34,449 bases of DNA, taken from the IMG/VR virus record IMGVR_UViG_3300033149_002058, positions 1 through 34,449 of that record; one strand, 5' to 3'. The notes below the pieces were generated by a model that was given only the letters and a program-made list of their open reading frames with translations, was not told where the DNA came from and ran no database searches. The translations under genes were made by a program, and so were the position numbers. Positions 1-34,449 of the stretch are shown piece by piece. The DNA is from a virus. Position 1 is the first letter of the stretch. Every line of letters begins with the position of its first letter.

Positions 1-404
1 TCTACGAAGGGTGCAATTGCCTCTTTCAGATCGGCGAAGCTTGCCTTCCTGCGGAGGAAGCGGGTGACTGTCTCGGCCAGCCCCTGCGTCGCAGGGTCCA
101 GCCAAGCGAGCCCAGCCAGGTTGAAGGAACGCTTTATGGCGTCCCATTCAACGCTGTCCTTCTCCACCACAGCCCGATAGAACTCGTCGGGCTTGAGAAG
201 GTGCTCCACCCTCCTCCACTGAAAGCCGGGCTCGGAGGGGTCGTAGTAGGGCTCCCGAAAGAGCCCATACAACCCCCGGCCCTCCCAGACGATCGGCAGG
301 CCACGGTACTCGCCCGTGGCCTCCGGGATGTCCGGGGCCTTCTCCATGCCGTATTCAGCAAGCAATTGCCGAACACGGGGGCTGATTGTACCGATAGTTG
401 TCAT
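1..404 (-). CDS. Hypothetical protein, 3' end beyond left edge
   Basis: An open frame reads leftward from ATG at 404 (a second ATG lies at 407) and is still open at base 1, giving about 134 residues (starts MTTIGTISPRVRQLLAEYGM). The Shine-Dalgarno GGAG sits six bases before the 404 ATG, which favours that start. The sequence contains no cysteine and has no motif I recognise; the middle is rich in aromatic and acidic residues and the last 50 residues look helical. It has its own promoter (465-493) and a leader hairpin (419-447), so it is the first gene of a new transcription unit after the terminator at 562-587. Function unknown; the reading frame itself is well supported by promoter, ribosome site and codon pattern. 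Confidence 0.75.
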   Translation of the reverse strand, partial: MTTIGTISPRVRQLLAEYGMEKAPDIPEATGEYRGLPIVWEGRGLYGLFREPYYDPSEPGFQWRRVEHLLKPDEFYRAVVEKDSVEWDAIKRSFNLAGLAWLDPATQGLAETVTRFLRRKASFADLKEAIAPFV

Positions 405-418
405 CATCCTCTCCTTTC

Positions 419-447
419 CCCGCCCCCGCGTGGCCTTGCGGGGCGGG
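419..447 (-). promoter_or_regulatory. 5'-UTR hairpin just before a ribosome site
   Basis: On the minus strand CCCGCCCCGC pairs with GCGGGGGCGGG (ten pairs, one bulged G) around an eight-base loop. It lies between the expected transcription start (about 458) and the Shine-Dalgarno at 411-416. There is no U tract after it, so a terminator role is unlikely. A 5' stabilising hairpin, as known for highly expressed phage mRNAs such as T7 gene 10, is the simplest reading; translational control is possible. Confidence 0.55.
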
Positions 448-464
448 CTGTCTAATCTGTTACT

Positions 465-493
465 ATTCTACCATAATACACCGCGTATGTCAA
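465..493 (-). promoter_or_regulatory. Sigma70-type promoter, minus strand
   Basis: The minus strand reads TTGACA (493-488), a 17-base spacer, then TAGAAT (470-465). The -35 is a perfect consensus and the -10 matches five of six. It lies in the gap between the terminator at 562-587 and the leftmost gene, in the right direction, about 60 bases before that gene's start. Confidence 0.85.
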
Positions 494-506
494 TAGGCAA
501 ACGGCG

Positions 507-528
507 ATTTCGGCGCAATTTCGGCGCA
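507..528 (-). repeat. Two tandem 11-bp repeats upstream of promoter
   Basis: ATTTCGGCGCA occurs twice in direct tandem on the plus strand (TGCGCCGAAAT on the transcribed strand). The array ends 14 bp upstream of the -35 hexamer at 488-493. The 11-bp period places both copies on the same face of the helix, as expected for an activator-binding site. The gap 405-611 otherwise holds only the promoter, hairpin and terminator listed. Confidence 0.5.
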
Positions 529-561
529 ATCGGGCAGGAACTTCAGGTTTCTTATGTCAAC

Positions 562-587
562 ACAAAAGGCGACCTGATGGTCGCCTT
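562..587 (-). terminator. Intrinsic terminator after the lysin gene
   Basis: A perfect 9-bp stem, AAGGCGACC pairing with GGTCGCCTT around a four-base loop, is followed on the minus strand by TTTTGTGTT. It lies 25 bases past the stop codon of the gene at 612-2546. The plus-strand side also has a pyrimidine-rich tail but no gene ends there. Confidence 0.85.
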
Positions 588-611
588 CTCTCTCTCCGCG
601 CTATCTGACAA

Positions 612-2546
612 TCAGACCGGTTTCAGGTGCTGCGCTAGGTCTGCCAACTGTTCACGGCTGATGCGGAAGTGCTCCCACTCCTCGCCACCGCCGAATGTAA
701 ATAGACACTGGCCTCGGCAACGGTTGCCATGTTGCGCGTTCCACCCAGCGACCAGCCGCCGATATTCCAGCAGCTTGTCTCTGTACCAGTCCCAATCGCC
801 GCCGCAGGTCTCCTTGTACAGCCAGCCCGCCGAGGCGCTGGGCATACTGCCGTTGGGCGCGACGTAGATCGCGCCTCCCTCGGTGAAGATGTATTGCGGA
901 TAGATGCCATGTTTGGCAAACTCCACGTCCCAGCTCAGGAGCGGGCGCATCGAGAAGTGCCGCACCTCGTCTGGAACTGTGCAATAATGGTCGGCGGAGC
1001 GGAAGCCGATGTACGTGTGACCGCCGAGGTAGCTACCATAGCGGACCGCTTGCTGTGCCGCCGGCAGCAGCAGGTGAACCTCATCATGGCCTGGGTTGCC
1101 GACACCCGGGTTGAGAAGGCACGGGGCCACGGCGTCGCCAAGTTCAGCGTGCAGGTGGTCGGCAAAGTGGCACTCGAACTCCACCGTGCGCTTCGTGCCG
1201 TCCGGATCATTGGTGGCGATCTTCTCGTTCGTACACTCCACCGCGTCGATCCACTCCGCCTCCGCGACCAGACTGTCGAGGAACTGCTCCAGGTACAGCC
1301 TGGCACCTGCCCGCAGGCCGTCCGGGTGGTTGAAATATGGGTCGTAGTTATTGATGCAATGTCGATATAACACTTTCGTTATACCGCCCGTCACCGGCTT
1401 GATCCACTCCCGCGCCCACTGCATGTTGAACACGAGCTTCACCCACTCCGGCCTGATAGCGGCGATGTACTCCTCGTCGCCATCACTCCGCGCCTGGATG
1501 TGTAGGCTGAGGAACTCGGCCGGTGCGGGGTATTGTGGTTCCTCGGGCTCCTCACTCTCAAAGCGGTGATACGCGATCTCGGGAAGCGGCGGGTAATACG
1601 TCTCCACCCACGCTTCCAACTCGCCCTCGCCGCCGGCCACCCGCTTCGCATCCCAGACGTGGACGGTGCGTTCGGTCAGCGCAGGATGGGTGATGAAGGC
1701 GTCGTCCACCGACCATACAACTGATTGCCGCTCTGGAAATGCCGTCTCGACCACCTGCGTCACCTCGTCGCGCGTCGCGTCCTGCGGTAGCAGGTGCACC
1801 GTGCGTGCGTACTGGCGCAGTGGCGGTTCTGGCTCCGGCTCCTCGATTTCAATTAGCGCGGCGGCGTCCCAGTATGCGTCGTTATGCTTGAAGCCCCACA
1901 TGGTGGTTGAGCGTAGGAACACAGTCAGCTTGTCCGACTGTGCCACCGCCTCCACGCCGGGGACGGGGAAGTAGGCGTTGTAGTTCGCTACCGGCGTACC
2001 CCAGATCACGGTCTCTTCCAACGGGTTGATGTTACCCGTCGGGTCGATGCCGAGGATGAACAGGAAGTTGCCGATGGCGTCGTTCTGCGGGTCACCGTTC
2101 AGTTCTGGTATGGCGTCAGGGTAGAGCGACACGACATTGTAGCCCACGCCTTCTGACCACCTAGGGTCGTCGGGATGGGGGAACCCGGGGCCGTCGTGAT
2201 TGCTCCAGGCGTGGGCCTGGGCGCTGAAGCGGTATCGCTTCCCCGGCGTGACGCGAACGCTCTGGAGAAATCCAGCATCGTGCCGGCGGTAGAACGTGAA
2301 CAGGAGGATGGCCTTGTTGCCCTCGGCTACTCTGGTCGGATCGTGCTCTCTCCAGGCGTCCCGCACTTCGGGCTGGTCCCACAGGTCGGGGTCGTGCCGA
2401 TACCAGGTGAGCCAGCCGGGCGGGGTGAAGATGTTGGGGATTGTCATTATGCCTGGTTGCCCCGGTGTCGGGATGACAAGCGCCTTGTGGCTACCCTCGC
2501 TTCCCCAGTCCTCCAGGAAGCTCCCGTTTCTTAACAGCTCGGCCAT
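612..2546 (-). CDS. Multidomain putative cell-wall glycosidase (endolysin or virion-associated lysin)
   Basis: The 644-residue protein appears to have three parts. Residues 1-235 look like a carbohydrate-binding beta-sandwich (opening MAELLRNGSFLEDW, later VRVTPGKRYRFSAQAHAW, the pattern of CBM4/9-like modules). Residues about 240-320 form a small domain beginning TVHLLPQDATRDEV, which I associate with an accessory module of Chloroflexota phage lysins. Residues about 340-644 alternate hydrophobic strands and helices like a TIM barrel, with acidic residues at strand ends (AVECTNE, YIFTEGGAIY, TFGGGEEWEHF), which suggests a glycoside hydrolase; I cannot name the family. ATG at 2546 follows GAGGAG at good spacing. 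It is the last gene of the structural operon and ends at an intrinsic terminator. It could be a tail-tip lysin rather than a released endolysin, because a separate M23 lysin sits with the holin at 25342-26538. Confidence 0.7.
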   Translation of the reverse strand: MAELLRNGSFLEDWGSEGSHKALVIPTPGQPGIMTIPNIFTPPGWLTWYRHDPDLWDQPEVRDAWREHDPTRVAEGNKAILLFTFYRRHDAGFLQSVRVTPGKRYRFSAQAHAWSNHDGPGFPHPDDPRWSEGVGYNVVSLYPDAIPELNGDPQNDAIGNFLFILGIDPTGNINPLEETVIWGTPVANYNAYFPVPGVEAVAQSDKLTVFLRSTTMWGFKHNDAYWDAAALIEIEEPEPEPPLRQYARTVHLLPQDATRDEVTQVVETAFPERQSVVWSVDDAFITHPALTERTVHVWDAKRVAGGEGELEAWVETYYPPLPEIAYHRFESEEPEEPQYPAPAEFLSLHIQARSDGDEEYIAAIRPEWVKLVFNMQWAREWIKPVTGGITKVLYRHCINNYDPYFNHPDGLRAGARLYLEQFLDSLVAEAEWIDAVECTNEKIATNDPDGTKRTVEFECHFADHLHAELGDAVAPCLLNPGVGNPGHDEVHLLLPAAQQAVRYGSYLGGHTYIGFRSADHYCTVPDEVRHFSMRPLLSWDVEFAKHGIYPQYIFTEGGAIYVAPNGSMPSASAGWLYKETCGGDWDWYRDKLLEYRRLVAGWNAQHGNRCRGQCLFTFGGGEEWEHFRISREQLADLAQHLKPV

Positions 2547-2561
2547 TGTGCTCTCCTCTCG

Positions 2562-2999
2562 TTACAGGCAGTACCCAATAATTGTGACGTGTACCTTGGC
2601 GACATCCGCATTACAGGAGAAGTAGATGTCGCCGTTGCTGTCACACGGTACGAACCCAACGTTGTGGTCGTATTGATTCGCCACCTGGACGCGGGAGGTG
2701 AGGCATTTGGAGCTGGCATCAGGTCCCAGCGAGGCGCGCACGTCCGCCGTGGCGTTGGTGATGGACAACGTGGCAAAGACGCCCTTGATGTTTGCCGGTG
2801 CGCCGAAATCGGCTGATAGGTCTATTGTGCCGTTGTCAGCCGTCGTCTTGGCGTCACCATCCCAGTCGGTCGAGGTCAGCGGCGTCGTCAGCGGCACGAT
2901 GGCGTAGGCGGTGTACGTCGTCCCTCCGCGCACGGGGAACAGGTCGCCGGTGTAGATGATGTTCACCAGCTTGCTTATCAGGGGCCATACTCTGCCCAT
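2562..2999 (-). CDS. Small beta-rich virion protein, hypothetical
   Basis: A 145-residue protein with a short N-terminal helix (MGRVWPLISKLVNIIYTGD) followed by alternating strands rich in Thr, Ala and Gly, typical of phage beta-sandwich structural proteins. The segment VRGGTTYTAYAIVPL resembles VDGTTYKQAVFVAP in the decoration-type protein at 10283-10774. I chose ATG 2999; a GTG directly before it (3002) is an alternative. It sits between the nuclease-like gene and the lysin in the tail module, so a tail or fibre accessory role is likely. No family recognised. Confidence 0.65.
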   Translation of the reverse strand: MGRVWPLISKLVNIIYTGDLFPVRGGTTYTAYAIVPLTTPLTSTDWDGDAKTTADNGTIDLSADFGAPANIKGVFATLSITNATADVRASLGPDASSKCLTSRVQVANQYDHNVGFVPCDSNGDIYFSCNADVAKVHVTIIGYCL

Positions 3000-3003
3000 C
3001 ACG

Positions 3004-3561
3004 TCATCCTCTCAGCCCGATGCCCATCTCGGCCATCTCAAAGACCTCCGGTGAGCGATCATAGATGTCGCGCTCCCACAGGTCAACGACGGCCACGACG
3101 GGCACCCCGGCGATGCGCAGTTGTAGCAGCCGATGCCGCTGGGCATCGTCTTTCGCCTGCGTCGAGGCGTGCCAGTATTCGCCCTGGATACGCCAGACGT
3201 ACCAGCCTTCGGCAGATAGCCCACCAACGAGGAAGTCCACAACGGCCCCGCCTGCTACCAGCCACCCGCCCATCTGCTCGGATTGGAAGTGATAGCGCAG
3301 CCAGGGGCGGCGCTCAAGCCAGTCTATCGTCAGGTACTCCGGCAACGTTGCTACGATGCCCCGCTGCATCAGCCGCCAGACGCGGCGCGCCCGGCGCTCT
3401 CCGATGCGCTTGGCGATGTCGCGTAGGGCCGGCGGCGTTAAGTCCAGTTGTCCCGTTCTGCGCCCGCGTAGTGCCGTCGGCTCCGTCCCCCGCCGCATCC
3501 TCACCGGCTTCCCTGGCCGGATGCGGCCAACCCTGGCTATTCGCCTTGCCTTGCCGATCAC
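3004..3561 (-). CDS. Putative Vsr/DUF559-like PD-(D/E)XK nuclease-fold protein
   Basis: A 185-residue protein. The first 70 residues are very basic (many Arg). Residues 90-165 resemble the Vsr/DUF559 endonuclease fold: GGAVVDFLVGG with Asp109 on a strand, then WRIQGEYWH (124-131, compare the VDGxFWH element of Vsr), a spacer with Asp138-Asp139, then RLLQLRIAGVPVVAVVDLWE, which matches the closing helix and strand 'L...G..V..v.e' of that fold. The Lys of a canonical E-x-K is not obvious, so activity is uncertain. The start overlaps the end of the 993-residue tail gene by ATGA and the gene precedes small tail genes, so it is produced with virion proteins. It may act on DNA during packaging or entry; that is inference. 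Confidence 0.55.
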   Translation of the reverse strand: MIGKARRIARVGRIRPGKPVRMRRGTEPTALRGRRTGQLDLTPPALRDIAKRIGERRARRVWRLMQRGIVATLPEYLTIDWLERRPWLRYHFQSEQMGGWLVAGGAVVDFLVGGLSAEGWYVWRIQGEYWHASTQAKDDAQRHRLLQLRIAGVPVVAVVDLWERDIYDRSPEVFEMAEMGIGLRG

Positions 3562-6539
3562 GCCACTTCCACCAGGTTAATCACGTAGACGCTCTCGTAG
3601 CGCACCGATTGCCCTTCTTCCTTCACTATCCGGTATCCGCTGTCGGTCGCGCTGTTGATCTTGACCGTATGCGTGTTGCCGTCCGGGTCCTCAAAGGTGA
3701 ACGGCGTGACGCGCGTGATCCAGCTATCGAGTTCTGCGCGCAATTCCGCCGCCGTGTAGGGATAGGGTTGCTTGTTCAGGTCCTTCATCCCATCCTCCAC
3801 CCGCACGGTGAGCGTATGAATGAAGCGATCTATGACGTTGTTCTGGTAGCGCACGATAATGGCGGTGATCTTTGGCGTCTTGGAGCTATCGTCCGTCCGC
3901 AAGTTCAGCTTCAGCCGGAACTCCCGCCCCGCCGGGCGTGACGGGTAACAGGTGTCGCCCTCAGAAGGCGCGCTGCTTAGAGCCGTCTCCAATACGAACG
4001 TATCGCTATCAGTGATGCTCTTAACCTGCGAGACTTCGCCGTTAATGCGCACCCAGTCTCCGACCGCCATGTCGCCCGTGGTGCTGCCGGTCTTTAGCTC
4101 AATCGTTGTCGTTGTCGAGCCGTCGCCGACAGTCTTGGTCGAGAATGACGATGCGTCGAAGGAGAGCACTCCCCTGGGGCTGGTATCGACCGTCCCCAAG
4201 AGTACCCACTGATCTGACCGATCTACTTCGTAGTAAACGTCAATCTCCTGCCCAGGCGCGATGCCTTCGCCACGCAATACCACCTCATGGAGGTCTTTCA
4301 CGATCTCGATGAGCTCGGATCCGATCCAGCTGGTGATCAATTCGCCGCTGCCGTTGTACTCGTAACCGGTGTACTGCCACGGATTATCGGAGGTGTCCGG
4401 CAGCTTCAGGTAGCGCGTCTCGTCGCCCAGCCCGAACCACAGCCGGCTGGGGCTATGCATCGTCTCAAAGCCCAATGCTAGGATGCGGTCACCCGCGTTA
4501 TCGGCGCGCGCGATCTCGTGCCAGCCGCCCAGGCCGTTGTAGACCAGGACGCTCGACGTGTTGCTCGTCCCCCCATCCACGGCGGCGAAAAGCCAGCTGG
4601 GTGTTCCCAGCAGCTTGACGATCTTACCCGCGCGATCCGAAGGCAGTCCCGTGCCTTGCTCCGGCCCCACTGGTACCATCGTCTCCCCGTTCCAACGGTA
4701 GAGGCCGTAGAGCAACGGGATGTACAGCGCACCATCCCGCGACCATACGGTCATCCCCTTGCCGTTGCTGGCGTCCTCCTGGCTGCTCCAGTCCAACAGC
4801 GGATAGGCCAAGTCATCGCCCGCGATCTGCCCCACCGTGCCGTACAGCCCCGTCGCCGTCGCTACGATCAGCATGTCGTTGAACCAGGCCATCCCAGTGA
4901 CGTTGTAGTCGCTGGAGCCGATTTCGATAGTAGTCCAGTTAGTGCCGTCCGCAGTCCAATAGATCTTGTAGTTGTTTGTTGCCCAGGGGCCGCTGCGGTG
5001 CAGATACCCACCGCCAGTCCTTAGCAGCTGCGCCTTGACCGGCCCCGGCGCGTCAGCCCACGTCGTGCCATTGTAGCGCCGCAGGTTGGCCGCGCTGCCC
5101 CGCGCGGCCCACAGGTAGTCATCCCACACGGCCAAGTCGGTCACGTCATCACCCGTGAGGGTCTCGGAGACATCCCACGTCTCGTTGGTATCATTCCACT
5201 CGTAGACTGTATCGCCTGCGCCACAATACCACTTGTCGTTATAGCGGGCGAAGGCCACTACGTCGCCGTCCAGTGAATTGGGCTCCGTCTGGAAATACAG
5301 GTCAGTGCTCAGGCTAGACCAGGAACCGGAGCCCCACTTGATCTGCGGACTGCCGTCAGTGTAGCCCTCGCTATCGTCGCCACCCCAGGACAGGTAGGCG
5401 TCGGAGCCTTCCTCGCTCGCCGGTGGCGTGAGCACCAGGTGATAGACCGTACTGCCGGATAATGATTCGCCGGATGCCCAAGTCACTTTGACCCACGAAT
5501 AACCGGTATCCACGTCGGAGTTGGTGATCGTCGCACTCTTGAGCAGCGTGTCGGGGTCTCCGCCGCTGTCATCGTACAGGCCGACGGTGAAGTCGCTGAT
5601 CGTACCCTGGCGGCGCAGGTAGAGGTATGCGCCGGCCGAGGTCATTCCGGCGGCTGGCGCAGTGAAGCTCATCTCCAAGGTGGTCTTTTGCCAGTGTACC
5701 TTGTGGCGATGTGCTTGCGTGCTGTACACATCCCAGCCAAACCAGGCGTATTGCGCCCGCCCGTGGGAGTAGATGCCGCCGTAGCGTGCCCAGTAGATCA
5801 GCCCGTCGCTCTCGGTCGAGGTGGTCGTGAGCACGATCCAATAGTCCGCCCCCGCCGTCAGTGTGTACGGGCTGGTCAGCGTCACTTTGACGTAGCTGTA
5901 AGACGTGGAGACGGAAGAGACATTGACCGTGCCGTAGACCAGTTCACTTCCCGAGGGGCCGAACTCATCGCCATTGTAGATGGCCACGCGCACCACGCCC
6001 GTCGCCCCGGCGTCCTTCTTGATGTAGACCGAGATCGCCTCGGCCTTGCGCGTGAACGCGCTGCCGGAGGGGACGGTGAAGCTCATAGCAAGCTTGGTGA
6101 ATTGGTAATCGCTCGCCGTGCCCAAGTCGGTCTCATCTGTGCCGCCGAGGTAGGAGGTCGGCCCAGGATAACCCGCCCCGTAGCCCGAGACGCTGCCCGG
6201 TGTGTGCGCCGGATAGCCGGTTGGGATTTGCTTCAGCGGACCGAGGGTGATCTGTCCCTCAATGCGCGTCTCCAGCCCGCCGCTATCATAGAACTTAGTC
6301 TTGTCCGTCTCACCGGTGAGCCTGTCCTGCCCGCGCCCGCCGCGCCAGTCGTCGAAGGCCAATGTGCTCCACTCGGTCAGGTCGGAGTATTTGCGCTCCC
6401 CGCCCGCCGTCTTTGCCGCGTAGGGGTTCAGTGTGCGCTTGACGTAGCCCAGCCGCCCGCCGGTCTCAACCAGCATTAGGGGCAATATCTGCCCGGCATT
6501 GGTGTCGAGAAACCTGACGTGATAGCGTGCGTCACTCAT
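3558..6539 (-). CDS. Large tail protein with beta-sandwich repeats and beta-propeller (nozzle-like)
   Basis: 993 residues. After an N-terminal region of about 130 residues there are two related beta-sandwich modules (about 145-250 and 285-375), each with a sequence of the type 'VRVAIYNGDEFGPSGSELV...YSYVKVTL' then 'YWIVLTT'/'YHLVLTPP'. From about 410 to 690 the protein shows repeated blades such as VVAFARYNDKWYCGAGDTVY and VTDLAVWDDYLWAARG, a beta-propeller pattern. The C-terminal 280 residues are mixed beta with a terminal domain ending VYVINLVEVA. Podovirus nozzles (T7 gp12, P22 gp10) contain beta-propellers and follow the adaptor gene, as here, where the adaptor candidate overlaps by ATGA. 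I infer a nozzle or distal tail hub. The sandwich modules could bind host glycans. Confidence 0.65.
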   Translation of the reverse strand: MSDARYHVRFLDTNAGQILPLMLVETGGRLGYVKRTLNPYAAKTAGGERKYSDLTEWSTLAFDDWRGGRGQDRLTGETDKTKFYDSGGLETRIEGQITLGPLKQIPTGYPAHTPGSVSGYGAGYPGPTSYLGGTDETDLGTASDYQFTKLAMSFTVPSGSAFTRKAEAISVYIKKDAGATGVVRVAIYNGDEFGPSGSELVYGTVNVSSVSTSYSYVKVTLTSPYTLTAGADYWIVLTTTSTESDGLIYWARYGGIYSHGRAQYAWFGWDVYSTQAHRHKVHWQKTTLEMSFTAPAAGMTSAGAYLYLRRQGTISDFTVGLYDDSGGDPDTLLKSATITNSDVDTGYSWVKVTWASGESLSGSTVYHLVLTPPASEEGSDAYLSWGGDDSEGYTDGSPQIKWGSGSWSSLSTDLYFQTEPNSLDGDVVAFARYNDKWYCGAGDTVYEWNDTNETWDVSETLTGDDVTDLAVWDDYLWAARGSAANLRRYNGTTWADAPGPVKAQLLRTGGGYLHRSGPWATNNYKIYWTADGTNWTTIEIGSSDYNVTGMAWFNDMLIVATATGLYGTVGQIAGDDLAYPLLDWSSQEDASNGKGMTVWSRDGALYIPLLYGLYRWNGETMVPVGPEQGTGLPSDRAGKIVKLLGTPSWLFAAVDGGTSNTSSVLVYNGLGGWHEIARADNAGDRILALGFETMHSPSRLWFGLGDETRYLKLPDTSDNPWQYTGYEYNGSGELITSWIGSELIEIVKDLHEVVLRGEGIAPGQEIDVYYEVDRSDQWVLLGTVDTSPRGVLSFDASSFSTKTVGDGSTTTTIELKTGSTTGDMAVGDWVRINGEVSQVKSITDSDTFVLETALSSAPSEGDTCYPSRPAGREFRLKLNLRTDDSSKTPKITAIIVRYQNNVIDRFIHTLTVRVEDGMKDLNKQPYPYTAAELRAELDSWITRVTPFTFEDPDGNTHTVKINSATDSGYRIVKEEGQSVRYESVYVINLVEVA

Positions 6540-7393
6540 CCGAGCCCTTGCTGCCAGCGCGGCGGTCTGATCGTGCCCGTGCCGTGGTGTCGGCCTTGGG
6601 CCAGCATTTGCAGCTTGGTCGCCTGCTCATAGTGGAAGGCCATCAGCGTGTAGTGTTCCTGGAACCCATCCCTACCGGCGGCCAGCTCATGAAGCCAGGC
6701 CAGCGCGTAGTGTTTGATGAACTCCAATAGCCCCGTTTCCGCCGGCTCACCCAGTCCCAGCGCGTCGCTGTCAGAGGTGAGTAGGCTAGGCCGGGCCAGG
6801 TAGTCCAGCTTCAGCGCGTCGCCGCTGTCCAGACCGTCTAGGCTGTCCAGGTGTAGCTCCTGCGCCCCCGGCGTCTTGGTCACGCGCCATGCGTCCACAC
6901 GCTTGTACGGCTCATCGGTATCGTCTCTGTACCACACAGAACGCAGGCTCACCAGATCAGACGGCAGGCTGTAGGTGTAGGTGTCGTCGGCCAGCGTCAC
7001 GGTCGAGGTATCCGACTTGAACACCAGCCACGTCTCCCCGGCGGCCAGTATCGCCGCGTTTATCGCCCGCTTCAGCGTTGCCCGTTGAAGCGGCAGGAAC
7101 TCCACCGTATCGCCGCTTGCCACGGCTGTGGTGAAGGCCGGGTCTACCGTTGCCGTTGAGGAGCCTTGGTCGAAGTCGATGATCGCTCGCTCCTCGCCCT
7201 CCGGCGCCGCCCCCGCCCCACCCGCGTCGGTCAGGACGTAGGCGTACATTCCGACCCAGTAGTCATCTGGCTGGTACAGGTCTGCCGTATCGATTATCGT
7301 GGTCACGCTGCCACCAGTGACTGTCAACTGGATGTAGGGCCCGTACTGAGCCGCGATCTCCTCGATCAATTGCGCCAGCGTCTTAGCCGCCAT
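6536..7393 (-). CDS. Putative head-tail adaptor (gp11-like) protein
   Basis: 285 residues. An N-terminal helix (TLAQLIEEIAAQYG) leads into a beta domain, then a helix LKRAINAAILAAGETWLV, the element TYTYSLPSDLVSLRSVWYRD, and a C-terminal helical pair including LLEFIKHYALAWLHELAAG. The 'Y.LP.D...L..V' strand pattern between helices is what I know from podovirus adaptor/connector proteins. It precedes and overlaps (ATGA) the nozzle-like gene. A tail-completion protein would be the alternative. Start ATG 7393 has GAGTGAGGTG upstream. Confidence 0.55.
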   Translation of the reverse strand: MAAKTLAQLIEEIAAQYGPYIQLTVTGGSVTTIIDTADLYQPDDYWVGMYAYVLTDAGGAGAAPEGEERAIIDFDQGSSTATVDPAFTTAVASGDTVEFLPLQRATLKRAINAAILAAGETWLVFKSDTSTVTLADDTYTYSLPSDLVSLRSVWYRDDTDEPYKRVDAWRVTKTPGAQELHLDSLDGLDSGDALKLDYLARPSLLTSDSDALGLGEPAETGLLEFIKHYALAWLHELAAGRDGFQEHYTLMAFHYEQATKLQMLAQGRHHGTGTIRPPRWQQGLG

Positions 7394-7401
7394 AGATCAC
7401 C

Positions 7402-7854
7402 TCACTCCTGGAACAACGTCCGCAACTTCCGCGCAATCTCCCGCCTGCTGTCCCCCGCGCTGAAGCGGCTCGTGATCTGCTCCAGCGTGTAGCCGTGGTT
7501 GGTGAGGAACGTCAGCGCCCGTTGCCGGCTCTCGGCATCCAAGGGTCGATCCCAATTGTCCGCCACCACCCGGCCCTCGTCGTCGAACCGCCGCCAGCCC
7601 AGAATGAACAGCCGGTTGTCATCCGCGAAGTGTTGGGCCGTCGCATCGCCCACCACCAGCCGCGCAGCGAACACGCGCAGCGCACGCAAGGCCGGGCGCA
7701 CCTGGCCCGTGATGTCCTCGTACTTGCCGTAGCAGCCCGGCGCGATCTCGTCGCCGCGCTCCACCGCCCAGGCGAACACCTCGTCCACCGCGTCGGGCAC
7801 GCTGTTCCCTTCCGCGTCCACCCGCCAGCGCAAGAGCACTACTGCGTCGATCAT
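7402..7854 (-). CDS. Hypothetical protein of the tail module
   Basis: 150 residues from ATG 7854 (MIDAVVLLRWRVDAEGNSV), which overlaps the upstream stop by ATGA; a longer in-frame opening exists but lacks this coupling. The first half has strands and helices with VRPALRALRVFAARLVVGDA; the C-terminal 50 residues are a helical region (DAESRQRALTFLTNHGYTLE) that looks like a short HTH or capping domain. No family recognised. Position between the lectin-fold protein and the adaptor suggests a connector or virion role. Confidence 0.65.
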   Translation of the reverse strand: MIDAVVLLRWRVDAEGNSVPDAVDEVFAWAVERGDEIAPGCYGKYEDITGQVRPALRALRVFAARLVVGDATAQHFADDNRLFILGWRRFDDEGRVVADNWDRPLDAESRQRALTFLTNHGYTLEQITSRFSAGDSRREIARKLRTLFQE

Positions 7855-8453
7855 AGCGTCCTCACCTCGAAGTCGTCCAGCCAATTCACGTCGCCACCTG
7901 TGTACATCCCGTGAGACGTCTCCGTCTCGTTGAACAAAGCAGACGAGTAGGAAATAGTCGTGGACCCGTCCAGCGTCAACTCAATATGCTGCCCATCCAG
8001 CACCGCTGACAACTCGTAGTCCACGCCGCTGGTGATCCCCGCCGCAGCCGAGGCCCGCGTCGTGTTCCCCCCGCCGTTGCGCTCTACGATCACAATATTG
8101 CCGGTCGCCGCACTGCCTACCAGATACCACAGGTTGTCGTCATCCGCCACCCGTGCACACAATCCGCCATAGATGTCACCAGCCGCGCCGTAGTTAATCT
8201 TCACCCGCAGCCTTGCGTTGGCCAAACCCAAATCCACCACCGCAATCGCGGCGACGGGCCCAATCCCCGTCGCCACCACGTGCGCCCGGTTGCTCTGAAT
8301 GTCGTAGTCGCCGTGAATCTCGCTCCAGCCCGCCCCGCTTGCGTCCACATCAGGCGTGTGCGCGTCCAGGGAAGTGCCGTTGGCGTCGGTGAAGCTGTCC
8401 CGGAACAGCACCTTGGCATACCAGGGCCGTAATAACTGCTGCGTCCAGCTCAT
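7851..8453 (-). CDS. Concanavalin A-like (LamG-type) beta-sandwich virion protein
   Basis: 200 residues. The sequence opens with FRDSFTDANGTSLDAHTPD and continues with strands such as ARLRVKINYG, IYGGLCARVADDDNLWYLV and YELSAVLDGQHIELTLDG, ending NWLDDFEVRTL. This order is typical of the laminin-G/concanavalin A-like sandwich used for carbohydrate binding in phage tail and bacterial surface proteins. It lies in the run of structural genes, so a fibre or receptor-binding component is plausible. No catalytic residues are evident. Confidence 0.7.
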   Translation of the reverse strand: MSWTQQLLRPWYAKVLFRDSFTDANGTSLDAHTPDVDASGAGWSEIHGDYDIQSNRAHVVATGIGPVAAIAVVDLGLANARLRVKINYGAAGDIYGGLCARVADDDNLWYLVGSAATGNIVIVERNGGGNTTRASAAAGITSGVDYELSAVLDGQHIELTLDGSTTISYSSALFNETETSHGMYTGGDVNWLDDFEVRTL

Positions 8454-8457
8454 CTGT

Positions 8458-8820
8458 TTACCCCTTCAGGCTGATGGTCAGTGACCGCGCGGCCCCCTGG
8501 TTGGTGTTGGTTCCACTTCCATCCTGGCTCCACAGCTTGACCCAGGCGCAGTTCGCCACGGGTGTGGGCAGGGTGTAGTTCTTGCTCGCAGCAGGACTGT
8601 CGATCTGCACCAGTGTTCCATTGTCGTCGTAGAGCGGCTGATAGGTGCCAGCCTTGGCGTCTGATACCTTGAAGCCAATGCTCGCCGCCGTCCACGCAGC
8701 GGGCATATGCACTACGCCCATTGTGTAGAGCCGCATGTCGAAAGCGTCGCTCAGGTTCGCTCCGTTGGCGATGCTGACCACGACCTTGCTGGTCTTACGG
8801 GCCAGTTGTACCATTGACAT
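8458..8820 (-). CDS. Small beta-sandwich structural protein
   Basis: 120 residues from ATG 8820 (MSMVQLARKTSKVV), which has GGGAGGG seven bases upstream; the in-frame GTG at 8826 is less well placed. Strand-rich, with the run TAASIGFKVSDAKAGTYQPL followed by YDDNGTLVQI and AWVKLWSQDGSG. I have seen this 'G.Y.PLYDDNG...' layout in small phage structural proteins, but I do not know a named family. It overlaps the methyltransferase gene by 26 bases. Likely virion decoration or tail component. Confidence 0.6.
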   Translation of the reverse strand: MSMVQLARKTSKVVVSIANGANLSDAFDMRLYTMGVVHMPAAWTAASIGFKVSDAKAGTYQPLYDDNGTLVQIDSPAASKNYTLPTPVANCAWVKLWSQDGSGTNTNQGAARSLTISLKG

Positions 8821-9361
8821 TTTCACTCCCTCCCGGCAGTATCCCTACTGCCACGATTTGTCTCCCCTCTACGTCCTCCCCATCTGTGTCACCGATGTGC
8901 ATGACGAACGAGCCGGAACGCATCATCACGACTGTCAGCCCCGCCCGCTCCATCGAGGAGCGTAGCATCGGCACGGTGAAGCCAAAATAGTGCTGCTGTA
9001 GCTCGTTGCCTCCCGACCCGTAGATCATCATCAGCTCAGCCATAGACGCGCTGCCCATCATGCGCGCAATGCGCTCGCAGGCCCAGCCCAAGTCTGGCAC
9101 AACGACTATCATCTGCCCGCCCGGCTTGAGGAACGAGGCCCAGTGGCGCAGCGTCGGTACTATCTCGAAGCGCATCAGGTGTTCCAGGATATGCGAGGCG
9201 TATACTGTATCGAACTTGCCCACGTCCTCCGGTATCTCTCGCACATCGGCCACCACGTCCGGCTCGACAGCCTCATTGATGTCCACACCGACGTACTCCG
9301 CATCGGGCCACATCTCGCGCGCGTTCTTCGTTATCCCGCATCCCAGGTCAAGCACGCGCAC
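8795..9361 (-). CDS. SAM-dependent methyltransferase (class I)
   Basis: 188 residues from GTG 9361, placed six bases after GGGGAGG and overlapping the glycosyltransferase end; a longer in-frame reading has no better ribosome site. Motif I is VLDLGCG near the N-terminus, followed by AEYVGVDI (acidic residue that binds the SAM ribose) and FDTVYASHILEHL, then FLKPGGQMIVVVPD, the usual post-motif order of a Methyltransf_11/23-like enzyme. The translational overlap with the glycosyltransferase suggests that the two act on the same glycan or nucleotide sugar product. Substrate unknown. Confidence 0.8.
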   Translation of the reverse strand: MRVLDLGCGITKNAREMWPDAEYVGVDINEAVEPDVVADVREIPEDVGKFDTVYASHILEHLMRFEIVPTLRHWASFLKPGGQMIVVVPDLGWACERIARMMGSASMAELMMIYGSGGNELQQHYFGFTVPMLRSSMERAGLTVVMMRSGSFVMHIGDTDGEDVEGRQIVAVGILPGGSENVNGTTGP

Positions 9362-10229
9362 CTTGCGCCTCCCCTTTCTGCTTGGCGTACCACTCACGCA
9401 TCTGCATGAAGCCATCCACGGTCACGGCTGCGTCTCCCCAGTGTTTGCACTCAACGCCGGTGTCTACGACGATGCTGAAGCCACACCGCCGTGCCATCTC
9501 GCAGAACCAGTGATCTTCCGTCCGCCCGTACTCCATCCCGTAGAACGGCCACCGCTCGGCCTCGAAGTCCGGCAGCGGCCCGATCAACGGCTCCAGGCGC
9601 ACGACGCCATCACCGCTCACCAGCACTTTATGTCTCACCTCAACCGGCAGCTTCTCTACGACCCCCACGTCATCCCGGTGTATTGGCACGATTGTTCCGG
9701 TCAAGGCGCGTTTGAAGATCAGGTATTGCCGCCTGATCTCCTCATACACCTCGCGCCGTATCAGTGTACAGCCCATTCCCACGCTGTCCACGGTTACGAT
9801 CTCGCCCCGTTGGTAGTTCCACAGCGGCACGTAGCCGCCGCTCTTCACGCGCAGGTAGGCGATGGGATTATGTGGCGGACGGCGCAGGAAGTACAGCCCG
9901 GCCGCGATGGGTCGGTTCAGTGACGCCAGTTGTTTGATGGCGTTCATCGGCGGGGCGGTGTCATCATCAACCCAGAAGATGGCATCTGCACGTCCATCCA
10001 GATAGCGCGCCGTGATCTGGCTGCGGTTCATGTCCGTGTGTGTCATGCGGCGCAGACCGACTGTGGAAATCTCGTTCTTCTGGAAATCGGTCAGGGCTGC
10101 CCCGACGACGATGACGTCGTTAATCTCCAGGCCGGGCTCTCGCTCGGTGAACAGCACCAAGTCGATGATCTTCGGCCACCACCGGTGGCTCTGGTTCTTG
10201 CTGGCGGCGATGCCGACGTCGATGAGCAT
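9348..10229 (-). CDS. GT-A fold glycosyltransferase, phage type
   Basis: 293 residues from ATG 10229 (MLIDVGIAASKNQ), preceded by AAAGGAG; the upstream in-frame extension runs into a hairpin and is unlikely to be translated. The protein shows a metal-binding DxD-type motif in AIFWVDDDTAPP (about 83-94), then AAGLYFLRRPPHNPIAY, VDSVGMGCTLIRREVYEEI and TEDHWFCEMARRCGF, the order seen in family-2-like glycosyltransferases (acceptor loop with ED, then a conserved late Trp/His region CKHWGD). It sits in the structural operon between a decoration-type protein and tail genes. The acceptor might be a virion protein or host surface polymer; the sequence cannot decide. Confidence 0.75.
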   Translation of the reverse strand: MLIDVGIAASKNQSHRWWPKIIDLVLFTEREPGLEINDVIVVGAALTDFQKNEISTVGLRRMTHTDMNRSQITARYLDGRADAIFWVDDDTAPPMNAIKQLASLNRPIAAGLYFLRRPPHNPIAYLRVKSGGYVPLWNYQRGEIVTVDSVGMGCTLIRREVYEEIRRQYLIFKRALTGTIVPIHRDDVGVVEKLPVEVRHKVLVSGDGVVRLEPLIGPLPDFEAERWPFYGMEYGRTEDHWFCEMARRCGFSIVVDTGVECKHWGDAAVTVDGFMQMREWYAKQKGEAQGARA

Positions 10230-10249
10230 GGGGCTCCTTTTGTTGTGTA

Positions 10250-10274
10250 GTGGCCCGGCATCGAGCCGGGCCAC
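10250..10274 (-). promoter_or_regulatory. Intercistronic hairpin without U tract
   Basis: GTGGCCCGGC and GCCGGGCCAC form a perfect 10-bp stem around a five-base loop in the gap between the decoration gene stop (10283) and the glycosyltransferase start (10229). On the minus strand it is followed by TACACAACAAAAGG, so it is not a standard intrinsic terminator for that strand. A block to 3' exonucleases that raises the level of the capsid messages is the likely role. Confidence 0.6.
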
Positions 10275-10282
10275 GTTTTGCC

Positions 10283-10774
10283 TTAGTCGATCTCTGGGCA
10301 GACGATGATGGCGGTCATAACGTAGCCCTCGCCGTCGGTCGTCATAGTGCCGCAGACGAGCGTTGCGTTCAGCACATCGCCTTCATCCATAATGCGGTCT
10401 GATAGCGTGGAGGTCAGCGTCAGCTTCTTGCCTTCCTTGGCTGTCACGGTGGTTGGGTTCATGTTGGTCGTGGAGAGGACATTACGCGCGCTGTTGGCGC
10501 TGGCGTCGTAATTGTCCACGGCCAGGGTATTAGTCCCACCGGCGATAGCGACTGCCGCGCTGATCCAGATTTCCTTGATGTAGCAACCGTCACACGGGGC
10601 AACGAACACGGCCTGTTTGTAGGTCGTGCCGTCCACCAGGAGGGGCGGCCCGAGAGGCACGCTGACTATCCGCTGGATGCCGACGCTTGCCTTGCCGGTT
10701 CCGCCGTCTGTCTCACCCACGCCAGGGATGATCGTCGACAGGCTCTGGAGCTTGTCGTTACTGGTCGATTTCAT
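10283..10774 (-). CDS. Putative capsid decoration or head fibre protein
   Basis: 163 residues with a low-complexity N-terminus and a beta-sandwich body (VDGTTYKQAVFVAPCDGCY, KEIWISAAVAIAGGTNTLAV, ending GYVMTAIIVCPEID). It lies directly after the major capsid gene, has GGAGG five bases before its ATG, and is bracketed by two strong RNA hairpins, the pattern of a highly expressed capsid accessory protein. No named family recognised; decoration is inferred from position and fold pattern. Confidence 0.6.
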   Translation of the reverse strand: MKSTSNDKLQSLSTIIPGVGETDGGTGKASVGIQRIVSVPLGPPLLVDGTTYKQAVFVAPCDGCYIKEIWISAAVAIAGGTNTLAVDNYDASANSARNVLSTTNMNPTTVTAKEGKKLTLTSTLSDRIMDEGDVLNATLVCGTMTTDGEGYVMTAIIVCPEID

Positions 10775-10788
10775 GTTTGCCTCCTATT

Positions 10789-10816
10789 GGGTGGGGAGCA
10801 GCGCTGCTCCCCACCC
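10789..10816 (-). promoter_or_regulatory. 28-bp perfect palindrome between capsid and decoration genes
   Basis: GGGTGGGGAGCA, GCGC, TGCTCCCCACCC form a perfect 12-bp stem with a GCGC loop, 12 bases past the capsid stop and 15 before the next start. It is followed by AATAGGAGG, not by a U run. Likely an mRNA 3'-stabilising or partial-termination hairpin that sets the ratio of capsid to decoration protein. Confidence 0.65.
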
Positions 10817-10828
10817 CTATCCATCCGG

Positions 10829-11947
10829 CTACGAGCTGGTGCTGATCGAGCTGATGATCGCGTGTGCCTTGTTGTTCTTCACCACCAGCGTGTACTCTCC
10901 GATCACCTGGCCCTTGATCGCATCGCCTGTCTTGGCAAGTGGTTCTTGGAAGAAGGGGTCGAAGGGCACAAAACCGATGTAACGGCTCTCGACGATGTAC
11001 AGCTTCGTCTTTGGACACCAGCGGTCCATCAGCAGACCAAGCATGCCGAACTCGGTATCCAGCTCCTTGATCACGACGCCGCCGATGGTCTCTGCCCTCT
11101 CGGTACGCACAGAGTTGGCGAACATGTCGCTGATCTTCCGCGCGACCCAGGCATTGCAGATGAGCAGGTCTGGGCTTGAGCCGGCGCCTTCCCAGCAGGA
11201 TTGGATTGCATCTTTGATGTCTCCCCAGTCCAGCGCAGCACCGCTCAGGCTTGTGGTGTTGGTCGTGACGAAGGTTTCGATGCCACCGAAGGCCCTCGGC
11301 GTGGTCGCGCTTCCGGCCTTTCGCTCGCCGTAGAAGAATGCCTGATCCATCTGGATCACCAATTCCTCCATCCGCTTTGACGCTTGGTAGTCGAAGTAGT
11401 CAGCGATGCCGTATTGAGCCAGCTTGGCTTGGGTGCGGGTGACCTTGAGGTCATCCTGTAGCACCTGGGTGTAGTTGTACGGCGCTGCGATGTCGGCCAC
11501 GGCGCGATCGTAGGAGGCATCGGCCCCCTCCAGCCGTGCGTTGAACAGCCGGGTGATCGTGGCGTCCGAGGCGTGCGACGCTTGCGTGCCGCCATAGTTC
11601 CGCGTCACGGTCAGCGTGTTGGTGCTGATGGCGGAGACCCACACCTTTTCCGCATCGATGAGCAGCACGTCGCCCACATGGTGCAACGAGCCGTCGGTGA
11701 CGGAGAGCGTGGTCGCGTTGCTCGTGCAGGACGCAGCCAGCGTGTCGGTCCAGTCGGCCAGCTCATCCTCGAGCCATTCCACCTTCGTCCCCGGCCATGT
11801 GGTGAGCTGGAAGTAGTCGGCGTCACGCATAAAGCGCTTGACGACGGGCGCGTCGTTCGGGCTGATGAGATCGATCTGGTCGGCAATGACGCGCTTCTGC
11901 GGCGTAGTATCTGAATAGCTGGTGAGTGGCTGATCGTGTACAGCCAT
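10829..11947 (-). CDS. Major capsid protein (DUF5309/SU10-like)
   Basis: 372 residues. The N-terminus (DQIDLISPNDAPVVKRFMRD, then VEWLEDELADWTD) followed by a beta insert of about 60 residues (TTLSVTDGSLHHVGDVLLID, TNTLTVTRNYGGT) and the helix-rich middle (KRMEELVIQMDQAFFYGERK) fit the DUF5309/SU10-type HK97-fold capsid proteins. The conserved late part is AFGGIETFVTTNT ... DLLICNAWVARKIS ... TKLYIVESRYIGFVPFDPFF. It follows the scaffold gene with GGAGGT before the ATG and is served by the promoter at 12820-12848. No sign of a protease gene or of a cleaved N-terminal prodomain. Confidence 0.85.
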   Translation of the reverse strand: MAVHDQPLTSYSDTTPQKRVIADQIDLISPNDAPVVKRFMRDADYFQLTTWPGTKVEWLEDELADWTDTLAASCTSNATTLSVTDGSLHHVGDVLLIDAEKVWVSAISTNTLTVTRNYGGTQASHASDATITRLFNARLEGADASYDRAVADIAAPYNYTQVLQDDLKVTRTQAKLAQYGIADYFDYQASKRMEELVIQMDQAFFYGERKAGSATTPRAFGGIETFVTTNTTSLSGAALDWGDIKDAIQSCWEGAGSSPDLLICNAWVARKISDMFANSVRTERAETIGGVVIKELDTEFGMLGLLMDRWCPKTKLYIVESRYIGFVPFDPFFQEPLAKTGDAIKGQVIGEYTLVVKNNKAHAIISSISTSS

Positions 11948-11975
11948 TGTTTACCTCCATAGAGTTTCTTTCAGA

Positions 11976-12803
11976 TCACACCTCCAATCCTTTCTCGGCG
12001 TACTTCTTCCGCAGCCGTATCAGCGCACGGTAGTCGCCTGTGCCCTTCAGGGCCGCTCGCTCCCTTTCGTACTCCGCCCGCAGGTTGGAGGTTGATGTAC
12101 CCGTAACCGTGGGCACTTTGGTGACGCCTGCCTGACGCAATGCTTCGCTCTGCGCCTTGCGGGCCTCCCTCTGTGCCTCTTCCCGCTGTTTGCGGGTCAG
12201 CTCCTCTCCGCGCGACATTGCCAGCCGTGCGACGCTCGTAGCCAGTCGGGCGTAGTTCTCGGCGTTGGCAACCGGTCGGCCCAACATGGGATCTATGTCG
12301 CCCCAGTCCAAGCCTTCCTCCTTGCCGGTCAGCCCGGCGTCTTTCAAAAGCTGCGCCGCCTTCGCCTGATAGTAGGCTTCCTGCGCCGCCAGCTCCTGAG
12401 CGCGCCGCTGCTGTTGCTGGAACTGCTCCAACTGTTGCCTGAGCACTGCTACCTGATCTTCAGGATCGAGTGCATCAAGCTGCGCCATCTGCGCCGCCGT
12501 CAACTGCTGCCGCGCATCGGCCAACTCCTGGGCGAGCCGCTGCCGTTCCGCTGCGAGCCGGGCCAACTCCGCCTCACGTTCTGCGAGACGGCTGTCAACC
12601 TTCGACTTCCACCTACGGAACTCTTCGAACTCGTCTAGATTGACCTTCCGGTCTGCGGTTTCGGCTGTCGGTGCGGACGGTTCCCCGGCTGCCTCCCCAG
12701 CCCATCCCTCTGTGGAGACTTCGGCAGCTCCCTCTTGGGCTGCCGCCTCCGCCTCCGGGGCTTCGGAAGCTCCTTCGACCTGTCGTTCCAACTCCTCTGC
12801 CAC
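11976..12803 (-). CDS. Capsid scaffolding protein
   Basis: 275 residues: an acidic, Ala/Glu-rich N-terminal 50 residues, a long predicted coiled coil (about 60-145, with ELARLAAERQRLAQELADAR and a Gln-rich stretch), then helical C-terminal segments ending in the basic helix YRALIRLRKKYAEKGLEV, the usual capsid-binding tail of scaffolds. It lies immediately before the capsid gene. The start is GTG at 12803, seven bases after GGGGAGGT. No protease motif is visible, so it is a plain scaffold. Confidence 0.85.
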   Translation of the reverse strand: MAEELERQVEGASEAPEAEAAAQEGAAEVSTEGWAGEAAGEPSAPTAETADRKVNLDEFEEFRRWKSKVDSRLAEREAELARLAAERQRLAQELADARQQLTAAQMAQLDALDPEDQVAVLRQQLEQFQQQQRRAQELAAQEAYYQAKAAQLLKDAGLTGKEEGLDWGDIDPMLGRPVANAENYARLATSVARLAMSRGEELTRKQREEAQREARKAQSEALRQAGVTKVPTVTGTSTSNLRAEYERERAALKGTGDYRALIRLRKKYAEKGLEV

Positions 12804-12819
12804 TTCACTTACCTCCCCT

Positions 12820-12848
12820 ATTGTAAGATCAAGACGTAATTATGTCAA
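12820..12848 (-). promoter_or_regulatory. Sigma70-type promoter for scaffold and capsid genes
   Basis: The minus strand shows TTGACA (12848-12843), a 17-base spacer starting TAATTACG, and TACAAT (12825-12820). It lies in the 50-bp gap between the stop of the giant gene and the scaffold start, so it adds transcription of the most abundant virion proteins. The -35 is extended as TTGACATAA, shared with the promoters at 26638 and 32482. Confidence 0.85.
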
Positions 12849-12853
12849 GTTAC

Positions 12854-15800
12854 TTAACCCCAACGACGGCCCCACAGCCAGGGGCTATAAGTCAGTTCGG
12901 GTAGCCCACCGCTTATCAGGCGGCGATAATCCGGCGCGCCAGCCCAGGGGCTGGGCGTTTCCAGCCGCACTCGCGGCGTCGGTGAGACGCGCGGGACGGC
13001 TCCGCCTCCTCTTCCGCCGCCGTAGTAGCGCCGCCTGGTGTAGTAGCGCCGCCTGGTGTAGTAGCGCGGGCGGTATGCTCCGGTCGCATATGTCGCGCGA
13101 GTACTGGGCTCAAAGTCAGGGTTGTAATACTTCGCCCAGATTGGGAATGCCTCCGACCAGGCGTCGCGGAAGTTCCAATATTCGACTAGCTCTGGATGCT
13201 CTTCCCGATAGGCGCGCCGCTTCTTCTTCGGCAGGCTGAAGTATTCGGCTTGCACTTCGAGGATGTCAGGCCACCGCCCAAGTACGGTGTCCCAGTACTG
13301 GTCATTCTCCTCCCTGGCCTGTGCCCACTCTTGGGGATCACCTATGATCTCGTCGGCGTGCTCCTTCAGATAGTCCTCGACAGCCTTTATCGCCGTCTTG
13401 TATTGCTCAACAGTGAAGCCCTGCTCCGCCAGCGACTTTCTGGTGTCGTAATCCCGTATCGCGTTCAGCAGCGGAATGTCGTCTTTCAGTGCTCGCTCGA
13501 ATACGCCAGGCGGCACACTGCTCATGTAGAAGTCGTAGAACTCGCGCTGTGCGTCGGCCTGCGTCCAGGCTTCCTCGGGCCGCTTGTAGAACTCCGCCAG
13601 CAGCGGATTGGCGGCGATTTGCTCTGCAAGCCAATCCTGATATTGCCCAATCTCAGGATGCTGCTCGCGGTATTCGGCCCGCTGCTCCGGCGGTAGATCA
13701 TAGTAGGCGTCCACCGTCTGCAATATCGTGCTCCCGAAAAGCCTCTGTGCCTCGGCATCAAGGGCCTTCCGCTCTTCCCTGGCTTGTTCGCGTCTGGCCT
13801 GTTCCTCTTCCGACGGGTATGGCTGCTTCGCCATCTCTAGGACAATGGCTTCGAGGTTGCGCAGGTCGTCATCGGGCCAGTCCTCGATCTGCCCCTTACT
13901 CTGGAAGAATTTGTCCAGCAGCTCTAACGCGCGCTCCTGACCCACGGCCTCGAACTGCTGCTTGTAGCGCCAGCCCGGCGGTTGGCGGTTGATGACGCTC
14001 CATGTCAGCGCCTCCAGGCGATCTAATTTGTTCTGGCTCGCCATGCTCACGATGTCGAAGTAGGGGTAGCGGTTCTTTAGCGCGCGCCAGGCGGTGGAGT
14101 ATTCCTCCGGCGTCATCTTGTCGCGGTTATCGCGCAGCGCGCCCACCATGTCCCACATCTCCGACAGTCGCTGTTCCCACTCCCCACGCGGCTTCAGCCC
14201 TGGACCTCCAAGCCAGCTTATCGCCGTCGGCAGCGCGCGCCCCTCGGCGTGGCGCTGCAATGCCACGTCGAAGGCCGGGCCACCCCACTGGTATGCCTCC
14301 AATTCCGCTTGTTCGCGCGGCACCTCGCCTGCGTCCACCATCTCGGCCAGTGTCTTGACGATGCGCCTTCTGTCATAGATTGAGCCCATGAAGCGCGCGG
14401 GCTCCCCCGCCGCCATCTGTTCGACGTTGTACAACTGCGGGGCCACACCGATGCCGCCGGGCGGTATCACGGCCTCGGCCCCGGGTATGGTCTTGCGCGC
14501 CCAGGCGGTGATGCCTGGTATCGCACGGCCCCACTGGGCCTGGTACCCCAACCAGGCGCGTGCCGCTTCCCAGTCTGGTCCGCCCTCTTCCTCCGGTCGC
14601 GCCATTGCCGCCGCCGCCAGTATAATGCTGAACAGTGCGTTTGTCGTTGGCCCGTAGGCTCCCAGCTCCTGAACAACCTGCCCCACCGGCAGCCCGGCGA
14701 TCTTCACCCGTCCTCGCTCGCGGCTTCTGAACTGATCGATGAGGCCCACCAGCGGGTTGAACGTCGCCTGGAGGGGGATGTACAGCCCCTCACCTAGCAC
14801 GTCGGGTAGCTTGATTTGGTCGTGCCACCAGTCGGGAAGCTCACGGTTGGCTTGGTGTAGCGCCTCTTGCAGCTTCAGGTAGCCAGAGAGCAGGTAGGGC
14901 TGATCTACGATACGCACCAGATATTTCGGGAACGTGCGCGAGTACCAGAACGGGTACTGGAATATCAGCCCCAACACGGTGTCCACGTTGCGCCGGTCGC
15001 CGTAGTTGTGGTAGGCGAAGTCACGCACCATCTCGCCCACCTTGGTCGCCACTGCGCGGGTGGTATTGAGGCGGGGTTTCATATCATCCAAGAATCTTTG
15101 TATCGCCGCGATCTGATCTGGCGTCAGTTCTCCGCTGATCTTCTGCCCCCAGGTCTGGCGCATCTCTGCGCTGAGACGCTGTAGCACATCCTCTGCCTGA
15201 GTAGCCCCGGCATCGGCCAATTCCGCCGGCGTGGGCATAGCGCCAGTGTCGGCAATCTGCCTGATCTGATCTCTTACTGGCACACCACCCGCCGCCGGGA
15301 TAAGCTCTTCCGTCACCCCCGCCGTCTGCCGTGCTCGCTCTGCCAGATCATCCCACCGCTGCATTGCAGTCTCGTGGTAGTCTAGCCATGCCTGGTTGCG
15401 GAAGCGCCGGTACTCATCCCATAATGCGGTTCTCTGTGCCCGATTGTACTGTCCTGACAATACGGCTCCCCACGTCTGGTTGCGCCGTTGGTCAATAGCT
15501 TGCAGCGTCTGGTGCGCCAGCGCGTCCAGCTCGTCCCGCGTTTGGTGGAAATCCAACAACAGCTCGTCGGCCTGGGCGCTTTGCTCGATGAAGTAGACCG
15601 CGCGGTTCTCTCTTCCCTTGCGCAGCCGGCGCGCCCTGGCAATCCATTCCTGGCCTTCCTCAATCTGCTGCATCTGCGTCGGGCGGCGCTCGAATACCGC
15701 CCGGCTGGCTTTCTCCAGGTCGTCGTCGATGACCGAGGCGAATTGGGCATCGATTGTGTCTTTAGGAATGGCGACGTCGCCGAGTTCGTCGGCCCGCGCC

Positions 15801-18466
15801 CACGACTCGTCGATCAGTTCTTGGACACCCTTGGCGAAGCTGTCGGCATCCGGCGCATCGTCGGCCAGCTTCTGTACTTGGTCGAGCAATCCTAGGTCAC
15901 GCAGGTCGTCAGCGTACTGTTCAGGCACAACGCGCCAGGCTTCGCCATAACCCGCGCGCTGCTTCACCGCATCCAGGATGTCGTCAAGCTCCCTGGGGTT
16001 AAGCGCAAGCTCCGTCCGCCGCGCGACCCAGCGGGCCAGGTCGTCGCCGACCTGCCCGCCCAATTGTGCCACATCATCTTCCGGTATCAGCGAGCCAACG
16101 CGCCAATAGCGGTTGAAGGTGTTGCGCATCCCGGCGTAGACTGCGCGGTTGCCAAAAGCGTGCTCAATTCTACCACTCAGCCGTATGGCCGGTTCGTCTT
16201 TCGCCGTTCTCCACAGCCGCTTCAGAAACGGCACGGTCTCCGTCGCCTCGTCGGCTCCCTTCGCCAGCCGCTTTAGCTCCTGGAACTCCCCCGCCGGGCC
16301 GCCGCCCAGTCCCCGTATGGCAGCGGCCGGAGGCCCTCCGGCGACGCGCTTGTAGAAGTCATCGATCACTTCGGCGCGCGTCAGTGGCAATGCACCGTCC
16401 ATCACGCCCTGGACCGCGTTCTGAACACCGTTGCGTATGGCGTATCCGGGGTTCCAGCCCATGTGGAAATACTTGGCGAAGAAGCCGCGTGCTCTGTTGT
16501 TCCACCTGATGGGCGCGGGCAGCGGCTTGCTGGGATACAGCCTGTCTGCTGTCCTGACCATCCTGTTGAGCAACGTCATGGCGGCCTCTTCAGCATCATC
16601 TGCCTTCTCTATGGCCTGTACCAACTTCTCGGGATGGTACACGCCCTTCTCGTCGGTGAACATCTGGCGCATGAAGTAGATGACCTTCTTGCCCCGCGTG
16701 CTCTCCAATGGGCTGATCACTGCATCGGGATCGAGGCCGAGGCGTAGTGTAAGTTCGGGGTCCAGTCTGAAGCGCCCAGTCAGGCCCAGTTCGTCCAGCA
16801 GCCGCCGGGCCGCCCTGGCCTCCTCCGGCGTGCCCCCCAGGTCGAGCATCGCCTTCAGCACGTCGGCCTGGTACTGCGGATCCACCGACGACAGCACCTG
16901 GCGCGACATGTCCATCGCCTCGTCGATGAGCATGCCCCGCTGTGCGGCCGGCGTGCGGGCGAACAGCCGCCTCAATCCGCGCTGTCCGGCCTTGGTTTTC
17001 AGGAACACCTCGTCGATGGGCGTATCGTCAGCCACCGCCAAGTAGCGCAATGCCTTGCGCATTTGGCGTGCCTCCCGCCCACCTGTTACCGTCTCCGACA
17101 GGATCGGGAGCACCCAGTTGGAGGGATCAAGGATCATACGCCCGACCATCTCTTTCCACGGTTGTTCCTCGCCGGGAACACCGTGGTTCAGTAATTCTTC
17201 TGCTACCTCCCTCTCGCTCCTCCCCTGGGCTGTCTGCGTCGCCAAGTAGGCCGCTGCGGCTGGCTGGGCTATAATTTCCTCCAGTACGCGCGGAAGGCTC
17301 TTTTCGTCGAGATGCCAGTCTCCCTCGTCGTCAGCCATAGCGCCGGCAGCGGCAGCAGCGGCGCGCAGGGGGCGTGTGACACTGTAGTCGCCCACACGGA
17401 CGACGTGTGGATCCTCTCCGCCGATGATGCGATCCAGCGCGCGCACCTGGGCCGATGGGCCGCTGTAGGTGAGCAAGGATACCTCATTCAGTGCCTGGCG
17501 CGTCTGCGGTGTATCTCCGTACCGCTCCAATGCATACTGCCGCACCGAGACGCCTTCCGGCAACGGCCTCTCCATACCAGGCAGCAGCCTCCCCCGGCCC
17601 CGCCCCTGCCCCACTGGCGGCAAGCGCTGCTGAACAGCCCGCCCTAACAGCTCCTCAGCAGCCAGTGCCGGTGCTGTGAAGATTGTGTTGAAAGCTATCC
17701 GTGCGGCGGGGCCTATGACTGGTATCTGCCCAACATCGTGCGCGGCGGCCAAGCCAAGCTGTGCACCAGTCGCCCCGGCTCGCGCGGCCAACGAAGCCAC
17801 GTCGGCGGCCTGCCGCCCCAGCCACGCTCTCATCTCGGGATCGGCAAGCGGCGTCGCAGCCCAGATGGGCTTAGGCTGGGGCATAGGCTCACCAGGCTCT
17901 GCCCAGCGCCTAACGTCCTGCGCCACGGCCCGCTGCCAGGCACCAGGCAATTCCCACTGAGGAGGCCCACCACGGGCGATGTCCTCGACCACTGGCCCCA
18001 TCGCCTCACGCCATGCTGTCATCGGCAACGCAACATCCAATTCAGGCGGCACGCTCAGAGGCGTTTCTTTTTGCCTACCCCACTGGCGCGAAAGCCAGTT
18101 CCTCACCTCTGGATCAAGCAAGGGCGATACGGCCCAGATGGGCTTGGGAGTCACCGCTGCTGGCGCTGGGGGACCCACCTCCGGCGGCGGTTCGTATTCT
18201 CGCGTCGTCAAGGGCAACATCGGCGGCGGTGCCCACGGTCCCACCTGTGGTGTAGGTAGTGGCGCTATTGGCGGGGCGAGCCACGGTATGACCGGCTCAC
18301 GCCGTGGGGCCATCGCCATCGGCTCTTCCGGCAACGGCGGTGCCGGCCTACGCCACCACTCATCTTCAAGCGGCTTCAGGACAGACTCGATAGGCGTCGC
18401 GGGACGCCCGGGCCCCGTTCGCCCGTGTTTCTTCCCGCCGCGAGAGCCGGAGGTGTTTAGTCTCAC
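12854..18466 (-). CDS. Giant 1870-residue probable internal virion/ejection protein
   Basis: GTG start at 18466 after AAGGAAG. The N-terminal 240 residues are Pro-rich and contain two copies of a motif of the type PKPIWAxxPLxDPExRxWLxRQ (about 107 and 199). The main body is helical, with a short hydrophobic stretch around 270-300 (DVGQIPVIGPAARIAFNTIF) and a conserved-looking core around 700 (HMGWNPGYAIRNGVQNAVQG) and 1190 (FQYPFWYSRTFPKYLVRIV), a pattern I know from large polyvalent or internal proteins of podoviruses. The C-terminal third is charged with two repeats of YxxLPxxxRxxYREEHPEL type, ending in tandem RRRYYT units and a Gly/Arg tail. No polymerase, peptidase or lytic transglycosylase motif is evident. 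Position between portal-side genes and scaffold implies packaging in the capsid. Confidence 0.7.
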   Translation of the reverse strand: MRLNTSGSRGGKKHGRTGPGRPATPIESVLKPLEDEWWRRPAPPLPEEPMAMAPRREPVIPWLAPPIAPLPTPQVGPWAPPPMLPLTTREYEPPPEVGPPAPAAVTPKPIWAVSPLLDPEVRNWLSRQWGRQKETPLSVPPELDVALPMTAWREAMGPVVEDIARGGPPQWELPGAWQRAVAQDVRRWAEPGEPMPQPKPIWAATPLADPEMRAWLGRQAADVASLAARAGATGAQLGLAAAHDVGQIPVIGPAARIAFNTIFTAPALAAEELLGRAVQQRLPPVGQGRGRGRLLPGMERPLPEGVSVRQYALERYGDTPQTRQALNEVSLLTYSGPSAQVRALDRIIGGEDPHVVRVGDYSVTRPLRAAAAAAGAMADDEGDWHLDEKSLPRVLEEIIAQPAAAAYLATQTAQGRSEREVAEELLNHGVPGEEQPWKEMVGRMILDPSNWVLPILSETVTGGREARQMRKALRYLAVADDTPIDEVFLKTKAGQRGLRRLFARTPAAQRGMLIDEAMDMSRQVLSSVDPQYQADVLKAMLDLGGTPEEARAARRLLDELGLTGRFRLDPELTLRLGLDPDAVISPLESTRGKKVIYFMRQMFTDEKGVYHPEKLVQAIEKADDAEEAAMTLLNRMVRTADRLYPSKPLPAPIRWNNRARGFFAKYFHMGWNPGYAIRNGVQNAVQGVMDGALPLTRAEVIDDFYKRVAGGPPAAAIRGLGGGPAGEFQELKRLAKGADEATETVPFLKRLWRTAKDEPAIRLSGRIEHAFGNRAVYAGMRNTFNRYWRVGSLIPEDDVAQLGGQVGDDLARWVARRTELALNPRELDDILDAVKQRAGYGEAWRVVPEQYADDLRDLGLLDQVQKLADDAPDADSFAKGVQELIDESWARADELGDVAIPKDTIDAQFASVIDDDLEKASRAVFERRPTQMQQIEEGQEWIARARRLRKGRENRAVYFIEQSAQADELLLDFHQTRDELDALAHQTLQAIDQRRNQTWGAVLSGQYNRAQRTALWDEYRRFRNQAWLDYHETAMQRWDDLAERARQTAGVTEELIPAAGGVPVRDQIRQIADTGAMPTPAELADAGATQAEDVLQRLSAEMRQTWGQKISGELTPDQIAAIQRFLDDMKPRLNTTRAVATKVGEMVRDFAYHNYGDRRNVDTVLGLIFQYPFWYSRTFPKYLVRIVDQPYLLSGYLKLQEALHQANRELPDWWHDQIKLPDVLGEGLYIPLQATFNPLVGLIDQFRSRERGRVKIAGLPVGQVVQELGAYGPTTNALFSIILAAAAMARPEEEGGPDWEAARAWLGYQAQWGRAIPGITAWARKTIPGAEAVIPPGGIGVAPQLYNVEQMAAGEPARFMGSIYDRRRIVKTLAEMVDAGEVPREQAELEAYQWGGPAFDVALQRHAEGRALPTAISWLGGPGLKPRGEWEQRLSEMWDMVGALRDNRDKMTPEEYSTAWRALKNRYPYFDIVSMASQNKLDRLEALTWSVINRQPPGWRYKQQFEAVGQERALELLDKFFQSKGQIEDWPDDDLRNLEAIVLEMAKQPYPSEEEQARREQAREERKALDAEAQRLFGSTILQTVDAYYDLPPEQRAEYREQHPEIGQYQDWLAEQIAANPLLAEFYKRPEEAWTQADAQREFYDFYMSSVPPGVFERALKDDIPLLNAIRDYDTRKSLAEQGFTVEQYKTAIKAVEDYLKEHADEIIGDPQEWAQAREENDQYWDTVLGRWPDILEVQAEYFSLPKKKRRAYREEHPELVEYWNFRDAWSEAFPIWAKYYNPDFEPSTRATYATGAYRPRYYTRRRYYTRRRYYGGGRGGGAVPRVSPTPRVRLETPSPWAGAPDYRRLISGGLPELTYSPWLWGRRWG
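13023..13073 (-). repeat. 18-bp tandem repeat in the C-terminal tail of the giant gene
   Basis: TAGTAGCGCCGCCTGGTG occurs twice in exact tandem (13023-13040, 13041-13058) followed by a partial third copy. It is in frame and encodes repeated Arg-Arg-Arg-Tyr-Tyr-Thr units before a Gly-rich end. Such repeats are prone to slippage, so copy number may vary between isolates. Confidence 0.8.
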
Positions 18467-18475
18467 TTGACTTCC

Positions 18476-18802
18476 TTACATCCACCTGGTATTGGGACGC
18501 CAGCGACGCCCGAAAGCTCGAATGTTTTCGGCCGCCTTCTGCGCCTCCAGCTGCTGTTGCTGGAACTGTTTGCTCCACTCATCCATCTGCTTGCGCCAGT
18601 CAAACTGCTGGCTCCACTGTTCGCCTTGCATCTGTGCCTGGAGCCACGGTAGCACCGTGTTCATCCATTGCATCCCCACAAGTGCTTCTTCTTTCTTGGT
18701 CGGCCAGCCGTGCGCCACCCAGGGCATCTCGGCCCAGCCTGTCCCCCAGGGCGTCAACGGCGGCTGTTGCGGCCACCATCCGCCCCACCATTGTTGTGGC
18801 AT
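18476..18802 (-). CDS. Trp/Gln-rich small structural protein
   Basis: 108 residues. The first 35 residues are rich in Trp, Pro and Gly (MPQQWWGGWWPQQPPLTPW); the rest is a long amphipathic helix rich in Gln, Lys and Trp (about 40-95). ATG 18802 is seven bases after GGGAGGG. It lies between the portal and the giant protein, and could be a head or internal-core component. I recognise no family; the composition resembles small adhesive or disordered virion proteins. Confidence 0.65.
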   Translation of the reverse strand: MPQQWWGGWWPQQPPLTPWGTGWAEMPWVAHGWPTKKEEALVGMQWMNTVLPWLQAQMQGEQWSQQFDWRKQMDEWSKQFQQQQLEAQKAAENIRAFGRRWRPNTRWM

Positions 18803-18806
18803 ATCA

Positions 18807-19052
18807 TCACCCTCCCTGCTTTCTCAATAGCTTCTCCATCTCCTCCGCGTACCTCCGCGCCTCTTGCACGGCACGCTCCGGCCCCACGTACTGAGCCGCG
18901 TATTGCACCAGCGCTTGGGGATCGCCCCGCATCTCGACGTAGCGGCGCAGTACCTCGCTATCCGATAGGCGGTTCTCCTCCTGCAGATCATGGACAAGAT
19001 CATCCACCACCTCGCGCGTCTCGGCCACTGCATCGAAGATCAAGCGCCTCAT
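18807..19052 (-). CDS. Small helical protein coupled to the portal
   Basis: 81 residues, almost wholly helical and charged (RRYVEMRGDPQALVQYAAQ). The ATG overlaps the portal stop by ATGA, so it is translationally coupled. No family recognised. A portal-associated or scaffold-like accessory role is possible. Confidence 0.65.
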   Translation of the reverse strand: MRRLIFDAVAETREVVDDLVHDLQEENRLSDSEVLRRYVEMRGDPQALVQYAAQYVGPERAVQEARRYAEEMEKLLRKQGG

Positions 19053-21070
19053 AGTCCCTCCGGCGGCATCCCCGGCATCGGCTGTCCCTCCATCGCCATC
19101 ATATTCTCAAGCCCCACCGCCGGCGGCATCGCCCCGGGTGGCACGACGCCAGGTGGAAGCCCTTGCATCCCAGGAGGCCCCATCCCCTGCGGTTGCTGCG
19201 GCGGCTGTTGTGCCTGTTGCTGTCGTTGCTGGGCGGCCTGCGTCAGCGCCGCCGCTAGTGCTTCGTCATACTCGCTCAGTACAATCTCAGCCAGCTTCTC
19301 GGCAAGCGGCCCTTGTAGCAACATCCGATCGCGCAAGATGCGCTTGATCTCGTCAGCCGGGCTTTGGCTCGCCGTATGCTTGATGCGCTGGAAGTTATCC
19401 AAGAATGTCTCCATACTGATCTGTCCGCTCTTCTGCAACTGCGATAGCGCCATAATCTCGCCCGCCTCGTCCTTCGGCAGACTGGCGCTCAGTTCAACGC
19501 GGTTGCGATAGTAGCCGTCTATCTCGTCTGGCTTCAACTGCGTCTCGATCACGGTTCCGCGAGCATCAGCGCCCCAAACGTACCAGCCATCGGGCGGCGC
19601 ATACTGTTCGGTCAGTGACAGTATCAATTCGTTCAGCGCCTGGTAGGCCCGTTCGCGTATCTTTTGCCGCGCGGCGATGCGCATCAGCACCGGGTTGTTG
19701 ATCGCCGTCAAGGCCAGGCCGGAAAGGTCGCCTACGTACTGTCCCATCATCGCGCGGCTGACCGTCGCGTCCTCAATCAATGTCTGGAAAAGCTGCATCT
19801 GTTCGTCGGTATCGGGGTGCGTCCCCGGTGGCAGCAAGAACTCAATGCGGTCGTTGCTATCGATCTCGGTTACGCCGCCCGGGCTGAAGTCTATTTGGTC
19901 GGCGGGAATTGTAGACAGCAATGCAGCATTGGCATAACGCTTGATGATCTCTTGCTTGTAGTTGATCAACTCTGCCGTCGCCGCCGCAAGCCCCTTGCTC
20001 CCACGTTCTCCGATCATCTTGCCCGCCGTGATCGGGAACAGGACTGACAATGCGCCGTCCTCGTCATTTAGCACTGTGCTGATGCCCGGGTAGCGGATGA
20101 AGGGCAAGCGGTTGTATCCCGGCATGCGCACCGGCTCTTTGACGAACCTATCCTCTCCCTCGACAGCAACGCAGTGGATCACCACGCGCTGCCGCACGGT
20201 CTCCATCTCGGGTTCCTCTGTGCCTGGTTCTTCTCCCTCTTCCTCGCCGAAGAGACGCCGCCATTGGTCTTGTATCCAGCTTACAGCCCCGCCCAGCGCC
20301 CCTCCGCCCGCTTCCACCTCCGGCCGGGGTCGCTCCTTCTGGCGCTCATAGGTGACGATCTCGGAGCGCCAGTAGTCGCGCATCTCGACTTCCTCATCAA
20401 GCCAGTTCTCAAGCTCGGAGGTGTCGCTTGGTCGCTTCTGGCGCAGCTCTACGCCCCACTCGCTCTCAATCTCCCGCCGCGTGCGCTTGCAGATGAACAT
20501 CACTTCCTTGTCATGCCCCGGGCGCACGTCGGGGGTGGGATAGACCTCACGCGGATCTATGGCGTTGAGCAGTAGCGGAAGCTCGCCATCCGCCGCCCCG
20601 TCGTCATACAGGCAGCGGACGACACCCTCGCCCAGGCAACAGGCCGCCCACTCAGCCTGGTCGAGCACGGTCATCACGTCGGCCTGATACCACACGCCGT
20701 ATAAGTAATCTTCCAACTTCTGTGCGCGTTCCTCCTGCCAGCCTTTAAACTCCGACGCCGGAACCGAGATAACCGGCGGGCGCGTCAGGAACAGCGGGCG
20801 GAAGGCTTCAACGCGCGTCCAGCAGATGGGCGGGCAGATGCGCGTCTGATCTGGCTCAGCCTGGCTCTCCCACATATCCAAGAGATACAGCCGCTCGTAT
20901 TTGTCCATCCGGTCATTGCGCTCAGCCCAGCGATCCTTGAGCGCCTCGGCGCGATCCTCGACGAACGAGGGGGTGATGCGGTCCAGTATCTGCCGCAACT
21001 GCCGATCTATGGTGCGCTCTATCCGCTCGCTCTCTTCGCCTTCCGTCACTTCTATCTCTTGCTCTGCCAT
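19049..21070 (-). CDS. Portal protein
   Basis: 673 residues following the large terminase. Features: an acidic N-terminus; helices with RICPPICWTRVEAFRPLFLT; the element LLLNAIDPREVYPTPDVRPG typical of podovirus/siphovirus portals (wing domain); a long acidic loop around 270-290 (EEEGEEPGTEEPEMETV); the stem/crown region with GKMIGERGSKGLAAATAELI; and a C-terminal tail rich in Gln, Pro, Gly and Met (QQRQQQAQQPPQQPQG). The length suits P22-like or T7-like podovirus portals. The Pro/Gln tail is probably disordered, perhaps the barrel. Confidence 0.85.
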   Translation of the reverse strand: MAEQEIEVTEGEESERIERTIDRQLRQILDRITPSFVEDRAEALKDRWAERNDRMDKYERLYLLDMWESQAEPDQTRICPPICWTRVEAFRPLFLTRPPVISVPASEFKGWQEERAQKLEDYLYGVWYQADVMTVLDQAEWAACCLGEGVVRCLYDDGAADGELPLLLNAIDPREVYPTPDVRPGHDKEVMFICKRTRREIESEWGVELRQKRPSDTSELENWLDEEVEMRDYWRSEIVTYERQKERPRPEVEAGGGALGGAVSWIQDQWRRLFGEEEGEEPGTEEPEMETVRQRVVIHCVAVEGEDRFVKEPVRMPGYNRLPFIRYPGISTVLNDEDGALSVLFPITAGKMIGERGSKGLAAATAELINYKQEIIKRYANAALLSTIPADQIDFSPGGVTEIDSNDRIEFLLPPGTHPDTDEQMQLFQTLIEDATVSRAMMGQYVGDLSGLALTAINNPVLMRIAARQKIRERAYQALNELILSLTEQYAPPDGWYVWGADARGTVIETQLKPDEIDGYYRNRVELSASLPKDEAGEIMALSQLQKSGQISMETFLDNFQRIKHTASQSPADEIKRILRDRMLLQGPLAEKLAEIVLSEYDEALAAALTQAAQQRQQQAQQPPQQPQGMGPPGMQGLPPGVVPPGAMPPAVGLENMMAMEGQPMPGMPPEGL

Positions 21071-21074
21071 AATC

Positions 21075-22475
21075 TCAACCTATCGTCGCCTCGCGCCAGT
21101 GCCGCCGCACCGGGGGTCGCCTCGCCCGTTCCACAAAACCGTATCGCTCGACCATCCAGTTTCGCAGCGCATCCATAGCGTCGTTGTTGGCGTCCTCCGG
21201 CTCCTCACTTCTCACGTTCCCTTTCGCGTCGGTCTTACGCTTGTAGGCCCCAAACTCTTTCTGTGTGCCAGCGCAGCTTGTATCGCAGATGTAGCGCGGA
21301 ACTTGCGTGGCCGGGTCCAGTAGCATCGTGCGTACGCGCATGATGCCATCCAGCACCTTCCCCGCATTGAACACAACCACGCGCACCTTCTTGCCCTCAC
21401 TGCGCGTCAGGTTCTGCCACACCTCCTGTGTGCTCTCTGCCGCCTGATGCTGCTTCCCCTCATGCCCTAGCACCACGCGCGTCACCTGCTCCCACCACGG
21501 CTTGTGCTTGCAGATGTCGTATATGTCTTGGTGCGTCAGGTGGTGTTCATATATCTCATCGATCTGCCTGATGACTTCGACGTTGATCACCGAACCGCCT
21601 TCCAATGTGCGGTTCTCCTGCGCGCATTGCAACGCCAGCACTGCGTAGTGCGACGGGTAGTACCCTGCGTCCACAGCCAGCTCTACCGGCAAGTCAGGAT
21701 CGAACTCCACCTTGCCCACGTGCAGCTCTGGATCAAACTCGGGATAGATGCGTGCCGGACTAGGCACAAGCTCTGCCCCGACCAGTCTGGCAAACTCGTC
21801 GGGCGGCATCACCGCCTCAAGGTGCTTGATCTCCGGGTCTTGACGCCCTCCGGGATACACGACCAGGTTTTCCCAGGAAGGCAGGCTGAACCGCTCGCCC
21901 TGGTAGCTGTTGTGCTCCGGCCCGCCTTTAAGCGCCCTGAACAGGTCTGCATACCAACCCATGTCATCCCACAGCGTGCCGCTCAGTATCACCAGGCCGC
22001 GCGTCTCGGCCACACGTCCCCGCGCGGCGGTAAGCGCCTCCTCGCGCAAGTGCCCGGCCTCACACAGCGCCACAATGTCGTACGCTTGGCCGCGACCGGT
22101 CAGCTCCTGCGGCCCGTCTTGCAGGCTGATGGTCTCGATCTGGATGTCGCCAAAGGCAGTCATCTCCCACTTTCCCACACGTGGCATAGAGACGCCGGCC
22201 AGTGCCCCAAGCCGCTCAAGCGCGTCGTGGATGTACTGTGCCTCCGCCCTGGTCTCGTCATATTCCTGCGCCGCGAGGGCGACTCGCTTACACCACGGCA
22301 AGCGGGCCATGATCTCCATCGCCGTGAAGCGTGACTTACCCGCCCGCTCGCCACCGGCAACGAGGATGATGCGGGCCTTGCTCCGGTGCGCCTCAAGCTG
22401 ACGCCCCTGCGGCTTGTAGCCCAAGGCATCAAATACTCTCTTCTTCTGTCGCCACGTCGGCCACCGCCTCGTCAC
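21075..22475 (-). CDS. terL: Terminase large subunit
   Basis: 466 residues. ATPase: Walker A GGERAGKS (41-48), Walker B AYDIVALCE (131-139) with catalytic Glu139, and coupling motif SGTLW (165-169). Nuclease: AVDAGYY with Asp269, and the late acidic pair in NNDAMDALRN (Asp432, Asp435). It cuts concatemeric DNA and powers packaging at the portal, encoded next. Start GTG 22475 has AAGGAG four bases upstream and overlaps the small subunit by 47 bases. All key motifs are present. Confidence 0.95.
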   Translation of the reverse strand: MTRRWPTWRQKKRVFDALGYKPQGRQLEAHRSKARIILVAGGERAGKSRFTAMEIMARLPWCKRVALAAQEYDETRAEAQYIHDALERLGALAGVSMPRVGKWEMTAFGDIQIETISLQDGPQELTGRGQAYDIVALCEAGHLREEALTAARGRVAETRGLVILSGTLWDDMGWYADLFRALKGGPEHNSYQGERFSLPSWENLVVYPGGRQDPEIKHLEAVMPPDEFARLVGAELVPSPARIYPEFDPELHVGKVEFDPDLPVELAVDAGYYPSHYAVLALQCAQENRTLEGGSVINVEVIRQIDEIYEHHLTHQDIYDICKHKPWWEQVTRVVLGHEGKQHQAAESTQEVWQNLTRSEGKKVRVVVFNAGKVLDGIMRVRTMLLDPATQVPRYICDTSCAGTQKEFGAYKRKTDAKGNVRSEEPEDANNDAMDALRNWMVERYGFVERARRPPVRRHWREATIG

Positions 22476-22866
22476 GCAGCTCCTTCAACAGCTTCGCCCA
22501 CGGCCCCTCAACCGCCACGTCTACGCCCTTCCGCGCTTGCAACCCGATGCGGTCCAATATCTGAACCGCCGCCTCAATCCTATCGCTTGGCTTCCTCGCA
22601 TGCCGCACCACCCAGCGGAGCGAACTGGCCGCGTCTGCCGCCGCGCGTCGCAGCATCTCACGCGCCACATGCACGCTGTCCATTGCGATTAGCTGGACAG
22701 CCTCGTCGATAGGGATGCCCTTCATCCGCCAGTGATAGACGGCGGAGGGGCTGAGCCCGGTCTCTTCGCACGCTTTCTTGTCGGAGTTGACGTACAGCCG
22801 GCAGCGCACGAAGCGCAGTTGCTCGTTGGTCAGTTGGCGCAGTACTTTAGTCAACTCCTCGTTCAT
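22429..22866 (-). CDS. terS: Terminase small subunit
   Basis: 145 residues. Residues 10-50 form an HTH (LTNEQLRFVRCRLYVNSDKK then ETGLSPSAVYHWRMKGI), the usual DNA-recognition domain of phage small terminases; the middle is a helical oligomerisation region and the C-terminus is acidic (ADVATEEESI). It directly precedes and overlaps the large subunit. The ATG overlaps the stop of the basic-protein gene by ATGA. Confidence 0.85.
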   Translation of the reverse strand: MNEELTKVLRQLTNEQLRFVRCRLYVNSDKKACEETGLSPSAVYHWRMKGIPIDEAVQLIAMDSVHVAREMLRRAAADAASSLRWVVRHARKPSDRIEAAVQILDRIGLQARKGVDVAVEGPWAKLLKELRDEAVADVATEEESI

Positions 22867-23078
22867 CTTCGCTTCCTCTTCGCTTTTCGCTTTGCCTTGC
22901 CCTTTACGCGCTTCAGCCTGGGGTTGCGCCGCTTCGCCGCCGGGCTCGCTCGCCGCGTAGCAGCCGCCAGAATTGCACGCGCCCGCTCCAGTGATATGCC
23001 ACGCTCACGCGCTATGCGCCTGGCGTTGGTCTCGAACCCCCGTACAGGTCGCTTCCTCTTCGCCTTTCGCTTTGCCAT
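22863..23078 (-). CDS. Small, highly basic DNA-binding-like protein
   Basis: 71 residues from ATG 23078 (MAKRKAKRKRPVRGF), placed four bases after GGAGGGGG; a TTG start at 23096 is possible but less likely. Both ends carry KRKAKRKR-type clusters and the middle is a short helix (ARRIARERGISLERARAILA) with an HTH-like look. Over one third of the residues are Lys or Arg. It is coupled by ATGA to the small terminase. It might condense DNA or aid packaging; no family is recognised. Confidence 0.6.
   Translation of the reverse strand: MAKRKAKRKRPVRGFETNARRIARERGISLERARAILAAATRRASPAAKRRNPRLKRVKGKAKRKAKRKRR
22870..23076 (-). repeat. 27-bp direct repeat bracketing the basic-protein gene
   Basis: Positions 22870-22896 and 23050-23076 are identical at 26 of 27 bases (both begin CGCTTCCTCTTCGC and end TTTCGCTTTGCC). 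They are exactly 180 bp apart, so recombination between them would delete 60 codons in frame. They encode the two Lys/Arg clusters. Confidence 0.8.
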
Positions 23079-23092
23079 ACCACCCCCTCCCT

Positions 23093-23824
23093 TCAATCGT
23101 AGCCATACATCTTGACAATCCCCGCCAGTGGCTCCAGCTTCACCTTGTCCTCCTCCGGCATCTCGTGCCAGCGCCCTATGCTCTCCGACCTGACCTCGAC
23201 TTTCTTCATCGTCAGCGGGAACTCAAGGAACTCCCGCAGCGTCTCGAGCTCCTCATCCTGTCGCTCGATGAAGTCCTCGAAGCGAAACACTTGCCAGCGC
23301 TTCGGCTTTGGCGTCGCCCGTATGATCTGATGCTGATACAGAATGCTGGCAATGCGCCGATCCAACAATGTGTCGCACACTGGCCCCGGCACTCCAAAGT
23401 CACGCAGATCATCGGTCAGATGCCCGCCCAACGCAACGTCCCTCGGGTCCCGCACCCAGTGGATGTACCTGGCGTCGGGGAACCACTTCACCCACCACGG
23501 CAGCGCCAACAGCGTCTCCGGTAGCTTCCAGCCGGCAAACGGTCTTTCACTGTAGATCACGTCAGACAGCGAGATGTCACGCCACAGCCGCGCGGCCTCG
23601 GGTGGCTCCGTCTCCAGCAGCTCGTTGAAGTCCCACTTGAGATCACCTGAGTACTTCACGTGGCGTGCCGCCAGCCACGCCACCTGGTACAGCGGCGCAG
23701 GCGGTATCACGTCGTAGCTGTCGTTGACCGCCAGGCCCATGTACACACCGCTTTCCAAGAGCGTCTGCGCGATCAGCCGCGTGCCGGAATGACCTCGACC
23801 GATGATGATGATGAGGTTGCTCAT
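23093..23824 (-). CDS. Sulfotransferase (PAPS-dependent type)
   Basis: 243 residues. The 5'-phosphosulfate-binding loop is LIIIIGRGHSGTR (4-16), close to the GxxRSGTT-type loop of the family; the 3'-phosphate motif is HWVRDPRDVALGG (122-134); a late strand VFRFEDFIE (179-187) matches the conserved RYEDL element; AGWKLPET lies between. It transfers sulfate from PAPS to an alcohol or amine group of a glycan, lipid or protein. The start overlaps the preceding small gene by ATGA. It is in the late operon just before the terminase, with no PAPS synthesis genes in the window, so the host must supply PAPS. Acceptor unknown. Confidence 0.8.
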   Translation of the reverse strand: MSNLIIIIGRGHSGTRLIAQTLLESGVYMGLAVNDSYDVIPPAPLYQVAWLAARHVKYSGDLKWDFNELLETEPPEAARLWRDISLSDVIYSERPFAGWKLPETLLALPWWVKWFPDARYIHWVRDPRDVALGGHLTDDLRDFGVPGPVCDTLLDRRIASILYQHQIIRATPKPKRWQVFRFEDFIERQDEELETLREFLEFPLTMKKVEVRSESIGRWHEMPEEDKVKLEPLAGIVKMYGYD

Positions 23825-23979
23825 ACTCTACCGCGTTTCTTCAGGCTCCGGTTTACCGCACGCTGCTGGGCCAGCGCGGCCTTGCGCGTGCTGTGCCGGC
23901 CGAGCACCCGCGCTCCCTTGCCCTTGTGCGACAGCACCACCCAGGCCCTGCCCCGCCGCCTGACTATCGCCGGCATCAT
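23821..23979 (-). CDS. Small basic phage protein (about 51 residues)
   Basis: Reads from ATG 23979 or the adjacent ATG 23976 (MPAIVRRRGRAWVVLSHKGK) and ends HSTRKAALAQQRAVNRSLKK plus four residues. GGGGGTGA precedes the start and TGA overlaps the sulfotransferase ATG. The pattern 'V.S.KG...LG.H.T..KA.AQ..A' is common in very small phage proteins near the head genes. Function unknown. Confidence 0.7.
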   Translation of the reverse strand: MMPAIVRRRGRAWVVLSHKGKGARVLGRHSTRKAALAQQRAVNRSLKKRGRV

Positions 23980-24198
23980 TCACCCCCTCGGCTCCGCCCG
24001 AATCGCGCTTTGCAACGCACTCTTCGTCTCACGCAGAACAGTCACCGTCGCTCGCAGCTCCGCCGCCTTGCCGCTCACTCGCGCATACTCAGTCTTGATC
24101 TTCAACAGCTCTTGGATGATCTTCTCCAACAGCTTGACCTTGGCGTCGTAGTCCAACATCAGCAAGTTAACGTCGTCCAAATTACCCTCGTCGTACAT
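23980..24198 (-). CDS. Small coiled-coil protein
   Basis: 72 residues from ATG 24198 (MYDEGNLDDVNLLMLDYDAK), placed after GGGAGGC; a longer in-frame extension would run through an RNA hairpin and has poor composition. It is nearly all helix with heptad-like Leu spacing (VKLLEKIIQELLKIKTEYAR). Probably an oligomeric accessory protein; no family recognised. Its stop is directly followed by the next gene's ATG. Confidence 0.65.
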   Translation of the reverse strand: MYDEGNLDDVNLLMLDYDAKVKLLEKIIQELLKIKTEYARVSGKAAELRATVTVLRETKSALQSAIRAEPRG

Positions 24199-24217
24199 TG
24201 CGCCTCCCTTCGGGTTG

Positions 24218-24260
24218 CCCCGGGCAGAGGGAGAAAGGAGAGAAAGCCCCCTGCCCGAGG
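24218..24260 (-). promoter_or_regulatory. Intergenic RNA hairpin
   Basis: On the minus strand CCTCGGGCAG pairs with CTGCCCGGGG (ten pairs including one U-G that works only on this strand). The loop is pyrimidine-rich. It fills the gap between the winged-helix gene (stop 24266) and the coiled-coil gene (start 24198). No U tract follows, so stabilisation or partial termination is likely. Confidence 0.55.
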
Positions 24261-24265
24261 CCTCG

Positions 24266-24553
24266 TCATTCTCCGACCACCTTGTAGCCCCACACCACGC
24301 GGCCCACCCCGGGCCGCCGCACTTTCTTTCGCACGACCTTGCCGGCATCCAGCCACGCTCTTGCTCTCTTGTACATCACATCGCAACTGACGCCAGCGTA
24401 CTCAGCCAACTCGGCGACGGTGCGGTACTCACGGTCGTCTGTCACCGGCTCGATGAGTGCATCCCACTCGGCCCACACGTCCTCGGCGGTCACGTCTAGC
24501 TCGCGGTCCACGGTTTGCGCCTCCGCCTCACTGTCCAGAGTAGCGATTGCCAC
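24266..24553 (-). CDS. Winged-helix/HTH DNA-binding protein
   Basis: 95 residues from GTG 24553, eight bases after GGAGGA. The acidic N-terminal 40 residues precede an HTH (YRTVAELAEYAGVSCDVMYK, then RARAWLDAGKVVRKKVRRPG) with a C-terminal beta wing (RVVWGYKVVGE). Likely a small transcription regulator or a replication accessory. It overlaps the metallophosphoesterase gene by 58 bases. Confidence 0.65.
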   Translation of the reverse strand: MAIATLDSEAEAQTVDRELDVTAEDVWAEWDALIEPVTDDREYRTVAELAEYAGVSCDVMYKRARAWLDAGKVVRKKVRRPGVGRVVWGYKVVGE

Positions 24554-25335
24554 TCATACTCTCCTCCCCGGCACGTGATCAGCAGCCCACCGACCTCCTC
24601 GACCACGCGCTCCTGCCCGCGCCTATGGTCCAAGCCGTCCAATAGTTTCCAGGCCGGACACCGAAACACCTGTGGCTTGATCCTCGTGCCGCTCACGTCG
24701 TATCGGTGAACGTGTGCAAACAGCGCCACATCTGGAGGCTCCACACCCTGACGCAGGAACTGAACGTTGATGATGTCCTGGAGCCGCGCCGTGCTGGCAC
24801 CAAACGTCCACGGCCTGAACGCATTGGTCTGGGGATGGTGCCAGCAAGCGAACGTCACGCCGCCCAGCTCAGCCCACAGCCAACCCCAAGATGCCGTGCC
24901 GCGCTCCTCATCCGCCACCGCCCCCAGATCACGCGCCAGCACCTCCTCCAGTTCACAATGCTCGCCGGTGTGCGCTTCCGTGCCGCGCAGGATGAAGAGC
25001 CAGTTGGCACGCTCCGCCACTGGCGCAAAAACCTCGATGCCCATCCGCAGCACGTCCGCCCGGTTCTTCGTGATCGGATCAAGCCCGTCGTGCTTGTTAA
25101 TGTCCAGCAGGTCGCCAAGTGCAATCACCGCTAACCTTGCGCCTAACTCCTCCTGCCGCTGGTAGACGGTCTCCCAGTACGTCTGCCATGCTGACCACAG
25201 AGACCGCTGTGGCCGTGAGGGCCTGAACGTGCCCCCCTCCTCCAAGTTGAACGCCCGGCCCGGAGGAAGGCCCACCCGACTATTGATGTGAGTATCGGCC
25301 ACAACTGCGACCAATACCGTATCAGCCTTGGCCAT
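24496..25335 (-). CDS. Calcineurin-like metallophosphoesterase
   Basis: 279 residues. Metal-binding motifs appear in order: VVADTH (11-16, Asp14, His16), ALGDLLD (72-78), LRGTEAH (116-122, in place of the more common GNH[DE]), CWHH (164-167) and FAHVHRYD (206-213, GHxH-like). The enzyme would hydrolyse a phosphoester, perhaps a nucleotide or DNA end. It follows the M23 lysin by six bases; its ribosome site is weak, which suggests coupling. Phage roles vary, including DNA repair and nucleotide cleavage; none can be chosen here. Confidence 0.8.
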   Translation of the reverse strand: MAKADTVLVAVVADTHINSRVGLPPGRAFNLEEGGTFRPSRPQRSLWSAWQTYWETVYQRQEELGARLAVIALGDLLDINKHDGLDPITKNRADVLRMGIEVFAPVAERANWLFILRGTEAHTGEHCELEEVLARDLGAVADEERGTASWGWLWAELGGVTFACWHHPQTNAFRPWTFGASTARLQDIINVQFLRQGVEPPDVALFAHVHRYDVSGTRIKPQVFRCPAWKLLDGLDHRRGQERVVEEVGGLLITCRGGEYEWQSLLWTVRRRRKPWTAS

Positions 25336-25341
25336 ACCGGC

Positions 25342-25962
25342 CTACTGCTTTCTCATCACCATCGCGTCTACTAGCGCCGGGTCGAGGTGCGCCTTGAGCA
25401 CCGGCAGCGGATCGATCCACTGCACTCCCGGCGTTAGCCACCAACTCCAGCCGAACGCGTCCAGCGCCATGTCGAAATGCAGATGGTCGCCACCCCGCCC
25501 GCGCACGTAGTTGCCGATGTCACCGATGTGCTGTCCGGCAGTCACCGTCTCGCCGCGCTGCAATGTCACACTGCTTTGAGCCAGGTGTGCGTAGCGTATC
25601 CAGATCGGCTCGCCGCCGTGCCAGGACTTGACCACGACAACGGAGAGCCAGCCGCTGCTATGACCAACGCTGTGAACGACGCCATCGGCCACAGCCCAGA
25701 CCGGCTCCCCGCGATCAACGTCGCCCCAAGGCGCAATGTCCAAGTTGATGTCGATGCCGCTGTGCCTATAGCCGCCGTTCCTCGCGCCGGTCAAATCGTG
25801 CCAGGTAGCGACGTACCAGTCGGCAACCGGATGCTCGTCAGTCCCGACTGGGAAATGCCAGGGGACCTCGTCGACCAGAGAAGAGAGCCGGTCGATCAGG
25901 TCATCGAGGCTGGCGCGAAACCGCTGCAACTCCTCGACCACCGCACGCAGTTCATCGCTCAC
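25342..25962 (-). CDS. M23-family peptidase endolysin
   Basis: 206 residues from GTG 25962, which overlaps the upstream stop as GTGA and has GGGAG at good distance; the ATG at 25980 has no ribosome site. A short N-terminal helix is followed by the LytM fold: RHSGIDINLD gives the HxxxD zinc ligands, AVADGVVHSVG is the typical core strand pair, and GDHLHFDM gives the HxH motif. It cleaves peptide cross-links of peptidoglycan. No signal peptide is evident, so it depends on the holin gene located two genes upstream. Confidence 0.85.
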   Translation of the reverse strand: MSDELRAVVEELQRFRASLDDLIDRLSSLVDEVPWHFPVGTDEHPVADWYVATWHDLTGARNGGYRHSGIDINLDIAPWGDVDRGEPVWAVADGVVHSVGHSSGWLSVVVVKSWHGGEPIWIRYAHLAQSSVTLQRGETVTAGQHIGDIGNYVRGRGGDHLHFDMALDAFGWSWWLTPGVQWIDPLPVLKAHLDPALVDAMVMRKQ

Positions 25963-26237
25963 TTCTGCACTCCCAACCATGCGGCCAGCGCTGAGAGGAT
26001 CAGGCTGACGAACGCCTGGACGCCAGCCACCAGGCCGATGCGCTCCCGCACCCGCGCCTGCTCCTGCTCGACCGCGCGCAGTCGGCGGTCGTGCTCCTCC
26101 TGCCGCCTGGCGTACTCGCGCAGATCATCACGGACAGCGTCAATCTTCTGTCCGAGCACCGCAATAGTTACCCGCTGATTTCCATTGTCGCCTGCATTGC
26201 TACCCACGCCATCACCACTGTCAATGCGCCTTGTCAA
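25959..26237 (-). CDS. XhlA-like lysis accessory membrane protein
   Basis: Up to 92 residues. The middle is a charged coiled coil (DDLREYARRQEEHDRRLRAV) and the end a single hydrophobic helix (VQAFVSLILSALAAWLGVQK), the layout of XhlA/haemolysin-type proteins of lysis cassettes. The start is uncertain: TTG 26237 opens the frame, and GTG near 26207 is an alternative. It sits between holin and M23 lysin. A spanin-like role cannot be excluded. Confidence 0.65.
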   Translation of the reverse strand: MTRRIDSGDGVGSNAGDNGNQRVTIAVLGQKIDAVRDDLREYARRQEEHDRRLRAVEQEQARVRERIGLVAGVQAFVSLILSALAAWLGVQK

Positions 26238-26538
26238 ACACGTCGTGGATCAGCGACGCTCCGCCGCCGATCAACGCGCCCGAGAGGATGCGCCCGACCC
26301 AGATATTCGGCACGACTTCGGCAAACAGGTTGGCCGGCGCGAACCAGGCGATAGCGAAGCCGGTCGCCAGCGCCACGTATACGAGCCACCAGAGATCAAG
26401 ATCGGGAAAGCGCTTGCGGACGGGATCCGCGAGGTAGTTGACGATTGCGCGGTTTGCCACGGCCAGGAGGAGGCCGAGGGCCAGGGCCTGCGCGGTCGCG
26501 GCCGTGACGTTGAGGAAATCTAGAGCGCCTGTTTGCAT
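26221..26538 (-). CDS. Putative holin
   Basis: 105 residues from ATG 26538 (MQTGALDFLNV), five bases after GAGG; the longer in-frame opening covers the leader and is unlikely. Two or three membrane segments: TAQALALGLLLAVANRAIVN, LWWLVYVALATGFAIAWF and GRILSGALIGGGASLI, with a basic loop PVRKRFPD. Length and position directly before the XhlA-like and M23 genes fit a class I/III holin. It is the first gene after the promoter at 26638-26666. Confidence 0.75.
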   Translation of the reverse strand: MQTGALDFLNVTAATAQALALGLLLAVANRAIVNYLADPVRKRFPDLDLWWLVYVALATGFAIAWFAPANLFAEVVPNIWVGRILSGALIGGGASLIHDVFDKAH

Positions 26539-26637
26539 AGAAACCTCACTTCCGACTATGTGTGTTATGTGAACTCCGCCTATTTCCGGCCCCCACCCCT
26601 GCCGCTGACACCCCTCCTGCCCACGCGCCCTGCGGCC

Positions 26638-26666
26638 ATGATACACCTGTGTACCAATTATGTCAA
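26638..26666 (-). promoter_or_regulatory. Sigma70-type promoter, start of late leftward operon
   Basis: The minus strand reads TTGACA (26666-26661), a 17-base spacer beginning TAATTGG, and TATCAT (26643-26638). It points at the holin and the run of late genes. Its -35 shares the TTGACATAA extension with two other promoters of the window. The 36-bp palindrome lies 13 bp upstream of the -35. Confidence 0.85.
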
Positions 26667-26678
26667 GCGGCCAAGATA

Positions 26679-26714
26679 AAAATGACTGCGGTCATTAATG
26701 ACCGCAGTCATTTT
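26679..26714. promoter_or_regulatory. 36-bp perfect palindrome in divergent control region
   Basis: The sequence is symmetric about 26696/26697, with AAAATGAC at the left end and GTCATTTT at the right. Each half is itself a dyad, ATGAC-N4-GTCAT, so there are four ATGAC half-sites. It could be an operator for a dimer or tetramer regulator, or a bidirectional terminator (A run on one side, T run on the other) that insulates the two promoters. Both readings fit; the nested dyads favour an operator. The gene-free span 26539-26917 holds this element, two promoters and the GTGCAC sites. Confidence 0.75.
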
Positions 26715-26748
26715 CCCGCAGCGGGAGCAATTTAGATCGCGCTCGCCG

Positions 26749-26783
26749 GTGCACAAACGTGCACGACATGAGAAAATGTGCAC
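26749..26783. promoter_or_regulatory. Three phased GTGCAC sites
   Basis: The palindromic hexamer GTGCAC occurs at 26749-26754, 26759-26764 and 26778-26783. The centres are 10 and 19 bp apart, close to one and two helical turns. They lie between the two divergent promoters and are candidate binding sites for the ribbon-helix-helix protein encoded next to them. Confidence 0.5.
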
Positions 26784-26853
26784 GGCTGCGGGGATACTTT
26801 ACATAATTTACCTTAAATTTTCGCGGGGTCGGCGGATTTCAAGGCGAAAACAC

Positions 26854-26882
26854 TTGACAAGCGTATAGAATTGTGCTATACT
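26854..26882 (+). promoter_or_regulatory. Sigma70-type promoter for the RHH gene
   Basis: TTGACA (26854-26859), a 17-base spacer and TATACT (26877-26882) on the plus strand, about 35 bp before the gene start. It is the only clear rightward promoter in the window. The -35 is perfect and the -10 matches five of six. Confidence 0.88.
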
Positions 26883-26917
26883 AGCAGTAGATTGAGAGGC
26901 GTGAAAGGAGATAAAGG

Positions 26918-27424
26918 ATGAGCAAGAAACAGGTGAACGTCCGAATGTCCGATGCCACCCGCTCCAAGCTCAATGAGCTCACGGAGCGGTACGGCACACA
27001 GGCAGAGGCGGTCGCGGTAGCAATCGACCGCCTCTATCAGCAGGAAAGAAAGGAGAGCAAAATGAAAAGGCTATGGGTAATCGAGTGGAAAGGCAACCAG
27101 AACGTTATCCCGTCGCCAGAGTGTCCTGACCTGGATGACCTCGAAGTGGTTGTTGCCGACCTGTTCTTTGCGGTGATCAACGCTAGCTACGACCAAGTAG
27201 AGGCCGCCGTGCGGGACTTCCCGTACTGGCGGATTGTAGGCCAGCCAGCGGATGGTCGTTGGGTCAGTGAGGGCGGTGATGAGGTTTACATCCTCAACGG
27301 CGAGGTAGTTGAAAAGCCCGAGGAGCTGTGGGAGGGCCTTGGTCTTACCCCGCAGGACTTTGGCGGCGAAAGCTGGGATCAGGTTGACGAGGATATCGTT
27401 TGGGATCAAGTTCCCAGCTTCTGA
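26918..27424 (+). CDS. Ribbon-helix-helix protein with C-terminal domain; internal start
   Basis: 168 residues from ATG 26918, with AAAGGAG seven bases upstream. Residues 3-43 fit the CopG/Arc ribbon-helix-helix fold: strand KQVNVRM, helix SDATRSKLNELTERYG, then TQAEAVAVAIDRLYQQE. Residues 49-168 form a separate acidic domain of unknown type (MKRLWVIEWKGNQNVI ... DEVYILNGEVVEKPEEL). Met49 (27062) has its own strong AAAGGAG six bases upstream, so the second domain may also be made alone. The gene runs opposite to all others, with its own promoter and terminator, next to dyad elements; a repressor or switch protein is likely. Confidence 0.8.
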   Translation: MSKKQVNVRMSDATRSKLNELTERYGTQAEAVAVAIDRLYQQERKESKMKRLWVIEWKGNQNVIPSPECPDLDDLEVVVADLFFAVINASYDQVEAAVRDFPYWRIVGQPADGRWVSEGGDEVYILNGEVVEKPEELWEGLGLTPQDFGGESWDQVDEDIVWDQVPSF

Positions 27425-27474
27425 TCCAGATAACTGAATAGCCCGCTGGGAGCACATCTCAGCACCCAAACCCT

Positions 27475-27498
27475 AGCCCCGCTCCTGCGGGGCTTTTC
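27475..27498 (+). terminator. Intrinsic terminator of the RHH gene
   Basis: AGCCCCGC and GCGGGGCT form a perfect 8-bp stem around TCCT, followed by TTTCTC on the plus strand. It lies 50 bp past the RHH stop and just before the converging 33-residue gene. On the minus strand the stem is not followed by a U tract, so it mainly serves the plus strand. Confidence 0.85.
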
Positions 27499-27500
27499 TC

Positions 27501-27602
27501 TTACCATCCCCAACACCGCACCGAACACGCCACGATCACCACCAGAGCAATGATAATCACCAAGGTCAACCAGATACGATCCAACTGCCGTTGTGTGCTC
27601 AT
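27501..27602 (-). CDS. 33-residue single-pass membrane peptide
   Basis: ATG at 27602 lies five bases after GGAGG, which overlaps the end of the radical SAM gene. The peptide starts MSTQRQLDRIWL, continues with a hydrophobic helix (TLVIIIALVVIVACSV) and ends RCWGW before TAA. Coding is supported by ribosome site, tight spacing and clean topology. It is the last gene of the rightmost minus-strand operon. Function unknown; small phage membrane peptides may affect host membrane proteins or lysis. Confidence 0.6.
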   Translation of the reverse strand: MSTQRQLDRIWLTLVIIIALVVIVACSVRCWGW

Positions 27603-27603
27603 T

Positions 27604-28473
27604 CTAACCTCCATATTCAGCAAATGGCACTGCACTCAAATGGCGCAGATTAGACCAGTACCTCATATACCGCTTAAGCTCCCGATCAGTCCACCCGGGC
27701 GCAACGTACTCATTGCGTTTTTCTGCATCCAACGGTTGGTAACGCATCGGATTCGGCCATGCTCCCAGCGCCCAGACTTCCCGCAGGCGGTACAGCGCAT
27801 CCTCTGGCGTATCGTTGAAGCCGATCAGCACGTATACGCTAACCTTGCCCTTCGGAATGCCCGCATCTCTCAGCAACCTGTGCGCGCACCTAAACACTGC
27901 CTCCATCCGAACATCATCCCACGCCAGGCGGACGCACTTCAACTGCCCCGCCCGATGCAGTTCCGCCAGCCGCGCCGCGTGATATTCCGTCAACAACCGC
28001 GCGTCCAAGCCCTGGTTGAAGTCCACACCCCTGATCCCGCTCTCAAGTAGCCGATCTATCACCTGATCAAAGTGCGCCTCACTACACGCCAGCAAGTTGT
28101 TGTCACAGACGATGGGCTTCACCGACCAGTCGTCAAGCTCAACCAGATCACCTTCGATCCTCGGTACAGCACAGAAAGGGCAGCGACGGATACACCCGCG
28201 ACTGGTGAATGTAGCGCGGGGATTGTGATGTACCAGTGCATCCGCCTCATACCCCACCTCAGCCACGCCCTCAAAAAAAGCCGGGTCGTAGTACACAGCA
28301 GGCCCCCCAACCCTTACACGATAGCCTCTCGAACGCCACCACACCGCCCTCTGGTAGGCCATCTGCCGTCGCCAGGAAAAGACTACCGAGAGATTTACTG
28401 TATCCCCGTCCGTCCATTCCACATATCCACCTGACCACCCGCTACGCTCGCGACGAAGCTGCCACGCATTCAT
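27604..28473 (-). CDS. Radical SAM protein
   Basis: 289 residues from ATG 28473, four bases after GGAGG. The iron-sulfur motif is TSRGCIRRCPFCAVP (Cys94, Cys98, Cys101, C-x3-C-x2-C). The N-terminal 90 residues resemble a degenerate B12-binding-type Rossmann domain (AVWWRSRGYRVRVGGPAVYY). After the cluster come IVCDNNLLACSEAHFDQVID, VDFNQGLDARLL and KVSVYVLIGFNDTPEDAL, conserved barrel elements. The reaction is unknown; relatives in phages and bacteria are annotated only as radical SAM. It is in the early operon with DNA-related genes, so nucleotide, tRNA or peptide modification are all possible. Confidence 0.8.
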   Translation of the reverse strand: MNAWQLRRERSGWSGGYVEWTDGDTVNLSVVFSWRRQMAYQRAVWWRSRGYRVRVGGPAVYYDPAFFEGVAEVGYEADALVHHNPRATFTSRGCIRRCPFCAVPRIEGDLVELDDWSVKPIVCDNNLLACSEAHFDQVIDRLLESGIRGVDFNQGLDARLLTEYHAARLAELHRAGQLKCVRLAWDDVRMEAVFRCAHRLLRDAGIPKGKVSVYVLIGFNDTPEDALYRLREVWALGAWPNPMRYQPLDAEKRNEYVAPGWTDRELKRYMRYWSNLRHLSAVPFAEYGG

Positions 28474-28526
28474 CAAACCTCCAACTGTGCGCTCACCCCC
28501 GCCCCCTTTCGCCTGAGACTGTGGAC

Positions 28527-29039
28527 TTAGCCCCCAATCCCCGCGCGCGCAGCCTCAGCCATCGTCACTCGGCCCTCCAACGTCACCATCTGCTCCATCG
28601 CCGGGTCCACCAGGTCGCAGTATTCCCATCGCTCCACCTGAACCCCGTACCCCGGATCAAGGTCCCAAGGCGCAACCGCCTCGCAGAATGCGAAATTGCC
28701 CGCGTCCACGCTCCGCTTGCACGGGACGAGATGCGGGCAGTCATCGCAGCCGCCGGGCACGTCCACCGCAGGCCCCCAGGCCACGCCAACCGTCGTCTGG
28801 AGAGGATAGGTGTAGCCGGTCACGCAGCGAGAAGCATCAGCCGGGCGTGGTATCCCGCGCGTCGCCAGGAACGCTTCAATCCTCTCGCGGTTCTCAGATC
28901 GCGGCTCCTTGCCGCAATGCAGCCAGGACCACACACACCACTTAGTCACGCCAACCGCCTGCGCAAGCTCGGTCTGCGTGATCCCGGCAGCTTTTATTGC
29001 CGCAGCCAGCCACTCCGCGAAGTCGCTCGCTGCTGGCAT
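28527..29039 (-). CDS. XRE-type HTH protein with a cysteine cluster
   Basis: 170 residues. Residues 8-60 form an HTH_3/XRE domain (LAAAIKAAGITQTELAQAVG, VTKWCVWSWLHCGKEPRSE). The rest includes four cysteines, Cys98-x2-Cys101-x5-Cys107-x11-Cys119 (GGCDDCPHLVPCKRS...FAFCEAV), a possible zinc or Fe-S site, and an acidic C-terminus. It could be a regulator that senses metal or redox state, or just a zinc-stabilised DNA-binding protein. It precedes the radical SAM gene by about 50 bp in the same direction. Confidence 0.7.
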   Translation of the reverse strand: MPAASDFAEWLAAAIKAAGITQTELAQAVGVTKWCVWSWLHCGKEPRSENRERIEAFLATRGIPRPADASRCVTGYTYPLQTTVGVAWGPAVDVPGGCDDCPHLVPCKRSVDAGNFAFCEAVAPWDLDPGYGVQVERWEYCDLVDPAMEQMVTLEGRVTMAEAARAGIGG

Positions 29040-29040
29040 A

Positions 29041-29313
29041 TCACCGCAGCCACACCGCTAGGCCGCACGCCAAAGCAGCCAGGATCGGTAGCCAGATGAG
29101 GTACTTGACGTAGCCCCGCCCGTGGATCGCCACGTCGTAGCCCGGAGGCGGATCCGCCCCGGGTGCCTCCACGATCTCTGCCACCAAGTCGCCGTCAGCA
29201 TCCAGGCCGACCCAGGCATCGCGCCCGGCAACTTTGGCCGGGCCAGGCCGCCTAGTTAACGGACGGGGTGGGTGAGAATCGTGCCGCGGTGTAACATGAA
29301 CGCGCCTTGCCAT
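29041..29313 (-). CDS. Small membrane-anchored protein
   Basis: 90 residues from ATG 29313, six bases after a perfect AGGAGG. The N-terminus is basic and Pro-rich, the middle a small beta region (AWVGLDADGDLVAEIVEAPG), and the end a single hydrophobic helix (YLIWLPILAALACGLAVWL) with a terminal Arg, giving a tail anchor. Function unknown. Confidence 0.65.
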   Translation of the reverse strand: MARRVHVTPRHDSHPPRPLTRRPGPAKVAGRDAWVGLDADGDLVAEIVEAPGADPPPGYDVAIHGRGYVKYLIWLPILAALACGLAVWLR

Positions 29314-29467
29314 CGTTTGCCTCCTTCCTCGGTTTCACTACGAGAGCCAGACCAGTGCCCGGGATCTCAATCACGTTGCATCCTCGGGCTTGCCCGCGCC
29401 AAACCACGGTTATCGTGGCCGGCCCAGTCACTTCAACTTCGATCAGTGGCTCTTTCGGATACTCCAT
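29252..29467 (-). CDS. Small hypothetical protein
   Basis: 71 residues from ATG 29467 after GGGAGG; a TTG at 29470 precedes it. Residues 5-45 are beta-rich (LIEVEVTGPATITVVWRGQA); the C-terminal part overlaps the next gene by 62 bases and looks unstructured. Coding is favoured by the ribosome site and strand pattern. Function unknown. Confidence 0.5.
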   Translation of the reverse strand: MEYPKEPLIEVEVTGPATITVVWRGQARGCNVIEIPGTGLALVVKPRKEANDGKARSCYTAARFSPTPSVN

Positions 29468-29483
29468 CAAGCCTCCCTGTGCG

Positions 29484-30017
29484 TCACTCCACCGCTCCCG
29501 CGTTCTTCAACATCTCCTCAATCTCGCATGTGCGGCACTGCCACTCGCCTGGCCGCACAAAGTCCATCTCTGAACCGCAATCAGGACACAAGCAAACCTG
29601 ATCGGCCTCGTCCCACTCGCGTTCCGGCGTCCATCCGCTGCCTTGCCTGAACTCACGAAGCGCATCTCGCTCGCGTTTCAGCTTGACAGCCCACTCACGG
29701 GCCTCCTTGAGCTGCGCCTCCAGCCGCCCGATCTTCTCGGCGGCTACCTGTTGGCTCAATACTTCCAGCTCCAACTGTGCATCATACAGCGTCCTCAGCC
29801 GCTCGACCTCCTCCAGCAGCGCCACCAGCCAGCGGCGAGCGTTGGCGAAGAGATGCCCGTAAGCCCGCTTGTTCGGCCCGCATAGAACATCATTGTTCCA
29901 TGTGTTCTCAGTAAACGCAGTTATGGCGCAGTACGGCCCAGCTGGCCCGATTTCCAGCGGCACATCTGGCGTGGCCTCCACAGCCTCCCTGATCTCGTCC
30001 AGCAACTCAGTGTCCAT
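29484..30017 (-). CDS. Coiled-coil protein with C-terminal zinc ribbon (Ea22-like)
   Basis: 177 residues from ATG 30017, with AGGAG six bases upstream (ATG 30020 is adjacent). The N-terminal part (LLDEIREAVEATPDVPLEIG ... HLFANARRWLVALLEEVERL) resembles Ea22-like early phage proteins. A coiled coil (about 75-120) follows, and the C-terminus has CLCPDCGSEMDF...WQCRTCE, two Cys pairs that form a likely zinc ribbon. Possibly a nucleic-acid-binding early protein; role unknown. Confidence 0.65.
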   Translation of the reverse strand: MDTELLDEIREAVEATPDVPLEIGPAGPYCAITAFTENTWNNDVLCGPNKRAYGHLFANARRWLVALLEEVERLRTLYDAQLELEVLSQQVAAEKIGRLEAQLKEAREWAVKLKRERDALREFRQGSGWTPEREWDEADQVCLCPDCGSEMDFVRPGEWQCRTCEIEEMLKNAGAVE

Positions 30018-30073
30018 CATTCGCTCCTTTCGCCCACAGTCCTGCCAGCCCACGGCCAGCCCTCTGCTCACCC

Positions 30074-30277
30074 TCACGTCTCGCACTCACCGCCCTCGCC
30101 CGCCTGCGGCCACTCGCACACCGCAGGCAGGCTCACGTCGGTCGCCCGCAGCGCCTCCAGCGTCTGCATGGCCTCGGCCAACTGTCCAGCCAGCCAGTGC
30201 GCGCCCGTCCAGTCCGCCCAGGCTACTGCACGTATCAGCGTGGTCACCAGGAAAGCATAGGCTTGCGTTGTCGTCAT
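30074..30277 (-). CDS. Small hypothetical early protein
   Basis: 67 residues from ATG 30277 (MTTTQAYAFLVTTLIRAVAW), with GGGGGAG eight bases upstream and ATGA overlap with the preceding stop; the longer in-frame opening is not supported. The first 45 residues are helical and moderately hydrophobic, the C-terminus acidic. No family recognised. Confidence 0.6.
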   Translation of the reverse strand: MTTTQAYAFLVTTLIRAVAWADWTGAHWLAGQLAEAMQTLEALRATDVSLPAVCEWPQAGEGGECET

Positions 30278-30756
30278 GTGCGCTTCTCCCCCTGTGGTAG
30301 CTTCTCCAGCACGTGCAATCCGCCCGCCGTCTCGCCACACTTGCGCCACCCTGCGCATTTGAAGCAGTAGCCGGGATTGCACGACGCAATCTTGGTCGGG
30401 TCCACGTAAGTGTACAATCGTTCGCCAGGCCACCTGCGCCACGCCAACCGCTCAGCCTCGCGGATTAGTTCACTACTCAGCCCCTTGCCCTCATTCCGAA
30501 ACACGGAACAACACACGCCACTCTGTCCCGCCAGATCAGGACGGTTCATGCGTCGCCACACGAACAGCGCGCGGCAGTCAGCCGTCATCAGTACCATGTG
30601 CTCGCCTGGCCCGCAGATACGCTTCTCGCCCATCCGCCGCCGCTTCTTGAGCCGCGTGCACGAGTAGTGCCGCTCATACAGCGCGGCAGCGCGCGGATCA
30701 CCATCCTGCACCGCAAACCAGGCCCCACCAACGTCCAGCCACGGCCACATATCCAT
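30274..30756 (-). CDS. GNAT-like conserved phage protein
   Basis: 160 residues from ATG 30756, which overlaps the helicase-loader stop as TGATG. Conserved-looking blocks: AVQDGDPRAAALYERHYSC near the start, GPGEHMVLMTADCRALFVWR, SGVCCSVFRNEG, SSELIREAERLAWRRWPG and NPGYCFKCAGWRKCGETAGG. The last two match the late helix and strand of GNAT acetyltransferases. I know this family from many phages as uncharacterised. Catalysis is not proven; acetyl-CoA loop residues are not clear. Confidence 0.6.
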   Translation of the reverse strand: MDMWPWLDVGGAWFAVQDGDPRAAALYERHYSCTRLKKRRRMGEKRICGPGEHMVLMTADCRALFVWRRMNRPDLAGQSGVCCSVFRNEGKGLSSELIREAERLAWRRWPGERLYTYVDPTKIASCNPGYCFKCAGWRKCGETAGGLHVLEKLPQGEKRT

Positions 30757-31340
30757 CAGCACTCGCCTTGCTCTGTGTCGAGATAATACCCTCCCGCGTC
30801 ACTTTCCGTACACGCAATATGATCGCCGCCAGCTGAAAGCCGCCCGACCACCTGGTCGATGGCTTTCTGCACCTCCGGCAACATCCGCGTCTCCATCCGC
30901 GCACGTTGTAGTAGCGCCTCGTACGCTTGGCAGAACCGCGCGCGCGCCGACGGTAGCGTCTCGCTCGTCGTCTCGCACAGCACGCGGTTGCCGCCGATGG
31001 CCTGGAGAGCATCATAGACTAGCGGTGACGAGAAATCATCACGCTGAGGCGGCTTGTAATAGTTGATCTTCTTCAGCGCCTCGGACCACGCCTCGAGAGC
31101 TGAGGGAACACCTTGCTTGCGCTCCAAGAGATCAAACGCCACGGCGCGCAACTGCCCCGCCGACGGGAACCACGGCGTGTCCAATGCCCCATAATGCAGC
31201 GTCGCCGCTTTCAGCAAGTCAACGTCGAGATCGCCGAGGATGGCATAGTAGGCATCGATCGTGGCCGGTGTCAGCGTGAAGCGGGGAAATGCGGCGGCCA
31301 GCACCGACAAGATTTTGGCGAACTCAGTTTTAGGAATCAT
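30756..31340 (-). CDS. Putative replicative helicase loader
   Basis: 194 residues from ATG 31340, nine bases after GGAGG and overlapping the initiator stop by 11 bases. The N-terminal 70 residues (KTEFAKILSVLAAAFPRFTL, then YYAILGDLDVDLLKAATLHY and WFPSAGQLRAVAFDLLE) match the helical pattern of SPP1 G39P-type loaders, which deliver the host or phage helicase to the origin. The remainder is helical. The order initiator then loader mirrors lambda O and P. No phage helicase gene lies in the window, so the host DnaB is probably recruited. Confidence 0.65.
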   Translation of the reverse strand: MIPKTEFAKILSVLAAAFPRFTLTPATIDAYYAILGDLDVDLLKAATLHYGALDTPWFPSAGQLRAVAFDLLERKQGVPSALEAWSEALKKINYYKPPQRDDFSSPLVYDALQAIGGNRVLCETTSETLPSARARFCQAYEALLQRARMETRMLPEVQKAIDQVVGRLSAGGDHIACTESDAGGYYLDTEQGEC

Positions 31341-32301
31341 CGGCGAGGCCCTCCTTCTGCAGCCAATCGCGTATGCCTGAGAAGCCGGCTGGTTCATCCT
31401 GTTGCTCGCGCTTCGTAAGTTTGGGCTGGCCCCACTTCGGCAAGGCCGTGCGCATCATGGCGATGGCCTTGCCACGGGAGACACCACGCTCGGCGGCCCA
31501 CCGCGCGGCGTCCAAGAAGTGCTCAGGGTACTTGCGTTCCAACTCCAATACGGCCTCGCGCTGGGCCACGTTGGCGAAACGTTTGGCTGAGAACAGGCGT
31601 AGAAACTCTCGGGACTTATCAGATAGTACAGGTGTTTTTGTCCGTCGGGACTGCCTGGGCGGGCCGGCGTCGGTGGTATCAGCAACGTTAGTTGCTGATA
31701 ACGTTTCAGTATTATTAGATTCTATATTATTATGAGTCAGGTTTTCCGCTCGCGGGTTAACCGCTCGCGGAAAACCTGATCGCGGTGGTTTGTACTCGGA
31801 GGACTGTGCTGGTGCTGGCGGTGTCGTCGGCTTGTCCGACGACATAGTATCTTCATGTATCTTATCATGTATCTTTGTATGTCTCTCTGACATACCACTG
31901 TTTCTCTCTGACATACCACTGTTTCTCTCTGACATACCACTGTTTCTCTCTGACATACCACAGCCGTCTGACTGTTTCTCTGTGACATACCGCGCGGAGA
32001 GCAATCCGGCGATCTTGACCATGCCCGTGTCTTTGTAGATGTGCGGGCTTGTGCGTGACTGCGGCGTCAGGTCGGCCAAGTAGCCGTTCTCGCATAGAAG
32101 GCGCACATGGCGGAATACGGTTGAGCGGGAGAGGTGTATGCGCTCTCCTATGCTCTCCAGGCTGGCTTTGCACACACCGTCACTCATCTGGCAATAACGC
32201 CAAACTGCACCGTAGACGACGGCTGTTATCAGCCCAACGTCATTTACCACCACATCGATCACGGGTGTGAAGCCATCAACTTCAGTCAGGAAACTACCCA
32301 T
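31330..32301 (-). CDS. Winged-helix replication initiator-like protein with internal repeats
   Basis: 323 residues from ATG 32301 (MGSFLTEVDGFTPVIDVVVN); ATG 32310 is an alternative. The frame opens to 32481 but that lies next to the -10 box, so translation cannot begin there. Residues 20-85 form a winged helix (SLESIGERIHLSRSTVFRHV). Residues 115-141 are four tandem GMSERNS-type units, then a disordered Ser/Thr/Pro linker, and residues about 230-323 a helical C-terminal domain (SREFLRLFSAKRFANVAQRE). This N-domain, repeat, linker, C-domain plan is like phage O-type initiators, and a loader gene follows. A plain DNA-binding regulator is the alternative. Confidence 0.7.
   Translation of the reverse strand: MGSFLTEVDGFTPVIDVVVNDVGLITAVVYGAVWRYCQMSDGVCKASLESIGERIHLSRSTVFRHVRLLCENGYLADLTPQSRTSPHIYKDTGMVKIAGLLSARYVTEKQSDGCGMSERNSGMSERNSGMSERNSGMSERHTKIHDKIHEDTMSSDKPTTPPAPAQSSEYKPPRSGFPRAVNPRAENLTHNNIESNNTETLSATNVADTTDAGPPRQSRRTKTPVLSDKSREFLRLFSAKRFANVAQREAVLELERKYPEHFLDAARWAAERGVSRGKAIAMMRTALPKWGQPKLTKREQQDEPAGFSGIRDWLQKEGLADDS
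31698..31778 (-). other. AT-rich tract and 41-bp inverted repeat (candidate origin parts)
   Basis: Positions 31698-31736 are markedly AT-rich for this genome. Next to them, 31738-31778 form an inverted repeat with arms CAGGTTTTCCGC and GCGGAAAACCTG; inside are two copies of CCGCTCGCGG around GTTAA. Together with the four 21-bp repeats about 100 bp away (31882-31965), this resembles the lambda origin, where iterons inside the O gene lie beside an AT-rich unwinding region. All of it is within the initiator coding sequence. Confidence 0.5.
31882..31965 (-). repeat. Four tandem 21-bp repeats inside the initiator gene
   Basis: TCTCTCTGACATACCACTGT plus T repeats exactly at 31882, 31903 and 31924; the fourth copy (31945-31965) diverges in its last four bases. 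A degenerate fifth core (TCTCTGTGACATACC) lies near 31976. The unit is in frame and encodes GMSERNS. Identity at the DNA level, including third positions, suggests a DNA role such as initiator-binding iterons, or recent duplication. Confidence 0.85.
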
Positions 32302-32319
32302 ACTTCTCATCCTGTAATG

Positions 32320-32412
32320 AAAAAGGCACGCCCTTCTCGGCCCTGCCCCTGCAAAGATAGGGGCCAGTGGCTTGCCCCCGGAAGTGAGGACAGAGCCGAG
32401 AAAGACGTGCCT
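32320..32412 (-). promoter_or_regulatory. Long leader hairpin with U tract (attenuator-like)
   Basis: On the minus strand two 25-base arms (32412-32388 and 32348-32324) pair along their whole length, with four G-U pairs that would be mismatches on the plus strand; this shows that the RNA is read leftward. Four more U residues follow the last pair (A run at 32320-32324 on plus). The 39-base loop has GC-rich segments that could form either of two small hairpins sharing one GCCCC stretch. It lies between the promoter at 32482-32510 and the initiator gene, so it looks like an attenuator or antiterminator leader. The ligand or factor is unknown. Confidence 0.7.
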
Positions 32413-32481
32413 CGTGAACCGCTGCGTTGTATCATCTTTGCATGACTTCCTATCTACCGGGCCGCCACCCCCGGCGCTCAC

Positions 32482-32510
32482 AGTCTATCACGGCTTCCCT
32501 CTTATGTCAA
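32482..32510 (-). promoter_or_regulatory. Sigma70-type promoter of the replication operon
   Basis: The minus strand reads TTGACA (32510-32505), a 17-base spacer beginning TAAGAGG, and TAGACT (32487-32482, four of six matches). It gives a leader of about 170 bases before the initiator ATG. Three 11-bp repeats lie 16 bp upstream of the -35. The gap 32302-32582 holds only these elements and the leader hairpin. Confidence 0.8.
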
Positions 32511-32525
32511 GTGCCGAGAGCAGCC

Positions 32526-32558
32526 ATATCCCAAGTATATCCCAAACATATCCCAAAC
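32526..32558 (-). repeat. Three tandem 11-bp repeats upstream of the replication promoter
   Basis: ATATCCCAAGT, ATATCCCAAAC and ATATCCCAAAC follow one another without gaps (GTTTGGGATAT on the transcribed strand). The 11-bp period keeps all copies on one helix face. An AT-rich stretch (32562-32580) follows. They may bind an activator of the adjacent promoter, or the initiator-like protein for autoregulation. Confidence 0.65.
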
Positions 32559-32582
32559 TCGACATAATATTTTTGGGTTATT

Positions 32583-34449
32583 TCACTGCCAAAAGCTATC
32601 AGGTTTTCCCTCAAACAGCGGCAATTCGGCCAGCGCCGCATCCGGCGTCCTGTACTCCGAGCGAGCAAGGGCCTGCTCATGGAGGTACGTCCGGCTCAGG
32701 TCGAGGCCAATGAAGCGCCGGGGCTGGGGTAGTGTACGGCAGACATAGCCCGTCGTACCTGAACCGCAGAAAGGATCGAGGACAGTGGCTGGGACAGTCG
32801 GCAGGGTCTCATATAGCGGCAGGAGGCGCTGTGCCTGTTCTCTCCATTCGGCCATCTCGTGTTCGTGTTCTTCGTCGGTCTTTTTGCCCTTCTTTGGTGG
32901 GTCGGGTAGGAGGTCTACACCGTAGCAGTCGCAGTCAGGACGCCAGCCGAGGGTTTGCACTGCAGGTAGGGTATTATTGACTAAGCCGCTTGTCTCATAT
33001 CCGCCTTCATTTATGCTGGCACGTTTTGGGCTATGGCCCCCCGATATTCGTCTGAGGCGTTGCACTTCTATCACTCTCACCCATCCCTTCCCGCACATTG
33101 GACAGACGCCTTTCGCGCTCGTTCCAGCCAAGACGCACGGCTGCACCAGCGCGGGCGGGAAGGTAGCGAAATGGGCCCCTGGGTAGGGCTGCGTCGGGAT
33201 CGTCCATACTGTGCGGCGGTTGCGGCCTGCGGGGTGGGGCTGTAGCAATCCGCCGCCACGATCAGGCCGTTTGGCAGGATAACCACGTCTTGGTCTACCG
33301 GCCTCGTACCAACCTAACCTATGATCGCGGGCTGTGGAGTCTGCAATGGCCTCTCTCACCGCGTCGGCATCATAGTAATACCTCGCCTGCTTTGACAGCA
33401 GGAATAGATATTCGTGCGCTTTCGTCGGTCTATCCTTGACACTGTTATGAGTGACTAACCCATCCTCAATGAGAAAGAGACCATCTTCAACCTCTAAGTC
33501 AATCATACGTCCAGGCCCTTTTATGATACGTTTATTGCGGCATAGTATCTGTTTGCATTGGCTACCTTGTTTAAGTTGTCGTCTTGTTGCATAGGGCGTC
33601 CATAAAGAGTAAGCCACATAGGTTTTGCCCGTTCGTGCATCCTCTTGCTTACGTCGCCCTTTAGACGTAACAATACCCAAAGAGGCTCCAATCAACGCAA
33701 AAGAGTCTCGCAAATCCTTGGAACTAGAGACTACAATAGAACCATGTCCTTGTCTACGTGATCCATCCCCAGCGATGTATCCATCCCACAGCCCTCGGCG
33801 AAATTGGCGAGGGGCGTTGAGAATGATGTCCAAGTTCAAGCATTTGGAATTCACCTTCCCAGGCACAAGCTGGCTTACCAAGTAATGAAAGGCACGGTTC
33901 GAAAATCGAAGATAACGGTAATGGTGCTGTTGATTTTTCCTTTCTGAGACTCTGGCTTGGAATTTCTCTTCGAGAATCCGCCGAGCTCGCTCAGCTATCG
34001 TATCCTCGTCAATATGCAACGTGATCTTACACCGGAAACCACGAGGTGCATTACAGCCACCCTCGGCAGCATATAGACCTATTAACCAACCAAGATCGTA
34101 ATCAAGCCGTCGCCCGGCCAATTCCATAACTGTGGTCTCAATTAGCCCATCGAGTCCTCTCCATAACAGATAGTCCTGATACCCCGTGTCCCGGATTTCC
34201 ACAGTTTTTGTAAGGTGGATGGCGTTTCTCCGTCGGTCATGCGAAATCGGCCAGCGGTGGTCTTCTGAGCACTCAACCTCGCAGACCTTTGCAGCCTCAA
34301 ATTGAACACTGTACTCTTTCTCAACTTCCCATACATGTATAATCTTTCGCCAACCGTTTGGGGTGAGGATCAGAGGATAATCTTTCAGACCAGAAAGCTC
34401 GCCCAGGGTAATACGCTTGGCCTTGCCCTGCACTTTCACAAAGATATGG
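32583..34449 (-). CDS. DNA methyltransferase with LAGLIDADG intein, 5' end beyond right edge
   Basis: The frame is open at base 34449; about 621 residues are visible. From the right edge to Asn (33446-33444) it is an intein. The C-extein (33443-32583, 286 residues) begins SVKDRPTKAHEYLFLLSK, a conserved stretch of N4-cytosine/N6-adenine methyltransferases, continues YYYDADAVREA, has a Cys-pair insertion (GVCPMCGKGW ... PDCDCYG), and ends with the SAM-binding motif TVLDPFCGSGTTG and FIGLDLS. The catalytic DPPY/SPPY motif must lie in the N-extein outside the window. The enzyme would methylate phage DNA, perhaps against host restriction. There is no obvious terminator after it; the replication promoter follows. 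Confidence 0.85.
   Translation of the reverse strand, partial: HIFVKVQGKAKRITLGELSGLKDYPLILTPNGWRKIIHVWEVEKEYSVQFEAAKVCEVECSEDHRWPISHDRRRNAIHLTKTVEIRDTGYQDYLLWRGLDGLIETTVMELAGRRLDYDLGWLIGLYAAEGGCNAPRGFRCKITLHIDEDTIAERARRILEEKFQARVSERKNQQHHYRYLRFSNRAFHYLVSQLVPGKVNSKCLNLDIILNAPRQFRRGLWDGYIAGDGSRRQGHGSIVVSSSKDLRDSFALIGASLGIVTSKGRRKQEDARTGKTYVAYSLWTPYATRRQLKQGSQCKQILCRNKRIIKGPGRMIDLEVEDGLFLIEDGLVTHNSVKDRPTKAHEYLFLLSKQARYYYDADAVREAIADSTARDHRLGWYEAGRPRRGYPAKRPDRGGGLLQPHPAGRNRRTVWTIPTQPYPGAHFATFPPALVQPCVLAGTSAKGVCPMCGKGWVRVIEVQRLRRISGGHSPKRASINEGGYETSGLVNNTLPAVQTLGWRPDCDCYGVDLLPDPPKKGKKTDEEHEHEMAEWREQAQRLLPLYETLPTVPATVLDPFCGSGTTGYVCRTLPQPRRFIGLDLSRTYLHEQALARSEYRTPDAALAELPLFEGKPDSFWQ
33444..34449 (-). 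mobile_element. Intein with LAGLIDADG homing endonuclease (N-terminus missing)
   Basis: Intein blocks are seen in order from the right edge: a beta region KAKRITLGELSGLKDYPLIL with LTPNGW; block B VECSEDHRW (Ser in place of the usual Thr, His kept); LAGLIDADG motif 1 LGWLIGLYAAEGG; motif 2 LWDGYIAGDGSR; block F DLEVEDGLFLIEDG; block G LVTHN followed by Ser+1. Acidic residues in both dodecapeptides (Glu and Asp) suggest an active endonuclease. His-Asn and Ser+1 are intact, so C-terminal splicing chemistry is expected; the first intein residue lies outside the window, probably within about ten codons. Confidence 0.88.

Follow-up and report, generated by a model that had tools for sequence, protein, structure and literature searches.

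A probable lambda/SPP1-type replication origin inside the initiator gene of an uncultivated phage

The window analyzed here, a 34,449-bp virus record from IMG/VR, is a linear fragment. It encodes a putative replication initiator of 322 aa (32298-31330, minus strand), whose start codon was chosen for agreement with relatives. The protein is predicted to comprise a winged-helix N-terminal domain, a disordered linker that carries the iterons, and a helical C-terminal domain. The winged helix-turn-helix domain (residues ~10-95; 32014-32271, minus strand) was modeled with a pLDDT of ~90 and is the proposed iteron reader. AlphaFold2 predicts a disordered linker at residues 100-217, and a helical C-terminal domain at residues 227-290 (31429-31620, minus strand; pLDDT 87-97), for which we propose a contact with the loader or helicase. 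The initial annotation of this DNA, which had placed a set of repeats between the DNA-binding and C-terminal domains, agrees with this model, as the repeats fall within the linker. The 3' end of the initiator gene is overlapped by a gene for a P-like/G39P-like helicase loader (30756-31340, minus strand; start at ~31340, with an alternative start at 31397). Upstream of the initiator is a candidate sigma-70-like promoter (32482-32510, minus strand; TTGACA-17-TAGACT), proposed by consensus match.

Several other features were identified in the window. An 11-bp repeat, CATATCCCAAA, occurs three times upstream of the initiator (32525-32558), flanked on either side by a promoter-like sequence, and may be an operator array. 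A DNA methyltransferase gene (32583-34439, minus strand) is apparently interrupted by an intein, with a LAGLIDADG_3 domain N-terminal to the N6_N4_Mtase stretches and a typical ...VTHNS junction; the N-terminal part of the methylase lies beyond the window. A Radical SAM domain protein is encoded at 27604-28476 (minus strand; phrog_9298, 2.5e-35). The only evident plus-strand gene (26918-27424) lies near two copies of a 16-bp palindromic repeat, AATGACCGCAGTCATT (26681-26712). GC skew, an origin check suggested with the initial annotation, was calculated for the window and is positive at this single plus-strand gene. It follows gene direction, and was therefore set aside as uninformative about the origin. 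Rfam returned no match.

We identified five iterons on the minus strand of the linker region (31878-31989), spaced by 21, 21, 21, and 32 bp. Each is 17 bp long, with two 6-bp half-sites around a 5-bp spacer. Iteron 5 (31878-31894) is a perfect dyad, TATGTC-AGAGA-GACATA, and adjoins an AT-rich tract. Iterons 2 (31941-31957), 3 (31920-31936), and 4 (31899-31915) share the sequence TATGTC-AGAGA-GAAACA, and their identity is as expected after recent tandem duplication. Iteron 1 (31973-31989; TATGTC-ACAGA-GAAACA) is diverged and lies in a reading frame unlike that of the other four. In iterons 1-4, four of the six half-site pairs match, and the right half (GAAACA) is degenerate. The strongest array that Tandem Repeats Finder reported for the window has a 21-bp unit and covers 31882-31961 (3.8 copies, 100% matches, score 160); it consists of three identical units, which in frame encode GMSERNS repeats, and one variant. 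The four 21-bp repeats described initially are thus real, but the count rises to five with the diverged copy. When the whole window was searched with a 15-bp core, allowing at most two mismatches, minus-strand copies were found at the five iteron positions only. Two further matches were reverse-strand readings of two of the iterons; 0.71 matches were expected, and none of 100 shuffled sequences reached seven.

Directly adjoining the iterons is a purine-rich, AT-rich tract (31833-31877, minus strand) built of ~12-bp AAGATACATGAT modules. It is 64% AT, versus 45% for the gene, and we propose that it is the DNA unwinding element. The initial annotation pointed to a different AT-rich tract, at ~31698-31736 (strand unassigned), beyond an inverted repeat. 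That distal tract is present, but it is not conserved among the relatives compared, which instead keep the iteron-adjacent tract. The inverted repeat itself (31737-31779, strand unassigned), first described as 41 bp, spans 43 bp, with 19-nt arms that are 89% complementary and a 5-nt loop. Its folding energy as single-stranded DNA is -22 kcal/mol (z -5.4). No match was found in viral contigs, and no relative has a comparable hairpin; the structure is real but lineage-specific, and for this reason it is left out of the mechanism considered below. The sequence TCAGGTTTTCC is found at three places in the window, versus 0.04 expected: in the two hairpin arms, at 31737-31747 and 31769-31779 (minus strand), and at 32599-32609, where the methyltransferase gene has its 3' end.

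The repeats could be a feature of the protein, a repetitive disordered linker peptide that expanded by tandem duplication and has no role as DNA. Three identical in-frame units encoding GMSERNS are what such a history would leave, and a synonymous-codon null model was not rejected for the window alone (dyads, p 0.25; repeats, p 0.06). The window by itself does not tell iterons that act as DNA from a peptide that is repeated, but relatives do. Searching one genome collection as well as viral contigs yielded 23 further loci. In 22 of these the stretch following the winged helix could be read, so that 23 loci were examined, the window included. Iterons were chosen by a script that favors dyads.

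At the equivalent place, the 22 further genes carry two to five copies of 17-bp dyads that follow a single plan: a 6-bp half-site, a 5-bp spacer, and the inverted half-site. At least three copies are present in 20 of the 23 loci, and the spacing is mostly 21-23 bp, near two helical turns. The dyad sequences vary from lineage to lineage and include TGTCAA-AAATT-TTGACA, TGTAAC-TTTAG-GTTACA, TATGAC-AGAGA-GTCATA, TGTTGC-AGAGC-GCAACG, TGTTTC-ACACA-GAAACA, TCTACC-AATTT-GGTAGA, and TGTAGC-TTTAA-GCTACA. With the peptides held fixed, 78 6-5-6 dyads were seen across 22 linkers versus 24.2 expected (sd 4.0; z 13.6), and in the same null model a spacer of 5 gave the strongest signal of all spacers from 0 to 11. 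The C-terminal 210 bases of the same genes, used as a control, contain 19 dyads versus 21.2 expected and show no excess at any spacer.

The peptides encoded by the repeats are unrelated from one lineage to another: the counterparts of GMSERNS include AMTESQR/GDRESVE, GMTESHS/YDKKSQR/AMTKSHL, and LSINLTA/CQKSLQP/PVKNFDT, among others. In 17 of the 23 loci the copies are spread over two or three reading frames, and in six they occupy all three. In one relative, L037, the open reading frame ends before the iterons (386-477 from the gene start), and the copies contain in-frame stop codons. Dyads that persist across frames and unrelated peptides, once outside the reading frame altogether, together with the pooled null, strongly contradict an explanation based on the linker peptide, which we regard as extremely improbable. 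The suggestion that the repeats are conserved as DNA while the peptide drifts is borne out, and the comparison shows that what the 22 relatives conserve of the putative origin site is its DNA and not the encoded protein.

The AT-rich tract behaves similarly. The 45 nt directly 3' of the last iteron average 70% AT, versus 50% for the genes, and are AT-rich in 22 of the 23 loci. Their AT fraction lies above the synonymous expectation in 22 of 22 loci (0.699 versus 0.628; reached in none of 300 draws). The only member on a bacterial genome contig (L022) lacks the AT tract, and its repeats are weak and irregular in spacing; one relative is in an Anaerolineaceae assembly. Related loaders also occur in three phages that are isolated or circular, Moorella phage L044 and the spring phages L045 and L046. 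In the genes upstream of these loaders the script found weak repeats at most, and the three phages were not counted as support. In circular L045, the gene upstream of the loader (2250-2993) contains 12-bp AGTAACGCAGAA-like repeats, and a 6-5-6 dyad, TAACGC-TGATA-GCGTTA, was spotted there by eye.

What, then, is the protein that would read these sites? Against PHROG, the initiator matches the O-like family phrog_391 (1e-5) and the replication-initiation family phrog_8102 (1.9e-5), weakly but consistently. Its winged helix matches Pfam HTH_24 at 2e-4, slightly short of the cutoff. No match to Phage_rep_O (PF04492) was found at E-values up to 1, whereas lambda O itself scores 123 bits; the RepA_N profile is likewise absent among Pfam families at E-values up to 1. 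Direct profile comparison with lambda O (hhalign) gave nothing, and a tblastn search of public phage records with the initiator gave no match. The links to lambda O run only through shared PHROG families (phrog_678 and phrog_345), and homology between the two proteins is only weakly supported. In fold searches, the RepA structures 4pql and 4pt7 rank high (Z 8.4-8.5), but many generic winged helices and regulators score equally well, and in the VIA-align fold list no single initiator family ranks over other winged helices.

Evidence that the winged helix reads the iterons is indirect and comes from covariation. Across the 23 loci, half-site similarity correlates with that of the recognition helix (r 0.31), and part of this correlation is not explained by the remainder of the domain (partial r 0.23, p 0.003, in a Mantel test that is only partly corrected for ancestry). 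In a sliding window the correlation peaks at 0.39 over the recognition helix, at RIHLSRSTVFR. By eye, T-x-N helices go with TGTCAA/TGTAAA, I-I-R-H helices with TATGAC/GGTGAC, and helices starting I/V-D-R/K with TGTTGC. These correlations suggest that the domain recognizes the dyads of its own gene.

Alternatively, the repeats could be an operator array rather than an origin: the winged-helix protein would be a regulator that binds within its own gene to control transcription of the operon downstream. In support of this, the dyads resemble the operators of repressors, and many repressors (LexA, MarR, and CRP-like) are among the closest folds. However, operators would be unexpected within a gene and beside an AT-rich tract, the profile matches are to replication initiators, and a helicase loader or DnaB-like helicase is encoded next to the initiator, or very near it, in most loci. 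We consider regulation alone to be unlikely.

The adjacent gene product, first noted for its resemblance to a helicase loader, indeed matches P-like loaders in PHROG (phrog_109, 2.2e-5), as well as phrog_9804 (9e-17), and the loader of relative L004 matches phrog_109 at 3.5e-9. The window loader scores 13.7 bits against Inhibitor_G39P (PF11417), under the cutoff of 22, and that of relative L018 scores 30.2 bits, over it. The best PDB match of the loader family profile is 1NO1, the G39P protein of SPP1 (E 0.006). In the fold search lambda P takes the top three places, with E-values of 0.2 or worse but a clear gap to all other matches; when the profiles of the two loaders are compared directly, the match is weak (23% probability). 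Some relatives have a DnaC-like loader or a DnaB-like helicase as the neighbor instead, and the loader slot therefore appears to be exchangeable.

The layout is closely comparable to that of the lambda origin. In lambda, the origin lies with the genes for O and P (PMC7466680, PMC6022878), and its annotated iterons have the same 6-5-6 geometry, being hyphenated dyads of ~17-18 bp placed 20-24 bp apart. As in the window, they are located between the DNA-binding and C-terminal parts of O, occupy several reading frames, and are followed directly 3' by an AT-rich (76%), purine-biased tract, and the gene for a P-type loader comes next. Lambda also has an inverted repeat after its AT tract, in a place analogous to that of the 43-bp hairpin. 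The lambda-like layout that was proposed for this DNA thus holds in both gene order and iteron geometry. The iteron sequences are unrelated, however: lambda has four iterons with TCCCTC half-sites, whereas the window has five with TATGTC/TGTTTC, and lambda O belongs to Phage_rep_O, whereas the window initiator lies outside it and has no direct profile match to O. As both the Pfam search and the direct comparison were negative, and links run only via PHROG, we describe the function as lambda-like but do not file the initiator in the O family. The initial annotation raised the possibility of convergence; convergence alone is made less likely by the link of the loader to lambda P, in sequence (phrog_109) and in fold.

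Two other systems invite comparison. RepA_N theta plasmids, such as those with staphylococcal RepA, encode initiators with a winged-helix N-terminal domain (the folds 4pql and 4pt7) and carry iterons inside the rep gene. The window differs in being from a phage with a P-like loader, and its initiator has no RepA_N match. In Bacillus phage SPP1, the initiator G38P is encoded by gene 38, within which lies oriL with its repeats and its AT-rich unwinding element (PMC6316719). The combination of an origin inside the initiator gene and a G39P-type loader is like that of the window, the likeness to G38P being one of published layout only.

SPP1 has a second origin, oriR, and its two origins are bound by one protein (PMC6316719). 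By analogy, the iterons described here could bind the initiator and serve in copy control or incompatibility, with initiation elsewhere, and a second site could be missing from a linear fragment. Arguing against this, no second iteron array was detected within the 34.4-kb window, and the adjacent AT tract is kept in nearly all relatives. We judge initiation elsewhere to be very unlikely.

Overall, the element is very likely a theta-type origin of the lambda/SPP1 kind, situated within the gene for its own initiator, in the part that encodes the linker. The 6-5-6 symmetry and the covariation of helix and site suggest that the winged-helix domain would bind each 17-bp dyad as a dimer. By analogy with lambda, several dimers on phased iterons may wrap the DNA into an O-some-like complex, and the AT-rich tract with its purine skew, just 3' of the final iteron, would then melt. 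The C-terminal domain of the initiator would recruit the product of the next gene, the P/G39P-like loader, and the loader, judging from its profile matches, would deliver the host replicative helicase.

More broadly, these phages may carry an O-like lineage outside Phage_rep_O, in which the winged helix and the dyads of its own gene change together. If so, one 6-5-6 layout would accommodate many half-sites readable from the recognition helix and give rise to mutually orthogonal origins, the origin could leave the reading frame (as in L037), and the loader could be exchanged (P-like, DnaC-like, or DnaB). We offer this broader picture tentatively, as a possibility somewhat short of even odds.

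The arrangement is already known, and the present phage is a well-supported new example rather than a new kind. It is significant in bringing a group of uncultivated phages under the origin plan known from lambda and SPP1, and in these phages the comparison shows selection on DNA within coding sequence. The 23 initiator-site pairs constitute a set for studying how an initiator and the origin in its own gene change specificity jointly. For phage origins in metagenomes, the place to seek them may be just after the winged helix, as 6-5-6 dyads 21-23 bp apart.
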